From the NCBI GenBank assembly GCA_963383645.1, contig OY726578.1:19632592-19696591 (forward strand): a DNA stretch of 64,000 nt, given 5' to 3'. Under the pieces are notes generated by a model. It worked only from the letters and a program-made list of their open reading frames with translations, had not been told where the DNA came from and made no database searches. This document shows, piece by piece, positions 1 to 64,000 of this stretch (position 1 is its first letter; each line of letters starts with the position of its first letter). The translations under genes were made by a program, and so were the position numbers. Origin of the DNA: Muscardinus avellanarius (lineage: Eukaryota; Chordata; Mammalia; Rodentia; Gliridae).

Positions 1-343
1 GGTGCCTTGATAACTTGAAAACTTTAACCACCTCGGTGGGTTTGCAGGAAGTGGTGGGGAAGGAGGTCTGGGTGACAGGGGGCATCTGCCCAGAGCTCCC
101 CACTGCCCCCCGACTGTGAAACAAGCCACCCCAGCATCTTAAAACCACGCCCAGTGTGTTCTCTAGCTGGCGCCTGGGTCCTTTGACATCAGGGCAGGGC
201 CACAGGCGGGGGCTGGAGCCACACAGAGGTGCCCTTGTCCTGGTCGCCTGCAGGGACTCTGGCCTGGCCGTCAGCTGAACACAGACGTGGGCCCCCATGT
301 GGCTTGGGCTTCCTTCCAACATGGCGGCTAGCTTCCTAGAGAA

Positions 344-345
<2 letters not shown>
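1..345. other. unique GC-rich sequence, nothing recognised
   Basis: This stretch has no repeat I recognise, no convincing open frame and no motif cluster. It ends at a short CAGA microsatellite. Confidence 0.5.
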
Positions 346-378
<33 letters not shown>

Positions 379-381
379 GAG
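346..381. repeat. (CAGA)n microsatellite
   Basis: About eight uninterrupted copies of CAGA/GACA are visible, fading into GAGA. It is a simple repeat with no sign of function. Confidence 0.95.
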
Positions 382-490
382 AATGACTTCCCCATGCAAA
401 TGGGCCCACTTCCCCCAAATTCTGTTCACCGAGGCTCTCACAAAAGACTGTCCACCTTTTGCTGGGAACAGTGTCAAATAATTTGCTGAC

Positions 491-703
491 TTTTTCTTTT
501 TTGTGGTACTGGGGATGGAACCCAGGGGCATCCTACCTCTGAGCTATACCCCCAGCCCTAATTTTTATTCTTTATTTAGAAACAGGGTCTCACTGGGTCG
601 CAGAGGACCTCACTGAGTAGTAGCTGAGGCTGCCTGCAAACTGCGATCTTCCTGTCCCAGCCTCCCAAATGCTAGGATTACAAGCGTGTGCCACCACGCC
701 TGG
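491..703 (-). mobile_element. MEN/B1-dID dimeric SINE
   Basis: On the plus strand it reads poly-T, the reverse of an ID-like tRNA-derived half (GGTACTGGGGATGGAACCC), an A-rich linker, then the reverse of a B1-like half ending CCACCACGCCTGG. An 8-bp target-site duplication, TTTGCTGA, flanks it (482-489 and 705-712). The dimer layout identifies a squirrel-type SINE mobilised by L1 machinery. Confidence 0.9.
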
Positions 704-736
704 TTTTGCTGAAATGTTTTATTTATTTATTTATTT

Positions 737-797
737 TTGGTGGTATGTACTGGGGATGGAACTCAGAGACATGCTATCTCCAAGCTACACCCCCAAC

Positions 798-840
<43 letters not shown>

Positions 841-1161
841 TGTTGGGGATGGAACCCAGGGGCATTCTACCTCTGAGCTACATCCCCTAGCCCTATTTTT
901 TATTATTTATTTTGAAACAGGGTCTTGCTAAGCTGCGGAGGACCTCACTAAGTAGCTGAGGCTGTCCGCGAACCGCGATCCTCCTGTCTCAGCCTCCTAA
1001 GTACTGGGATTACAAGTGTGTGCCACCACACTCGGCTTCCTTTTTGTTTTTTGTTTTGAAACAGGGTCTCACTAAGTTGCTGAGGCTAGCCTCGAACCTG
1101 CAGTCCTCTTGTCTCAGCCTCCCAAATACTGGGATTACAGGTGCACTGCACCAAGCCTAGC
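737..1161 (-). mobile_element. nested SINE: one MEN copy inside another
   Basis: An outer ID half (737-797) is followed by a GT run that is the tail of an inner complete SINE (798-1036). A second B1 half (1037-1161) then appears without its own ID half. The simplest reading is that the inner copy landed in the A-rich linker of the outer copy, separating its two halves. Confidence 0.75.
801..840. repeat. (GT)n microsatellite in a SINE tail
   Basis: About 20 GT units sit exactly where the 3' tail of the inner SINE should be. ACAC tails follow the CAGTACC end of this SINE elsewhere in the window (35.9 and 41.5 kb), so the repeat probably grew from the tail. Confidence 0.9.
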
Positions 1162-1170
1162 TTCCTGGCT

Positions 1171-1330
1171 TTTTTTTTTGTCGGTTCTGGGGATGAAACC
1201 CAGGGGCATTTAACCTCCGAGCTAAGTTGCAGAGGGCCGCACTAAGTAGCTGAGGCTGGCTGAGAATCACGATCCTCCTGTCTCAGCCTCCCAAATGCTG
1301 GGATTACAAGCGTGCGCCACCACGCCCAGA
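1171..1330 (-). mobile_element. MEN SINE, internally deleted
   Basis: Poly-T and the reversed ID half run straight into the B1 half. The usual linker and part of the B1 end are missing (CGAGCTAAGTTGCAGAGG junction). TTCCTG occurs on both sides (1162-1167 and 1331-1336) as a possible short duplication. Confidence 0.85.
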
Positions 1331-1381
1331 TTCCTGACATGTTTTTAAACACACAGCCCCTGCCCTGTAGATACAGGCCGT

Positions 1382-1382
<1 letters not shown>

Positions 1383-1438
<56 letters not shown>
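1383..1438. repeat. (GT)n microsatellite
   Basis: An uninterrupted GT run of about 28 units lies 50 bp past the preceding SINE. Open frames across it on both strands are artefacts of the dinucleotide. Confidence 0.97.
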
Positions 1439-1439
1439 G

Positions 1440-2284
1440 CTCTCTTTTGGAGGGCACACAGTACTGTGAATGTCTGGACCTGGGTCTAAGCTCCATTTCT
1501 GGATCCCGTGTGTGTGTGTTGTGGGGAGACTCAAAGCCAGCCCAGGGCACACCACGGAGAGACTGGGATTTCTCCACAAGAAGGGAACAAGAAAAAATAC
1601 AACATGCGTCCTGTGAACATAATAAACAAGTACTAAAGTGCGTGATTACCCAGGAGGCTCTGCGGGCAAAGGCCGGCTGCTGGCCAGAGCGATGGGGGGG
1701 GGGGGTGGATGGCATCTTGGACCCTGGTCAGGAACCAGCCCCAGAGGGGCTTTGAGGGTCGGAGGGGCCAGCCGGCGAGGGGCGTTTCAGACACAGTTTC
1801 ACTTGTGCAAAGGCCCTGTGGGGTAAGACATTGGTACCTTAAGGGCTTGAACGGCCGCGCAGTTGGGGCTGGGTGGTACACGGGGCTCCATCCCACATCT
1901 CCAAGGCCACAGGAGAACTCAGGTTTGAGTCTACAGGGAAATCGCCACATTTGCCTGAAGCTTACACATTCCACACCCCAAATGCCCGCCTCAGGACTTG
2001 GGATGGTGGTTTCCAGTCTTTTAGTTCCTTTCCAGCTTCTCTTGGGTCCCAAGTCCTCACCCGAGTCATCACCAGCTTGTAAGTCCCCTGGACTTTCCCC
2101 CAGTGACACCCTCTTGCCCCAGCTCCCTGGAGCTGAACCCCCCCCACCCCACCCCGCCTCGTCTCCCGCTCCACCCAGCCTCGCAGCCACCAGGGTGCGG
2201 GAGTCCAAGTAGACACCCAGGACGACGTCAACAGAGGCCCTGCGGAGCTGCGGCTGCCAGCCCGCCCACTGCTCCCCGCGCACC
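1440..2284. other. unique GC-rich sequence
   Basis: This holds an L2-like fragment near 1765-1830 and a pyrimidine-rich stretch at 2090-2180. Open frames are present on both strands but carry no recognisable domain, no start context and no splice-site pattern that I would trust. Confidence 0.45.
1765..1830 (-). mobile_element. L2 fragment (ancient LINE)
   Basis: The words GTGCAAAGGCCCTGTGG and the preceding text match the reverse of the familiar L2 3' region (GGGCCTTTGCAC...). It is short and worn. Confidence 0.45.
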
Positions 2285-2480
2285 CCATCCAGCCAATTTG
2301 AATAAACAGATCCCCCAAACAGAGCCCCGTAATGGAAGCGGTGTCAGACCCTCATCTGCGGCTGCTTGGGGCGCGCGGGTCTGTAACACTTTGGGCCTCG
2401 CCGAGGCCGACGAGTGATTGTGGCCGCCGGGAACCCCTGACAGCTTAATCAGATCATGAAAATCAGGGATTACGCTGCGC
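2285..2480. promoter_or_regulatory. candidate conserved noncoding island
   Basis: AT-rich blocks (AGCCAATTTGAATAAACAG; GCTTAATCAGATCATGAAAA) stand out in GC-rich surroundings. No repeat family is recognised and no open frame fits. Such islands often prove to be conserved enhancers, but I judge this from composition and motifs alone. Confidence 0.35.
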
Positions 2481-2770
2481 ACCTGCCTGTGGGCAAAGAC
2501 CGGGAGAAATGGCTGGCGAGTTCTCCGCCGAGGCAGTGGGCAGGACTTCCCGAGTACATGATTCACGGCGGGGGCACGAGCCCAGGGCAGGGAGCTCCGG
2601 GAGCGGGAACCAGCATCGCCCTGAACAGTGCCAACGCCGGACGCGGGGGTGCCCACACAGGGTCTCTTGTGCACACAAACCGGATTTGGGGGCTGCGGCC
2701 ACGTCCGGGTCCAAGATGGACCTGGATTTAAGACCTGCACCCCTCCTTTCCTTCCTTCTTTGCTTCCAAG

Positions 2771-2774
2771 AATA

Positions 2775-2805
<31 letters not shown>

Positions 2806-2925
2806 ATATTTAGTGGTACTAAGGATTGAACCCAGGGGCATTCTGCCTCTGAGCATCTCATCAACCCAGCGAGATCCGTTTCAAAATAAGATAAAATAGG
2901 ACTGGGGTGGATCTCAGAGGTAGAA
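2771..2925. mobile_element. two ID-like fragments in inverted orientation
   Basis: An AAAT run is followed by a minus-strand ID half (about 2811-2858). Directly after it comes a B1 end plus plus-strand ID piece (GGACTGGGGTGGATCTCAGAGGTAG, given here in part, 2868-2924). Both are truncated, probably the product of separate insertions. Confidence 0.65.
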
Positions 2926-3334
2926 GTTGGACACACAGGAGATGGAGGGCGGGCCACGAGCGCCCCACACAGGCCTGCGCCTGGGCGGGGGGGGGGGCTG
3001 GGATGCAGGGACTTTCCAGCGCTCTCCCCACAGCGACATCCCCATCTCAAGTTCTTCTTGAATTAGGTTCTGGGCCTGGAATCCCAGCCAGGGGGCCCCG
3101 GGGCTGGGCTTTCCTTGCAGCGGAGAGCACCCCGCAGGAGACGCCGCCTCATTCACACCTTGGTGTGAACTGCGCTGTGAATGTGCTAAACGCTGAGGGC
3201 AGATGGCCAGGTTAGCCCCTGGCCTGGCCTCGCTGACAGCTCCCGCAGAGGTGGGAGCTGGGCCTCCTCTCCCGGCCTCCCTTCCCAGCCCCGAGAGCTG
3301 GCAAGCTGGCCTAGGAGCCGCTTCCAAGTGGAAT

Positions 3335-3392
3335 TTCTGTGGCACCTAATTCAATGCCTGGCACATACCAGGCACCAAATAAACACCACATG
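3335..3392 (+). mobile_element. MIR 3' end leading into the GATG satellite
   Basis: AATGCCTGGCACATACCAGG and ACCAAATAAACACC match the 3' part of MIR elements (...TGCCTGGCACATAGTAGG...CTCAATAAATG...). The satellite starts immediately downstream, so this MIR end probably seeded it. Confidence 0.6.
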
Positions 3393-5050
3393 GATGGATG
3401 GAGAGATGGGTGGATGGGAGGAGGGGTAGATTGATGCAAGAGTTGATGTATGTATGTATGTATGTATGTATGTATGTATGTATGAATAGATGGATGGATG
3501 GATGCAGAGATGGATGGATGGGTGGATGGATGGATGGACGGATGCATAGATGGATGGATGGGTGGATGGATGGATGGGTGGATGGATGGATGGATGGGTG
3601 GATGGATGGATGGGTGGATGGATGGATGGGTGGATGGATGGATGCATAGATGGATGGATGGGTGGATGGATGGATGGGTGGATGGATGCATAGATGGATG
3701 GATGGGTGGATGGATGGATGGGTGGATGGATGCATAGATGGATGGATGGGTAGATGGATGTATGGATGGGAGGATGTATGGATGGGTGGATGGATGGATG
3801 GGTGGATGGATGGATGGGTGGATGGATGGATGGGTGGATGGATGGATGCATAGATGGATGGATGGGTGGATGGATGGATGGATGGATGGGTGGATGGGTG
3901 GATGGATGCATAGATGGATGGATGGGTGGATGGATAGATGGGTGGATGGATGGATGGGTGGATGGATGGATGCATAGATGGATGGATGGGTGGATGGATG
4001 GATGGGTGGATGGATGCATAGATGGATGGATGGGTAGATGGATGGATGGATGGGAGGATGGATGGATGGGTGGATGGATGGATGGATGGTTGGGTGGATG
4101 AATGCATAGATGGATGGATGGGTGGATGGATGGATGGATGGATGGGTGGATGGATGGATGGGTGGATGGATGGATGGGTGGATGGGTGGATGAGTGGATG
4201 GGTGGATGGATGGATGGATGGATGCATAGGTGGATGGATGAATGGATGGATGCATAGATGGATGGATGGGTGGATGGATGGGTGGATGGATGGATGGATG
4301 GATGGATGGATGCATAGGTGGATGGATGGATGGATGCATAGATGGATGGATGGGTGGATGGATGGATGGATGGTTGGGTGGATGAATGCATAGATGGATG
4401 GATGGGTGGATGGATGGATGGATGGATGGGTGGATGGATGGATGGGTGGATGGATGGATGGGTGGATGGGTGGATGAGTGGATGGGTGGATGGATGGATG
4501 CATAGGTGGATGGATGAATGGATGGATGCATAGATGGATGGATGGGTGGATGGATGGGTGGATGGATGGATGGATGGATGGATGGATGGATGGATGCATA
4601 GGTGGATGGATGGATGGATGCATAGATGGATGGATGGGTGGATGGATGGATGGGTGGATGGATGCATAGATGGATGGATGGGTAGATGGATGGATGGATG
4701 GGAGGATGGATGGATGGATGGATGCATAGATGGATGGATGGGTGGATGGATGGATGGATGGATGGATGGATGGATGTGTAGATGGATGGATGGATGGATG
4801 AGTATATGGATGGGTGGTTGGATGGATGGGTGGATGGGAGGAGGGGTAGATGGATGGATGGATGGATGGATGGATGGATGGGTAAATGGATGGATGGATG
4901 GATTATTGTGTGTATGTAACGTATGTATGTATGTATGTATGTGTGGATGGATGGATGGATGGATGATGGTTGGATGGGAGGAGGGGTAGGTGTGGATGAG
5001 TGGATGGTGGATGATGAAGGTTGGATGGATGGATGGACGTGATTGGTGAG
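3389..5050. repeat. 1.66-kb GATG tetranucleotide satellite with higher-order repeats
   Basis: Near-continuous GGAT/GATG units are broken by regular variants (GGGT, GATGCATA, GGTTGGG, GTAT). Blocks recur: the GGTTGGGTGGATGAATG segment at 4088 returns at 4372, a 284-bp period. Flanks carry GTAT runs at 3444-3484 and 4914-4942. Because 4-base units read in every frame as H-P-S-I or M-D-G-W cycles, long stop-free frames here are meaningless. Confidence 0.97.
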
Positions 5051-5551
5051 TTGGAGGATAGATGAGTGGGAGTGAGTTGACGGGAGCCCTGGGTGGCCGG
5101 GCAGTCGCACTAGAGCATCACTGATGGAAATCTGACGGGGCCTCTTTGGGCTGGCGTGCTTTGCACCTCAGGACCGGGAGTGGCCGCTCGTGCTGACAGC
5201 CTCTCAGGAGGCTCGCACTCAACCCAGATTCTGAAGGACACTGCTTTGCCCCTGAAGTGTTGGGGACAACCTGAGCCACGTGGTCCTATGCCCAGATCTG
5301 TGGGTTTTCAGGGGCTGCAGCACTGAGCTTGGAGTCCCGGGCTCTTGGCACGGGGACCATGGCCGGAGCTCGTGGCCTGTGAGCCGTGGGGTGGGGGATC
5401 GGGCGGTGTGAATGGTGGACAGAAACCAGGCCCGTTCACTCGCAGGCGGTCTGCGGAATCTGCCAGAGAAACGTGAGGCTTCTGGATGTTTCTCTGGGCA
5501 GTTCTGGGGAGAAGATAAGAGTTTTCTTCCACCAGCAAATCCTTGGCTTTT
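5051..5551. other. unique sequence after the satellite
   Basis: Degenerate GATG words fade out near 5090. The rest is GC-rich unique DNA without a recognised repeat or exon. Confidence 0.45.
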
Positions 5552-5565
5552 AAACTCACTCAGCT

Positions 5566-5776
5566 CGCCGGGCATGGTGGCATGCGCTTGTAATCCCCGC
5601 ACTTGGGAGGCTGAGACAGGAGGATTGTGCAGGTTCGAAGCCAGCCGCAAGCTACTTAGTGAGACCCTGTTTTAAAATAAAATGTAAAATGGGTCTGGGA
5701 GTATAGCCTGGAGGTAGAAAGCCCTGGGTTCCACCTCCAGTAGCACCAAAATAAATAAATAAATAAATATAAAAAT
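5566..5776 (+). mobile_element. MEN SINE, plus strand
   Basis: It reads CGCCGGGCATGGTGGCATGC, the B1 half, an A-rich linker, the ID half and an AAAT tail. The flanks AAACTCACTCAGCT (5552-5565) and AAACTCATCCAGCT (5777-5790) form a 14-bp target duplication with two mismatches. The B1 half carries the GAAGCCAGCCGC variant. Confidence 0.9.
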
Positions 5777-5899
5777 AAACTCATCCAGCTGCTTCTTTGA
5801 TGTGTCACCTAACCCTTCACACACTCACCCATTTACCTTTCTACCTATCTCCTACCTTTGCTATCTTTACCTTTCATAACTGTTCCCTTTCACCGAATT

Positions 5900-6012
5900 A
5901 TCCATCCATCCATCCACCATCCATCCATCCCTCCCATCTGCCCATCCACTCATCCATCTGTCCCTCCTCCCATCCATGCATCCATGCATCCATGCATCCA
6001 TGCATCCATCCT
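5900..6012. repeat. CATC array with CATGCATC core
   Basis: CATC units with a run of CCATGCAT near 5975-6005. It is the same motif family as the satellites at 3.4 and 31 kb but in the opposite orientation to the first. Confidence 0.93.
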
Positions 6013-6017
6013 TGTCC

Positions 6018-6135
6018 ATGGTATGAGTTTCCTGCAGCTGCCATAACAAAACACCACAAACCTAGTGCTTAAAACCACGCAGACTTACTCTCTTTCCGTT
6101 CTGAAGGTCGGAGGCCTGAAATGGGTCTTGCAGGC
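6018..6135 (-). mobile_element. MLT1-type MaLR LTR fragment
   Basis: The words GCTGCCATAACAAAACACC, GTGCTTAAAACCAC and GTTCTGAAGGTCGGAGGCC match the reverse of MLT1-type LTR 3' sequence. The copy is truncated where provirus sequence begins. Confidence 0.6.
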
Positions 6136-6281
6136 TACAATGGGGCCTTGGAAGCTCCACGTCCCATATCGACCGCAGTCATCGGGAAAGGCACCTCTGT
6201 AGGGAACACACTGACTAGTATCTTCCCCAATCTGGGACAGAGGCAGCAGCCCCACACCCGGCAGTCAAGGCCCTTAATCCA

Positions 6282-6432
6282 AGGGATCGAGTCCTCCTCA
6301 AGTCGCTTCAACCAAAACGTCTCCAACCACGGTGGACTGGGCCCCTCACAGTGATCCTCACCACACCTACTGCAGCCAAACTGCTGGGGGACCCCAACTG
6401 GCATCATCTTACCCGGCTAAAAAGGGCTCCCT
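6282..6432 (+). pseudogene. retroviral pol remnant (integrase C-terminal end)
   Basis: In the frame starting at 6282 the DNA reads a basic stretch, then W-T-G-P-L-T-V and T-T-P-T-A-A-K, then a W-H-H-L-T-R segment. Gammaretrovirus-type integrases end with this GP...TTPT...W-H pattern. The frame is broken upstream by stops near 6205-6275, and only about 50 codons are readable. It is a dead fragment of a class I endogenous retrovirus. The LTR in the same orientation downstream supports this; no complete gene is present. Confidence 0.6.
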
Positions 6433-6559
6433 TACGGCAACCTCATGACAGATTCTCTTGTACAGTGCTGGGGCCCGCTAAGCTCTGTTTTTCTTGGCAA
6501 AATTCTCTTTAACGCTTTTATTTCAGCAGATCCACTTGTTTATATGGTACGGTGCTCTC

Positions 6560-6690
6560 CCTTTCTGGATGCCAGGCAGCCATAACCCCTCGTCTGTTAA
6601 AGTTCATTCAAACATACATTACTGAGCTGTCCAGGGCAACCTCTAATCAACTCCCGCGGCGGCCATACTCCTGCCTGCCCACTTCCGAAG
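6560..6690 (+). pseudogene. retroviral env remnant (transmembrane subunit tail)
   Basis: In the frame through 6552 a basic-hydrophobic segment (LLKFIQTYITELSRATSNQ) is followed by P-Y-S-C-L-P-T, resembling the cytoplasmic tail of a class I retroviral transmembrane protein. The surface subunit and most of env are absent between the pol remnant and this piece, so the provirus carries a large internal deletion. A CAGCAGGAAGTAG-like word (about 6740) and a purine-rich run (AAAGGCGGGGA, about 6778-6788) precede the LTR, as expected for this end of a provirus. Confidence 0.45.
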
Positions 6691-6871
6691 GACCCGACCT
6701 CTCCTGGCCAAGGGGCCTCCTGCGATGCCCCCTGACAGCAGGAAGTAGCTATGGACTCTGTGGTCACCCAATATCACCAAAGGCGGGGACGATAGGTCGG
6801 GTCCCTCCCTTCCCCACAGGACCCCACGGAGGGGACAGGAGGCCGAACACGGGAAGCCAGAAGTGGAGATG

Positions 6872-6933
6872 TCGCAAGACTGCAGACATCGCGAGACAGA
6901 CGTCAGTGCAGTGACACTCCGGATGTCGCGAGA
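6872..6933 (+). promoter_or_regulatory. TCGCGAGA repeats in the LTR
   Basis: Perfect TCGCGAGA occurs at 6889-6896 and 6926-6933, with a one-base variant at 6872-6879. It is most of the palindromic TCTCGCGAGA promoter element known from mammalian housekeeping promoters. The position about 35-95 bp upstream of the LTR TATA box suggests a promoter role, which is inferred. Confidence 0.5.
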
Positions 6934-6983
6934 GGGCCGGCTGCTAGCTCCACCCCAAGACCCTCGCTATAAATATCCGTACT

Positions 6984-7172
6984 CGCCGGGCGTGGTGGTG
7001 CACGCTTGTAATCCCCGCGCTTGGGAGGCGGAGACAGGAGGATCGCGCAGGTTCGAAGCCAGCTGCGCTGGCGTAAGAGACCCTGTTTCAAAAATATAAA
7101 ATAGGTCTTGGAGTGTAGCCCGGAGGTAGAAGGGCTTCCAGGAACCCCAGTACCACCAAAAAAAAAAAAAAA
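6984..7172 (+). mobile_element. MEN SINE, young 'AGGAACCCCAGTACC' subfamily
   Basis: A complete dimer with poly-A tail is bounded by a perfect 13-bp target duplication, AAATATCCGTACT (6971-6983 and 7173-7185). It interrupts the retroviral LTR immediately downstream of its TATA box, so it is younger than the provirus. Confidence 0.95.
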
Positions 7173-7302
7173 AAATATCCGTACTTATTCTCTGACCGTG
7201 TGACTCTGCCAACCGTGACTCTGCTGCTCGGTCACTGGTCCCTTCCCAAAGATTCCAGTTTAATTAAAGAAGCCTTTAATGACTTGGCTGGTCTTCTCGT
7301 AG

Positions 7303-7380
7303 GGCTCACTAAGTAGCTGAGGCTGTCTGGTCTCAACCTCCTCAATGCTGGGATTACAAGCGTGCGCCACCACGTCCAGC
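7303..7380 (-). mobile_element. truncated MEN SINE (B1 half only)
   Basis: It reads CTCACTAAGTAGCTGAGGC through CGCCACCACGTCCAGC. The ID half and linker are lost at the junction with the LTR. Confidence 0.85.
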
Positions 7381-7737
7381 TTCACCTGAGCCTCTCAGAG
7401 CGGCCTGGCCGGGGACACCCTGCCTTGGCCTGGGCTGCACCCAGGCTCCCCAGGGCCACTGAAGAAGGGTGCCTGCCACGGACCTGATTTCTCCCCGCGT
7501 CCGCACCTGGGTGGGCTGTGGCGGGGGCCATGAGGCTGCCCGGCTGAGGAGTACTGTTATCACCCCTCCCGGCGCTAGTCTCCATGCAGGCTGGGAGAGC
7601 AAGCCAATAAGCTGGAGAAATGGCTGCCCGGCATCTTCTGCCATCCCTGCTACGCCCAGCCTTCCGGGAACATGGTTCCTGCCAGGAGGCTGCCTCTGTT
7701 CATCCGACACGTCCAGAGTGTACACACCGGAGCTGCA

Positions 7738-7840
7738 ACTGCTCAAATGTCCTCCCCATTTCCAGTGAGGGAAACTGAGTCCAGGAGGGGCGCAGCCCCA
7801 CTGGAGGCCAGAGCCAGGTCACAGGCGCCTTCATACCCCT
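7738..7840 (-). mobile_element. MIR fragment
   Basis: CCCATTTCCAGTGAGGGAAACTGAG is given here in part; with AGAGCCAGGTCACA it matches the reverse of a MIR core (TTTCCTCATCTGTAAAATGG). Confidence 0.5.
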
Positions 7841-7855
7841 GCCATCAGACCAGCC

Positions 7856-8024
7856 CTCGGGCATGGAGGCGCACGCCTGTAACCCCAGGACTTGGGAGGC
7901 TGAGATAGGAGGATCCAGGTTCTAGTGAGACCCTATTTCAAAATAAAAATTTTAAAGAGCCGAAGGTATAGCTCGGAGATAGAATGCCCCTGGGTTCAAT
8001 CCCCAATACCAGCCTCCAAAATTA
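7856..8024 (+). mobile_element. MEN SINE with B1 deletion
   Basis: The B1 half jumps from GGATCCAGG to TTCTAGTGAGACCC, losing its middle. The linker and ID half (AGGTATAGCTCGGAGATAG) are intact. Confidence 0.85.
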
Positions 8025-8407
8025 AATGATAGCCCTGAAGAATTTTTAGTAGTAATGGGCGACCTTGACCACTGACCCTGAGTGCTGGGCGCTGACCCTC
8101 AGCTGGATGCTGACTGACCAGGGTCTTCAGTCTCCTGCTTTATGATGCTCTCATTTGACAAGGGACCAAGTTGAGTAAGGTGACCTTCTGGGGGCCAGGG
8201 GCCGGGGTGACAGTGGACTCCTCTAAGCAGTGCTCATTCGCAGGCAAGCATGAAATGCCCCCCAGCTATGAGCTCTCCCAGCCTGAGGTCTGAACAGCGC
8301 GCTCTAGAGTCCCCGAGCCGGCTTCTAGGGCGTCCTGTGAGTTGGGGGTGCGGATGGTTCTGGCCAGGTCTTTTCACTGGGGCCTGAATGTGGGATTTTT
8401 ATCTTAT

Positions 8408-8612
8408 TTATTTCTTAATTATTTTTATTTTTTTGTGGCACTGGGGTTCCTGGAAACCTTTCTACCTCCGGGCTACACTCCCAGACCTATTTTTTATATT
8501 TTTATTTGGAAACAGGGTCTCTTAAGCCAGCAGGCTGGCTTCGAACCCGCGCGATCCTCCTGTCTCCGCCTCCCAAGCGCGGGGATTACAAGCGTGCGCC
8601 CCCACGCCCGGC
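8408..8612 (-). mobile_element. MEN SINE, young subfamily
   Basis: It carries the diagnostic GGGGTTCCTGGAAACC ID variant and TTAAGCCAGCAGGCTGGCTTC in the B1 half. A perfect 17-bp target duplication, TGAATGTGGGATTTTTA, flanks it (8385-8401 and 8613-8629). Confidence 0.96.
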
Positions 8613-8761
8613 TGAATGTGGGATTTTTAATCAGCCGCTGCCCCGAGCATTGATGGCCCCACGGCTCACTGGATCCTGAGTTCAGATTCAGAACTGGACT
8701 CCGCAGACCCAGCTACAAACTTTACGAGGCCCCACGCAAAATGAGTGCACCGGCCCCTCGT

Positions 8762-8905
8762 GCTCATTATTGGTAGGATTGTTAACTGTCGGTAGATAGG
8801 ATTTGGTAGGATCATTCACTATTGTTAGGAGTCCTCACTGTTGGCAGGGTGGGAGTTTTGGTAGGACAATAGTTTTGGTAGGATTGTTCACGGTCAGCAG
8901 GATAG
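8762..8905. repeat. degenerate minisatellite, GGTAGGATTGTTCAC unit
   Basis: Variants of GGTAGGATTGTTCACTGT appear about five times (8770, 8800, 8822, 8866, 8878), interleaved with TTTTGGTAGGA. The copies are too divergent for a recent array. Confidence 0.5.
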
Positions 8906-9599
8906 TGGACCAGTCGTGGGGCCTCTGAGCTCTGGGCGACGGCACAGGCTGCACACACAGAGACCACCTGAGATTCAACATGGCGCTGCTGGGTCCTGGC
9001 CATGTCTTGAGGAGCGGAGCCCTGGGGACCCTAAAGCTGTCAGCCGCATCAGATGACCTGGGTCCCAGACCGGGGCAGGCCACGTGATCTTGTACCACGA
9101 CCTTGGCGTCTCTGGGTCTCAGTCTTGCACGGGGCCAACCCAGGCTGAGAGGCCACCTCTAAGCCACCTCCCACCCAGCCTCCCCACCCAGCCTCCCCAC
9201 CCAGCCCCCATCTGTGGCCTCAAAACCTCTGGAGGATCAAATTGCCAGAGCCACCTCCCCCACCCAGCCTGGCTGGAAATGGTTTCCACACAAAGCCCGC
9301 ATTTCCCGCGAGCCTATCGATTCCCCGATTCCCCGAGTCCACCGCCACGTTGCAATTTCAGACGGCAGGATGAGGCCCGGCTGGCAAATAAACACGCAAG
9401 TCCCGGGGCGCCCCCGCCGCCGGCTCCCTTCACCGCGTCCCTGCGAGGATGCAGCGAGGACGCAGCCATCAGGGGCCCCGTGGGAGGAGGGTCGGCCGGA
9501 GCCGGGAGCCTGGAGGATAATGGGCTTAAACAGAGGTCAGACCCCAAGCAGGACCGGCGGATCTAATCCCATCACGGAGGCCCGGGGGCTCTTCTCTTC
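8906..9599. other. unique GC-rich sequence
   Basis: It includes a short CCCAGCCTCCCCAC triplication (9172-9207) and a moderately CpG-rich part at 9380-9490. Open frames on both strands have no recognisable protein pattern. Confidence 0.45.
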
Positions 9600-9920
9600 T
9601 GATCGGGCTCCCGGTGGACTTTTGTGCGTTGGACAAGTGCCGGCCCCGGATAAAGTGGCTTTGAGAACTATTAGCAAGTGGGTGTGCTGGGAACGGGGGG
9701 AGGGGGACCCAGGCCGGGAAAATTAAAATTCCGCTCCTACAGAAGGTTTCTGGGCTCTCGCGCGCCGTGCGGGCATCGATCTGTTCCACCATTTGACTTC
9801 CAACCATGACAAAACTGTGGGCAAATTAATTGTTCTCCGGGATATTAAACATCAGACTCCATTAATCCTTTCTGAGCAGGACGCTCACGGAATACTAATG
9901 GGGACGGCTCCGGGCCGCCG
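9600..9920. promoter_or_regulatory. candidate conserved noncoding island
   Basis: GATAAAGTGGC, AACTATTAGCAAG, GCAAATTAATTGTTC, ATATTAAACATC and CATTAATCC cluster in 250 bp of otherwise unique DNA. TAAT and AATTA cores suit homeodomain proteins. The 221-residue open frame that starts at 9793 runs through this and into a CA repeat and is not a credible gene. Confidence 0.42.
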
Positions 9921-10129
9921 CGGGTGCGTCTCCCATCACCGGGGCCTGTCGATCTCAGGCCCCCCGGCTGTGGGTGCTGGGGGCCGAGTACCCCCTCCCG
10001 CGGCCCACCCCACCCCACCTCGGGCTGCTTTGGTCTCTCTTGGTAGCCGAGGACGCCGGGGGAACAGGTGGACCCAACCTGAGCCCTCCCCGCCCCCACC
10101 TGGGCGCCTTCTTCCCGGGAAGCTGCGGA

Positions 10130-10265
10130 CCCGCCATAGCGAGATTGTTTTATGCAAATTCCAATATCTGTATGCAGGCAGAGCCCCGAGGATGAACACA
10201 AGAAATAATTACCAAATTATGCACGTCGAGTTGCGTTTCTTGAATCCTGAGCCCTTCAAAGAAAT
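10130..10265. promoter_or_regulatory. candidate island with POU octamer
   Basis: TTATGCAAATTCC at about 10151 contains a perfect octamer ATGCAAAT, followed by GAAATAATTACCAAATTATGC. The block is unique and AT-rich between GC-rich flanks. Confidence 0.42.
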
Positions 10266-10267
10266 AG

Positions 10268-10270
<3 letters not shown>

Positions 10271-10309
<39 letters not shown>
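10271..10309. repeat. (CA)n microsatellite
   Basis: An uninterrupted CA run of about 20 units, not attached to a SINE tail. Confidence 0.97.
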
Positions 10310-10311
<2 letters not shown>

Positions 10312-10451
10312 CAACGTGAAGTAGGAAAAGAGAGCGGCCCGCCGGGCCTCCGCTGGCCCCGAGGCCCTGGCCGCTGTGCGCGCCGTGCTAGGACAGGATG
10401 CGGCCCGGGGTGGGGACGGTGGAGGACTCCGGCCGGAGTGGGGAACTTCTC

Positions 10452-10668
10452 TTTTTAGGGTACCTGGAGATGGAACCCGGGGGTGTTCTCCCTCTGAGCT
10501 ACATCCCCGGCCCTTTTAATTAATTAATTTTTTTTGTAGTTGTTTTGAAACAGGGTCTCACTAGGTTGCAGAAAGTCTCGCTACATCGCCGAGGCTGCCT
10601 CAAAACCGCGATCCTCCTGTCTCAGCCTCCCGAGTACTGGGACGACAGGTGTGCCCCGCGGTGCCTGG
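10452..10668 (-). mobile_element. MEN SINE, older
   Basis: ID half, TTAATTAATTAAT linker and B1 half are all present but diverged (ATTCTCC in place of ATTCTACC). CTTCTC flanks both sides (10446-10451 and 10669-10674). Confidence 0.88.
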
Positions 10669-10826
10669 CTTCTCCCATTTGCAGGCGGCATCTCTCTCTG
10701 CCAATAGGGTTTAGTGCCACCCACCGGCCAGCTCAGGGCAGGGAGGCCGGCCTCAGCGTGCCGGCCCATTTTATAGATTGCAGCTTGGGGACGCATGGAC
10801 CAGGTCGCTGCCCTGTGCCTGGGACA

Positions 10827-10880
10827 CAGGCTGCGTCTAGACAGCACTGTGTCTAGACAGGCTGCGTCTAGACAGCAATT
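10827..10880. repeat. small tandem duplication, GCTGCGTCTAGACAGCA
   Basis: GGCTGCGTCTAGACAGCA occurs at about 10829 and 10860, with a third related GTGTCTAGACAG between. It looks like local slippage. Confidence 0.8.
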
Positions 10881-11164
10881 CACAGTACTCCTCTCCCGTG
10901 CAGGGAGCTCAGTCCAGCACTGGGCAGGGCATGGTTCTAGCCTCTGATGGCCCCGGGAAAACCGGCATACAGGAATTCACCAGGGTGCACACTTCAATCC
11001 AGTGAGTCCAGATCTTTCATGAAAGGAGGCTAGACCGCCTCCCATCCCTGCGGCCGCCGGCACCCCGCGCCTCGCGACACGCTTGGAACACACAGAACGC
11101 GTGCTTCTTCCATGTAATTTTCAACCTACTGACGTCTCACGACTACTTTTCTGATCCCGGCCTT

Positions 11165-11300
11165 TTTTAGTAAGAAAGTGGAGACTCGGAGAGGCCGAGG
11201 CACTTGGCCGAGGTCACACAGCAGGTGAGTCACTGTGCCAGGACTTAGATCTGCACCTGTCTGACTCAGAAGCCCCTGGGCTATGCTCCCTATGCAGCTT
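11165..11300 (-). mobile_element. MIR element
   Basis: AAAGTGGAGACTCGGAGAGG, CGAGGTCACACAGCAGGTG and CTGTCTGACTCAGAAGCCC follow the reverse of the MIR core. It is clearly older than the SINEs. Confidence 0.7.
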
Positions 11301-11629
11301 ATTTTGAATTCTGTCGCGGGGAGAGGGAGGCTTACTGGCCACACCGCTTGCCGTCGGCCGCTCACCTCGCCCCACTCGGGCAGGGGCAGGGCCGAGTGGC
11401 TACTTGTGACTGCGTGGATGTTTATTCCTGTGTAAGCAGCGCACGCGCCTTCCGCACGAGTTGGAGCTGAGCGCGCTGTTGCTTCCTTGGGCACATGTGA
11501 ACTCACACCTGTTGGAACCGGCCGGCTGTTAACAAAGCCGCTGGGCGGCCGCGCCCCTGACCCACAGACCAGGCCGGGGATGCCGCCTCCCGCACCCTCA
11601 GGCTGGCCATTAGGCCTCGCCTGGGCCAG
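11301..11629. other. unique GC-rich sequence
   Basis: No repeat or exon is recognised. Several CpG-bearing words (GCGGCCGCGCC at about 11547) occur without a full island. Confidence 0.4.
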
Positions 11630-11812
11630 CTGCTCTTAATCTTATATTTTTACCCTTTCTGTATTTACTCTCCTTACCAATGAAAATCATGACACATAAG
11701 ACATTCTGGTATGCATTCCATGATTTGGACAAAACGCTGTCTGGGCTGATGGGTCCGTAGACATTTCGAATCCTCTGCTTCCCATGAGATTTCTTGCTTT
11801 AATATTTACAAG
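11630..11812. promoter_or_regulatory. candidate conserved noncoding island
   Basis: CTTAATCTTATATTTTTACC, CCAATGAAAATCATGAC, TGGTATGCATTCCATGATTT and CTTTAATATTTAC form an AT-rich block with no repeat signature. Confidence 0.4.
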
Positions 11813-12028
11813 AGCCGGGCGTGGTGGCGCACGCTTATAATCCAAGCATTGGGGAGGCTGACACGGGAGGATGGCGGTTCGTGGACAGCCTCAGCTACCT
11901 AGTGAGGCCCTCCGCAACTCAGTGAGACCCTGTTTCAAATAAAGAATAAAAAATAGGGCTGGGGGTGTAGCTTGGAGGTAGAATGCCCCTAGGTTCCATC
12001 CCCAGTACCTCAAAAATATATATATATA
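11813..12028 (+). mobile_element. MEN SINE with TA-rich tail
   Basis: GCCGGGCGTGGTGGCGCACG through CCCCAGTACC is complete, including the AAATAAAGAATAAAAAATAG linker. The tail has become (TA)n. Confidence 0.93.
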
Positions 12029-12089
12029 AGAAAATAAAAGGTTTCCTCCTCCAGGGAGCACTCCTGGACCACTACAGCCCTTTCTGATA

Positions 12090-12185
12090 CCTTTCTTCAT
12101 GGATACCGTAAGTGTTTAAGATGTTACAGGCTTCATGAGGGCAGGAACCCCGGCCGTCACCCCTTCCACCCTCGGGACAATCCAG
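12090..12185 (+). mobile_element. L2 fragment
   Basis: TTCATGAGGGCAGGAACC matches the L2 3' phrase 'CATGAGGGCAGGGAC'. The fragment is short. Confidence 0.4.
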
Positions 12186-12914
12186 AGGGTCTCATCAGCT
12201 CTCGCAGCTGGGAAATAAGACCCAGAGGACTGTCTAGCCTGCTCTTTAGGCAACAGAGAGAGGAGAATTCGACACGGGTGTTGTGCAAAGCTGCAGCTGA
12301 ATTAGAGCCGCTTTTCTAAGCGTCCATCTTCCCATCTGCGCAATGGGCGCGCGACCCTTTCCTGAGAGCTGGGCGGTCTTTGCTTGCAAAGGGCCCGGCC
12401 TTCTGCAGGGTCAACTATAGTCAAAGACATGGTGCCGGGAAATGCCCACAGACCGGGCATTCCCACCGGTTCCCAAACAGTCGGGGAGCAAGGGCTACGG
12501 GAGATTAGGACAGACGCCACCCGGGCTGCAGGGGTCTTCTGGGCTCCCCGAGTGGGTGGATGATAAACCCATAGTTTGAGTTGGGAAAGCAGAGCCCAGC
12601 GGCATGGGTGGTTGGGTCTTTCCTGAGGGGCAGTCGAGAAGGGCTTCCTGGAGGAGGCGTGCCTAGAGGGAGGAGCTGAGCCCCTGCCCAAATCCCCATC
12701 CCTCACACTGACCCTGAGCCAGGGCCTGTCTGGAGCCCTGGCCGTGGGTGCTTACCTCCGGGGTCAGGCAGGTCCCTGCAGGCCCCCAGCTAGGGGTCTC
12801 CTTGAGGCTGCTCTCAAGAGACCCCCCCCCCCCCCCAAACACTCCAGCACTCTGAGGCCGCTGCCGCAGGCCTGGGTGATTAGCAGGTCCCCGGTGCTGG
12901 CCCGCAGATCCACC
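12186..12914. other. unique GC-rich sequence with poly-C
   Basis: It contains a run of about 14 C at 12,822-12,836 and an L2-like phrase near 12,625-12,655. No gene is recognised. Confidence 0.4.
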
Positions 12915-13210
12915 CACATGCTGTTTGCAAAAGGGATAAAATAAATATATCCAGCAGGAGGGGGCCCTGGCTCGCGCTGCCCGCTGGCGGGAAATTAAAT
13001 AATGTTCGTTTCTGCCTCTGTGAGCCGGAACAAGGCTGGCCGAGCGCGGGGCCGGGCCGGGAGGCGGCCGCGATTGGCAGCTCGTGGCCAGCCCTAAATC
13101 AAGGGAGCCGATGACATTTCTAATAGCAAGAGTACGGCTGGCATCGGCCTATAAATAAAGTTCCCCTCTTGAAAGGCAGCTTATTCCAGCCCAGCCGCCA
13201 ACGATATTAA
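12915..13210. promoter_or_regulatory. candidate regulatory island
   Basis: GGGATAAAATAAATATATCC and GAAATTAAATAATGTTC precede a GC-rich CpG-bearing block (13,030-13,075). AAATCAAGG, TTTCTAATAGC and a TATAAATA motif follow. Nothing matches a repeat. The mix of AT islands and CpGs suggests a promoter or enhancer. Confidence 0.42.
13070..13190 (+). promoter_or_regulatory. possible TATA/CCAAT promoter
   Basis: An inverted CCAAT (ATTGG, 13,073-13,077) in GCGGCCGCG context lies 73 bp upstream of TATAAATA (13,150-13,157). That spacing would put a start near 13,185. No open frame or splice donor downstream is convincing, so this is a motif-level suggestion. Confidence 0.25.
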
Positions 13211-13407
13211 GCCCAGAGGAGCCGAGGCTGCAGCCAGGCGGGAGCGGGGCCAGAGGCCAGCTGGCCAGGGAGACACGCGTCCTTCCCCGAGGCTGCGCCT
13301 GGGCACGCCTGGGCTGTGTCCGGTGGACCCCGGCCGGCCCGCCCGACTTGCACGGTGCCGTTGGCACGGGCGTACGTTTGCACGGTGCACTTTGAACAGC
13401 CTGCTGC

Positions 13408-13480
13408 AGTTGAACCAACCAAGACTCGGAGGTGTTAAGTGCCCACCCAAGGTCGCACAGCAGCGGTAGGTCCCCTGCCT
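13408..13480 (-). mobile_element. MIR fragment
   Basis: AAGACTCGGAGGTGTTAAGTG and CCAAGGTCGCACAGCAGC, given in part, follow the reverse MIR core. Confidence 0.6.
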
Positions 13481-13679
13481 GCACGGGGCAGGGATTCCAT
13501 CGCGGGCAGCTGTGCGAGGGCCCAGGCTGCCCATAGACGGGCTGGCCAGGCCCTGTTTCCCTGCCCCGTGAGCGGGCCGCGGTGCCTCCTCCTGACGTCC
13601 CCAGGCAGGTGGGGGTGAAGGGAGCTGTGTTCGAATCGGCCCTCGTGACCTCTCATCTCGGCCCAAAGCCGCCCAGCGA

Positions 13680-13900
13680 GCGCCTCAGCCTGGAGCCAGA
13701 CCGCCTGGGCTTCCCGCTCTCCCCGCTGCACTGGCCGCGGGGCCTCTGCCGAGCCGCAGACCCTCTGGGCCTCTGCTTCCTCGTCTTCAGATGGGGTCTT
13801 GAGAGCCCCCTGCGAGTGCTGATGTGAGGACCCGGGGAAACGATCCACGTGGAGGACTCGGCGCACGCCGGGCACCGGGAAGTTCCCGCAGAGCATGGCT
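13680..13900 (+). mobile_element. MIR element, GC-drifted
   Basis: GGAGCCAGACCGCCTGGGCTT, CTGGGCCTCTGCTTCCTCG and CACGCCGGGCACC, in part, match a long MIR from its core to its 3' end. Open frames on both strands here are shadows of this element. Confidence 0.6.
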
Positions 13901-14092
13901 TCCTTCTCTCCTCTCCTGCCTTCCATCCATCTTTACAGCCTCCCATGTATTCATTTCTTACATCCATCCATCCTTCCTTCCTTCCATGCACTGTCCGTCC
14001 ACTGATCCATCGACCTCTAAGTCCATCCTCCACCCATCAATACATACACACATTCTTCCATCCATGCGCCTGCCACCTGTGTTTACATCTTT

Positions 14093-14771
14093 TTTATTTA
14101 TTTTTTAATTGGCGCTTTGTAATCATACATCACATTGGAATATAAGACTTGAGAGGATATACAAGCACACATCATCCAGTTAGTCCTCATCCACTCCCAT
14201 TCCCTCCCCCTCCCTTGATCCCATGCTTGTTTGGTGATTAACTTTGACACATTTGTTTATGTACCTCCTGCGTTTTAAAGAGGCTCCATCCTCCCCTATT
14301 CCATACCCTCTGATTGGTCATCTTAGTTGCTTCACTATAGGGCCCTTTCTATAGCTCGACCTCTTCCTGTTGCCCCTTTCCTCCTAGTTTTTACTGATTA
14401 GGGGAAGCATCTGGTTTTTATCTTCTGCGATATTTCTCTGTACATGCCGCGTTGCAAGTACCGATCCCACTTTTGACGGCCCCAGTAGTGGCCTGGCTAC
14501 CCGGTGGACTGATCCAGACCTCGCTGGCTCAAGCAGCGGCCTTGCCTCATGGGAGGCCCCGATTCTGGTTTCGCTGGCCCCGACACCGGCCTAACCCCTC
14601 GGCTGGCTCCGATCCCAGCCTTGGAGGCCCCAGCACCAGTCTTGCCTCACGGCAGGCTCCAATTCAGGCCTTGCTCGCCCCGGCACTGGCCTAACCCCTC
14701 GGCAGGCTCCGATCCCGGCCTCGGAGGCCCCAGCACCAGCCTTGCCTCATGGCAGGCTCTGATGACGGCCT
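14093..14771 (-). mobile_element. composite GC-repeat retroelement, copy 1
   Basis: A perfect 15-bp target duplication, TGTGTTTACATCTTT (14,078-14,092 and 14,772-14,786), bounds it. Read on the minus strand it has three parts. About 310 bp of GC-rich tandem units come first (CGAGGCC..GGATCGGAGCCTGCC), then about 330 bp of unique middle (14,110-14,445) and an A-rich tail (AATTAAAAAATAAATAAAA, reversed at 14,091-14,110). The same three parts in the same order occur at 48,120-49,290. The minus-strand start GGCCGTCATCAGAGCC aligns with the same phase of the repeat unit as the start of copy 2. It has no coding capacity, so it was probably moved by L1 proteins. Confidence 0.88.
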
Positions 14772-15019
14772 TGTGTTTACATCTTTACGTCCGTCCTTCT
14801 GCCCATATGTCCTTCTTCCCTTCTCTTTCCTTTCATTCTTATATCCAGCCAGCCAGCCTTCCATTCACCCATTCTTTCTTCTTTCTTCTGTTCCTCCATC
14901 TTCCCATTCATCTGCCTTAGTCAACCCAACCTTCCTTTTATTCTATCTTCTCATTCTTTCTTTCTTATATCCATCCATCCGCCCATCCTTCCATCCATTC
15001 ATCCCTTCTTCCTCCTTTT

Positions 15020-15211
15020 TTATTTTTATTTTTTGGTAGTACTGGGGTTCTTGGAAACCCTTCTACCTCTAGGCTACACTCCCAGACCTATTTTATATTT
15101 TTATTTGGAAACAGGGTCTCTTAAGCCAGTGTGTCTGGCTTCGAACCTGTGCGATCCTCCTGTCTCCGCCTCCCATGCGCAGGGATTACAAGCGTGCGCC
15201 ACCACGCCCGG
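15020..15211 (-). mobile_element. MEN SINE, young subfamily
   Basis: It is a complete copy with a perfect 15-bp target duplication, CTTCTTCCTCCTTTT (15,005-15,019 and 15,212-15,226), landing in the older pyrimidine tract. Confidence 0.96.
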
Positions 15212-15290
15212 CTTCTTCCTCCTTTTATCCTTCTACCTTCCCATCCATCCATCCATCCATCCACCCATCCACCCATCCTTCACTGCTGTG

Positions 15291-15910
15291 GCCACAGGGC
15301 CTGGCACCTGTTTGACACTCACTCTATAGACACTGAATTTCTTACAGTCAGATGAGCTTCTGGGAGAGCTTCTGGGTTAGCTGTGCTTTCTGGAGCCCAG
15401 CTGGTCCAGGCCAGCCAAGACCTGGAAATCAGTGAACGGGTCTTCACAGAAGCAACAGGTGTGCAAGGGGTCAGGGAAGGGGGAGGACTCTGACCTGCCA
15501 GGGTAAGGAGGCGGTCTCCAAGGACCGTCATCTCCCTTAGGGAGAGGAAGGCTGCTTCTTGCCCGGCACCCATGTGCACTGAGGTGGTGAGTCCGGAGGA
15601 GCCGCGGGGCACATCTTGGGGGGCCCTGTGTGGGTCAGGAAACCAGGGGGACATGGAAAGATGGGCTTAGGGTCCTTGATCATCCACTGCACTGATGGGG
15701 AACGAAGCTGGCGTTGCTGCGGGGTGTCAGGGAGAGCCAGCCCCATCCTCGGGTCCGCCCCTAGCCCCGCTGCCCTTCTGGGGACAGGAGCGCCAGTCAC
15801 CCCAGCTTTTTCTTCCTGTCCCTGTTGTCTCTGCATTCTAGTTCCTTTCCAGGATCTGAATTCACAGGGCCTGGTCTTTCTGTGCAAACTCCAAAGCCCT
15901 TTGCTTTGTG

Positions 15911-15914
<4 letters not shown>
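15291..15914. other. unique sequence
   Basis: GC-rich, no repeat family recognised. Open frames occur on both strands but none has a recognisable domain. Confidence 0.4.

Positions 15915-15959
<45 letters not shown>
15915..15959. repeat. (CA)n microsatellite
   Basis: An uninterrupted CA run of about 22 units. The same dinucleotide reads as a C-V cycle in frames on the other strand. Confidence 0.97.
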
Positions 15960-15961
<2 letters not shown>

Positions 15962-16261
15962 CTTTTTGTTGGACTCCAAAAATCTCTTGACAGGAAAATC
16001 GGCGCCTGAGGTTGGAGAAGTTCCTTTGGCTCTCCATGCGAAAGCCATTATGGGCTGTCGGGATGGGCCGGGGCCCACGCACGTGTGCACACGGGGCTCC
16101 CGCCCTTGCCTCCGCCCTGGAAAAGCAGGTCCGGCTGTCAGCCTGCAGCCACAGCCCGCCCGCCGCACGTAATGCAAAGCAGGTGACCTGGGAGACGCTC
16201 CCTAAGGACAGGGGGCCCAGCCGCCAGGACCCTTCTGGGTCGGGTGTCCCGGAGGAAAAGG

Positions 16262-16838
16262 AGGAGACCGAGGTAGGAGAGAAGACGATGAGGGGATGGG
16301 AGGGAACAGAGGTGAGAAATGGAGAGACACAGGAAAGAGAGGGAGAGAGGAAGAGAGAGACAGAGAGAGACAGAGGGAAGAGAGGAGAGAGAGACAGAGA
16401 GACAGAGAGGAGAGAGGAGAGAGAGACAGAGAGACAGAGAGAGAGGAGAAAGAGGAGAGAGAGACAGAGAGGAGAGAGGAAAGAGAGACAGAGAGAAAGA
16501 GAAAGAGAAACACAGAGAGAGACAGAGACAGAGAGAAGAGAGAGAGGAGAGAGAGACAGAGAAAGACAGAGAGAGACAGAGAGAAGAGAGAGAGGAAAGA
16601 GAGAGACAGAGAGAGAGAAGAGAGAGGAGAGAGACAGAGAGAGAGAGAAGAGAGAGGAAAGAGACAGAGAGAGGAGAAAGGGGAGAGACAAAGACAGAAA
16701 GACAGAGAGAGAAAAAAAGAGAGAGACCGAGAGAGACAGAGAGAAGAGAGAGAGGAGAGAAAGACAGAGAGACAGAGAGAAGACAGAGAGGAGAGAAAGA
16801 GAGAGAGGAGAGAGAGAGAAGAGAGAGAGGAGAGAGAC

Positions 16839-16891
<53 letters not shown>

Positions 16892-16915
16892 CAGAGAGTA
16901 GAGAACTCCAAGAGA
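16262..16915. repeat. 650-bp polypurine GA/GAC tract
   Basis: The plus strand is almost only purine: (GA)n with scattered GACA and GAAA. It ends in a pure (GA)n run (16,850-16,883). Such mirror-like purine strands can form triplex H-DNA. The long Arg/Glu and Leu/Ser frames across it are artefacts. Confidence 0.96.
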
Positions 16916-17220
16916 AAGGACTCAATAAAGAAAGGTGCTCAATAAACTTCAGAGCCGGGCGGGCTGGGGCTCTCTTTGTGCTCAGCAGACAAGCTCGCCC
17001 CAGTGTGGCTGTGGGCAGCGTGGGGAGCTGGCTTGGCCTGGGACAGCCTCTCCTCTCCCCTCCCCACGCAGGCCCTGCTCTGAACAAAAGATGGTGGCAT
17101 GGTTTTCCAGGAACAGATCTGACCTGTGTGTGTCTGATGGGAGGCGTCCTCACAGCCCTGGAGGACGAGAGGATGAGGGAATTGTTCCCTGATTGTTGGA
17201 GGTGTTGCAAAACCCAGGGG

Positions 17221-17453
17221 GAGACGGGCGTGGTGCCCACGCTTGCAATCCCCGCACTTGGGAGGCTGAGACAGGAGGATCGCACAGGTTCAAAGCCAGT
17301 CTTAGCTACTTAGTGAGGCTCTCGGCAACTTAGTGAGACCCTGTTTCCAAATAAAGTATAAAATAGTTCTGGGAGTATAGCCTGGAGGTAGAAACGCCCC
17401 TGGGTTCAACCCCCAGTGCCAACAAACAAACAAACAAACAAATAAACAAAAAA
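17221..17453 (+). mobile_element. MEN SINE with (CAAA)n tail
   Basis: The B1 half, with an extra CTCGGCAACTTAGTGAGACC segment, and the ID half are complete. The tail is CAAACAAACAAA. Confidence 0.92.
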
Positions 17454-17544
17454 CGGGGTGCATAGCCCAAGATACTCTCACAACAGCCCCAGACCCTCCC
17501 TGGGTAAGTCAGTCAGTCAGTCAGTCTGCCTGTCTCTTTCTCTC

Positions 17545-17713
17545 TCTTTTGTACTAGAGATTGAACCCCGGTGCATTCTACCTCTGAGCTACACCCTGGC
17601 CCCCTTTAATGTTTGAAACAGGGTCTTTCTAAGTTGCTGAGGCTGGCCTTGAACCTGCGACCCTCCTGTCTCAGCCTCCCAAGGACCGGATCTCAGGCGT
17701 GCACCACCACGCA
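17545..17713 (-). mobile_element. MEN SINE, short linker
   Basis: GTACTAGAGATTGAACCCCG through GCACCACCACGCAG. A short (CAGT)n run lies just upstream at 17,508-17,524. Confidence 0.85.
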
Positions 17714-17879
17714 GACTCGCTTCCCTTTCTTTGCTGCGCAGCAGGAGTGAATCAGATGCTGTGCCAGTGTTTAGCCAGGCAGCGCTGCCCCCCACGGAGC
17801 CACCCGGCCTCCCCCCAACCAGCAGCCTCCCTCCGAGGGCGCTTTTTTTTTTTTTTTTTAAAGAGGAGCAACAGCAGGA

Positions 17880-18130
17880 AAATCTCTCTCCTGCTGCTTC
17901 TTGTATTTCCTTTATAGTTCCTTTTGTTCTATATTTAATTTTTTGTTTTAAAGCCCGTAGAAGAGAGCTGGGCGAGCCACTGGCGGTTATTGATTTATTA
18001 TTTATGGCGATTCTTGTATTACTTTAATCCCGTCTTCTGTCCTGTCCCTGCTCCAGGTTGAAGGACAACCCAAGGAAATCGGGCGAGGCGTCCGGGACGC
18101 TCGGCGATACTTCTGTTTATTTCTACATTT
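17880..18130. promoter_or_regulatory. candidate conserved noncoding island
   Basis: GGTTATTGATTTATTATTTA, TTCTTGTATTACTTTAATCC and CTTCTGTTTATTTCTAC lie in unique DNA between SINEs. The block is AT-rich with TAAT cores. Confidence 0.42.
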
Positions 18131-18169
18131 GCGACCTGTTGGGAAGAAACAGCAATGCCTCCCTCTTCT

Positions 18170-18246
18170 TTCTTCTTTTTTCCTTCCTTCCTTCCTTCCC
18201 TCTTTCCTCCCGTCTTCCTTCCCCTTTCCCCCTCCCTCTTCCTTCA
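18170..18246. repeat. CTTC-rich pyrimidine tract
   Basis: About 75 bp of TTCC/CTTC repeats, imperfect. Confidence 0.85.
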
Positions 18247-18499
18247 GTGGTGCTGGGGATTTTCTGAGCCGTGGCCCCCGAGGGATGGGTGTCCCTGGGC
18301 CCCAGGACAAAGCTTGCTTTGAGGAGCAACTTCAGCACCCCACCTCACCCCAAAACAGCTGCGACCATCCCATCGGCCCAGACAAGCACACTATAGCCAC
18401 GAGTAACAGCCCCCGGCAGCTGACATGGACGGGAGCGACGCTGCGCCCAAATGCTTTATATGAACCGTATTTGGACCTAGCCCCAAAGTGGAGTTTGGG

Positions 18500-18570
18500 G
18501 GCTATGCCCATTTTACAGGGGGAAATATCGAGGCCGGGCCAGGAGCGGTCCTGGAACCCAGGCACCCCTC
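18500..18570 (-). mobile_element. MIR-like fragment
   Basis: CCCATTTTACAGGGGGAAA and CCTGGAACCCAGGC follow the reverse MIR core. Confidence 0.45.
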
Positions 18571-18669
18571 GAGTGGACCCCAAAGGAGACAACTTCATTC
18601 TCCAGCGCCTCTGGAGTCCTGTTTGAGGCCCGAGCTGGCAGAGGCGGCCAGGAGGGCCCTGGGGAGGCC

Positions 18670-18779
18670 GGTGTGACCCGGATGCTGCAGCTAGGGGTGG
18701 GGTCTTCTCCATCTTCAGAGCGCAGGTGTGACCCGGATGCTGCAGCTAGGGGTGGGGTCTTCTCCATCTTCAGAGCGCA
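18670..18779. repeat. exact 55-bp tandem duplication
   Basis: The unit beginning GGTGTGACCCGGATGCTGC is present twice without a single difference (18,670-18,724 and 18,725-18,779). Identity in noncoding DNA implies a very recent duplication or an assembly artefact. Confidence 0.95.
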
Positions 18780-18884
18780 TGCCCCGCGCCCATCCCCGTG
18801 CACCGAGCAACCCGAGGCCTCTGCCTCCGGAAGCGGAAAAAGCTTCTGGAAAGCACACGGTGATGGAAGTGGGTCTGTGTCGCA

Positions 18885-19280
18885 GAAAACCCGCAGCGCC
18901 GTGGTGATTACGGCTGATCAATCAGCCCGCGTTCAGGAACCCGACCACAGCAATCAATCTGTGATTGCCAATCTGCATATTTATCCAGGAGCATTAATTA
19001 TGCAACCCGTGCCATCCATTCCCACGCTGCCAAGCGCGGCTGCAGGTCCTGTCGGCGGAAGGATGCGGAGGCTCCGCCCACGGCCACAGCCAATGAGCGT
19101 CCAGCCGGGCAGAGCGCGGCCGCTGATTGGCCAGGGAGCTGGGCCCAGGCTGGATCCTGTATTCAAATCCGAGGGTGAGAAGTGGGGGATGGCAGATCGG
19201 ATCCAAACCTTCGATGCGTTTTGTTTGCCGTGAACTGCGGCATTTTAAAGAAACGATATGCTGTATTTAACCTGGCTGCG
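18885..19280. promoter_or_regulatory. candidate enhancer/promoter-like island
   Basis: GTGATTACGGCTGATCAATC, CAATCAATCTGTGATTGCC, GCATATTTATCC and GCATTAATTATGCAACCC crowd 120 bp. A CpG-rich block follows with AGCCAATGAGCG (19,089) and CTGATTGGCC (19,123), a pair of opposed CCAAT boxes. No repeat is recognised. Confidence 0.48.
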
Positions 19281-19901
19281 CGCTTCGCCCCAGTCTCCAC
19301 CCCTCCCGACCGCCGCTGGCCGGGCTCCCGTGGGCATTTGACTTGGCAGCCCCAAGTTTAGTATTTCCTCAGCCTTGCCTTTTATTGTGCCTCCCTCAGG
19401 AACACTTTCAGACATTATCTTTCCTGCTTTCCCCTGCCCACCAGTGAAAAGTTTAGCACCGCGGTAGATTGGGTATCTGTGTAAATACGGTGTCTATGTC
19501 TGTACCTTGTTTATTTTACCCCCTCCCAGGAGCAAATTCCACCGCGTTGAGAATGTGCCTCGAGGTCCCCAGGTCGCTGCCTGCCCCTGGGGGCTGGGGG
19601 AGGAGGTCAGGGCTCAGTACCATCTTTTATGTTCCCGGACTGAGCTGTGAGTTCTCCCCACCTCTTTATTCTGTCCTCAGCCTCCACTCGGCGGGGGTGC
19701 TGAGTCCCATCCTCGGGACCCACAGGGTCTCCAACTATCCTCTGGCCAGTTAAAGCCTGTGCCCGCAGGTGCTGAGGTATCAGAGGGGGAGTCAGCTGAG
19801 GAGCCCCGAGACTCACAATGCACTCTGCAAACAGCAAACAGAGGCCCAGAGACAGCAAGATGCTTCCTGGGGCCTGCAGGTCCCCGAAAAACGCAGGCAG
19901 A
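19281..19901. other. unique sequence
   Basis: It includes AT-rich words at 19,355-19,425 (TTTAGTATTTCC; CAGACATTATC). No exon or repeat is recognised. Confidence 0.4.
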
Positions 19902-20116
19902 TTTGTTTTATTTTTTTTGTTTTGGGCGAGTCTGGGGATGGAACCCAGGGGCATTCGACCTCTGAGCTACACCCCCCCAGCCCTATTTTTTTATTCTTTA
20001 TTTTGAAACCGGGTCTCACTGAGTTGCAGAGGGCCTCACTAAGTAGCTGAGGCTGTCCGCGAACCGCGAACCGCGATCCTCCGGTCTCAGCCTCCCGAGT
20101 GCTGGGATGACAAGCG
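19902..20116 (-). mobile_element. MEN SINE, 5' end lost
   Basis: The ID half, linker and B1 half run to GCTGGGATGACAAGCG and stop abruptly. The terminal CGCCACCACGCCCGGC is missing. GAACCGCGAACCGCGATCC shows a small internal duplication. Confidence 0.9.
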
Positions 20117-20360
20117 ATTTGAAGGCTGGTATGTTTCATCCGCTCCCCCGCATCTTGAGCCAGGTGGAGTCCCTCTGTGTCACCCCAGCCTGGCACAGAG
20201 GGCGTTCAAGGCTCTGACAAGTCCTGGGAAATTATACGGCAGTGAAATCGATGAGCTGGGGATCTTGGTACAATGTGAATGGATTTCACCATAGAATGTT
20301 GCGGGGGAGAAAGCAGATGCAGAATTATGACATGTGAGCGCTATTATTATATTATTATTA

Positions 20361-20597
20361 GGTGCCGGGGATTGAACTCTATAGTTAGGCTACATCCCTA
20401 GCTCTTTTTTTATATTTTATTTTATTTTTTGCAATACTGGGGATGGAACCCAGGGGCATTTGACCTCTGAGCCACACCCCCAGCTCTTCCCATTTTGAAA
20501 CAAGTTCTCACTAAGTTGCTGAGGTCGGTCTCCAACCTGAGATCCTCCTGTTTCAGCCTCCCAAGTACTGAGACTCCAGGGATGTGCCACCACACTC
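20361..20597 (-). mobile_element. ID half followed by complete MEN SINE
   Basis: An extra ID half (GTGCCGGGGATTGAACTC, 20,361-20,404) precedes a full SINE (20,407-20,597). Either two insertions or a linker insertion could produce this. Confidence 0.8.
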
Positions 20598-20613
20598 TAC
20601 ACTACCATTATTT

Positions 20614-20614
20614 A

Positions 20615-20651
<37 letters not shown>
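20614..20651. repeat. (TTA)n microsatellite
   Basis: About 12 ATT units in a row. Confidence 0.95.
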
Positions 20652-20678
20652 TGATCTGTATACAATCCCAAAATAACT

Positions 20679-20799
20679 AGGGCGCAGTTAGTAGTCCCGG
20701 TACTTGGGAGGCTGAGGCAGGGGGATCGCTTGGGCCCAGGAATTCCAAGCCAACCTGGGCAAGAAAGGGAGAACTCATCTCAAAAACAGAACAGAACAA
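20679..20799 (+). mobile_element. 7SL-derived monomer (FLAM / proto-B1-like)
   Basis: GTAGTCCCGGTACTTGGGAGG, GGGGGATCGCTTGGGCCCAGG and CCAACCTGGGCAA, in part, lack the ID half and keep the 'CTTGGGCCCAGGAATTC' segment seen in free left Alu monomers. It differs from the B1 halves of the MEN copies and is probably an older founder-type insertion. Confidence 0.6.
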
Positions 20800-20935
20800 A
20801 TCACGCACAACAGTGGAGCAGGCCCGGGAGGCGGCACCATTAAGGCTGGATAAGGTGATGGAGGACAAGGTCACCAACGGGGTATCTGCTCCATTGTACT
20901 AGTGGTCATCATTTTAGAATGATGTGGGTGTGTAT

Positions 20936-21395
20936 CTCCCCCTCCTCCTCTCCCTCCTCCTCCTCTTCTTTCTCCTCTTTCTCTTTCCTCGTAGTCCTCC
21001 TCCCCCTCCTTCCTCTCCTCCTCCCCTCCCTCCTCCCCCTCCTCCCCTCCTCCCCTTCCTCCTCCTCTTCCCCCTCTTCCTCCTCCTCTTCCCCTCTTCC
21101 TCCTCTCCTCCTCCTCCTCTTCCCCCTCCTCCTCCTCTTCCCCTCTTCCTCCTCTCCTCCTCCTCCTCCCCTCCTCCTCTCCCTACTCCTCCTCTTCTTT
21201 CTCCTCCTCTTTCTCTTTCCTCCTAGTCCTCCTCCCCCTCCTCCTCCCCCTCCTCTCCCTCCTCCCCTCCTCTCTCTCCTTCCCTCCTCCCCTTCCTCTT
21301 CCCCCCTCCTCCCCCTCCTCCTCCCCCTCCTCCTCCTCTTCCCCTCCTCCCCCTCTCCCTCCTCCTCTCCCTCCTCCTCCCCTCCCCCCTCTGTC
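20936..21395. repeat. 460-bp polypyrimidine CCT tract
   Basis: The plus strand is almost pure CCT/CTC/TTC. A block CTTTCTCCTC..TTTCTCTTTCCTC..TAGTCCTCC recurs at 20,968 and 21,199, about 231 bp apart, so part of the tract is a duplicated unit. Confidence 0.96.
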
Positions 21396-21800
21396 CAGGG
21401 ATTGTTCCCCGCACCCGGGGCTTCATTCCACCTCGGGCTCCACAGGCCTCTGACTTCAGGGCTTCTCTGGCGGGCGCAGGTGAGGCCGGGGCTGGCAGGG
21501 CCCCAGCGCCCAGGCCGTGCTCCCCGCGCGGTGCTCCGCCTGGCCAGCCTGCGGGGGGAACACTGGCCCCTTCAGAGCGGCCCGCCGGGCGGCGCCGCGG
21601 CCAGCTGTGTAAACGTTTTCGGTTTCCCCGCTGGCCGGGGCTTGAGCCCGCGCCAAGACAAGCCTGGCCGCAGTTTGCTTTGGCGGGAGGCGGCTCTGGA
21701 ATGTCAGGCTGACTGCGGCGGGGGACTGGGGGGGCCCGAGCGGCCCCCACGCGGGTATCCAATACCTGTCCCCAATTAGAGCCGCCGGCCCAGCTGGGAG
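21396..21800. promoter_or_regulatory. CpG-rich unique block
   Basis: CpG words are frequent (CCGGGCGGCGCCGCGGCC near 21,584). Short AT-bearing words follow (GTGTAAACGTTTTC; CCAATACCTGTCCCCAATTAG). This looks like a small CpG island or conserved element; no exon is recognised. Confidence 0.4.
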
Positions 21801-22143
21801 CCATTGCCCGGCCTCTCTGAGAAGGGCGGCGGGCTCTGGGGCCGCAGGGTGGACACTCGGGAGGAGTGGGAGAGCTGCGGTTTCTCTCTGCCTTCTCTGC
21901 ATGGGTTCCCGGTGACGTGGACTTTTCCTGATCAGTCTTACAGAAAAGATCCAGAGCGGCTTCCAGATGCAAAACCCTGGGGCGGCCAGCCAGGGGCCTG
22001 CGGAGAAGCAGCAGCGGGAGGCGATGGGGGCGGCGGGGGCTGCAGCAGCCCCGGGGGCAGCTCGGACTAGGAACTATGGCCTCAGGACTGCACTGCCAGG
22101 GAGGGCGGTCAGCCCCAGCCCAGCCCGCGCGGGTGGATTGGGT

Positions 22144-22366
22144 TCTTTTTTTTATTTTGTGGGTCTGGGGATGGAACCCAGGGGCATTTGACCTCCAAGC
22201 GACACCCCCAGCCCTATTTTTTATTCTTTATTTTGAAACCGGGTCTCACTGAGTTGCAGAGGGCCTCACTAAGTAGCTGAGGCTGTCCTCGAACCGCGAT
22301 CCTCCGGCCTCGGCCTCCCAAGTCCTGGGAATGCTGGGCTGGCAAGCGCGCGCCCCCACACCGGGC
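22144..22366 (-). mobile_element. MEN SINE
   Basis: GGTCTGGGGATGGAACCC through CGCGCCCCCACACCGGGC. The B1 end contains a small duplication (CCTGGGAATGCTGGGCTGG). Confidence 0.92.
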
Positions 22367-22567
22367 TCGGGTGCGGCTTTGATGTGGTCCAGACGCAGGA
22401 ATTCCAAGAGAGACTGGGAGTCCCGTAGTTTAAGGGAGCTCCTTCCATCTTTACACGTTGGCAACTTGTTTCATTTCTTCTTAAAGCCGACAGGGCATCA
22501 CGGTGGCACATCTGGGGGGGGGGGGCGCCTCCACGCAGCCCTGGCCCCCGGCCTCCAGCCCCCCCCC

Positions 22568-22761
22568 CTTTCTTTTTGGGACTGAGGATTGAGCCCAGGG
22601 CATCTACCTCCAAGCTACACACCCAGACCCTTTCATGTTTTGTTTTAAAACAGGGTCTCACTAGGTTGCTGAGCGTCTCACTACATTGCTGAGGCTGGCC
22701 TTGAACCTGCACCCCTCCTGTTTCAGCCTCCCTGAAACAGGATTTTGCCACCATGCATGGC
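22568..22761 (-). mobile_element. MEN SINE, older
   Basis: It starts TTTCTTTTTGGGACTGAGG. The B1 half ends in a deleted form (CCCTGAAACAGGATTTTGCC). Confidence 0.85.
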
Positions 22762-22782
22762 TGTTACCTCTCTTTTTATTTA

Positions 22783-23000
22783 TTTATTTTTATGATTTTA
22801 TTTTTTTGGTACTGGGAATGGTACCAGGGGCATTCTACCTCCGAGCTACACCCCAGCCCTGTTTTTTATTCTTTATCTTGAAACCGGGTCTCACTGAGTT
22901 GCAGAGGGCCTCACTAAGTAGCTGAGGCTGTCCTCGAACCACGATCCTCCAGCCTCAGCCTCCCGAATGCTGGGATGACAAGCGTGCACCACCTTGCCAG
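22783..23000 (-). mobile_element. MEN SINE
   Basis: It is complete, with a perfect 13-bp target duplication, CTCTTTTTATTTA (22,770-22,782 and 23,001-23,013). Confidence 0.95.
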
Positions 23001-23017
23001 CTCTTTTTATTTACTCA

Positions 23018-23194
23018 TGTAGTTGTGAGTCCTGCGGACTGAGCCCAGGGGCGCTCTACCTTGGAGGTATGCTGTTGTCACTTTCTGTTTTACTTTGAGA
23101 CAGAGTTCTGTTACGTTGCCAAGGCTGACCTCGATCTTGGGATTCTCCTGCCTCAGCTTCCCCAGCAGGTGGGATTGTAGGTGTGCGCACAGCC
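23018..23194 (-). mobile_element. old MEN/B1 SINE
   Basis: GAGTCCTGCGGACTGAGCCC and CTGCCTCAGCTTCCCCAGC show the same dimer layout with many changes, so it is one of the oldest copies here. Confidence 0.65.
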
Positions 23195-23208
23195 GCAGCC
23201 TCCCTCTT

Positions 23209-23406
23209 TTTTTTTTTTTTTTTGGTGGTACTGGGGTTCCTGGAAGCCCTTCTACCTCCGGGCTACACTCCCAGACCTATTTTTACATTTTTATTTGGAA
23301 ACAGGGTCTCCTAAGCCAGCGCGCGCGGCTGGCTTCGAACCTGCGCGAGCCTCCTGTCTCTGCCTCCCAAGCGCGGGGATGACAAGCGTGCGCCACCACG
23401 CCCGGC
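23209..23406 (-). mobile_element. MEN SINE, young subfamily
   Basis: A 12-bp perfect target duplication, AGCCTCCCTCTT (23,197-23,208 and 23,410-23,421), flanks it. The B1 half has the CTAAGCCAGCGCGCGCGGC insert. Confidence 0.95.
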
Positions 23407-23699
23407 TGTAGCCTCCCTCTTAAGGAAGCCCGGCCTCATGGGCCTCAGCTGGGATTTCCACACTCTTCCCGTAACCTTTGAAGGGGTCAACACTTCTACC
23501 GTTAGTCTGTGAGATGGACGATAGTTTGGTCTGCCTGTGGCCACTGGGCACAGAGGCTGGCAAGCTTTGGGCCTGTGGGCTTGGGAGGAGCCAGCTGGCC
23601 CTGGAGCACTGGTAAGTGGAGTCCCCAGGTGAAGAGTAATGGGACTCAGGCCTGAGCCTCCTCGGTGGGGCGGTAAGAATGTCCCCTTGCCTGGCTCCG

Positions 23700-23985
23700 C
23701 GAGCAGGTGGCCATGTTGGAGGCGGGGCTTGGTTGCTGAGGAGGGAGTCCCTGGCACGTGGCCTTGGGATTATATATGGTCCCCCTCCCATGCTCTCAAT
23801 AGCTTCCAGCCTCCATGATGTGAGAGCAAAGCTCCCTCTCTCCCTCCCTCTCCTCCTGCCTGGAGCTCTGCAGACTCAGCCTGACATGGACTGAAATCGC
23901 CCAAACTGTGAGCAAATACATCTTCCCTTTTCTAAGTTGCTCATGGCTGGGTGTTTTGGATTATAGTAGTGAGAATGTTGATGGA
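23700..23985 (+). mobile_element. MaLR LTR
   Basis: TTCCAGCCTCCATGATGTGAG, ACTGTGAGCAAATACATC and GTTTTGGATTATAGTAGTGAG, in part, match the 3' part of MST/MLT-type MaLR LTRs. A TATATA at 23,771 fits the LTR promoter. Confidence 0.65.
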
Positions 23986-24324
23986 AATATTCAGCTACTG
24001 TGAGGCCTTGATAAAAAGCGAAGGTGGCCAGTGAACGGGTGACCAGGACAGTATGGAGGCTCCGCTGGACCCCTGCCCCCCGGCCACGCCTCCTCCCACC
24101 TGGGGGGGGTCGGGTGGCAGAGCCTGGGACCCGGTGTTCCCACTGAATTCTCCAGGAACAGGAGTGGGGGGTGCATGGGCGAGAGTTGGGGCAGACCCCG
24201 GGGCAGAGTTCTAGGTAGTATTTCTGGCGAATCTTACCAGAAGATTGGAGTCTGCGTCAGCACCGGGTTGGGCCGATCTGCAGGCCCACCGCCACAACCC
24301 TGGATCCTTGTGGCTCTCCTCTTC
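23986..24324. other. unique GC-rich sequence
   Basis: No repeat or exon is recognised. Confidence 0.4.
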
Positions 24325-24420
24325 CTCCTGTTCTGCAGAAGGGGAAGCTGAGGCTCAGAGAGAAGAGGCCTTGGAGAGGATGGACAGGGACATGGTGTGT
24401 ATCCCAGCCTCGTCTGAGCT
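24325..24420 (-). mobile_element. MIR fragment
   Basis: GAAGGGGAAGCTGAGGCTCAG and the following AGAGAAGAGGCC match the reverse MIR core. Confidence 0.5.
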
Positions 24421-24759
24421 GCTCTGACAAGGACCCCGTTATCCACACGCCACGTCACTGCGGTGCTATGGGGAGGAGCCAGGGGAGGCTGGTCCGCAGT
24501 CCCCCAGCCTTGTGGAGCTGGAGCAGGATGCCCCGTGCCAGGTGGTCCTGCCCAGCGCTGGCCGCTGCCCGGGGCCCACCCTGCCAGGCCGGGTTCCTGG
24601 ACGGGTCTTATGGGCCCATCGTGGCCCCCGTGTCTGATCAGACAGGAGCCCCAGGAGCGACCCTCGGCCTGTCCCTCCCCGGGCGGACCCAGGGGGCCTC
24701 TGGAGCAGAGTGATTTGGACAGGAAGGAGCGGCTCTCCTCTGCGCATAATGAGCAGGGA
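24421..24759. other. unique GC-rich sequence
   Basis: Open on both strands for some 80-100 codons but without any recognisable protein pattern. Confidence 0.4.
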
Positions 24760-24910
24760 GGCAGCTGATAGAGATGCTAATTTCATTATTCATGTACATA
24801 ATTACGAGCCAGAAGTGGCAGCTTTCTAGGTAATGGCTGGAGGGAAGGGGAAATTTACCTAACTTTTGTAATACGTGTGTGGTGTTATTTAACTCTTAAA
24901 TTCAGATCGG
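24760..24910. promoter_or_regulatory. candidate conserved noncoding island
   Basis: GAGATGCTAATTTCATTATTC, CATGTACATAATTACGAGCC, CTAGGTAATGG and GTTATTTAACTC, in part, are packed with TAAT cores. No repeat is recognised. Confidence 0.45.
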
Positions 24911-25329
24911 GAAACCTCCTTCACCCCGGGAGGCCCGGGAGGAGGCGCAGCTGCAGCCCAGCGGGGGATGGAGGGCTCCTGCCCCTGTGGGGGTCGCTGC
25001 GGCCACAGAGGCCCAGCCCTGCCCACCTCCTGGACGTCAGGCTTGCGGCACTCAGGGGCGGGAGGGTCAGGAAGGCCCCAGAGGCGGCGGATGGGCAAGG
25101 CCACAGGGTGGGGGGGACCCTGTGCTTTGGTCGCCCTGGGTTGGACACGGAGCCCGGGCACCGAGCCCCATGTATGTGTTGTGTGCGTGTAGGTGACTTC
25201 TCACTTCTGAGCCAGGCCTGGGCCGGGGAGGGGTGGGGGCCACTCCCTCTCTCCCCACTAGGGAAGGCAGCCTGGAGGGGTGAGTCCTCAGGCCTTCCCG
25301 TGCTGAACCCCCTGCGGCCATGGGGAGGA

Positions 25330-25640
25330 GAGGGGCTTGTGTGTGCATATATGTGCATGTATGTGCATGACGAACACAGCGTGCCTGCACACGTGTACAT
25401 GCAGTGTGCAGCATGTACATGCGTGTGAGTATAATGGCATGTGTGATGTGCACACATGTGCCGTTGTGTTGGTGTGTGTGTGTGATATGTACACACGTGT
25501 GGTGTTGGCATGCCTGATTCTTATGTCACGCGCATGCATGAAACTGTATGCGGAGGCTTGTGATGCACACACGTGTGACGATGGTGTGTGCCGTGCACAT
25601 GTGTGTTCACATGTGTAATTGTGTATGTGTGTGACGCATG
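25330..25640. repeat. degenerate alternating purine-pyrimidine (TGCA/TGTG) tract
   Basis: TGTGCATATATGTGCATG, ACACGTGTACATGC and related words alternate purine and pyrimidine over 300 bp without a fixed unit. Alternation of this kind favours Z-DNA. It is probably an old GT microsatellite. Confidence 0.75.
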
Positions 25641-25949
25641 GCCCTCGGCTGGGGGGCAGTCAGGTGAAGACCTACTGTGCACGGGGCGCGCACCGGACTG
25701 CTCGCTGTGTGCGAAGCCCCCTGGGATTTCCGGCCCTGGGGCTCATGGCGCGGGCAGCTTCCCCAGAGGACCTCCGCCAGCCGGGCGCTGCCCGCGGTCC
25801 CCGGGCCCCCCCGACACCCCAGCCCCCTTTCTGAGCCCCACCATCCTCTCCGGGGAGGTGAGCGGGCCGCTGCAGACTGGGGCGGCGCTTCTCTCTGCAA
25901 ATGGAGACAGAGGGAAATTTATACGAGCCCGCTCTCCTCGTCTCCGGGT
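25641..25949. other. unique GC-rich sequence
   Basis: CpG-bearing but not a clear island; no gene recognised. Confidence 0.4.
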
Positions 25950-26180
25950 CCCTCATGGAGCCAGTAATGTATTCCCCCTTCTTGCGAACACACTTTTTAA
26001 AATGTTAATAGACTGTAAATTACTTTTCTTTTTATACTTCTTAAAATAAGCGTTTCCTCTCGTAGATGGCGGGGTGACGCTGGAGTTACGGGCTGGGTTT
26101 TATTACTGTCGAGATGAGATGGACTGTGGAGAGCTCATACAGCTTTTATAGGAACTATTTTATTTATAAGAATTTTCCTA
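25950..26180. promoter_or_regulatory. candidate conserved noncoding island
   Basis: AAAATGTTAATAGACTGTAA, TAAATTACTTTTC, GGGTTTTATTACTG and GGAACTATTTTATTTATAAG lie in repeat-free DNA. Confidence 0.45.
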
Positions 26181-26499
26181 ATGTCGGATGGATGTGACTT
26201 GCCTGGCTTCTTTTCACCCACTCTTGAGAAGAGAGGGAAACCGAGCGTGGCCCGGGTCTGGATGGCAGATCTCCACCCTGGAAACCCAGAACTGGGGAGG
26301 CAGCTTTAAAACGAGGGCGCTTCACAATCTCCTTGTACACCGCTGGCAACGGGGAACTCACTTCCTACCTTCCGTGCCTAGATCTGCTCTTGGGACCCGG
26401 GGAGGAAATCTCTTCCCTGTCCCCAGGGAGTCCCCCAGGGCCCCCGCTCACAAATTACCCCCCCCCCGCCCCGTTCCTCTAAATTTCTCTCGTCACACC

Positions 26500-26720
26500 G
26501 CTGCGTCTCGCCCACTCTCCAGAATCTATTAATCTATTCAGAGTGCGTTTCTCCAAGGTCACAAAGACTATATTTAACTTCTCTGAGGTACGGAGGCCGA
26601 GACCAGCCTTTCCCGGGATCGCTTCTGAAATAGCCCCGTTCTGGGCACGCCTGTGCGCCAGCGAGCTGGCCACGTGGGACTGTAAGTAACTTTCTTCACC
26701 GCAGGACTTATCAGAGCCTT
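26500..26720. promoter_or_regulatory. candidate island
   Basis: ATCTATTAATCTATTCAGAG and GACTATATTTAAC are followed by CACGTGGGAC. The sequence is unique, with a homeodomain-like core and an E-box-like CACGTG. Confidence 0.35.
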
Positions 26721-27063
26721 GTGGACGCACACACACGCACATGCACACGCGTGCACACCGTGACCCTTCAGAGCGGTGTGGCCAGCGGCTTGACAGACTC
26801 AAGCAAGCATGGGACCACGGGTCTTCACGGCACCTCCCCAAAGGCCTGTGTCCCCCCGAACAACTCGGAAATCCTGGCCGATGATGCTGGCCTTTCCTGG
26901 CTGCCCACACCGGCCACTGGCGCCATCCATCTTGAACGACTGGCCACAGGCTTGTTTTCTTAAAAGTGATGTTACCTCTAATTATCTCCGACAGGACGCG
27001 GCACCGGCTCCTGATGCTCCGGGCTCCGCTGTGAGCTTCCAGGCCCTGATCCTTGAAGTCTTT

Positions 27064-27272
27064 TTTTTCTTTTCTTTTTTTTTTTGGTGGTACTGGGGTT
27101 CCTGGAAGCCCTTCTACCTCCGGGCTACACTCCCAGACCTATCTTTACATTTTTATTTGGAAACAGGGTCTCCTAAGCCAGCGCACACGGCTGGCTTCGA
27201 ACCTGCATGATCCTCCTGTCTCTGCCTCCCAAGCGCGGGGATTACAAGCGTGCGCCACCACGCCCGGCTACA
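27064..27272 (-). mobile_element. MEN SINE, young subfamily
   Basis: It is complete, with a 12-bp perfect target duplication, CTTGAAGTCTTT (27,052-27,063 and 27,273-27,284). Confidence 0.96.
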
Positions 27273-27394
27273 CTTGAAGTCTTTGTAAAGTCAGGGCTGG
27301 GCCGGTTCCCCCTGGGAGGATCCTCCTTGGGACTCGCCCACCAGGAGTCTGCCACCTGCCGGACCCTCTTCTCCTCTTAGGAATCTTTGTGTTC

Positions 27395-27490
27395 CAGGGA
27401 TGGGAGTTGAAAGCCGCTCTTGAGCTCTGTGACTCTGGGCAGGTTACTGGACTCCCCGGGCCTTGGATTCCTCAACACCCAATGGAGGTG
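27395..27490 (+). mobile_element. MIR fragment
   Basis: GAGCTCTGTGACTCTGGGCAG and GGATTCCTCAACACCCAATGG, in part, match the MIR core. Confidence 0.6.
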
Positions 27491-27505
27491 CTGCTTGTTT
27501 CAGTT

Positions 27506-27911
27506 TGTGGGTGGTGGCACCAGGGATTGAACTCAAAGACATTCTACCTTTGAGCTACACCCCTAGCCCTTTTTTGTGTGGGTCTGGGGATGGAACCCAG
27601 GGCCATTCTACCTCCGAGCTACACCCCCAGCCCCATTTTTTATTCTTTATTTTGAAACAGGGTTTCACTGAGTTGCAAAGGGCCTCGCGAAGTAGCTGAG
27701 ACCATGAACCGCCATCTTCCTGTCTCAGCCTCCTGAATGCTGGGATTACAAGCCTGCGCCACCACGCCCGGCTCCTTTTTCTTTTTTATTTCGAATTAGG
27801 GCCTTGCTAGGTTGCTGAGGGTCTGAGTTGCTGAGGCTGGCCTTGAACCTGCGATCCTCCTGTCTCACCTCCCATGCACTGAGATGGCAGGTGTGCGCCA
27901 CCGCGCCCGAC
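27506..27911 (-). mobile_element. nested SINE: MEN inside MEN
   Basis: An outer ID half (27,506-27,567), a complete inner copy (about 27,575-27,772) and an orphan outer B1 half (27,781-27,911). CCTTTTT repeats at both inner boundaries (27,568-27,574 and 27,774-27,780), as expected for insertion into the T-rich linker. Confidence 0.8.
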
Positions 27912-28397
27912 GGCCCCTACTTGCACCTCCTGGGGTTTTTATCTGCAGAGCGGTGCCAGCACATGGCAGGTGGTGTGGCCTCCCGGGGCCGCTTTGGGGT
28001 GTCCTGGGCAGAGGAGGGCGGGAGCTTAGAGAAAGACCGGTGTGTGAACTCTTCTTCAGGACTTGGAGGTCAGTGGATCTGACTGTGAATGCAGAGAAAT
28101 TCCTGGCGTGCAAGGGAGACGGAACCTCCTACAGGAAAAGCCCTTTTCTTGGCCTCACAGAGGGGGCAGCCGTCTACCCAAAGACAGGCTTGAGACAAGA
28201 ACAGAAAGTTTTGATCAGTTTTCTAGAATATTTCAGAAGCCGGGAGGCCTGGGCTCGGCAGCCAGGCCTTCCTTCCGGCCGTTCCCTCCTGGGGCCCAGG
28301 TCTACCCTTCCTTCCCACTGTCTCCTAGGCTGGCTGCCTGTACCTGGGGACACCCAGCTCCTCTGCAAACCCCAGCTGGGCTGACCTGTGCCCAGGA
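27912..28397. other. unique sequence
   Basis: No repeat or exon is recognised. Confidence 0.4.
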
Positions 28398-28511
28398 GAG
28401 GCCCAGGTTGCTGAGGGGCTCGCTAAGTTGCTGAGGCTGGCCCCAACTCATGATCCTCCTGTCTCAGCCTCCCAAGTACTGGGCTTACAGGCATGCACCA
28501 CCATGCCTGGG
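28398..28511 (-). mobile_element. B1 half only
   Basis: GGTTGCTGAGGGGCTCGC through CACCACCATGCCTGGG. The ID half is absent. Confidence 0.85.
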
Positions 28512-28614
28512 TAATTGATAGATTTTTAAAGCCTTGTGCACCACTGGAGATTGGAGTAGAGTCCCTGAAGATTCTGGGTTAAAGGGTAAGTTTTCAGGTC
28601 TGCCTCATCCCTCC

Positions 28615-28985
28615 ATCAATCTAACCATTCATCCATCCATCCATCCAACCATCCACCCAACCATTCATCCATCCATCCATCCAACCATCCACCCAACCAT
28701 CCATCCATCCATTTTTACATCCATCCATCCATCCATCCATCCATCCATCCATCCATCCATCCATCCATCCATCCATTTATTCATGCATCCATCCATCCAT
28801 CCATGCATCCATGCATCCATGCATCCATCCATCCATCCATCCATCCACTCAACCGACCACCCATCCACCCATTCATCCTTCCTTCCATGAATACACCCAT
28901 CCACCTATGTCTTCTTTCCTTCCTTCTATCCTCACATCTTCCCACCCCTCCTTCCATGCACCCATCTATCCATCAAATATTAACC
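28615..28985. repeat. CATC satellite
   Basis: Mostly pure CATC (28,728-28,775) with CAACCATCCACC variants upstream and CATGCATC variants downstream, breaking down after 28,870. Confidence 0.96.
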
Positions 28986-29129
28986 ACACAATATTAACGG
29001 GAACCAACACATATTAACCAGAACCTGAATGCACCCAGCAGCTCTGCTGGGCAGGCAGTAATGAGAGACAGCATCGCCTCCTCCCACAGCGAAAAATAAT
29101 TCCAGCCTCCTGGGGGCTGAGCTCCTAGT

Positions 29130-29300
29130 GGGGGGATGAGGTCAGAGGAGGCAGGGGGGGCCTTCCCTGAGGAAGTGGTCTTGTACCTGGAGTCCAAGGG
29201 ATGAATTAGCTGCACAGAGGTGAAGAGGAGGAGGAGAAAACATCGCAGCCCTGGGCATCTTGTGCAAAGGGTCTGTGGTGGGCAGAAGCCTGCTGAGAGG
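29130..29300 (-). mobile_element. L2 fragment
   Basis: GGGGCCTTCCCTGAGGAAGTGG and CATCTTGTGCAAAGGGTCTG, in part, follow the reverse L2 3' region. Confidence 0.55.
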
Positions 29301-29489
29301 CCCGGAGAGGAAGCTCTGCTGTGGGTGGAGGCCAGGAATGGCTGGAGGGTGGAGGCCAGGCTACACGGGGGAGCAGTGGGTACCCTCGGGCTCCTGGGCA
29401 CTGGGCAGCTGGGCTCCTCCACAGCCCTGTCCCCACAGCTCCCCCAGGACCCAGACTCTAGAGCCCAGGGGACCTTGTCCTGCCCACTC
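29301..29489. other. unique GC-rich sequence
   Basis: No feature recognised. Confidence 0.4.
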
Positions 29490-29640
29490 CGCCCCAGCTC
29501 CTCGTTTGCATAAAACAATATTCCCCCGGGGGATGCTAATGCGCCCTGCTATTTTTGCTTCTCCTGGAGTGTGGTTTGCATACATTTGCATACCCTGGGA
29601 GAATTAAGCTGAGATCATGTAAATGAGCCCACTGGTGGGC
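29490..29640. promoter_or_regulatory. candidate island with POU octamers
   Basis: CGTTTGCATAAAACAATATTC, GGATGCTAATGCG and GTTTGCATACATTTGCATACC, in part, include an exact ATTTGCAT (octamer, reverse) near 29,582 and two near-octamers. GAATTAAGC and GTAAATGAG follow. Confidence 0.48.
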
Positions 29641-30057
29641 CCAGGGGGGTCGGGCTCCTCGCTTTCCAACAGGCCAGGCTGGCTGCAGCCTCCCCAGGGC
29701 TGCCCTGGCCACAGGGCTTGGCGGGGAGGGGCAGCTGTGTGATCTCTCATCCCAAGCCACTGTCACCCCCAGGTTTGGGTAGACAGAAGGAATTTCCAAA
29801 ATTCTGGATCTGAGTCTGTCTTCTTCTTACCCAGCGTCTTGAAATCCTCCTGAAGCCACAGGACTGACCCCTCCCGGTCCCCTTAGCAATGCCCGCGTGG
29901 TGGCGGCAGTTGAGATGCTGGGGGCCTTTTGCTTTGCCTCTGGATGGTCCCCCAAAGAGTCAGGAAGGCGCCTGGGCCACTCGGGCTGGCAGGGTGGAGT
30001 TTGCAGTTCTCTGTGGCACTGGCCCTCGGAACCTACTTTTCCCTTTGACAACTGGAT
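29641..30057. other. unique sequence
   Basis: No repeat or exon is recognised. Confidence 0.4.
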
Positions 30058-30372
30058 ACTGAGGCCGTATGAGTTTGCTGGTGGCTGCTGTAACAGGTAG
30101 TCACCTGTTTCCTCCTAGGAGTTTCAGGGCGTGTCTTTGTCTTTGGCTCACGTCCCCGTATGCTCTCCTTCTGTATGTTCCCGTCCTAACATCCTCTTCT
30201 TATAGGGATACCCGCCATACTGGATCAGGGCCACCTGACGCCCTCGGTTAACCTTAACTATCTCTGATTGACTCTGTCCCCAAAGGCGGTCACTTTGTGG
30301 CATCCAGGGGCTAGGATTTCAACACAGGAGTTTGGGGGAGACGCGAGTCAGCCGCAAGCCATGGAGGGGTCA
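30058..30372 (-). mobile_element. MLT1-type MaLR LTR
   Basis: Reverse-oriented words GCTGCTGTAACAGG, TCCTAACATCCTCTTCTTAT, CATACTGGATCAGGGCC and GGATTTCAACACAGGAG match an MLT1 LTR nearly end to end. Confidence 0.7.
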
Positions 30373-30944
30373 CTACGGAGCAGAGGTGGGGGCCCATGGA
30401 GAACGGCGTCTTCATAGCAGACCACCCTGACGTTAGTGGCTTAGCAATGACTAATATTCAAATTATGGTTTTAAATGTTTCTGTGATTCAGTTCATTGAC
30501 ATATCAACTTTTCTCATGGATCTGTGAGTTTGGGCCTCGATGGCCCCTGAAACCCTCCTCCCCATGGGGAAGTGCTTTGACAGATAGAGGAGAGCAGGCT
30601 GGACAGAGTTTGACACAAAGCACAGGAAATAGAATCTAAGCCCCCCAGTTACACTCGTTTGGGGAGGCACAGTAGAGAATTAATAATGTGCTTTACCAGA
30701 CCTAGGTCTCTAAATCCCCTGGCTCTGGGGATGACTGCACTGATGTCCACGGGAGGCGGGGACCCCTCCAGGCCTCCCCTGAAGAGTGGCTGGTTGATCT
30801 GTCTGTCTGTCTGTCTCTTCGGAGTTCTGAAACCTGGTCCCAGCCTGTAGGGGAGCAAAGGATGGTGGGCCAATGGGGGGCATTGCTATTCAAAGGAAGA
30901 AACAGCCTTTCCAGAAAGCAACCCTGTGGCAACCAGGGAGCAGC
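30373..30944. other. unique sequence, partly AT-rich
   Basis: TGACTAATATTCAAATTATGG (in part, 30,448-30,470) is a small AT-rich island. A (CTGT)n run lies at 30,798-30,816. No gene is recognised. Confidence 0.4.
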
Positions 30945-31297
30945 TTCACGCACCTCTATTCCTCCCTCCATTTATCTATTCAGCCACCTCTCCACCCCCT
31001 AGTCACAGCCACCCATCTACTCACCCACCCACCCACTCAGCTTCCTTCCTTCCATCCATTTGTCCATCCTTCCTTTTACCCATCCATCCATCACCCTTCC
31101 ATAGTCCTTCCTCCCTTCCACACAGCATCCATGCATCCATGCATGCATCCATGCATGCATCCATCCATTCTTTTATCCATCTATCCACCCATCCATCCAT
31201 CCATCCATCCATCCATCCATCAATACTCTTATTCATCTTCCACCCATTCTTTCTTTCATCCATCCATTATTCTTTCTATCTATCTATCATCCATCCA

Positions 31298-31342
<45 letters not shown>

Positions 31343-33475
31343 TCACCTACTCACCTGTCCTCCTACCTGTTATTTCTTCATATGCTCACTCACCTACACA
31401 TCCATCTATCAATCATCCATCATCCATCCAGCATCCATCATCATCCATCCACCATCATCCATCATCCATCCATCATCATCCATCATCCATCCATCATCAT
31501 CCATCATCATCCATCATCCATCCATCATCCATCATCCATCCATCATCATCCATCATCCATCCATCATCATCCATCATCATCCATCATCCATCCATCATCC
31601 ATCATCATCCATCATCCATCCATCATCCATCATCCATCCATCATCCATCATCCATCCATCATCATCCATCATCCATCATCCATCCATCCATTATCCATCA
31701 TCCATCATCTATCCATCATCCATCATCCATCCATCCATCATCCATCTATCCATCATCCATCAATCATCCATCCATCCATCTATCCATCATCCATCATTGA
31801 TCAATCATCCATCATTATCCATCATCATCCATCATCTATCCATTATCCATTATCCATCATCTGTCATCCATCCATCATTTAGTCATCATCATTCATCATC
31901 CATCCATCATCCATCACCCAGCCATTATCCATCATCCATCATCCATCTATCATCCCTCCATCATCCATCATTCATCCATCATCATTCATCATCATCCATC
32001 CATCATCCATCATCCAACCACCTTCCATCATCCATCCATCATCTGTCCATCATCCATCCATCATCCATTAATCATCCATCCATCATCATCATCATCCATC
32101 ATCATCCATCATCCATCATCCATCCATCTATCATCCATCCATCATCCATCATCCATCATCCATCATCCATCCATCATCCATCATCCATCCATCATCCATC
32201 CATCATCCATCATCCATCATCCATCCATCCATCATCCATCATCCATCTATCATCCATCATTCATCCATCATTATCCATCATCCATCATCCATCTATCATC
32301 CATCATTCATCCATCATCATCCATCATCCATCTATCATCCATCATCATCCATCCATCATCCATTATCCATCCATCCATTATCCATCATCGATCAATCATC
32401 CATCCATCATCCATCCATCATCCATCATCCATCCATCCATCCATCCATCATCCATCATCCATCTATCATCCATCCGTCATCCATCATCATCCATCATCCA
32501 TCCATCATCATCCATCATCCATCATCATCCATCATCCATCATCCATCATCCATTCATCATCCATGCATCATCATCCATCATCCATCCATCCATTATCCAT
32601 CATCAATCATCCATCCATCATCCATCCATCATCATCCATCATCCATCATCCATCATCCATTCATCATCCATGCATCATCATCCATCATCCATCCATCATC
32701 CATCCATAATCCATCATCCATCAATCATCCATCCATCATCCATCCATCCATCATCCATCAATCATCCATCATCCATCCATCCATCATCCATCATTGATCA
32801 ATCATCCATCCAGCATCCATCATCATCCATCCACCATCATCCATCATCATCCATCATCCATCCATCATCACCCATCATCCATCATCCATCCATCATCCAT
32901 CATCATCCATCATCATCCATCATCCATCCATCATCCATCCATCATCCGTCATCCATCCACCATTTGTCTATCATCTGTCCATCCATCCATCATCCACAAT
33001 TCATCCATCATCTCATCATTCATCCATCCATCATCCATTATTCATTTAACCATCCATCCTCCATACATCCATCATCCACCCATCATTCATCCGTTCGTCC
33101 ATCCATTCATCCATCCATCTATCACCTATCCATCATCTGTCCGTCCATCCATCCATCATCTATCCATCTGTCCATCTGTCCATCCATCCATTCATCCATC
33201 CATTGTCCATCATCCATCCATTCACCCATCCATCCATCCCTCATCCATCCACCACTCATCCATCTGTCCACCCATCCCTCATCCACCACCCACCCACCTA
33301 CATATCCAACAGCCCATTCATTCACCTCCCCTCTTGTCTATCCATCTGTTCATGCACATACCCACCCATCCACACCTCCACACTCACGCATCCATCCATC
33401 TGTCTGTCTTTCATTCCATCCATCTTTCCATCCATCCATCCACCCATCTGCCCACTCATCTGCCCTCCCTAGTCT
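30945..33475. repeat. 2.5-kb CATC / CATCATC satellite
   Basis: Three zones are visible: mixed CATC and CTTC (30,945-31,300), an AT run (31,301-31,340), then a long CATC-ATC zone (31,420-33,120) where 4- and 3-base units mix, grading back to CATCTGTC/CACC variants. The long stop-free plus-strand frame (His/Pro/Ser/Ile) is only the repeat being read. Confidence 0.97.
31301..31340. repeat. (AT)n run
   Basis: An uninterrupted 40-bp AT run inside the CATC satellite. Confidence 0.97.
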
Positions 33476-33742
33476 CTACCCAGCTGCCCCACACCTGCAC
33501 CAGTGGTTTGCAAGATGACTTTCTGGGTACAGATGAGGACGGCCCTGGAGGCGGAGGGACAGAGAGCTGAGATTGGGAGGTCAGGGAGCCAGGTCCGCGG
33601 CGGCTGGGCGGCTGGGCGGCTGGCCTCCTGTCCACCAGCTTGACCTCCTCACACAGGTGCTGAGGAGGAGGCGGGACGCCCCTGTAAAGTGATCAGTGCT
33701 GGCCTGGGCTGAGGCGCATGCCCAGTGTGGGTGCTCTCTGAG
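33476..33742. other. unique sequence
   Basis: GC-rich; GGCTGGGCGGCTGGGCGGC repeats briefly at 33,601-33,622. Confidence 0.4.
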
Positions 33743-33936
33743 GTTTTTTTTGTTTTTTTTGGTACTGGGAATGGAACCAAAGGGCATTCTACCTCCGAAC
33801 TACACCCCTAGCCCTATGTTTTATTCTTTATTTTGAAACAAGGTCTCACTAAGTAGCTGAGGCTGGCCATGAACCGCCATCCTCCCATGTCAGCCTCCCA
33901 AGTACTGGGATTTCAAGTGTGTGTCACCACGCCTGG
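33743..33936 (-). mobile_element. MEN SINE
   Basis: It is complete apart from a shortened B1 middle. CTCTGAG flanks it (33,736-33,742 and 33,937-33,943). Confidence 0.92.
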
Positions 33937-33944
33937 CTCTGAGT

Positions 33945-34030
33945 ATTTTCTGATCACCTGCTGTGTGCCAAGTCTGACAGGACCCCCACCTGTCCTGTGG
34001 GTGAGGAGATGGAGTCCTGAGAGCCTGAGA
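33945..34030. mobile_element. ancient repeat fragment (L2/MIR class)
   Basis: CTGATCACCTGCTGTGTGCC resembles the common 'GAGCACCTACTATGTGCC' phrase. The family cannot be settled from so short a piece. Confidence 0.4.
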
Positions 34031-34369
34031 CTCTGAAATTATTTCTCTGCATAGAGCGTGTGTGGTCTCAATGCCGCCCACATCCATGATGCGTCCGCAC
34101 CTTGGAGGCCTGGGCGCCCCGAGGCTCAGCACTGCACCCTCGCCACCCCCAGTGAGGACTGACAGGAGGCTGTGGGGACCCCTCTGCCCTCCCTGCTCTG
34201 GAGGAATCCCTGAGCTCTTGAGACCTCAGCTTCTTCGCCTGCGGGCTGGGGCTGAGGAGGACCCTCACTCCTTCACGGGGCTCATAAACGGGTCGGGAAG
34301 TCACGGAGGCAGAGAAAGGGAGCCGAGTTAAGCTGGGCCCACCGTGTCCTCTCTGCAAAATCCGATCAT
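34031..34369. other. unique GC-rich sequence
   Basis: No repeat or exon is recognised. Confidence 0.4.
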
Positions 34370-34470
34370 TTATGCATTCAAAAAATGCTGCACATATTAT
34401 GTGTCTATTGTGTACCTGGACCAGAGCTCAGGATTGGGGATACAGAGACAACTGAGATAGACCCGCTGGG
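34370..34470. mobile_element. ancient repeat fragment
   Basis: TGTGTCTATTGTGTACCTGG and GATTGGGGATACAGAGAC resemble the same ancient 'TACTATGTGCCAGGCAC...GGGGATACAG' family. A small duplication, CTCAGGCACAGGGC, follows at 34,472-34,500. Confidence 0.45.
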
Positions 34471-34599
34471 CCTCAGGCACAGGGCCTCAGGCACAGGGCA
34501 GCCAACCCCGTCACTCATCACCAGGGACAGCGCTCCTGCCGTCTGGGAGGGCCGGGGCCTGCTGGCTCACTCATATAATTCTCCCTCCCGTAAATGATC

Positions 34600-34830
34600 C
34601 ACTTTCCAAATGACCTTCCCGCATCCCAAGGCCTCTGGGTACCGAGGCTGTTTCTCCAAATCCCAATAAATAAATACAGCAGATCCATGTGCTTCCGGGG
34701 ATTTTTATGGGCTGGCCTGCCGGGGAAATGGGCTGTTGGCCTCAGAGGCTGAACTGACCGAGGGAGCCGGGAGGTGATTAGTGTTGAGTGATGGGGGCAC
34801 TTGAAGTCTAATTACTGAGGAATGGGAGGT
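34600..34830. promoter_or_regulatory. candidate island
   Basis: CCCAATAAATAAATACAGC, GGGGATTTTTATGGGC and CTAATTACTGAGG lie in unique sequence. Confidence 0.35.
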
Positions 34831-35406
34831 GCTGGACTCCTGGGCACCCAGATTCACATGGTGGAAGGCATCTCCCTGGGGTTGCGGCTGGGGGGAGGCC
34901 GCGGGTCTCTGAGGGGACCCCGTTTCTTTGGAAGCTCGGCGTCCATCCTGCTGTCTTTGAGGGCTGACTCCTTATAGACGCTCCCTGGCTCCGGACGGAC
35001 TTAATGTCTCCGCACATTCCTCGTTCGATGAAAAGCACAGACGTAGAAAATGGGCGCGGTGTGTGTCGCTGGCCAGCATCCCAGCTCAGCTGCCGGCCGC
35101 CCTGCGTGATGACCGAGGGTGGAGGGCGTCCCGCTGGGCTGCGAACAGGCCCCATCGCGGGGGACTCCACACACCATCGCTACTGGGAGCACATCGCCTT
35201 CAGAGCAGCCGAAGGGAGGAAAATCTAAGTTGGACCAACCATCCTCCAGACCACCTGTGCATCTGTTGGTCCACAAGTCTCTCTCCCCACTCTGGTCTTG
35301 TCTCTCTGTCCATCCATCCATCCATCTGTCTGTCTGTCCGTCATCCAACCAACCAACATCACAGGAACTCCCATGATGCACCTGGGTTTGACACAGAGAT
35401 GCGGGA
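34831..35406. other. unique sequence with short CATC/CTGT run
   Basis: A small CATCCATC-CTGTCTGT run lies at 35,311-35,342. No gene is recognised. Confidence 0.4.
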
Positions 35407-36077
35407 GAGCCGGGTGTGGTGGCGCACACCTGGAATCCCAGTACCTGGGAGGCTGAGTCAGGAGGGTCAAAAGTTTAAGGCCACCCTCAGCCACTTAGCA
35501 AGGCCCTCCACAACTTGGCAAGGTGCTGCTTCAAAATAAAAAAGTAAAATAGGTGTGATGGCGCACACTTGTAATCCCCAGTACTTGGGAGGCTGAAACA
35601 GGAGGACCGCAGTTTGGTAGCCAGCTTTAGCTACTTAGTGAGGTCCTCCACAATTTAATGAAACCCAGTTTCAAAATAAAGAATAAACATAGGAGCCCGG
35701 CGTGGTGGTGCACGCTTGTAATCCCAGCATTTGGGAGGCTGAGACGGGAGGATTGTGGTTTGTGGGTGGCCTCAGTTACTTAGTGAGGCCCTTTGCGACT
35801 CAATGAGACCCTGTTTCAAAATAAAGAATAAAAACTAGGGCTGGGGGTGTAGCTTGGTGGTAGAATGCCCCTGGGTTCCATCTCCAGTACCACACACACA
35901 CACACACACAAAAAATAGGGCTGGGGTATAACTTGGAGGTAGAATGCTCCTAGGTTCAATTCTCAGTCACACACACACACACAAATAATAATAAATAAAT
36001 TTAAAAAATAGGGCTGGGGGTGTAGCTCAGAGGTAGAACGGCCTTGAGTTCAATTGTTAAAATTAAAAATAAAAAAA
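35407..36077 (+). mobile_element. triple nested SINE: three B1 halves then three ID halves
   Basis: Three B1 halves in a row (35,409-35,551; 35,552-35,690; 35,696-35,835) are followed by three ID halves in a row (35,838-35,893; 35,918-35,970; 36,011-36,056), the first two with CA tails. This order arises if each new SINE landed in the A-rich linker of the previous one. The centre-most B1-ID pair (35,696-35,893) is the best preserved, as expected for the youngest. Confidence 0.8.
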
Positions 36078-36479
36078 ATGCAGGAGATGGAAGAGGCCCT
36101 CTTATTAAAGTGGGTGCCTGGCAAACAGTTGGTGCCCCACGAGTGCTCGTCGCAAGGATGCAGGGTGCCAGCCGAATGTCGCAAGGCCGTGCCCTGCTCA
36201 CCATGAGGGCCGGCTGCACAGGAGCAGTGTGCAGTCTCCCGGGCCCCAGGTGGGGAGAGGCCGGGGCATTCGGCGTCCCTGCGCTGGGCCAGGGGACGGC
36301 CTCCTCTCGGTCTTTCCCTCCCCTGTTCCCCCAGTCCCCTAGAATCTAAGACCACATCACCCCTCCGCCCCGGCCCTCGGGGGCCCCTCCCTGGGGGAAG
36401 CCAGAGTCCTAGAGTATCTAGAAGGCTCTGGTGCTCAGTCCTCCCGCTCCCTCCTCACTGACCCTGCACGCCCCGGCCA
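36078..36479. other. unique sequence
   Basis: No repeat or exon is recognised. Confidence 0.4.
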
Positions 36480-36795
36480 TGCTCGGGACTGGTCCTGCCT
36501 CCAGGCCTGCGCACTTGAACTTGCAGACTCCTCTTCCAAAATGTCAGCATGCTTTCTGAAGTGCCTACCTGATCTTCCTCTGTGGCATCCATCTCTGCAG
36601 GCCTCTGAGCTGTCCGTCTTCTCCGCCTCTTCCAGGACCAGGATGTGTTTCTCTGTCCCCGATTATCCTCCATGGCTCCTCCTCCTCCTCCTCCTCCTCC
36701 TCCTTCTCTGGAGTTTTGGTTTCACGAGGGCAGATGTTAAACTTCTTTAATTCACCACTGTAATTTCAGTACCTGGAACAGTGGCTGAAATGTTT
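36480..36795 (+). mobile_element. L2 element
   Basis: GACTCCTCTTCCAAAATGTCA and TTCACCACTGTAATTTCAG..CCTGGAACAGTGG, in part, follow the L2 3' region. A CTC run (36,676-36,702) is embedded. Confidence 0.55.
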
Positions 36796-36796
36796 T

Positions 36797-36999
36797 CTTT
36801 TTTTTTTGTGGTCCTGGGGATGGGACCCAGGGGTATTCTACCTCCGATCTACACCCCCGCCCTCTTTTATTTTTATTTTGAAATAAGGTTTCACTAGGTT
36901 GATGAGAGTCTCACTACTTGCTGAGGCTGGACTCAAATCTCTGATCCTCCTGTCTCAACCTCCCAAGCACTGGGATTGCAGGTGTGCACCACCATGCTT
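36797..36999 (-). mobile_element. MEN SINE
   Basis: GTGGTCCTGGGGATGGGACC through GTGCACCACCATGCTT, moderately diverged. Confidence 0.92.
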
Positions 37000-37471
37000 A
37001 AACACATACACGCACTTTGTAACCGACCGCGGCTGGCGCAGTAGCCGGCACACAGCTTAGGACCAAATACTTGCTTAGCTAAACCTGAGGCCGAGTGACT
37101 ACCTCACGAGCCTAATGGGATAAGTATTGCCGAGCACAGGCGGGCAGGCCTCCGCCCCTGGACTCTTAGAGGTCTGCCAGGGTCCTATCTCAAGAGGTAA
37201 TTGGGCTGTGGGCAGAGGCAGGAACCCGCTGTCCACGCTGCAGAAGGGTAAATGTTAGACTGGGAATTAGGATTTAACCCGGAGGTGCCCCGGGGAGCCC
37301 TGGGACCCAGGGAGACAAGAGCGGGGCCCCGGGATGTCAGTGGTATCAGGACCCCCACGCATTCTCTGTCACGCCTTTGGAGATGATGTGGGCGCTTAGC
37401 TGGTCCAGGAGGGGACAGCAAGGGCCGGCAGCTGGGGACACTGGGGACGGAGAAGAGAGCCCGGCCCGCCA
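37000..37471. other. unique sequence
   Basis: No repeat or exon is recognised. Confidence 0.4.
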
Positions 37472-37504
37472 GGGGCAGGGGCAGGGGCTGGGGCTGGGGC
37501 TGGG
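37472..37504 (+). other. potential G-quadruplex
   Basis: Six GGGG runs separated by CA or CT in 33 bp satisfy the usual quadruplex rule. Confidence 0.6.
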
Positions 37505-37639
37505 AGAGGCCTCTGCCCGGCTGCAGAGACGCATTCACCCCCACCCCCAGCCCAGGCTCCAGAGGCAAGGGCAGCCACTTGGGGGCCCACCTACTCCCAA
37601 ATTCTACCCGCCAGGGTTTTAAAAACACGGCGATCCCAG

Positions 37640-38335
37640 TTCCCATCCTCTCCCTTCTTCTGATCTCTTAAAATTTTTTTTTTTATTATATATGTGTTTC
37701 TGACACGGAAAGACTCCCGGATACTTGACGAGCCATATATTAAGCGGCGTGGCAGCTGCAGTACCGCCAAGCGAAACAAAATACAAAATTTACAACAGTA
37801 AATTCTTCTCTCTTCAGGGTGGTTAATTATCTTAATTACTTTTATTATCTTTTATCTTTTAAGATCCTAAATTGCTTATTTCTGTCTCTCCTGCCAACGG
37901 CGACCATGTATCTTTTTCTGGCGCGTTCGGAGGACAGACCATCATACGCGCATCTTTCTGCGGAAATTTAAAAGAACTTTGATTTACACCCCGCTTCTCC
38001 TCGCGCTTTTAATTGGACCAACTCGAGAAAACAAAGTTACGTGAATTATCGGCCAGCAGTGGAGCGCGCGACCGGGTATGTGCCCACGTGCACGCGCACG
38101 CGCGCGCACACACACGCACGCACAGAACTCCAAATCTGACAAATGTCTTTCTTTTCTCTTTTTATACCCCCTCTTCTCTTCCCAGCGTTCTTTGTGTAAC
38201 ATGGGGAAAAACCATTTCTCTCCCGCAAATCTTAACTCCGAGAGAAGAATTATAGGCCTGGCAAACTGTCACGCGCACCCCGGGAAATGGAAAGGTGATT
38301 TGGTTTGAAATAAATCCATTCCCGGTTAACATTTT
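37640..38335. promoter_or_regulatory. candidate conserved island, the longest in the window
   Basis: About 700 bp of unique sequence is AT-rich (TGGTTAATTATCTTAATTAC; TTATCTTTTAAGATCC; GCGGAAATTTAAAAG) with embedded CpGs and no repeat. TAATTA occurs repeatedly near 37,823-37,840. The size and motif content suggest an enhancer; conservation is untested. Confidence 0.5.
38073..38125. other. alternating CA/CG tract, Z-DNA prone
   Basis: CACGTGCACGCGCACGCGCG is followed by CACACACACGCACGCAC, strict purine-pyrimidine alternation with many CpGs, inside the candidate island. Confidence 0.7.
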
Positions 38336-38526
38336 AAAGCAAAGGGAAAAAACCTCTGAGTACCTCCACCTGGGGATATTCGTGCTGGGGGCTTGAGGGC
38401 AGTGTGACCCCTGGAAGGCGGAGGCAGGAGCTCGGGTCTGAGCTGCGGCAGCCCTGGGGGCGAGGGGCTGGGCCCTAGCCAGGGCTTAGGGGAGGGCGGT
38501 GGCCCGAGACTGGAGGGGGCTCCAAG

Positions 38527-38585
38527 GTAGAGGGCTCGCCTAGCACGCACAGGCCCTGGGTTCAAGCCCCAGCACCGCAAACAAA
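38527..38585 (+). mobile_element. ID-type SINE fragment
   Basis: GGCTCGCCTAGCACGCACAGG and CCTGGGTTCAAGCCCCAGCACC, in part, retain the GCCTAGCACGCA segment of classical rodent ID elements, which the MEN ID halves lack. Confidence 0.7.
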
Positions 38586-38756
38586 ATCAAACCCACAAAC
38601 AACCCAGCTCAGCTTTTACAGATGACTCCAGGCTGGCGGAAGGAGGGGCCGTGATCCTGCCCCTAGAGCCTCTGGGTACAAAGGCGACCTGGGCTGTGCG
38701 GCTCACACTGCAGGTTACAGAGGGCGCGGTCCCCACGGTCACGCCGGGGGTGGGGG
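38586..38756. other. unique sequence
   Basis: No feature recognised. Confidence 0.4.
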
Positions 38757-38830
38757 CTTTGAACCTGCACGATCCTCCTGTCTCCGCCTCCCAAGCGCGG
38801 GGATTACAAGCGTGCGCCATCACGCCCGGC
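38757..38830 (-). mobile_element. young-type MEN SINE, B1 end only
   Basis: TTTGAACCTGCACGATCC through GCGCCATCACGCCCGGC, including the CTCCGCCTCCCAAGCGCGGG signature of the young subfamily. It is truncated. Confidence 0.85.
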
Positions 38831-39474
38831 AAGAGGTGGCTCTTTGAATACCGCAGGCCGGCGGGTGGGGTGCAGCCCATTTTCCCAAGGTGGTGCCCAG
38901 CTGGCCGCCCCTGCCCAGCCCACCCTGCTTGTTACCAGAGGCCCCCTCCATCCAGAGCAGGCAGGCCGCTCCCCGCTCTCTGGGCCCCTTCTCTTGGCCC
39001 GTGTCTGTGTCCGTGCTCTCCAGCTTGTCTGTCTGTCCGGCTCCTCTTGCCGGGTCCTCTCCTCCTTCCCTTCTTCTCGCTGACCCCCTGAATCCACTTC
39101 CCCTTCCAGACCCTTCCCTCCCAACTTTGGACGGACAGAGTGCCTCTGAATTTATCAGGGAGGAGGGATGGGGTGGGGAGGGCCGTGCTGACTCCGCTGC
39201 GGGCCCTCGGGGCCGAGGTCCTTCCTGGCGACCTGCTTTTTGCACAGCGATCCGGGTAGTGTGTGTGCGTGCCTGCGTGTGTGTGTGCACACGTGTATAC
39301 ATGTGTGTGTTCAGCGGTCTCCCCTGCGGGCAGGGCACCTGACCCTCATTTTGAGGGTGCCCCGGCCTCTCAGCCCCCAGGGATCACGGGCCAAGTAGGA
39401 GTGGAGGCGAGCGGGGTTTGGGACGGAGGGGCTGAGGCCTCTTCCGTCATGGTTCCCGGCGCGCAGGGAAACTG
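38831..39474. other. unique GC-rich sequence
   Basis: A GTGTGCGTGCC/TGTGTGCAC alternating stretch lies at 39,260-39,312. Open frames have no recognisable domain. Confidence 0.4.
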
Positions 39475-39560
39475 CATTTCCAACCTTGCTTAGCTCCGAT
39501 GACTTACATAGCAAAGCTGACGCTCCTCTTAGCTACCGAGCAGCTTTGAGGCGAGTCTGC
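39475..39560. promoter_or_regulatory. candidate small island
   Basis: TTGCTTAGCTCCGATGACTT, ATAGCAAAGC and TTAGCTACCGAGC are unique, with a TGACTTA AP-1-like word. Confidence 0.28.
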
Positions 39561-40499
39561 AGAGCGTTGGCGTCCACAGGTCCCGCGGCGGCACCCGCCT
39601 CGAGCTGCCTCACAGGAGCAGACGCCGACGACCAGGGGCCCGGGAGGAGCTGGGTCACCTGACCCGGACGCTCAGACCCCGGAGGTTCCGGGACGATGTC
39701 GTTTCTGAGAGATCGGGTTTAACAAAAGATCTTCTGAAAACTGATTTCACGGCTTTCCTTTAGCTTCTGAGATGTGGCTTCTGGAAAATTACAAGGACGT
39801 CCGTGGCTCGCATTACGATCCTCTCGGACAGGGCTGCTCTGAGCTTAAGGACATCTGTCCCTGTCACCAAGAAAGTATTTGGTCCGACACGGAGCGCGGG
39901 CTCGGGAAGCCACTCTGGTGGCTGGCTGGGTTCTCTCATCTCATCTCTTCCTGTAGAAACAAGAAGAACATTCCACGCGCCTGGAGCGAACAAGGGTTAG
40001 AATGGGAAAGAGGAGGAAGTAATATCGGTTTCAAGGCCCCCCACCCGCCCATCCCGGAGTGGCTCTACCCTGGCCGACTTCCTGGGGGCGGGTGGCGGAG
40101 CATGAGGTCTGTCTGTCTGTCCGGCTGGATTGGGAGTCATCTCTGGACTTTGAGGTAGGTCCTGAGACCTGTTCCAAGTTCACAGAGCTGGTGGTGAGGA
40201 CCCCAAATGAGCGAGGCCTTGCCTCCTGGTTCCCGGCCTGGGGAATCTGCCCCGGGGGGAACAGGAGCGTCCTGGGCCCGACTGGACACCCTCACATTTC
40301 ATAGAGAGGGCCCGGGTTCGGAGCTGGGAAGCTTGGCAGGGACACGTGGCTCAGAGCCCTGCCCGCCCTCCCTGGCGCCCCTGGCCGTCCTCAGCCGGTG
40401 GGGACCAGCCATGGCCGCGCCCTTGCCTCTGGCTGGGGCTTCCAGGACGGCTCTCTCCCATCTAAATCCACGCCCCCCTGCTTTTCACGGAAGCCCCGG
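39561..40499. other. unique sequence
   Basis: GAAAACTGATTTCACGGC and GTCTGTCTGTCTGTCC (40,108-40,123) are the only notable words. No gene is recognised. Confidence 0.4.
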
Positions 40500-40620
40500 G
40501 AGCAGCGGCACATATTTTTAGCCCGCGCCCCCTCTAGGGATAATGAGCCTCATACGTTTACTCCCCACTGAGTAAAACGCTCGGCACTTTAATTTTTCCT
40601 AAAATGTCTTTGAGTGTTCC
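40500..40620. promoter_or_regulatory. candidate island
   Basis: CATATTTTTAGCCCGC, GGGATAATGAGCCTCATACG and CTTTAATTTTTCCTAAAATG are unique and AT-rich. CTAAAAATA-like words could bind MEF2-type factors. Confidence 0.38.
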
Positions 40621-40839
40621 TGGGAGATGGAGGCCAGCGGAGAGGAGGGGCTCACCGGCCTCTCCTGCACCTGCCTTCTCTCCGGAGCCCCGGCCCACTC
40701 GGGGGCCCCGTGTGCGCGGCTGTGCGTCCAAAATGCACAGGGGGCACGGAAAAGGGATGAGGGCTCAGTTTGAAGACCCCGAGTTGCAACGTCCATAGGA
40801 CCGGGGTCCGGCAGCCTCTCCTCGTCCTCTCCTGGCCTG

Positions 40840-41060
40840 CCTGCCTCCCTCGGCTCTGGCCCCGCGCACCCCGGCCCGGGGCCTTTGCACTGGCTGGTCC
40901 CCTGCCAGGAGCAATTTCTCTAGAGGCCTGCACATCTCCCCTCCTCCTCCTTAAGCCACAGCTGGAAGGCCTCCTTCTCCCGCAGGGAACTGCCAAGCCG
41001 CCCGCCCCACCCGGCTCTGGAGCACAGTCTGCTCCCTCCTGTTTGCTGCTAGAGCGTTCA
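40840..41060 (+). mobile_element. L2 element
   Basis: GGGGCCTTTGCACTGGCTGG, CAGGAGCAATTTCTC and GGAAGGCCTCCTTCTCC follow the L2 phrase 'GGGCCTTTGCACTTGCTGTTCC'. Confidence 0.55.
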
Positions 41061-41082
41061 AACTCTATAAAAATAAAATGTA

Positions 41083-41292
41083 AGCCGGGCGTGGTGGCCC
41101 ATGACTGTCATCGCAGGACATGGGGGGGCCGAGATGGGAGGTTGACGGGTTAGAGGCCAGCCTCAGCAACTTAGTGAGACCCTGTCTCAAAATTTAAAAA
41201 AAGTAAAATAAAACAGAGCTGGGAGGGTATCTCAGAGGTAGAACGCCCCTGGGCTCAATCTCCAGGACCACAAAATTAATTAATTAATTAAC
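41083..41292 (+). mobile_element. MEN SINE with TTAA tail
   Basis: GCCGGGCGTGGTGGCCCATG through CTCAATCTCCAGGACC, tail (ATTA)n. Confidence 0.92.
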
Positions 41293-41307
41293 CAATAAAA
41301 GAAAAGA

Positions 41308-41505
41308 GGTGGGCGTGGTGGCACACGCTTGTCATCCCAGCATTCGGGAGGCTGAGACAGGAGGATCGCGGTTCCAGGACAGCCTCAGCTACTTAGTGAG
41401 GCCTCTGCAACTCAGTGAGACCCTGTTTCTAAATGAAGAATTAAAAAAAACTAGGGCTGGGGGTGTAGCTCGGAGAGAGAATGCCTCTGGGTTCCATCCC
41501 CAGTA

Positions 41506-41550
<45 letters not shown>

Positions 41551-41783
41551 ACTAGGGGTATAGTTTGGAGGTAGAAGTCCCTTGGGTTCAATTCCCAGTA
41601 CCTAATAAATTCACAAATAAATAAATAAAATGAAAAGCAAATAGGGCTTAGAGGTAGAAGGTCTCTGGGTTTAATCCCTAACACCAAACAAATGAATAAA
41701 TAAATAAAAAAATAAAAAAATAAAAAGGGCCGGGGGTGAGGCTTACCTGCAGAGTGACCCTGGGTCAATTTCCAGTACCAATA
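41308..41783 (+). mobile_element. MEN SINE followed by three extra ID halves
   Basis: A complete SINE (41,308-41,507) ends in a CA run (41,507-41,548). Three more ID halves follow (41,549-41,602; 41,643-41,686; 41,727-41,780), each with its own A-rich spacer and increasing divergence. Four ID halves with one B1 half fit either repeated linker insertions whose B1 halves were lost, or expansion of the ID half. Confidence 0.78.
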
Positions 41784-42271
41784 AGTATAAGATATAATAA
41801 CGTAAAGGCCCCTGTGAAGACCCCAGCGCTTCCTTCCGTCTCCTCCTAGGGCAAAGTGTTTACCCGTCCAGCTCCCTGGCGTATCCTTGGGTGTAGACCT
41901 TGCCTGGTCCACACCGGGCGGCCTGCAGAGGCAGAGAGAACCGCCATCATCCTCTCCCTTGTCTTCCGGAGGGCCTACAGATTAGAGTGTTATGAACACA
42001 CCGAGCTGGCGCTGGCCGGGCTGCGGTGGCCCATGGTCAGGCGCGGCTAGTGATAACCCCTCTAGGAAGGGGGTTCGTGTGCAGGGCTGGGCGCGTCCAC
42101 TTGAGCTCGGGAGGGAGCAGCGGCTGGGGCAAGCCACGCCTGACCTCCACGTCCAGGCCAGAGGCCGAGGGTGCTGACCTCTGACCTGGCCAGATAACGC
42201 AGTCTCTCTCTGACCTCCATTCTGGCGCCTCTGCCCCATCCGAAGGGGGTCCTTAAAGACACCGTGTTGGT
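41784..42271. other. unique sequence
   Basis: No repeat or exon is recognised. Confidence 0.4.
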
Positions 42272-42476
42272 AGCCGGGTGTGGTGGCGCAGGCTTGTAAT
42301 CCAGGACTTGGGAGGCCGAGACAGGAGGATCCCATTTGTGGGCAGCCTCAGCTACTAGTGAGGCCCTCTGCAACTCAGTGAGACCCTGTTTCAAAATTAA
42401 AAGAATAAAAAACGGGGCTGGAGGTGTAGCTGGGAGGTCGACTGCCCCTGGGCGTCCATCCTCAGCACCACAAAAA
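42272..42476 (+). mobile_element. MEN SINE
   Basis: GCCGGGTGTGGTGGCGCAGG through CATCCTCAGCACC, complete, short A tail. Confidence 0.93.
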
Positions 42477-42699
42477 AGAGAACAACAGTAAGACCCTGTG
42501 CTGGTGACCCAGGACTGCAGAGAGGCCCCGGAGCGTGCGTCGAGGAAGCCTGGGTGGGTGAGCGCCAGGGGCGCGGGTTCCAGCCCGCCTCGCCTGGACT
42601 ACGCCATGACCAGCTTGGGAGGCTGCGTGATACTTAGATATTTGTGTTTTCTTTTATGCGCAAACCCCAGTGGCCTTCCATGTTTGCATACGTGTCTTT

Positions 42700-43232
42700 C
42701 AGGGGCTCAGAGTCCAAGACTCTGTCCCCAGGGCCTGGTGCCATTGGGGGTGGTGGCGCCTTTAAGAGGAGGAGCTTGGTGGAGGCCAGAGGTCCCAGGG
42801 CGCCCTTGAAGGGGATGGTGAGACCCTGCACACGCTCTCTCCCTCTCTCCTCTCTCTCTCTCTCTCTTCTCTTTCTCTCTTCTCTCCCTCTCTCCTCTCT
42901 CTCTCTCTCCCCTCTCTCTCTCTTCTCTCTCCTCTCTCTCTCCTCTCTCTCTCCTCACTCTCTCCTCTCTCTCTCCTCTCTCTTCCCTCCCTCTCTCTCT
43001 TCTCTCCCTCTCTCTCTCCCTCTCTCTCTCTCCTCTCTCTCTCTCCTCTCTCTCTCTCCTCTCTCTCTCTCCTCTCTCCCCCCCTCGCTCCCTCTCCACA
43101 GCCCCAGGAGCACCGAGGTCCACTGACCACGAGCTCTGGCCACAGAACCAGGAGCCCCAAGAACCTTCTGTCTTCATTCGTCCTGAGCTCGGGCACTATG
43201 TTACAGTAATGGCAAGCTGGCTGACATACCGC
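42700..43232 (+). mobile_element. MST-type MaLR LTR carrying a large CT expansion
   Basis: GTGGTGGCGCCTTTAAGAGG and CCCTTGAAGGGGATGGTGAG precede a (CT)n tract. CACCGAGGTCCACTGACC and TATGTTACAGTAATGGCAAG follow. These are the landmarks of an MST-like MaLR LTR in order, with about 250 bp of CT repeat in the middle. Confidence 0.72.
42838..43085. repeat. (CT)n/(CCT) polypyrimidine tract
   Basis: About 250 bp of pure pyrimidine on the plus strand within the MaLR LTR. Units CTCTCTCTCCT recur at irregular 9-17 bp spacing. Confidence 0.96.
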
Positions 43233-43429
43233 GAGACGTCTCATGTTTGCAGAAAAAACCACAATGCTCCCAGGCGCCTGCGACGCCCTGCCCAAGCACC
43301 CGGGGCTTTGGGTTTGACCTTAGGGCCCCACGATGGCCTCCCAGGCAGGAACGGCCCCCCTTTCCAGACCAGGAGACCGAGGCTCAGGGGTGAGCTGCGG
43401 GGCCTGGAGGAGCCGGGAGCCCCTTCCGC

Positions 43430-43790
43430 CTGCGCATTTTGCCTCCGTGCTGTGGGCGGGGAAATCTCAATCTCCTACAAAAATAGAGGTCATCGTGCGG
43501 AAGCAAACGAGATGCCCTGGTTGCCATCCCCGCCCCGGAGCTGGAGGAGGCCGTGCTATTGATCGGCTGTTTCTAGTCTTTATAAAGTGCCTGTTTTTCT
43601 TCTCCATTTGACATTATATTTGCCACTGCCTTTTTTTTTTTAATCCGTTTGCTTCTGATTTGCTATTAGGTTGCAATTATGTTTCCATGTTGTTATGCGG
43701 GATTTTTTTTGTAAACACTGGAATGACTGTATGATAGTCCCTCCCTTAGATAAGTCAAAATCATTTTTCATTTTCCCTCAGGTGGACAGT
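43430..43790. promoter_or_regulatory. candidate island
   Basis: CTACAAAAATAGAGGTCATC, TTCTAGTCTTTATAAAGTGC, GGTTGCAATTATGTTTCC and CACTGGAATGACTG are unique and AT-rich. The later half might instead be an unrecognised old repeat. Confidence 0.35.
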
Positions 43791-43914
43791 TGGGTCGCTG
43801 GCCATTCAGGGGCTCGTGTTTAATGCTACGGGAGCCTGGCTGCTCCTGCGTCTTCTTCCTCCCGTGCTTGACACGTCCCTCAGCAGCTGGTCAGGGCCCA
43901 GGGATGCCTGCCTT

Positions 43915-43942
43915 TCTTTCTTTCTCTCTTTCTTTCTTTCTT

Positions 43943-43992
<50 letters not shown>
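43915..43992. repeat. (CTTT)n-(CT)n microsatellite
   Basis: About 35 bp of TTTC repeats pass into about 40 bp of CT, next to the poly-T side of a SINE. Confidence 0.95.
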
Positions 43993-43996
<4 letters not shown>

Positions 43997-44013
43997 TGCC
44001 CCCCCTCTTTCTT

Positions 44014-44221
44014 TTTCTTTGTGGTACTGGGGGTGGAACCCAGGGGCTTTTATACCTCCGGGCTATACTCCCAGACCTATTTTATATTTTATTTGGAAAC
44101 AGGATCTCACTAAGTTGCTGAGAGCCTCACTAAGTAGCTGAGGCTGGCTTTGAACCCGTGCGATCCTCCTGTCTCAGCCCCCTAAGTGCGGGGATTGCAA
44201 GCGTGCGCCACCACGCCTGGC
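44014..44221 (-). mobile_element. MEN SINE, intermediate type
   Basis: It has the young-type CTCCGGGCTATACTCCCAGACC ID half (given in part) but a standard B1 half with GTTGCTGAGAGCCTCAC, suggesting a recombinant or transitional subfamily. Confidence 0.9.
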
Positions 44222-44390
44222 TGGAATAGCTTTCTTAAAGCACTTGGTCCAGGGTGCCATTTATTAATGACACCTTCCCCTCTGGCCAAAGCTCCACCCG
44301 CAGCCTGAGGGATTATTCTCCTCCCACCCTGGTTTTCAAGGACAAATCACGTTAACCACAAGATAATATTTTTCATTATTATTTTTGACG

Positions 44391-44586
44391 TATTTTTTGG
44401 CCTTGGGGACTGAACCCAGGGGCGTTCTACCTCTGAGCTACACCCCCAGCCCTTTTGATTCTGAAACAGGGTCTTGCTAAGTTGCTAAGGGTTTAGCTAA
44501 ATTACCGAGGCTGCCCTCCAATCTGCTATCCTCCTGCCTCAGCCTCTCAAGTAATGGGATTATGAGCAAGCACCACCATGCCCGGC
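44391..44586 (-). mobile_element. MEN SINE, older
   Basis: GGCCTTGGGGACTGAACCC through AAGCACCACCATGCCCGGC, many changes. Confidence 0.88.
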
Positions 44587-44925
44587 TTCTTTTATGTTTT
44601 TTTTTTTTATTATTTTTTTCAGGGCTGGGGATGGAAGCCAGGGGCATTCGACCTCCAAGCTACACCTCCTGCCCTATTTTTTATTCTTTATTTTGAAACT
44701 GGGTCTTATTGATTTGCAGAGGGCCTCACTAAGTAGCCGAGGCTGTCCGCAAACCATGGTCCTCCGGTCTCAGCCTCCCAAAGTGTGTGTCATCACGCCC
44801 GGCTTTATGTTTTATTTTGAAAAACGATCTAGCTAGGTTGCTGGGGTTTGCCTCGAACCTGCTATCCTCCTGTCTCAGTCTCCTGAGTACTGGGATTACA
44901 GTTAGGCACCGCCACGCGCAGTGCA
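44587..44925 (-). mobile_element. B1-only SINE interrupted by a complete MEN copy
   Basis: An inner SINE (44,601-44,803) has a perfect 10-bp duplication, TTTATGTTTT (44,591-44,600 and 44,804-44,813). The flanking TTCTTTTATG and ATTTTGAAAAACGATC parts belong to one older B1 half (to 44,925). This is another insertion into a T-rich tail or linker. Confidence 0.82.
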
Positions 44926-46027
44926 AAATAATACTTAAAAAAAAAAAAAAAAAAAACCTTGGGTGCTAATGTTGCTGCCTGGGTCCTTTCCTTGCCCGCT
45001 GCGTCCCAGGAAGCTGAGCTTTCTCCCCGCCTGTGTGTTTCCCAGATACACTGCCACTTTTGCAAAGAGTCTGTTTATGGGAGGCCGGGTTTGTCTCAAA
45101 GTTAAAATAGAATTTGAAAATTATTCAGGAGCAAGAAATTAAGATGGAAACCGGGAACCAGGCAACAGCCCCCGCGCTGGTGCCTGAGCGCCTCCGGGGA
45201 ATCTCTTTCCTGTCTTCAGACACCGAGGCACAGATGCGCCGGGCCAGGGGCTGGGAAGGCGCGGCGTGGATGGAGTCCCGGCACAGAGGAGCCTGGGGCC
45301 GGGAGCCCGAGCTCACCTTCAGCCCACACGCCCGCCGTCCAGGACCCGGAGCCTCCCCACCGGCCTCCATCCTCCCTCCCAGCACCTCTGCCACCTAATC
45401 CAGTCTGTATCCCGCACACTCCCTGAGCCCTCAACCTCCTCTCCTCCACCGACAAGCCTGGGTTCTTCAGCCTCCTCTTCTGGCCTCTTCCCTCCCTCCC
45501 TCCGTCTCTCTCTTTCCAGGCACATGGATACCATGGACTTTGCATGGAAAAGTCTGCTTGGAAAGTGTTTCCGTGGCTGGCACCGGGCTGGATGTCACCG
45601 CCTCTGGGGAGCCTCCTGCGATTGCTTCTCAGACGCTCCCTCCTGAGACCCTGTGTTTTCTCTGAAATGTGCTTGGCTCCCCCGAGCCTAGAACTGTGGT
45701 GCTGGCCAGGCCCCTTCAGTCAGGGCTTCTGGGGGCGGCAGGGCCTGGGCTAATCACGAATTGCACATTTATCGGCTGCACAGGCCCACCAAGGGCAAGA
45801 GCCACACGGCCAACGCTCGGCCTCATACCCTGCCCCGCGGGTCCAAGATGCGCCACCGGGGGCGTGAGTTTAGATCTTTGCTACAGCCCTGCATCATTTT
45901 TCCAGATACAGACGCCGGGGGGGTTGTGTCTAGGAAGCCACTCGGAGACTCGGCTTAGTCGGGAGGAGGACGTTAGGTGAAGGTCACATCCAGGAGCCTG
46001 TCCTGCACCGGCTAAGGTTTGGTAAAG
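44926..46027. other. unique sequence after an A run
   Basis: A 20-base A run (44,938-44,957) is followed by unique GC-rich DNA. Open frames on both strands near 45,100-45,650 have no recognisable domain. Confidence 0.4.
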
Positions 46028-46205
46028 CTGGGCCAAGTGGCGCGTGCGTGGAATCCCAGTACTCAGAAGGCTGACCCGGGAGGACTGCGGGTTCGAGGCT
46101 CGCTCCAGCAACTTAGCTAGACCTTCAGCACCTAGGGCTGGAGGTGTAGCTTAGAGTTGGAGATGGCCCTGGGTTCAATCCCCAGCACCAAAAAGAGAGA
46201 AAAAA
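46028..46205 (+). mobile_element. MEN SINE, no linker
   Basis: The B1 half ends AGACCTTCAGCACC and joins the ID half (TAGGGCTGGAGGTGTAGC) directly, without the usual AAATAAAGAATAAAA linker. Confidence 0.85.
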
Positions 46206-46369
46206 AAAGCAAGAGAGCGGAGTAGGGCTTCTGTCTGTCTCTCTTGAAAAACGTAAATAAAAGGGGGGCGCGCGCCTTTAAGGCAGGGATGCGGGGAAAA
46301 TAGGTAGGTAGGTATGTGAGGACCGCGCTCCCGCGCTGGGCCTCCTCTGAATTCCTGTCGCGGCCTGGC
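46206..46369. other. unique sequence
   Basis: No feature recognised. Confidence 0.4.
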
Positions 46370-46660
46370 CTGCATAAACATTCCACACGCAGCTCCAGCA
46401 GACACTTTTTAATAGAATCGCTTAAAACAATTAATTACCAGAGTTTTCATTCAAGCTGCAGTGCTAAAGATACGCCGGCAATAAAAGGCATTTATCCGCC
46501 GGTTTCTCGAGGCCTGTTTGTTATTAAGATGTAAATTAAATCTCCACAGATGTTCCATTTTTTAATCTGGGCCTGGGAGATCAGGGCCGAGCGTGTCCTG
46601 CACGGGCGGATTCCATTACCCGCACATTCATTAGAAGCCCGCGTCTTATTGGAGATCATT
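46370..46660. promoter_or_regulatory. candidate conserved noncoding island
   Basis: ACTTTTTAATAGAATCGC, AAAACAATTAATTACCAGAG, GCAATAAAAGGCATTTATCC and GTTATTAAGATGTAAATTAA are packed in 290 bp of unique DNA. This is the densest TAATTA/ATTTA cluster in the window. Confidence 0.52.
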
Positions 46661-46904
46661 TTTCTTGGGTGATCCCCCCTCCTTTCTTAAACAAATTATT
46701 GGGATAATTGGTTCGTTTCCGTTTCTGCTTCTTCCTGCTTGGGAGCTCGGGTCTGGGGCTCCAGCGAGGTCCCCCACAAAGGACTTTGCCCTCCTGGCTG
46801 TGCGAGCCGCTCGGCTGTCTTCCAGGTGTGACGTGGGGCGGGGGGGGGGGCATCTGGACATTTCTGGAAAACAATTCCGTCTCCCCATAGGGAGATGTTT
46901 CGGG

Positions 46905-47000
46905 TCCCTAATGGTCAGGACTGGGTCTGTCTTGTTCAATACCGGGTGCCCAGAGCCTCGCCCAGTGCTCAGCACAAGGAAGATGGTCAAGTAATAAATC
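46905..47000 (+). mobile_element. MIR/L2 3' end
   Basis: CTTGTTCAATACCGGGTGCC and AGTGCTCAGCACAAGGAAG..TAATAAATCC, in part, resemble the end of an ancient SINE or LINE. Confidence 0.5.
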
Positions 47001-47082
47001 CAGCCTCTCTATGTACCCGGAGGGGTTGGTTACCCCCAACCCCCATAACAAAATGCATAATATTTGCATCTTATCTATTCTG

Positions 47083-47446
47083 ATTTGAATATAAAATGTC
47101 CCCCAGAAAAGCGCCCATGTTGGCTCTGCAGAAATGTCCACCTCGGGCTCTAGCTGCCCCAGTGGAAAACGCCATGGAAGGCTGGGTAATTGGGGTCGAC
47201 CACTGGGCGGTCTAGAGTGTGGCTGGACCGCAGCCTGGGGGCCGTGTCTGCCTCTGGTCTCTCCTCCGGCTCCCTCTGCAACCCTGGTGTTGACCAGCTC
47301 TCCTGGGCCCGCCCTGCCCTGGCGCTTCTGCCTGGAGCAGGCTAACCATGAACTGACCTCGGAAACCGCCAGCCCAATAAGCCTTTTCTGTTGTAAGTTG
47401 TTGCCAGGTATTTTGGTTACAGTGAAGAACAAGTCAACTAAAATAT
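47083..47446 (+). mobile_element. MaLR LTR
   Basis: It begins GATTTGAATATAAAATGTCC and ends with CCCAATAAGCCTTTTCTG, GTATTTTGGTTACAGTGAAG. These are MaLR landmarks at both ends, so it is close to full length. Confidence 0.68.
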
Positions 47447-47491
47447 AACCTACACACATCTTTCCACAGACTTTAAATCATCTCCAGGTGT

Positions 47492-47711
47492 CTTTTTTTT
47501 TTTTTTTTTTTCAGAATGAAAGGTTGAACCCGGGATCTTTTACCTCCAAGCTACACCCCCAACCCAATTTTTAAAAATTCTTTATTTTGAAAGAGGGCTC
47601 ACTAAATTGCGGAGGGCCCCACTAAGTAGCTGAGGCTGGCTGTGAACCTGGGATCCTCCCGTCTCGGCCTCCCAGGTCCTGGAATTAAAAGCGTGCGCCA
47701 CCACGCCCGGC
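47492..47711 (-). mobile_element. MEN SINE
   Basis: Poly-T, then AGAATGAAAGGTTGAACCC (diverged ID half), linker and B1 half. CTCCAGGTGTCTTTT on the left and TTCTAGGTGACTTTT on the right form an imperfect target duplication. Confidence 0.9.
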
Positions 47712-48105
47712 TTCTAGGTGACTTTTAATCCCTAATACAGTGTAAACAGGACGGGAATAGTTGTTATACTGTACTGTTTAGGGAATAACGACGAGGAAAG
47801 AATTCTCTCCATGTTCAATACAGACCCAGCTGTGTACACGCAGACAGCGCGAGCTGCGGCCGGGGTGCCCATGTGGAGATTTGTTTGCCTGGAATCAAGT
47901 TTTGCCTTTTTGGAACTTGAAAAAAAAATAAATTCTGATTTTTATTCCAATTTTTTATACTTTTATTGGTGCATTGAAATTTCACATCACAATGTAGTTC
48001 AGAGTGATACTTTCTGAAATTAAAAAAAAAATGATTTCAATCTGAGTTTAGCTAAATCCGCAGATTTGGGGCCTTCAGATACAGCCCCGAATTTTAGCAC
48101 AATTT
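47712..48105. other. AT-rich unique sequence
   Basis: TTTTTATTCCAATTTTTTATAC and neighbouring AT-rich words could be an old LINE or a regulatory island. Nothing is recognised. Confidence 0.35.
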
Positions 48106-48119
48106 AAATGCCCAGCGTG

Positions 48120-49290
48120 GGGGCCAGCGAGGCCGGCATCGGAGCCTGCCGTGAGGCAAGGCCGGTACTGGGGCCTCTGAGGCCAGGATCGGAGCCTGCC
48201 GAGGGGTTAGGCCGGAGCTGGGGCCAGTGAGGCCGGCATCGGAGCCTGCTGTGAGGCATGGCCGGTGCTGGGACCTCCGAGGCCAGGATCGGAGCCTGCC
48301 GAGGGGTTAGGCCGGAGCTGGCCAGTGAGGCCGGCATCGGAGCCTGCCATGAGGCAAGGCCAGTGCTGAGGCCTCCGAGGCCGGGATCGGAGCCTACCTT
48401 GAGGCAAGGCCGGTACTGGGGCCTCCGAGGCCAGGATAACAGCCTGCCGAAGGGTTAGACCGTTGCTGGGGCTAGCGTGGCCAGCATCGGAGCCTGTCGT
48501 GAGGCGAAGCCAGCATCGGAGCCTGCCATGAGGCATGGCCAGTGCTGGGGCCTCCTAGGCCGGGAGCGGAACCTGCCGAGGGGTTAGGCTGGTGCTGGGG
48601 CCAAGGAGGCCGGCATTGGAGCCTGCCGTGAGGCTAGGCCGGTGCTGGGGCCTCCGAGGCTGGGATTGGAATCCTGCCAAGGGGTTAGGCCGGTGTAGGG
48701 GCCAATGGCCAGCATCGGAGCCTGCCGTGAGACAAGGCCACTCCTGCGGCTTCCAAGGCCGGAACCGAAGCCAGCTGAGGGGTTAGGCTGGTGTAGGGGC
48801 CAGCGAGACCAGAACCAGGGCCTCCCATGAGGCAAGGCCGCTGCTTGAGCCAGCGAGGTCTGGATCAGTCCACTGAGTAGCCAGGCCACTACTGGGGCCG
48901 TCAAGAGTGGGATCGGTACTTGCAACGCAGCATGCACAGAGAAATATCGCAGAAAATATAAATCAGAATGCTTCTCTTAATCAGCAATAACTAGGAGGAA
49001 AGGGGCAACAGGAAGAGGTTGAGCTATAGAAAGGGCCCTATAGTGAAGCAACTAATGTGACCAATCAGAGGGTATGTAATAGTGGAGGATGGATGCAGGA
49101 GGTACATAAACAAATGTATCAAAGTTAATCAAAGAAGCTTGGGATGGAGGGAGGGGGAGGGAATGGGATGGGGCTTGGAGGAGGGCTAATTGGATGATGT
49201 GTGCTGTATATCCTCTCAAGTCTTGTACTCCAGTGTGATTGATATATGACTACAATGCACCAATTTAAAAAATAAATAAATTAATTTAAA
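48120..49290 (+). mobile_element. composite GC-repeat retroelement, copy 2 (longest)
   Basis: AAATGCCCAGCGTG flanks it on both sides (48,106-48,119 and 49,291-49,304), a 14-bp perfect target duplication. About 790 bp of tandem units form the 5' part (48,120-48,910). Each unit is about 50 bp; units ending GAGGCAAGGCCGGTGCT and GAGGGGTTAGGCCGGAGCT alternate, giving a 100-bp period. A middle region follows (48,911-49,200: CTATAGAAAGGGCCCTATAG, ACCAATCAGAGGGTATG), then TACAATGCACCAATTTAAAA and an A-rich tail. The middle and the repeat junction (TCGGTACTTGCAACGC) match copy 1 at 14.1-14.8 kb. It has no coding capacity; stop-free frames in the repeat part come from its composition. Confidence 0.9.
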
Positions 49291-49324
49291 AAATGCCCAG
49301 CGTGATGCTTAACAAACACACAAG

Positions 49325-49909
49325 CTTTTTTTTTTTTTTTTTTTATGGTACTGGGGATGGAACCCAGGGGCTTTTCTACCTCAGGGCTACACTCCCAGAC
49401 CTATTTTATAGTTATTTGGTTAACAGGGTCTCACTAAGTTGCTGAGAGCCTCACTAAGTAGCTGAGGCTGGCTTCGAACCTGTGTGATCTGAAAGAATGG
49501 AAATAGGGGGTTTAGGAGGGAGGTAAAAACATCAACCGGGTTATCAGAGACCGCTGCTTTATTCAGAACCGACCCGGCACCCTCCGGGGAGTCAGCCGGC
49601 CGTGGGGAAAGGGACGGAAGGGCCACGCGTCTGGAGAGTTGCACACAGTCCTGATTGGCCGGCTGAGTCACGTGGCGGATCAGAGGTACCGATGTTTTAT
49701 AGGCACGCTGATTCTCTCGCGACGTCTGTAGTCTCGCGATGTTTGGAGTCTCGAGGCACCTGGATTCCTGCGATATCTCCGCCTCCAGGGTTCTACCTCC
49801 TGTCCCGGCTGCGGGATCACGCAGGGGAGGGAGGGACCCGGCTTATCACACTCCTCCTGTCTCAGCATCCCAAGCGCTGGGCTTACAAGCGTGCGCCCAC
49901 ACCCCCGGC
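49325..49909 (-). mobile_element. MEN SINE split by a retroviral LTR
   Basis: The first part (49,325-49,489) stops at CGAACCTGTGTGATC. The remainder (TCCTCCTGTCTCAGC through CACACCCCCGGC, 49,852-49,909) resumes after the LTR. The two parts together make one complete SINE. Confidence 0.85.
49490..49850 (-). mobile_element. solo LTR of a class I endogenous retrovirus
   Basis: It is bounded by TG...CA (TGAAAGAATGG at the left, GGCTTATCACA at the right). On the minus strand it has TCGCGAGA words (reverse at 49,715-49,722 and 49,732-49,739), a TATA box (CTATAAAA, reverse at 49,695-49,702) and AATAAAGC (reverse at 49,557-49,563). It aligns with the LTR at 6,788-7,302. No internal viral sequence is present, so it is a recombined solo LTR lying inside an older SINE. 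Confidence 0.78.
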
Positions 49910-50539
49910 GACACACACAGTCTTAATGTAACCCCCAACAACCTAGAAGAGAGATACTATCACGGTCCACACACATTTCAGGCTTTGAACCTAGGCAGCC
50001 TGGCTCTGAATATCCTCACTTAACTCCTCCCTACTCTACCCAGGGGCATTGGGTGTGGGGTCCAAAATGCACGGGGGTGTTAAATGTGCATTTATTTAGC
50101 GCCAAGACCACTAGGCCCCAAAGTGCTTAGCGGGTCCAGGGTGGCCCCCTCATTACCATTAGCATCGCTCGGCCATGGCCAAGGCCCCGGCCTTGCAGAT
50201 GTGGAAGCTGGATGGTGGGCAGAGGCTCGGGACCAGCTACACAATTCAGGGGACCCTGGGAATTGCATGGGTGTCCGGCCGGGAGGCCGGCCTGACGACT
50301 CTGGCTCGCGCCTAGGAGGGCCGGCCTGGGCTCCCCTGCAGCCCCCACGCTGGCCTCTACTCTCCCACCACCAGCCTCCCTGCCTCCCCCACACCTTCCC
50401 CTGATTCTCACAGCATCAGGCGGCCTGAGCTTTCTGTAGGCCTCCCAGGCAGGAGGGGATGGACCCATCTGGCCACACGCCCGGGCGCCCTGTGTCCTGA
50501 GCCAGGATTCTCTTGCGTTTCTCCGAGAGCCAAATGCAG
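49910..50539. other. unique sequence
   Basis: No repeat or exon is recognised. Confidence 0.4.
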
Positions 50540-50640
50540 CCGTATCCCTGTTCCCATCGGAACAAAGAAACAGAGACAGGAAGTGACTTGTTCAAGGTCA
50601 CACAGCAGGGATTGCAGTCCAGGGCCCTCTGCCACCCGCG
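50540..50640 (-). mobile_element. MIR fragment
   Basis: AAAGAAACAGAGACAGGAAG and TTGTTCAAGGTCACACAGC follow the reverse MIR core. Confidence 0.65.
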
Positions 50641-50659
50641 CCTGTTGGGGTTGCTTGTT

Positions 50660-50866
50660 TTCTGAGGGGCGTACTGGGGATGGAACCCAGGGGCGTTCTA
50701 CCTCTGAGCTCCACCCCCAGCCCTATTTTTTATTCTTTATTTTGAAACCAGGTCTCACTGAGTTGCAGAGGGCCTCACTAAGTAGCTGAGGCTGCCCGCG
50801 AACTGCGATCCTCTGGTCTCAGCCTCCTGAATGCTGGGATTACAAGCGTGCGCCACCACGCCCAGC
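50660..50866 (-). mobile_element. MEN SINE
   Basis: GTACTGGGGATGGAACCC through GCGCCACCACGCCCAGC, complete. Confidence 0.94.
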
Positions 50867-50872
50867 GATGAT

Positions 50873-50981
50873 TCTTTCTTTCTTCCTTTCTTCCTTCCTT
50901 TCTTTCTTTCCTTCCTTCCTCTTTCTTTTCTTTCATTCTTTCCTTTTCCTTTTTCTTTCTCTCTCTCTCTGTCTCTCGCTG

Positions 50982-51012
<31 letters not shown>

Positions 51013-51083
51013 ATATATCTGTATATCTATATCTATATCTATCTATCTATCTATCTATATCTCTATATATCTCTATATATCTA

Positions 51084-51118
<35 letters not shown>

Positions 51119-51124
51119 ATATAA
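50873..51124. repeat. compound CTTT-CT-TATC microsatellite
   Basis: TTCTTTCC units (50,873-50,960) pass to CTCT/GTCT (50,960-51,012) and then TATCTATATC (51,012-51,122). Three motifs in series suggest successive slippage states. Confidence 0.95.
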
Positions 51125-51246
51125 TTTTTTTGGAGTACTGAGGATTGAACCCATAGAGGGCCTCACTAGGTAGCTGAGGCTGGCTTCGAACCTGCAATCC
51201 TCCTGTCTCAGCCTCCCAAGTACTGAGATTACAAGGTACGCCCAGT
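51125..51246 (-). mobile_element. MEN SINE, deleted centre
   Basis: GAGTACTGAGGATTGAACCC joins directly to AGAGGGCCTCACTAGG. The linker and parts of both halves are gone. Confidence 0.82.
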
Positions 51247-51959
51247 GGATTTGCTTCTTTGGGGGAAAAAAGAATCCTTTGCAGAAGCCTAATTGGGCAC
51301 CAAAGTAGAAGCCGGCAGGTGGCTCGGGGTCGGGCAGTGACCTAAGCCTTCCGCCCATCGCTCAGCGGAACGTGGCTCCCCCGTGACCCTCAAAGCAAGA
51401 GGGTCCCAGAGCGCGTGGCGGTGGGGACGCGGAGGCCGTGGAGGGGAAGGGGCCCCGCGGGGCTGCAGAGAGACCATCCCTCAGGCCCGGCCCGCACCCT
51501 CCCACTCGGCAGCTGGCTGTGTGCCTGTGCGGCGGCCCCCTGCTGCCAGATGCTCATTTTCTGCTTTCTGCCTGTGGCTGGTCTCCTGTTTCCATCAAGT
51601 TCCGAAGAAAAAGAATGGGAAAATATCGTGGCTCTCATGCCCCCTGCCTGCTGCAAAAATTGCCTTTTTATGAAAGTCCTTGTGGCTTCTGAAGTATTTC
51701 ATGGGCTCTCGGGGGCTGGGAGAGCCCTCACAAGGCCACCTGCAGCTTCCAGAAAGTTCTCTGTCTTTGCAAACTCCAGAAGGTCGGGGAGCGGGGAGCT
51801 GGGAGGTGGCAGGTGACCTTTGGGGAAGGGTCCACACTGGCCCTGGGGGCTGGTTCTCATGAGGGGGGACAAGGAAGTGAGCCAGGAGCTGCCCCCAGGA
51901 CCCCAAGAACACCGGGGCTCGAGGAAGGCCGCAGCGTTTCCCGCAGAGGGAAACACCCC
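51247..51959. other. unique GC-rich sequence
   Basis: Open frames without recognisable domains; no repeat seen. Confidence 0.4.
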
Positions 51960-52120
51960 CCTGCGCGGGCTGCCTGACCTCTCTGAGCCAGCTGCTCGCT
52001 GTGAGATGTTCGGTGGTCCCCACCCTGCCGGGGTGTTATGGGGATTAAACGAGAGGCTGTTTAGAGAGGCCCCGCGGGGCGCCCGCGACGCAGCGTGCTC
52101 TCAATGGGGCAATTTGCCAC
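51960..52120 (+). mobile_element. MIR fragment
   Basis: CTGACCTCTCTGAGCC, GTTATGGGGATTAAACGAGAGG (in part) and GCGTGCTCTCAATGG match the MIR core and 3' end. Confidence 0.6.
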
Positions 52121-52139
52121 CAGCCCACCCCGGGCCCTT

Positions 52140-52300
52140 TGAGTCGTCTTAGGACAAAACACTAAATTTCATGAGATTAAAATCTCTTTTTCACCTACCC
52201 TCAATTGGATAAAAGCTGAAGGCATACAGAGTTTGCAAGGAGCTTGGACCAATTCCTGCACGATTGCGCGGGGAGGTTTTAAAGGTAAGACACCCGCCAC
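52140..52300. promoter_or_regulatory. candidate island
   Basis: CTAAATTTCATGAGATTAAA, CCCTCAATTGGATAAAAGC and GCACGATTGCGC are unique and AT-rich. A CCAAT-type CAATTGG is present. Confidence 0.38.
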
Positions 52301-52430
52301 TGGGCGTGGCGGGCCCCTCAGCTGTCAGTGGTGCCCAGGGCCGGGCCCGGCTGTGAGGCCCCCATGAGGCCCCGCCACGCGCAAGTCAAGGGAAGGATCA
52401 ATGCTTTCTCTTTTAAAAATTAAATTTTCC

Positions 52431-52618
52431 AAGCCGGGCGTGGTGGCGCACGCTTGTCATCCCTGCGCTTGGGAGGCAGAGACAGGAGGATCGCATGGGC
52501 TCGAAGCCAGTTGCACGCGCTGGCTTAGGAGACCCTGTTTCCAAATAAAAATGTAAAAATAGGTCTGGGTGTGTAGCCCGGAGGTAGAAGGGCTTTCAGG
52601 AACCCCAGTACTACAAAA
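52431..52618 (+). mobile_element. MEN SINE, young subfamily
   Basis: Flanks AAAAATTAAATTTTCC (52,415-52,430) and AAAAATTAAAATTTCC (52,619-52,634) form a near-perfect duplication. The copy has the TCAGGAACCCCAGTAC end. Confidence 0.93.
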
Positions 52619-52701
52619 AAAAATTAAAATTTCCTTTTTTTTCCCCCAAAGTCAAGTTCTTCATAACATACAACTAGTTCACCTTCAAGAACAAAGCGTA
52701 T

Positions 52702-52898
52702 GCCAAGCGTGGTGGCGCACGCTTGTAATCCCCGCGCTTGGGAGGCGGAGACAGGAGGATCGCGCTGGTTCGGAGCCAGCCGCGCTGGCTTAGGAGACCC
52801 TGTTTCCAAATAAAAAAAATAAAATAGGTCTGGGTGTGAGGCCGGAGGTAGAAGGGCTTCCAGGAACCCCAGTACCACCAAAAAAAAAAAAAAAAAAA
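52702..52898 (+). mobile_element. MEN SINE, young subfamily
   Basis: AAGAACAAAG flanks both sides (52,687-52,696 and 52,899-52,908), and a poly-A tail of about 20 remains. It lies only 80 bp from the previous young copy, in the same orientation. Confidence 0.94.
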
Positions 52899-52957
52899 AA
52901 GAACAAAGTATACGCGCTGTATACACATGTATGTATACACACATACATGCACGTGTA

Positions 52958-52986
52958 TGTTATTACATAGTTCATGTGATTTATTT

Positions 52987-53021
<35 letters not shown>

Positions 53022-53075
53022 TATACTGGGGATGGAACCACACACGTTATTACATAGTTTGTATGATCCATTTTA
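52958..53075 (-). mobile_element. 5'-truncated SINE: ID end only, with long target duplication
   Basis: About 52 bp of (TTTA)n plus ATACTGGGGATGGAACCA lie between two similar 29-bp segments, each starting GTTATTACATAGTT (52,959 and 53,045). Only the tail and last bases of the ID half were inserted. Confidence 0.6.
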
Positions 53076-53288
53076 TTTTATTATTTTTTGCGGTACTGGG
53101 GGTGGAGCCCAGGGGCATTCTACCTCCGAGCTACACCCCCTGCCCTATTTTTTATTCTTTCTTTTGAAACAGGGTCTCACTGAGTTGCAGAGGGTCTCAC
53201 TAAGTAGCTGAGGCTGTCCGCGAACCGCGATCCTCCTGCCTCAGCCTCTGAAATGCTGGGATTACAAGCGTGCACCACCACGCCTGGC
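53076..53288 (-). mobile_element. MEN SINE
   Basis: GCGGTACTGGGGGTGGAGCC through GTGCACCACCACGCCTGGC, complete. Confidence 0.94.
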
Positions 53289-53351
53289 TTCTTACTCTTT
53301 ATTGTTTAGAGAATAATGACAAGAAAAATGTCCACACCTGTTCAGCACACA

Positions 53352-53357
53352 TACTAT

Positions 53358-53388
<31 letters not shown>

Positions 53389-53580
53389 TTTGTGGTACTA
53401 AGGATTGAACCCAGGGACATTCTACTTCTAAGATATACCCCCAGCCCTGATTTTTTTGTTGTTTTGAAACAGGGTCTCACTAAGGTACCAAGGGTATCGA
53501 TAAGTTGTTAAGGCTGGCCTCCTACCTTTGATCCTCCTGTCTCAGCCTCCCAAGTACTGGGAGGCACCACTGTGCCCAGC
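53352..53580 (-). mobile_element. MEN SINE with (ATTT)n tail
   Basis: (ATTT)n (53,352-53,390), then GTGGTACTAAGGATTGAACC through GGCACCACTGTGCCCAGC. The B1 half lacks its usual GGGATTACAAGCG. Confidence 0.9.
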
Positions 53581-53614
53581 CACGGAAAGAATTTTTAAAA
53601 ATATTTTCCATCTT

Positions 53615-53812
53615 AACCGGGCGTGGTGGCGCACGCTTGTAATCCCAGCATTTGGAGGCTGAGACAGGAGGATCCAGGTTCGCAGACAGCCTCAGCTACT
53701 TAATGAGGCCCGCCACAACTCAGTGAGACCCTGTTTCAAAATATAGAATAAAAAATAGGGCCGGGGATGTAGCTTGGAGGGAGAATGCCCCCTGGGTTCA
53801 ATCCCCAGTTTT
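53615..53812 (+). mobile_element. MEN SINE
   Basis: ACCGGGCGTGGTGGCGCACG through GGTTCAATCCCCAG, complete. Confidence 0.93.
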
Positions 53813-54104
53813 GCACAAAACAAGCAAACACCACCACCACCAGTGGGCATAAAGAGTGTGTGGGGTCCTGGCCATGGCCCGTGGGGGCTGAGCTGGGGTG
53901 CAGGCTGTGCAGTCGCCACTCCGTGCTCCCCATCCCTGGAGTCAACCAATAGTGGATGAAAACTGTGTGGGAAGGCGGCCTCTGTCCTGAGCCAACGCCG
54001 GCACTCGGTTCCCACTCTCACTCCCCGAGCAACGCGGCAGAACAGCAATTCCGATGGCATCTACAGAGAACTGGATTTTATGAGTCTTCTGGGGAGGGGT
54101 TAAA
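53813..54104. other. unique sequence
   Basis: No feature recognised apart from a short CCA run (53,830-53,842). Confidence 0.4.
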
Positions 54105-54314
54105 GCCGGGCGTGGTGGGCACGCTTGTCATCCCAGCATCCGGGAGGCTGAGACCGGAGGATCGCGGTTCGCGGGCAGCCTCAGCTACTTAGTGAGGCCT
54201 TCTGCGACTCAGTGAGACCCGGTTTCAAAATAAAGAATAAAAAATAGGGCTGGGGGTGTAGCTCGGAGGTAGAACGCCCCTGGGTTCCATCTCCAGTACC
54301 AAAAGAAAAAAAAT
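54105..54314 (+). mobile_element. MEN SINE
   Basis: GCCGGGCGTGGTGGGCACGC through CCATCTCCAGTACC, complete, A-rich tail. Confidence 0.94.
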
Positions 54315-54469
54315 TGAGGAAAGAGACAGGTAGGTTCTAAACAAATCCTCCAGATCTGGTCATCCAAGGGTGTCCTGGGACCAGTGGGGGTGACGGTGTT
54401 CCCCATTTTACTCAGTCTGGGCTACTCAGTTGTGTCGACTTTGAATTGCCCATTATAGCATGTATCTTT

Positions 54470-54472
54470 TCT

Positions 54473-54508
<36 letters not shown>

Positions 54509-54932
54509 GGGGATTGAACCCAGGGCAATTCTACCTTCAAGCTACACTCCCCAGTCCTATTTTATTGTTTATTTATTTATTTATTTATTTATTTATTTTA
54601 TTTTTATTTTTTTGTGGTACTAGGGTTCCTGGAAGCCCTTCTACCTCCGGGGTACACTCCCAGACCTATTTTATATTTTTTTTTATTTGGAAACAGGGTC
54701 TCTTACGCCAGCGCGGCTGGCTTCAAACCTGCACGATCCTCCTGTCTCCGCCTCCCAAGCGCGGGGATGACGAGCGTGCCCACCGCGCCCGGCTTATTTT
54801 TTATTTTGAAGCAGGGCCTCTCAAAGTTGCTCAGTCTCTTGCTGCGTTTCTAAAGCCGGCCTTGAACCTGTGGTCCTCCTCCCTCAGCCTCCCAGATCCT
54901 GAGATTATAGGCGTGCACCACCAGGACCGACT
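54470..54932 (-). mobile_element. nested SINE: young MEN inside an old one
   Basis: A (CTTT)n tail (54,474-54,508) and outer ID half (54,509-54,573) come first. A TTTA run and a complete young-subfamily copy (about 54,600-54,794) follow, then the orphan outer B1 half (54,795-54,932). The outer halves are visibly more diverged than the inner copy. Confidence 0.82.
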
Positions 54933-55042
54933 TCTACCTGTGTGTTTAATAATGCAGTGGCTAGGACCAGCAGCACAGTATATGCGGGAGGAGAGAAGTA
55001 GAGAATGGGGAGACAGGTCTTAGGAAACCGTCCCAGAGGCAG
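54933..55042. other. unique sequence
   Basis: Short; no feature recognised. Confidence 0.35.
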
Positions 55043-55220
55043 GCATGGGGACGCACACCTGTGATCCCAGGACTTGGGAGGCCGAGACAGGAGCTGGGTC
55101 AAGGTCAGTGTGCAGAGACTTGGCAAGACCCGATTTCAAAAAGTTAAAAAAGTAGGGCTGGGGTACAGCTCAGAGGGAGAACATGCCACCCCTCCTCGCC
55201 ATTCAATCCTTGGTATCACC

Positions 55221-55221
<1 letters not shown>
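55043..55221 (+). mobile_element. MEN SINE whose tail became an AAAG satellite
   Basis: GGCATGGGGACGCACACCTG through CAATCCTTGGTATCACC is an old dimer. The AAAG array starts at the first base of its tail. Confidence 0.85.
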
Positions 55222-55288
<67 letters not shown>

Positions 55289-55985
55289 GAAAGGAAGGAA
55301 GGAAGGAAGGAAGGGAAAGAAAGAGAAAAAGAGAGACAGAAAGAGAAAGGAAGAAAAAGAAAGAGAGAGAAAGAAAAAGAAAGAAAGAGAAAGAAAGAGA
55401 CAAAGAGAAACAAAGAAAGAAAGAGAAAGAAAAAGAAAGAAAAAGAAAGAGAGAAAGAAAGAAAGAGAGAAAGAAACAGGGAAAGAAAGAAAGGAAGGAA
55501 GGGAAAGAAAGAGAAAGAGAAAAAGAAAGAAAAAGAGACAGAAAGAGAAAGGAAGAAAAAGAAAGAGAAAGAAAGAAAGAAAGAGAGAAAAAGAGAAACA
55601 AAGAAAGAAAGAAAAAGAAAGAAAGAAGGAAAGAAAGAAAGAAACAGGGAAAGAAAGGAAGGAAGGAAGAAAATAAGGGAAAGAAAGAGAAAACGAAAGA
55701 AAAAGACAAAGAGAAAGGAATAAAAAGAAAGAGAGAAAGAAAGAGAGAGACAAAGAGAAACAAAGAAAGAAAGAGAGAAAGAAAAAGAAAGAAGGAAGGA
55801 AAGAAAGAAAGAAACAGGGAAAGAAAGGAAGGAAGGAAGAAAATAAGGGAAAGAAAGAGAAAAAGAAAGAAAAAGACAAAGAGAAAGGAAGAAAAAGAAA
55901 GAGAGAAAGAAAGAGAGAGACAAAGAGAAACAAAGAAAGAAAGAGAGAAAGAAAAAGAAAGAAGGAAGGAAGGAAAAGAAATAAG
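55222..55985. repeat. 760-bp AAAG polypurine satellite with ~170-bp higher-order unit
   Basis: The plus strand is purine except for scattered C and T. The landmark GAAACAGGGA recurs at 55,473, 55,641 and 55,811, and ACAAAGAGAAAC recurs likewise, so AAAG variants are organised in units of about 168-170 bp. The last two units are nearly identical. The Lys/Glu and Phe/Leu/Ser frames on the two strands are artefacts. Confidence 0.95.
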
Positions 55986-56652
55986 GAAATTGAACATGGG
56001 GACACACAATTAAGACACATTATGTAGAAATAAAGTAGAATGAGTGGATTCCACAGAAGTGTGATAAACCCTCCAGAAGGAGAGGGAAGAGGAGACTGCG
56101 GGGAAAACAGGTCAAAGAGACAGAGGCAGAACGGAAGAAAGAGGTGTTTCTGGCTGAACGACATTGTTATCCCAGGATAAACAAATAAACAAACAACTAA
56201 CCCACCGACGACCGGCACCACTCCACCTGGACGCCTCGTGCTGAAAACGAGAACACCAAAGACAGAGAGAACGTCACGCGTGCTACCAGACAGAAAGGGG
56301 CCTCAAAGGAACAGGAATCAGGCCGGTGGGCAGCAGACTGCTTTTCAGAACCAGGAGGTGCCAGGAAGCCGTAAACAGTATATTTAAGGTGCTCGGGGAG
56401 AATGACTGTCAGGTTACAACTTGGTAATTACCCTGCCCCCCCACACGATTAAATGATATAAAAAGTGGAGACAAAGCAGAGAAAGCGTGTTCTCCCGAGG
56501 TACTGAGAGACTTAGCAAGGAATGTGAGAGGGAACTGGAAGGAGCAAAGGCATCAGCAAATACACTTAAGAATCCAAGTGACCCCGGAGGCTGAGCCGTA
56601 ATGCCTGCCAATTAGGGCGATTTAAAAAATGAAGTTAAAATACTAGTTTTGA
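55986..56652. other. unique sequence, moderately AT-rich
   Basis: It could contain an old LINE piece, but I recognise none. No gene is seen. Confidence 0.4.
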
Positions 56653-56833
56653 GGCCAGGCGCGGTGGCGCACGCTTGTCATCCCCGCGCTTGGGAGGCGG
56701 AGACAGGAGGATCGCGCAGGTTCGAAGCCAGCTGCGCTGGCTTAAGAGACCCTGTTTCCAAATAAAATATAAAAATAGGTCTGGGAGTGTAGCCCGGAGG
56801 TAGAAGGGCTTCCAGGAACCCCAGTACCACCAA

Positions 56834-56870
<37 letters not shown>
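56653..56870 (+). mobile_element. MEN SINE, young subfamily
   Basis: The target duplication AAAATACTAGTTTTGA / AAAATACGAGTTTTGA (56,637-56,652 and 56,871-56,886) has one mismatch. The tail is (AAAT)n. Confidence 0.95.
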
Positions 56871-56872
<2 letters not shown>

Positions 56873-56886
56873 AATACGAGTTTTGA

Positions 56887-57667
56887 AATAAGTGGGGACG
56901 CTATTTAGAGGATGAAAAGACAAGCCACAGGCTGGGAGAAAAATGCTTGCCAAAAGACACGTCTGCCGGAGCACTGTTATTCAGAAGTACTCGAAGAATT
57001 CTCACGATAAGAACCAGATTAAAACGTGGGCCCACGACCCTTCCAGATACTTCACCAAAGCAGGTGTGGAGGGCAGCCAAAGCCGTGCCTGGTGACCAAT
57101 AGATAGACTCAAAATGTATTTTTTTCTTTTTTCTCAGAGAACGCAGTGCGTGCGAGATACGGTTTGAGAAGCTGGTGAAAGCGTAGGAGGGCTAAGCCTT
57201 TGATGCTTTCTGTTGCTCTGAGTAAAATCAAACTTCCACCTCGGTTTCAGAGTTTTGCCTGGTCTGGTCTTTGTGATCGTTATTTATCTGTTTTACTTCT
57301 CCTTCGTCTGCTCTCATTCCCCCCCCAGCAGTCGCACTTACGAACTCGAACGTGTGTACACAACGCGCATGCGCCACGCACTTCAAACACAGCGGCTTCC
57401 CCCGCCTTCTCGCACGCCCCCAGGGCTGGCGAGTCCCTTTGAGATGTGACTCCATCTTCTTGCGATGCCCACGTTCCTGTCTCACACAACCCCTCTCCTC
57501 AAATGGCTGAGCTCTGGCCCTTTGTTAAACCTCAGGGAAGGCCCCTGGATCCCCGCTTTGCAGTTTTCTTCCACCCCAGTCTTCAGGTTAAATGTTTTCA
57601 GGTGAATATTTGACCCTGGCAATGATTTTGTTTGCTTAGTGGGTTTTTTTTTTTTCCTCTTCATGTT
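56887..57667. other. unique sequence
   Basis: It holds an alternating ACGTGTGTACACAACGCGC stretch at 57,349. Otherwise no repeat or exon is recognised. Confidence 0.4.
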
Positions 57668-58075
57668 ACAGTTAGATATACGATGCCCCAGAAGAGCTCA
57701 TATGTTAATGTTCGGAGTTGATGCAATGAATCACGAGAATTATACTCTCAGCAGTGGATAAATCCAGTCTAGCAGGTTTACTGGGTGGTCACCTAGGCCA
57801 GCGGCGTGTGGAGAAGGTGGGTGCCTGGGCTGTGTCCTTAGGGACAGCGCTTGTGTCTCTTAGCTCTCTCTTGCTTCCGACTTTTCTGGTGTGAGAGCAG
57901 AGCTCTTGCTCCCTCTCCCTCTGGGATTCTTGCCGCCATGCCCTGAGCTCCACAGACCCGGCCTGCCATGGACAGAACTCCAAGATCTCCAAAATGCTAT
58001 GCGTAAACAGATCTTCCTTCTCTAGGTTGTGTAGCCAGTTGTGTTGGGTTATAGCAGTTGGAATGTTGCCTGAGA
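57668..58075 (+). mobile_element. MaLR LTR
   Basis: GATGCCCCAGAAGAGCTCATATG (in part) and GGAGTTGATGCAATGAATC open it; GAGCTCTTGCTCCCTCTCCC and GGGTTATAGCAGTTGGAATG close it. It is near full length with a typical MaLR order of landmarks. Confidence 0.7.
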
Positions 58076-58084
58076 TACCCCAGT

Positions 58085-58165
58085 AGACCCTCAGCTCCAG
58101 CAGGACAGGGCTCATGTCTGTATTCCCAGGGCCTGGAACAGGACTGGTTGCGGTCACTAACAGGG
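58085..58165 (+). mobile_element. L2 3' fragment
   Basis: CAGGACAGGGCTCATGTCTG and CCCAGGGCCTGGAACAGGAC match the L2 end. Confidence 0.5.
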
Positions 58166-58599
58166 TGACTAACTATCTGGTTTTTTCTTGGACTGTCCTG
58201 GCTTTAGCAACATAAGTCTTATGTCCCAGGAAACCTTCAGTCCCAGGCGAGCTGGAATGATTGGTTAGAGACCTGAGTGGTTAGAGCCTCATTAAATAAA
58301 AACACCCCCATTAGATTTTGATAATTAAATCGAAGGAAATAACTTTTATCACTTAAATAAAACTTATGTTTTACTAATCCCTTCTGCCTAGGTGATCTTA
58401 CTTGGATACTTGCCCACTGTGTACAGTCATTCACACACCCGGCTGCATCTTCTGGCCAGAGAGCAGTGGTCCCAGTGCCTGGTTCTCTGCTGGTGTTGCC
58501 CTGACCTGGCCGGGGGCTGAGAAACTCCAAACGCCTGAGCTCCGAGTGGTGAGCCCGGGATTAAGCTGCCTTTCTCATTTTGTAAAACCCGTGTCAGCT
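58166..58599. other. unique sequence
   Basis: AT-rich at 58,290-58,375 (GATAATTAAATCGAAGG); no repeat or exon is recognised. Confidence 0.4.
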
Positions 58600-58860
58600 A
58601 AGAAATCACAACAAGGGAAGGCAAAAGGCCAGGAAGATTGCTTTATTAACTGAGCTAAAAGGCCCAGTAGTGACAGCCCTGCTACCTATCAGGTAATTAG
58701 CGCCCTGGAAGCCTCCTTTGTCCCTGGCCTCAGACAGGAGAAGCCGTCCTTTGTCACAGGTAAGCAGCGCATTTTCCAATCAGCGGCTCTAATTGCCTGA
58801 TTGCGGCTCACACACCTGCGAGGGGCAGCCGTGCGGGGCCGATCAGGGGAGTGTAGACAA
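58600..58860. promoter_or_regulatory. candidate island
   Basis: GATTGCTTTATTAACTGAGC, CAGGTAATTAGCGCCC and CGGCTCTAATTGCCTGATTG are unique, with TAAT cores close together. Confidence 0.4.
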
Positions 58861-59181
58861 GCATTCCCCGGAGACCTGATTCCCGTGTCAGTGGGGTTGA
58901 GTGAGCATCCCGTGCCTGGTGTGCAGCCAGGTCGGAGAGCACGGGTGCCACCTCTTGTTCTCAGGTCTGGGCGGTTCGCCAGTTCCTTCCAAAATATCCA
59001 GACCTGACTGCGCTTTCCCCAGTGGACCTGCTTTCCCAGGGCATCGTGTTAAAATGCAGGTTCTGATGCAGTGGGTCTGGGTGGGGACGTGCTTTCTGCA
59101 TTTCCAGGAAGCTCCCAGGTGGCAGGGCTGCTGCTGGCCTGGGGTGCAAAAGGCAAAAAGGAGATGTTTAAGATGCAGGCT
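58861..59181. other. unique sequence
   Basis: No feature recognised. Confidence 0.4.
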
Positions 59182-59396
59182 TTGAGCTGGACGTTGTGTA
59201 ACACACACCTGTGACTCTGGTACTTGGGAGTCTGAGACAGGATGATCTAGGATTTGAGGCCAGCCTCTGTCATTTAGCGAGGTCCTCGGCAGCTTAGGGA
59301 GACCTTGTTTTAAAATAAAACAAGATGGAGGGTATAGCTCAGAGGTAGAATGTCCCTGGGTTCAATCCTTAGTATAAGAAAAAAAAAATAAACAAA
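59182..59396 (+). mobile_element. MEN SINE, old
   Basis: GCTGGACGTTGTGTAACACAC through CAATCCTTAGTATAAG, in part. It has many changes from consensus but a full dimer layout. Confidence 0.85.
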
Positions 59397-59411
59397 AAAT
59401 AGCGGGGTGTC

Positions 59412-59592
59412 TTAACTTCACTGTGGCAATCCAGAATAAATGACCATAGAGGAAGGAAGATGTATTTGCTCACAGCTGTGGAGATTTCAGGGGGTTTAGT
59501 CCATGTCAAGCCAGGTCTGAGGAGCTCAGGACACGGCAGAGGGAAGCCAAGAGGAAGAGAACAAGGTTCTGTTCTCTCACCACGGAGGCTGG

Positions 59593-59650
<58 letters not shown>

Positions 59651-59661
59651 GAGAGGAGAGG

Positions 59662-59703
<42 letters not shown>

Positions 59704-60302
59704 ACAGAGAGGAGGAGAGAGAGGGGAGAGAGAGAGGAGAGAGAGAAGAGAGGAGAGAGAGAAGAGAGGAGAGAGAGAAAGGAAAGAGAGGGGAGAGAGA
59801 AGAGAGGAGAGAGAGAGAGGAAAGAGAGAGGGGAGAGAGAGAAGAGAGGAGAGAGAGAGGGGAGAGAGAAGAGAAAGCAAGAAGAGAGAGAGGAGAGAGA
59901 GAAGAGAGAGAAGGGAGAGAGAGAAGAGAGGAGAGAGAGAAGAGGAGAGAGAGAGAGAGAGGAGAGAGAGAGGAAAGAGAGAGGGGAGAGAGAGAAGAGA
60001 GGAGAGAGAGGGGAGAGAGAAGAGAGAGCAAGAAGAGAGAGAGGGGAGAGAGAGGAGAGAGGGGAGAGAGAGAAGAGAGAGCAAGAAGAGAGAGAGGGGA
60101 GAGAGAGGAGAGAGGGGAGAGAGAGAAGAGAGGAGAGAGAGAAGAGAGGAGAGAGAAGAGAGAGAGAGAGAGGAGAGAGAGAGAGTGTGGCGTGCAAGGG
60201 GCGGAGAGGACCTTATATCATCCCAGGCCACTCCCCCAGGGGCCCCGCCTCAGCAACCAAGCCCTGCCTCCCACAGGGGACATTCTAAACCCCAACTATA
60301 GC
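59412..60302 (-). mobile_element. MST-type MaLR LTR carrying a large GA expansion
   Basis: GAAGATGTATTTGCTCACAG and GGAGGCTGGGGGAGAGAG lie left of the purine tract. GGGGCCCCGCCTCAGCAACC and GGGACATTCTAAACCCCAAC lie right of it. Read in reverse this is an MST-like LTR. The purine tract sits at the same place as the CT tract of the LTR at 42.7 kb. Confidence 0.68.
59593..60185. repeat. 590-bp (GA)n polypurine tract
   Basis: Pure GA/GGA on the plus strand, with a 53-bp unit marked by GCAAGAAG repeated at 60,028 and 60,081 and a further copy near 59,877. The Arg/Glu and Leu/Ser frames are artefacts. Confidence 0.96.
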
Positions 60303-60747
60303 ATGGGGACTTTGGCTGCCTCTGAGGTCATCGGGGCTCAGAAGTCCTGTCTTCCTCGGTCTCTGGGCAGCCCATTGCAGTGTGGGCCGCCCCAGCCATC
60401 AGTGCCCAGGCACTTGTCAGCCCGGGGCCTCCTCTGGCGCCTCCTCAGCTCTGCACACCACCACCCCGTCCACCACGGGGCATCACTGGTCAGCAGATGG
60501 AACTGGACTCTGGTCCTCGCGTGGCTGCAGGAACCTCATGGCTCATTTACAGCCCCGCTTGGCTCCTCAGTCGTGAGGGCAGAAGACACACGACTCACTC
60601 ACTGAAACGAGCCCCTGTGATCCCTCCCTTCCCCTTCCCCTTTCTGTATCGAAGTCCTTCTCACATGCACTAGAAAGTACAAATTTCTGGGGAGAATTTT
60701 GCATACATATATACACACCGTGTGACTCAGTTCAGATTGTTAGCCTG
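60303..60747. other. unique sequence
   Basis: No repeat or exon is recognised. Confidence 0.4.
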
Positions 60748-60958
60748 AAACAGCAGGTGCACACACATCTGCAATCCAGGTTCTTGGAAGGTTGAGATGG
60801 GAGGTCCACGGGTTCAAAGCCAGCCTCAGCAGCTTAGCAAGACCTTCAGCACCTTAGTGAGACCCTCTTTCCAAATAAAGAATAAAAAGGGCCGAGGGTG
60901 TGGCTCAGAGGTAGAATGTCCCTGGGTTCCATTCCCAGTACCACAAATAATAATAATC
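60748..60958 (+). mobile_element. MEN SINE, older
   Basis: CTGAAACAGCAGGTGCACAC through CCATTCCCAGTACC, complete layout, (ATA)n tail. Confidence 0.9.
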
Positions 60959-60993
60959 ATTAGTACGAGCCCTGCTGTGAATCTGAATCTCTC

Positions 60994-61081
60994 TCTCTTT
61001 TTATTTTTTTGGTGGTACTGGGGTTCCTGGAAACCCTGCTACCTCTGAGCTACACTCCCAGACACTATATATATATATATA
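60994..61081 (-). mobile_element. young-type MEN SINE, ID half only, with (AT)n
   Basis: GGTGGTACTGGGGTTCCTGG to ACACTCCCAGAC, then an AT run (61,066-61,081). The B1 half is missing, perhaps lost by slippage at the linker. Confidence 0.8.
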
Positions 61082-61689
61082 GGCAGCCGAGAGGCCAGGC
61101 TTTGGGGGCTGATTTGGAGCTGTTCACAGTGGCTGTAGGCTTTCACAGACATCTAAAGCTTCAGAGGGAGATGAGGTCCGAAAGGGAGAAGGCATAGAGA
61201 GGAAGAGCGGCAGGCAGGCTGGATCCCCAGCCCCACGCACGCAAGAGGGTCAGAGGTGAGCTGAGCCATGCCTCCCGCGCGCGGGCCTGCCAGGACCCAG
61301 TGCTGTGCCCGCCCGGCCTGGAAGGAGGAAGCCAGGGCAGGTGGGGTCTGAGCAGGTGCAGGACACGCTGCCAGATGTGCACCGCGGGCGGGGCGGTCTG
61401 CAGCTGTGCTGAGAGCAGGAAGACACCTGGGCCGGAGCAGAGGCCCTGGCGGAGCTCGGCCTGCAAAGCTGGGCCTGAGGAGGCCGCATCCAGGGTGTCG
61501 ATCGGTGGGGGAACCCAGAGAAGGACGGCAGGGCCAGAGGGAGCCGAAGGGTCCAGAGGTATCCCTGGCTTTGGTTCCGGTTGGAGACATTCGGCCGCGT
61601 GGGAGCTGGGCAGAGGTTCGGGGTCCTAGCGTGTGACTGGATGCGCCCCCATCGAGGGGCTTGGGGTCTATTTGTGCAGCAGTGCTATT
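61082..61689. other. unique GC-rich sequence
   Basis: Open frames on both strands lack recognisable domains. Confidence 0.4.
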
Positions 61690-61920
61690 ATGGGCTGTCT
61701 TGGCTCCCTCCCCCCTCAAAAGGCCTATGTTAAAGTCCTAAGCCGGGTACCTCAGAATGTGCCTGTGTTGGGAAACGGCCTTTGAAGAGGAGATGACGTT
61801 AAAATGAAGGTTTTAGGGCCAGAACCTGATTTCATCGCAGTGGTGTGGACACAGAGACGCCGAGCGGGAGCACGTGTGTGCACGGGGGACAGCTGGGCCT
61901 CCGTCACCAAGGGAACAGAT
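61690..61920 (+). mobile_element. MLT1-type MaLR LTR fragment
   Basis: CCCTCAAAAGGCCTATGTTAAAG, in part, with GGTACCTCAGAATGTGCCTG and GGACACAGAGACGCCG match the 5' and central MLT1 landmarks. It is cut by the L1 end. Confidence 0.65.
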
Positions 61921-62330
61921 CCAGGAAGTGTGGCCTATCCACCCCATGGAATTCTACGCAGCCACAAAGAACACCACTGGAAGGATGGATGGAACTGGAG
62001 TCTGTGACGCTGATTGCAATCAGCCGGCTTCAGGAACTCAGGGGCGTGTATATGAAACAGAAGGGGCTTCAGGTACACAAGGGGGGCCAGGAGACTTCTA
62101 GAAGACGGTCTGGGAGGGAGCGGGGAGAGACGACGGAGGGTCGAGGAGGGGAGCCGCGTCCAGAATCGAAGGTGTCTCTGCAGGGGCGGGAGGGACCCAG
62201 AGGGAAACAGCCCAGGCGCTGTGTGCGTGTACAGGTGCTTAGCTCTGAATCTTATCTCTCTGGAATGTATAATTACGATGCACCAGTAAAGGTGAAAAAA
62301 AAGTCATATAATAAAATATGAGAAAAAAAA
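61921..62330 (+). mobile_element. LINE-1 3' end, 5'-truncated
   Basis: CACCCCATGGAATTCTACGC and AAGGATGGATGGAACTGGAG match the end of L1 ORF2 and its junction. GAATGTATAATTACGATGC and an A-rich tail close the 3' UTR. It is the kind of L1 whose machinery could mobilise the SINEs and the composite element. No usable reading frame remains. Confidence 0.75.
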
Positions 62331-62399
62331 ATGTGTGAGGACCCAGTGCAGTAATTGCTGTCTGCCAGACACAGAAACTGGGGAAACCACCCTGCCGCG

Positions 62400-62487
62400 C
62401 CTTGACCGTGAGCTTCTAGAAGCTTCCGGAAGCTTCTAGAAAGCCTTGACCTTGAGCTTCTAGAAGCTTCTGGAAGCTTCTAGAATG
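62400..62487. promoter_or_regulatory. tandem heat-shock-element array (12 phased half-sites)
   Basis: Two copies of a 44-bp unit each hold six alternating TTC and GAA triplets separated by exactly two bases. Block 1 has them at 62,414, 62,419, 62,424, 62,429, 62,434 and 62,439. Block 2 has them at 62,458, 62,463, 62,468, 62,473, 62,478 and 62,483. Heat-shock factor trimers bind inverted nGAAn repeats with this spacing. Each block is also near-palindromic, so a 10-bp slippage repeat is an alternative origin. Confidence 0.6.
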
Positions 62488-62859
62488 CCCAGAGGAGGTA
62501 TGGCTGCTGTTGAAGCCCCCCAGTGGTAGGACTGTGATCCAGATGCCCATGTGTCCCCCAGTCCTCATGTGTACACCTCAGAAGACTCCAGCCAGGTGAC
62601 TGGCTGCAGGCCAGGAAGATGAGCTTGTGTCCAGGGATTCCTTGTGACTTCTTCCCAACCACTCAGAGCCCAGCCTGGAGTTTCGGCCTCAGCGTCCTGT
62701 GCGCCAGAAGCCTGCCCACCAGGCTGCCCTGACGGGGCTTCAGAGAGGAGCTGGCTGCAGCGAGAGGCCTGACTCAGAGGCACGGATCTCACCGCCTCCC
62801 TCGGCGCCCAGCGCCAGGATGTCGAATTATACATCTCGAGTCTGCTGGTGCTCTGCACA
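62488..62859. other. unique sequence next to the heat-shock-type array
   Basis: No TATA box, exon or repeat is recognised. Confidence 0.4.
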
Positions 62860-63240
62860 GACCGCGCAGTGACGTCTCATGAATATTTACGGCACTGCTC
62901 AGATATGTAGCCAGGAGAACACATAATAGAGGAGAGAGGGGAGGGAGGGAGGGAGGTAGACCCTCAGGTTTGCATCTTTGCAGGCCAGCTGGGCTCTGGG
63001 GCATCTGGCCGCAGAGGCTCCGTCTGCAGGGTCGAGGGTAAGAGCTTCCGTTTAATGAGATTGACTGTGAAATGGGACGTGCCCACGCTGGCTCTGCAGC
63101 TCAACCTCCCTGCTGCGTGTTTATTCCCAAGGCTCTGACATCACGACGTGCCACACAGAAGCTGGGAGCCTTCAATTAGGCCTTCTGTTACTAATCAGTC
63201 AGTTAAGCCGCAATCGCTGGGATATCCATTTTCACTCTTA
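62860..63240. promoter_or_regulatory. candidate conserved island
   Basis: GTCTCATGAATATTTACGGC, GTTTATTCCCAAGG, GACATCACGACGTGCC, TTCAATTAGGCC and GTTACTAATCAGTCAG lie in unique DNA. TGACATCACGACGTG is CRE-like. Confidence 0.42.
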
Positions 63241-63562
63241 AAGAGGTGAGAAGCGTGCTGGGCGCTCCCCCTCGCCCCCCATCTGCTTGGGAGAGGCCAG
63301 CGTGGTGTGGAGGGAGTGGCCAGGGGCTTAAGAGGGCCTGGGTCAGGGCTGGCGCCTATGGCTAGTGCTGGTGCTTGTGTTCTGGAGGCTTCTAGGAGGA
63401 TGGGGTGGGGGGGATTCCTGGCAGAGGACCAGGTGGAGGAGGGACCAGAGGCCTGTGAAGCTTGCATGACACTGGAGCTGGGTCGACTAAAAGAAACACT
63501 GTTGGGCTACCCAGAGCCTCGTTTCACCCATCTGCAAAACCGGAAAGTCTAATCCTGAGTCT
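63241..63562. other. unique sequence
   Basis: No repeat or exon is recognised. Confidence 0.4.
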
Positions 63563-63777
63563 TTTTTTTTTTTTTTTTTCAGTACTGGGTGTGGAACCCA
63601 GGGCCATTCTACCTCTGAGCTACACTCCCGGCCTGTTTTTTATTCTTTATTTTGAAACAGGCTCTCACTGAGTTGCAAAGGGCCTCGCTAAGTAGCTGAG
63701 GCTGTTCTCAAACCGCAGCCCTCCTGTCTCAGCCTCCCAAGTGCTGGGATTACAAGCGTGCGCCACCACGCCCGGCT
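63563..63777 (-). mobile_element. MEN SINE
   Basis: Poly-T of about 19, CAGTACTGGGTGTGGAACCC through CGCCACCACGCCCGGC, complete and well preserved. Confidence 0.95.
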
Positions 63778-63851
63778 GAATCCCTCGTCTTAATTCCTCT
63801 CTTCTTCCTAAAACGCAAGTCCAATAGGGTGATGGATATAGAAATCCATTT

Positions 63852-63921
63852 TTTCAGTGCTAGGGATCAAAACCAGGGTGGTAAGCAAGTGTTTTAGGGT
63901 CCTGAGCTATATCTCTGGTCC
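63852..63921 (-). mobile_element. old ID-type SINE
   Basis: TTCAGTGCTAGGGATCAAAACC, in part, with GTAAGCAAGTG and CTGAGCTATATCTCTGGTCC follow the reverse of a classical ID element. Confidence 0.65.
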
Positions 63922-64000
63922 AAATATGGAAATCTTTTGTAAGCTAGCCTTGCCAGAGAGGACATCTGGAAGTAGTTAGTGACCAGGTTAGACAAGACAT

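Follow-up and report, generated by a model that had tools for sequence, protein, structure and literature searches.

We examined what kind of element occupies positions 48120 to 49290 of the window, the whole 64,000-nucleotide stretch of rodent DNA analysed here. The initial annotation had taken it for a long copy of an apparently undescribed SVA-like composite retroelement, or else for an L1 whose GC-rich 5' monomers had been joined to its 3' UTR by deletion of both open reading frames. We assign a probability of about 0.85 to the reading that a member of a non-autonomous family of composite retrotransposons inserted here in 5'-truncated form, its RNA most likely being mobilised in trans by L1.

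Structure of the element in the window

The element is bounded at both edges by exact copies of a 14-bp target site duplication, AAATGCCCAGCGTG (5' copy, 48106-48119; 3' copy, 49291-49304), just as had been reported. The GC-rich tandem units were likewise recovered by Tandem Repeats Finder, with periods of 50 and 100 bp starting at 48120; they form a central VNTR (48120-48908, plus strand, GC 68%) in which ~50-bp units of two types alternate, giving the 100-bp period. Downstream of the array come single-copy DNA and an A-rich 3' tail (49266-49290, plus strand), but the "unique middle" and the A-rich end first listed as separate parts form one piece. It begins with homology to the L1 ORF2 C-terminus (~30 codons, stop included; 48909-48994, plus strand, by alignment with the L1 ends L010 and L030, in which the ORF2 C-terminus directly precedes the 3' UTR; the codon limits are a by-eye reading of this alignment) and continues as an L1-derived 3' UTR (48995-49265, plus strand) in which a G-rich tract lies near 49141-49173. 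Rfam held nothing matching 47700-49700 of the window, a plasmid collection gave no match, and a pattern search of IMG/VR with the tail and the VNTR unit gave 0 matches.

A second copy, placed by the initial annotation at 14.1-14.8 kb, was borne out with the same parts and the same junction. It lies on the minus strand (14093-14771), aligns to the window copy as an older, 5'-truncated VNTR remnant with an L1-derived tail (85.4% over 692 columns, spanning the boundary between VNTR and single-copy DNA), and is flanked by its own 15-bp duplication, AAAGATGTAAACACA, at 14772-14786 (5') and 14078-14092 (3'). Its tail departs from a 31-tail consensus by 9.9% (non-CpG), compared with 0.6-2.7% in 30 window-like copies, which were chosen by similarity to the window copy and span less than the full family spread.

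Other repeats within the window are two very long, strongly strand-asymmetric ATGG/CATC tetranucleotide arrays, 1.6 kb at 3390-5037 and 1.9 kb at 31399-33296, a perfect tandem duplication of 55 bp (18670-18779), and purine arrays (AAGA, GA) of 0.6-0.8 kb (55221-55989 and 59595-60185).

A multi-copy family with a four-part architecture

The window's own assembly (2.497 Gb, 104 contigs) was searched with three DNA queries, and the best 40 places were scored for each. All 40 scored places for the window-element query (the window included) matched nearly the whole query at 90-100%; the best 40 for a 5' half taken from a four-part copy matched at 88-100%, and the best 40 for the tail by itself at 92-100%. 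Pooling of the three best-40 lists by hand, where 5 rows of the 5'-half list and 2 rows of the tail list overlapped with the window-element list, gave at least about 113 separate places, spread over 22 contigs. The preliminary counts of 8846 (window element), 4945 (5' half) and 1456 (tail) are loose figures and no census; scoring took in the top matches for composite-derived queries, a sampling that favours similar structures. Each of the 12 fetched 5'-half matches continued into the VNTR (2 of these were also among the fetched window-element matches).

Had the two window copies been taken alone, they might have been read as a minisatellite that happens to adjoin an L1 3' fragment, or as segmental duplication of one such place, and nothing beyond these two copies speaks for that explanation. 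It is scarcely credible against the number of places and contigs recovered, and against fetched copies in which the linked parts are constant, the flanks are different, and 20 of 31 have duplications of their own. The window element belongs to a real multi-copy family of VNTR-composite retrotransposons, and the original claim of a family, not chance adjacency, was upheld.

In the 21 four-part copies read, ~121-bp GC-rich 5' monomers are followed by a middle of ~0.5 kb, the VNTR and the L1-derived tail. A tether precedes the middle in most of them; in two copies (L023/L035 and L016/L037) the monomers are joined straight to an A-rich stretch without a tether. These copies are 2349-4099 bp long (n = 21), their 5' ends fall at differing positions within the monomers, and the VNTR, measured in 17 of them, is 1013-2217 bp in length and varies in steps of ~50/100 bp. 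The copy at L031, for example, has in the element sense monomers of period 121 (7032-7440, GC 0.72), then the tether and A-rich stretch, a middle reaching to ~8065, a VNTR with best periods of 100 and 50 (8066-9078, GC 0.67), and a tail (9079-9465) followed by an A-rich end, with a 16-bp target duplication, TAAATTGTATTGTTTG, at the element edges. Among loci L001-L030 and the longer L031-L038, many copies carry ~1 kb of additional 5' sequence relative to the window copy, which is truncated inside its VNTR array and is missing the 5' half visible in the longer copies; the description "long copy" was thus mistaken, and the 17 measured VNTRs all exceed its ~0.8 kb. The longest stop-free stretch in 4 copies was 152-174 codons. 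A protein origin of the middle was considered for two protein-like stop-free stretches and rejected, as neither had a match in Pfam, NCBIfam or PDB and both were taken as chance.

Marks of insertion

Target duplications were scored in 32 copies (30 window-like loci, the second window copy, and the copy on contig C17), the ends of which were resolved in 31; L010 was left out of the duplication count as a neighbouring L1 end interfered, and for L025, where the same occurred, the ends came from a separate reading of the locus. A duplication was counted if it was at least 10 bp long and lay no more than 4 nt from the element edge. Qualifying duplications were present in 20 of the 31 copies (12/21 four-part, 8/10 truncated), versus 7 edge repeats of at least 10 bp in 930 mismatched pairs, where 3' flanks were set against the 5' edges of other copies; the check on target duplications that had been suggested across copies was therefore positive. 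By the counting rule 9 of 21 four-part and 2 of 10 truncated copies were without a duplication, and repeats outside the rule were seen in L004 (12 nt, 15 nt off the edge), L015 (9 nt) and L034 (9 nt). The duplications measured 10-20 bp, with one of 40 or more, and 15 of the 20 start with AA or TAA (a by-eye reading, uncorrected for composition), the start expected of L1 endonuclease sites. Truncation of the 5' end inside the VNTR was found in 10 of the 31 resolved copies, and one four-part copy was inserted in ORF2 of an L1, flanked by a 10-bp duplication.

Origin of the tail and of the 5' half

Human ORF2 C-terminal residues match L010 and L030 (tblastn), and the DNA further 3' in these L1 ends aligns across the composite tail; the alignment begins ~30 codons upstream of the ORF2 stop and includes a 6-nt gap in the composite. 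Younger tails are 57-66% identical to the long L1 ends L010, L017 and L030, and the oldest copy's tail is 59-67% identical to them, so the tail separated from these L1s long ago; at 57-67%, none of the L1s compared qualifies as a present L1 partner. In a tree, a split with support of 1.000 divides seven composites (two older ones included) from the seven L1-type 3' ends, and the 3' UTR of the C17 L1 that hosts a composite aligns weakly with the composite tail. Judged by these alignments, the composite 3' end is L1-derived and consists of the ORF2 C-terminus plus the 3' UTR.

An L1 origin of the whole element was weighed as well: internal deletion or splicing might have removed both ORFs of an L1 and fused its 5' UTR, with both tandem arrays, to its ORF2 tail and 3' UTR, the product being amplified later. 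This reading concerns origin and could hold together with an L1-driven mechanism, and we consider it unlikely. ORF2 codons in the tail are what would be left if a deletion or a splice had its 3' junction within ORF2, the layout of monomers and tether resembles that of mouse L1 5' UTRs, and the middle starts with GGAGAGGGGCCAAGATGGC in the old copy L066/L067 (GGAGAGGAGGTAAGAAAGCC in young copies), the former being similar to the way in which the human L1 5' UTR begins. The old middle, aligned with ORF1 of the L1-type element on C17, also outscored each of 60 shuffles (z 2.7). Across 42 comparisons of parts with this element and a second, older L1 on C17, however, z ranged from -2.3 to 2.7, the two top scores being the old middle with ORF1 (2.7) and the tail with the L1 3' end (2.6), and for so many comparisons no part other than the tail is remarkable; the score of 2.7 is one of many tries, yet it counts against independence. 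When the parts were compared by blastn with the C17 stretch, the composite itself was the sole match among the listed alignments of more than 150 columns. Monomers, middle and VNTR had no convincing match in two L1-type 5' ends (one of them perhaps incomplete) and the open reading frames, and another L1 lineage could be the donor of the 5' half, as the comparison covered these two L1-type 5' ends.

The protein searches also weigh against a deleted L1. None of five human L1 ORF1/ORF2 pieces matched in the 21 four-part copies, compared with 14 matches in the C17 stretch used as control; the ORF1 C-terminal piece, without a match in those 21 copies, matches two stretches of the C17 region, and the L1 protein matches near composites fall in flanking DNA. 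In C17 a four-part composite lies within ORF2 of an older L1, and next to it the opposite strand carries an L1-type element that has a 5' UTR of its own. L1 reading frames between the GC-rich array and the 3' piece, a finding that would have counted against a composite, were not encountered in the 21 four-part copies. The suggestion of an L1 with both reading frames deleted is weakened: the 3' end is L1-derived, but the idea that the GC-rich repeats are L1's own 5' monomers has so far found no support. The 50-bp array is the central VNTR, and different monomers of ~121 bp lie further upstream.

Old copies, age and a HAL1-like family

An old copy on C23 (L066, L067) retains tether, middle and VNTR; its tether and middle are 77% identical to those of young copies (435/563 aligned bases), and the alignment ends before the young monomers. 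The GC-rich 5' DNA of this old composite (L066 601-901, with L067) does not align with the young monomers. In another old copy, L038 (about 330-2340, element sense), the tail is 77-79% alike and a SINE-like stretch was seen by eye within the VNTR. If neutral change proceeds at 2-3 x 10^-9 per site per year, rough ages are a few million to some ten million years for the selected young copies and tens of millions of years for the oldest.

A separate family, here called HAL1-like, was seen on the minus strand of contig C17, running in L052 from about 4446 to ~1690. It has a ~0.8-kb 5' UTR containing AAGATGGCG, an L1 ORF1 across two reading frames (Transposase_22, dsRBD-like), ~1 kb of AT-rich DNA without a same-strand ORF2 match, and then an L1 3' end; the best 40 scored genome places for its 5' UTR matched at 96-100%. 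The composite copies L031 and L025 seem nested in HAL1-like copies, to judge from the duplication of L031 and the flank of L025, which both look like sequence of that family. L066, L068 and L069 were tried as 3' ends of elements with an L1-type 5' UTR and rejected, there being no ORF2 match and no L1 3' UTR in them, which a HAL1-like structure would explain.

Proposed mechanism and meaning

The anatomy, the linkage of parts in fetched copies, the duplications, the unit steps of the VNTR and the presence of both old and young copies were seen directly, and the following steps are proposed. Transcription would start at the ~121-bp GC-rich monomers, a presumed Pol II promoter; L1 ORF2p, acting in trans, would make use of the L1-like 3' end and poly-A of the RNA in target-primed reverse transcription; and insertion driven by L1 would leave duplications, A-rich tails and 5' truncation. 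The VNTR would change length at the DNA level.

On balance we lean slightly towards a rodent lineage having independently evolved a long-lived VNTR composite of the SVA plan, in which the 5' promoter module was swapped while the VNTR and the L1 3' end were kept. If this is true, the VNTR would have arisen convergently and under selection in L1-dependent parasites and would be no ape accident, and the rodent case would provide a second lineage for asking how the VNTR benefits an L1 parasite and if exchange of the 5' module is the rule. The composite also spreads CpG-bearing, length-variable GC-rich arrays through the genome, a possible source of regulatory variation.

Comparison with known systems

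HAL1 (half-L1) elements are non-autonomous and keep ORF1 and the L1 3' end; the composite is also non-autonomous with an L1 3' end but, unlike HAL1, has a VNTR and is without an L1 protein match. SpIREs (spliced integrated L1 elements) combine the 5' and 3' portions of an L1 from which the interior has gone, and the composite shares this plan of 5' plus 3' parts, although its 5' half does not convincingly match the two L1-type 5' ends compared.

The nearest parallel in plan is the SVA group, and by analogy the composite probably works as SVA, LAVA, PVA and FVA do, with its RNA moved by L1 in trans. Common to both are non-autonomy, a central, length-variable VNTR of GC-rich 30-50-bp units (here a 50/100-bp period over 1013-2217 bp), and a separate 3' module, variant within the group, with poly-A and target duplications (here an L1-derived tail, and duplications in 20/31); the 3' part of LAVA also contains an L1 fragment, according to PMC4432496. 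That the composite is a true member of the SVA group, by common descent or horizontal transfer, is nevertheless very improbable, as the 21 four-part copies have neither a CT-hexamer array on the plus strand ((CCCTCT)2 or (TCTCCC)2 on the element sense strand, 0/21) nor a match to a B1-type SINE from the window, used to test for the Alu-like (7SL-type SINE) region (0/21, compared with 58 alignments in the window as control). "SVA-like composite" therefore stands for the plan and the L1-type marks, but not for these SVA-specific parts. The composite further differs from the group in its ~121-bp 5' monomers, tether and middle, in its host order, indicated as rodent, and within it sciuromorph, by the B1/ID-type SINEs, in a tail that is an L1 3' end extending to the A-rich end, and in old copies that are 77-79% like young ones in the parts compared.

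VNTR composites are stated to be specific to hominoid primates in PMC4432496 and PMC7353768. The open-licence literature on "VNTR composite", by title and start of abstract, had human, primate or general mammalian subjects and included no rodent or squirrel VNTR-composite family; the present family is absent from the open-licence literature searched and may already be catalogued in a repeat library. Quiescence of transposable elements is noted as reported for the ground squirrel in PMC5857283.

In SVA_F1 and pt_SVA_D6, as described in PMC6139936, a GC-rich 5' exon has replaced the 5' portion of SVA. The composite differs in that no gene exon was identified in it, and its 5' exchange is suggested by alignment; like SVA_F1 and pt_SVA_D6, it appears to have swapped the 5' module and kept the rest, the old copy sharing tether, middle and VNTR with the young ones.
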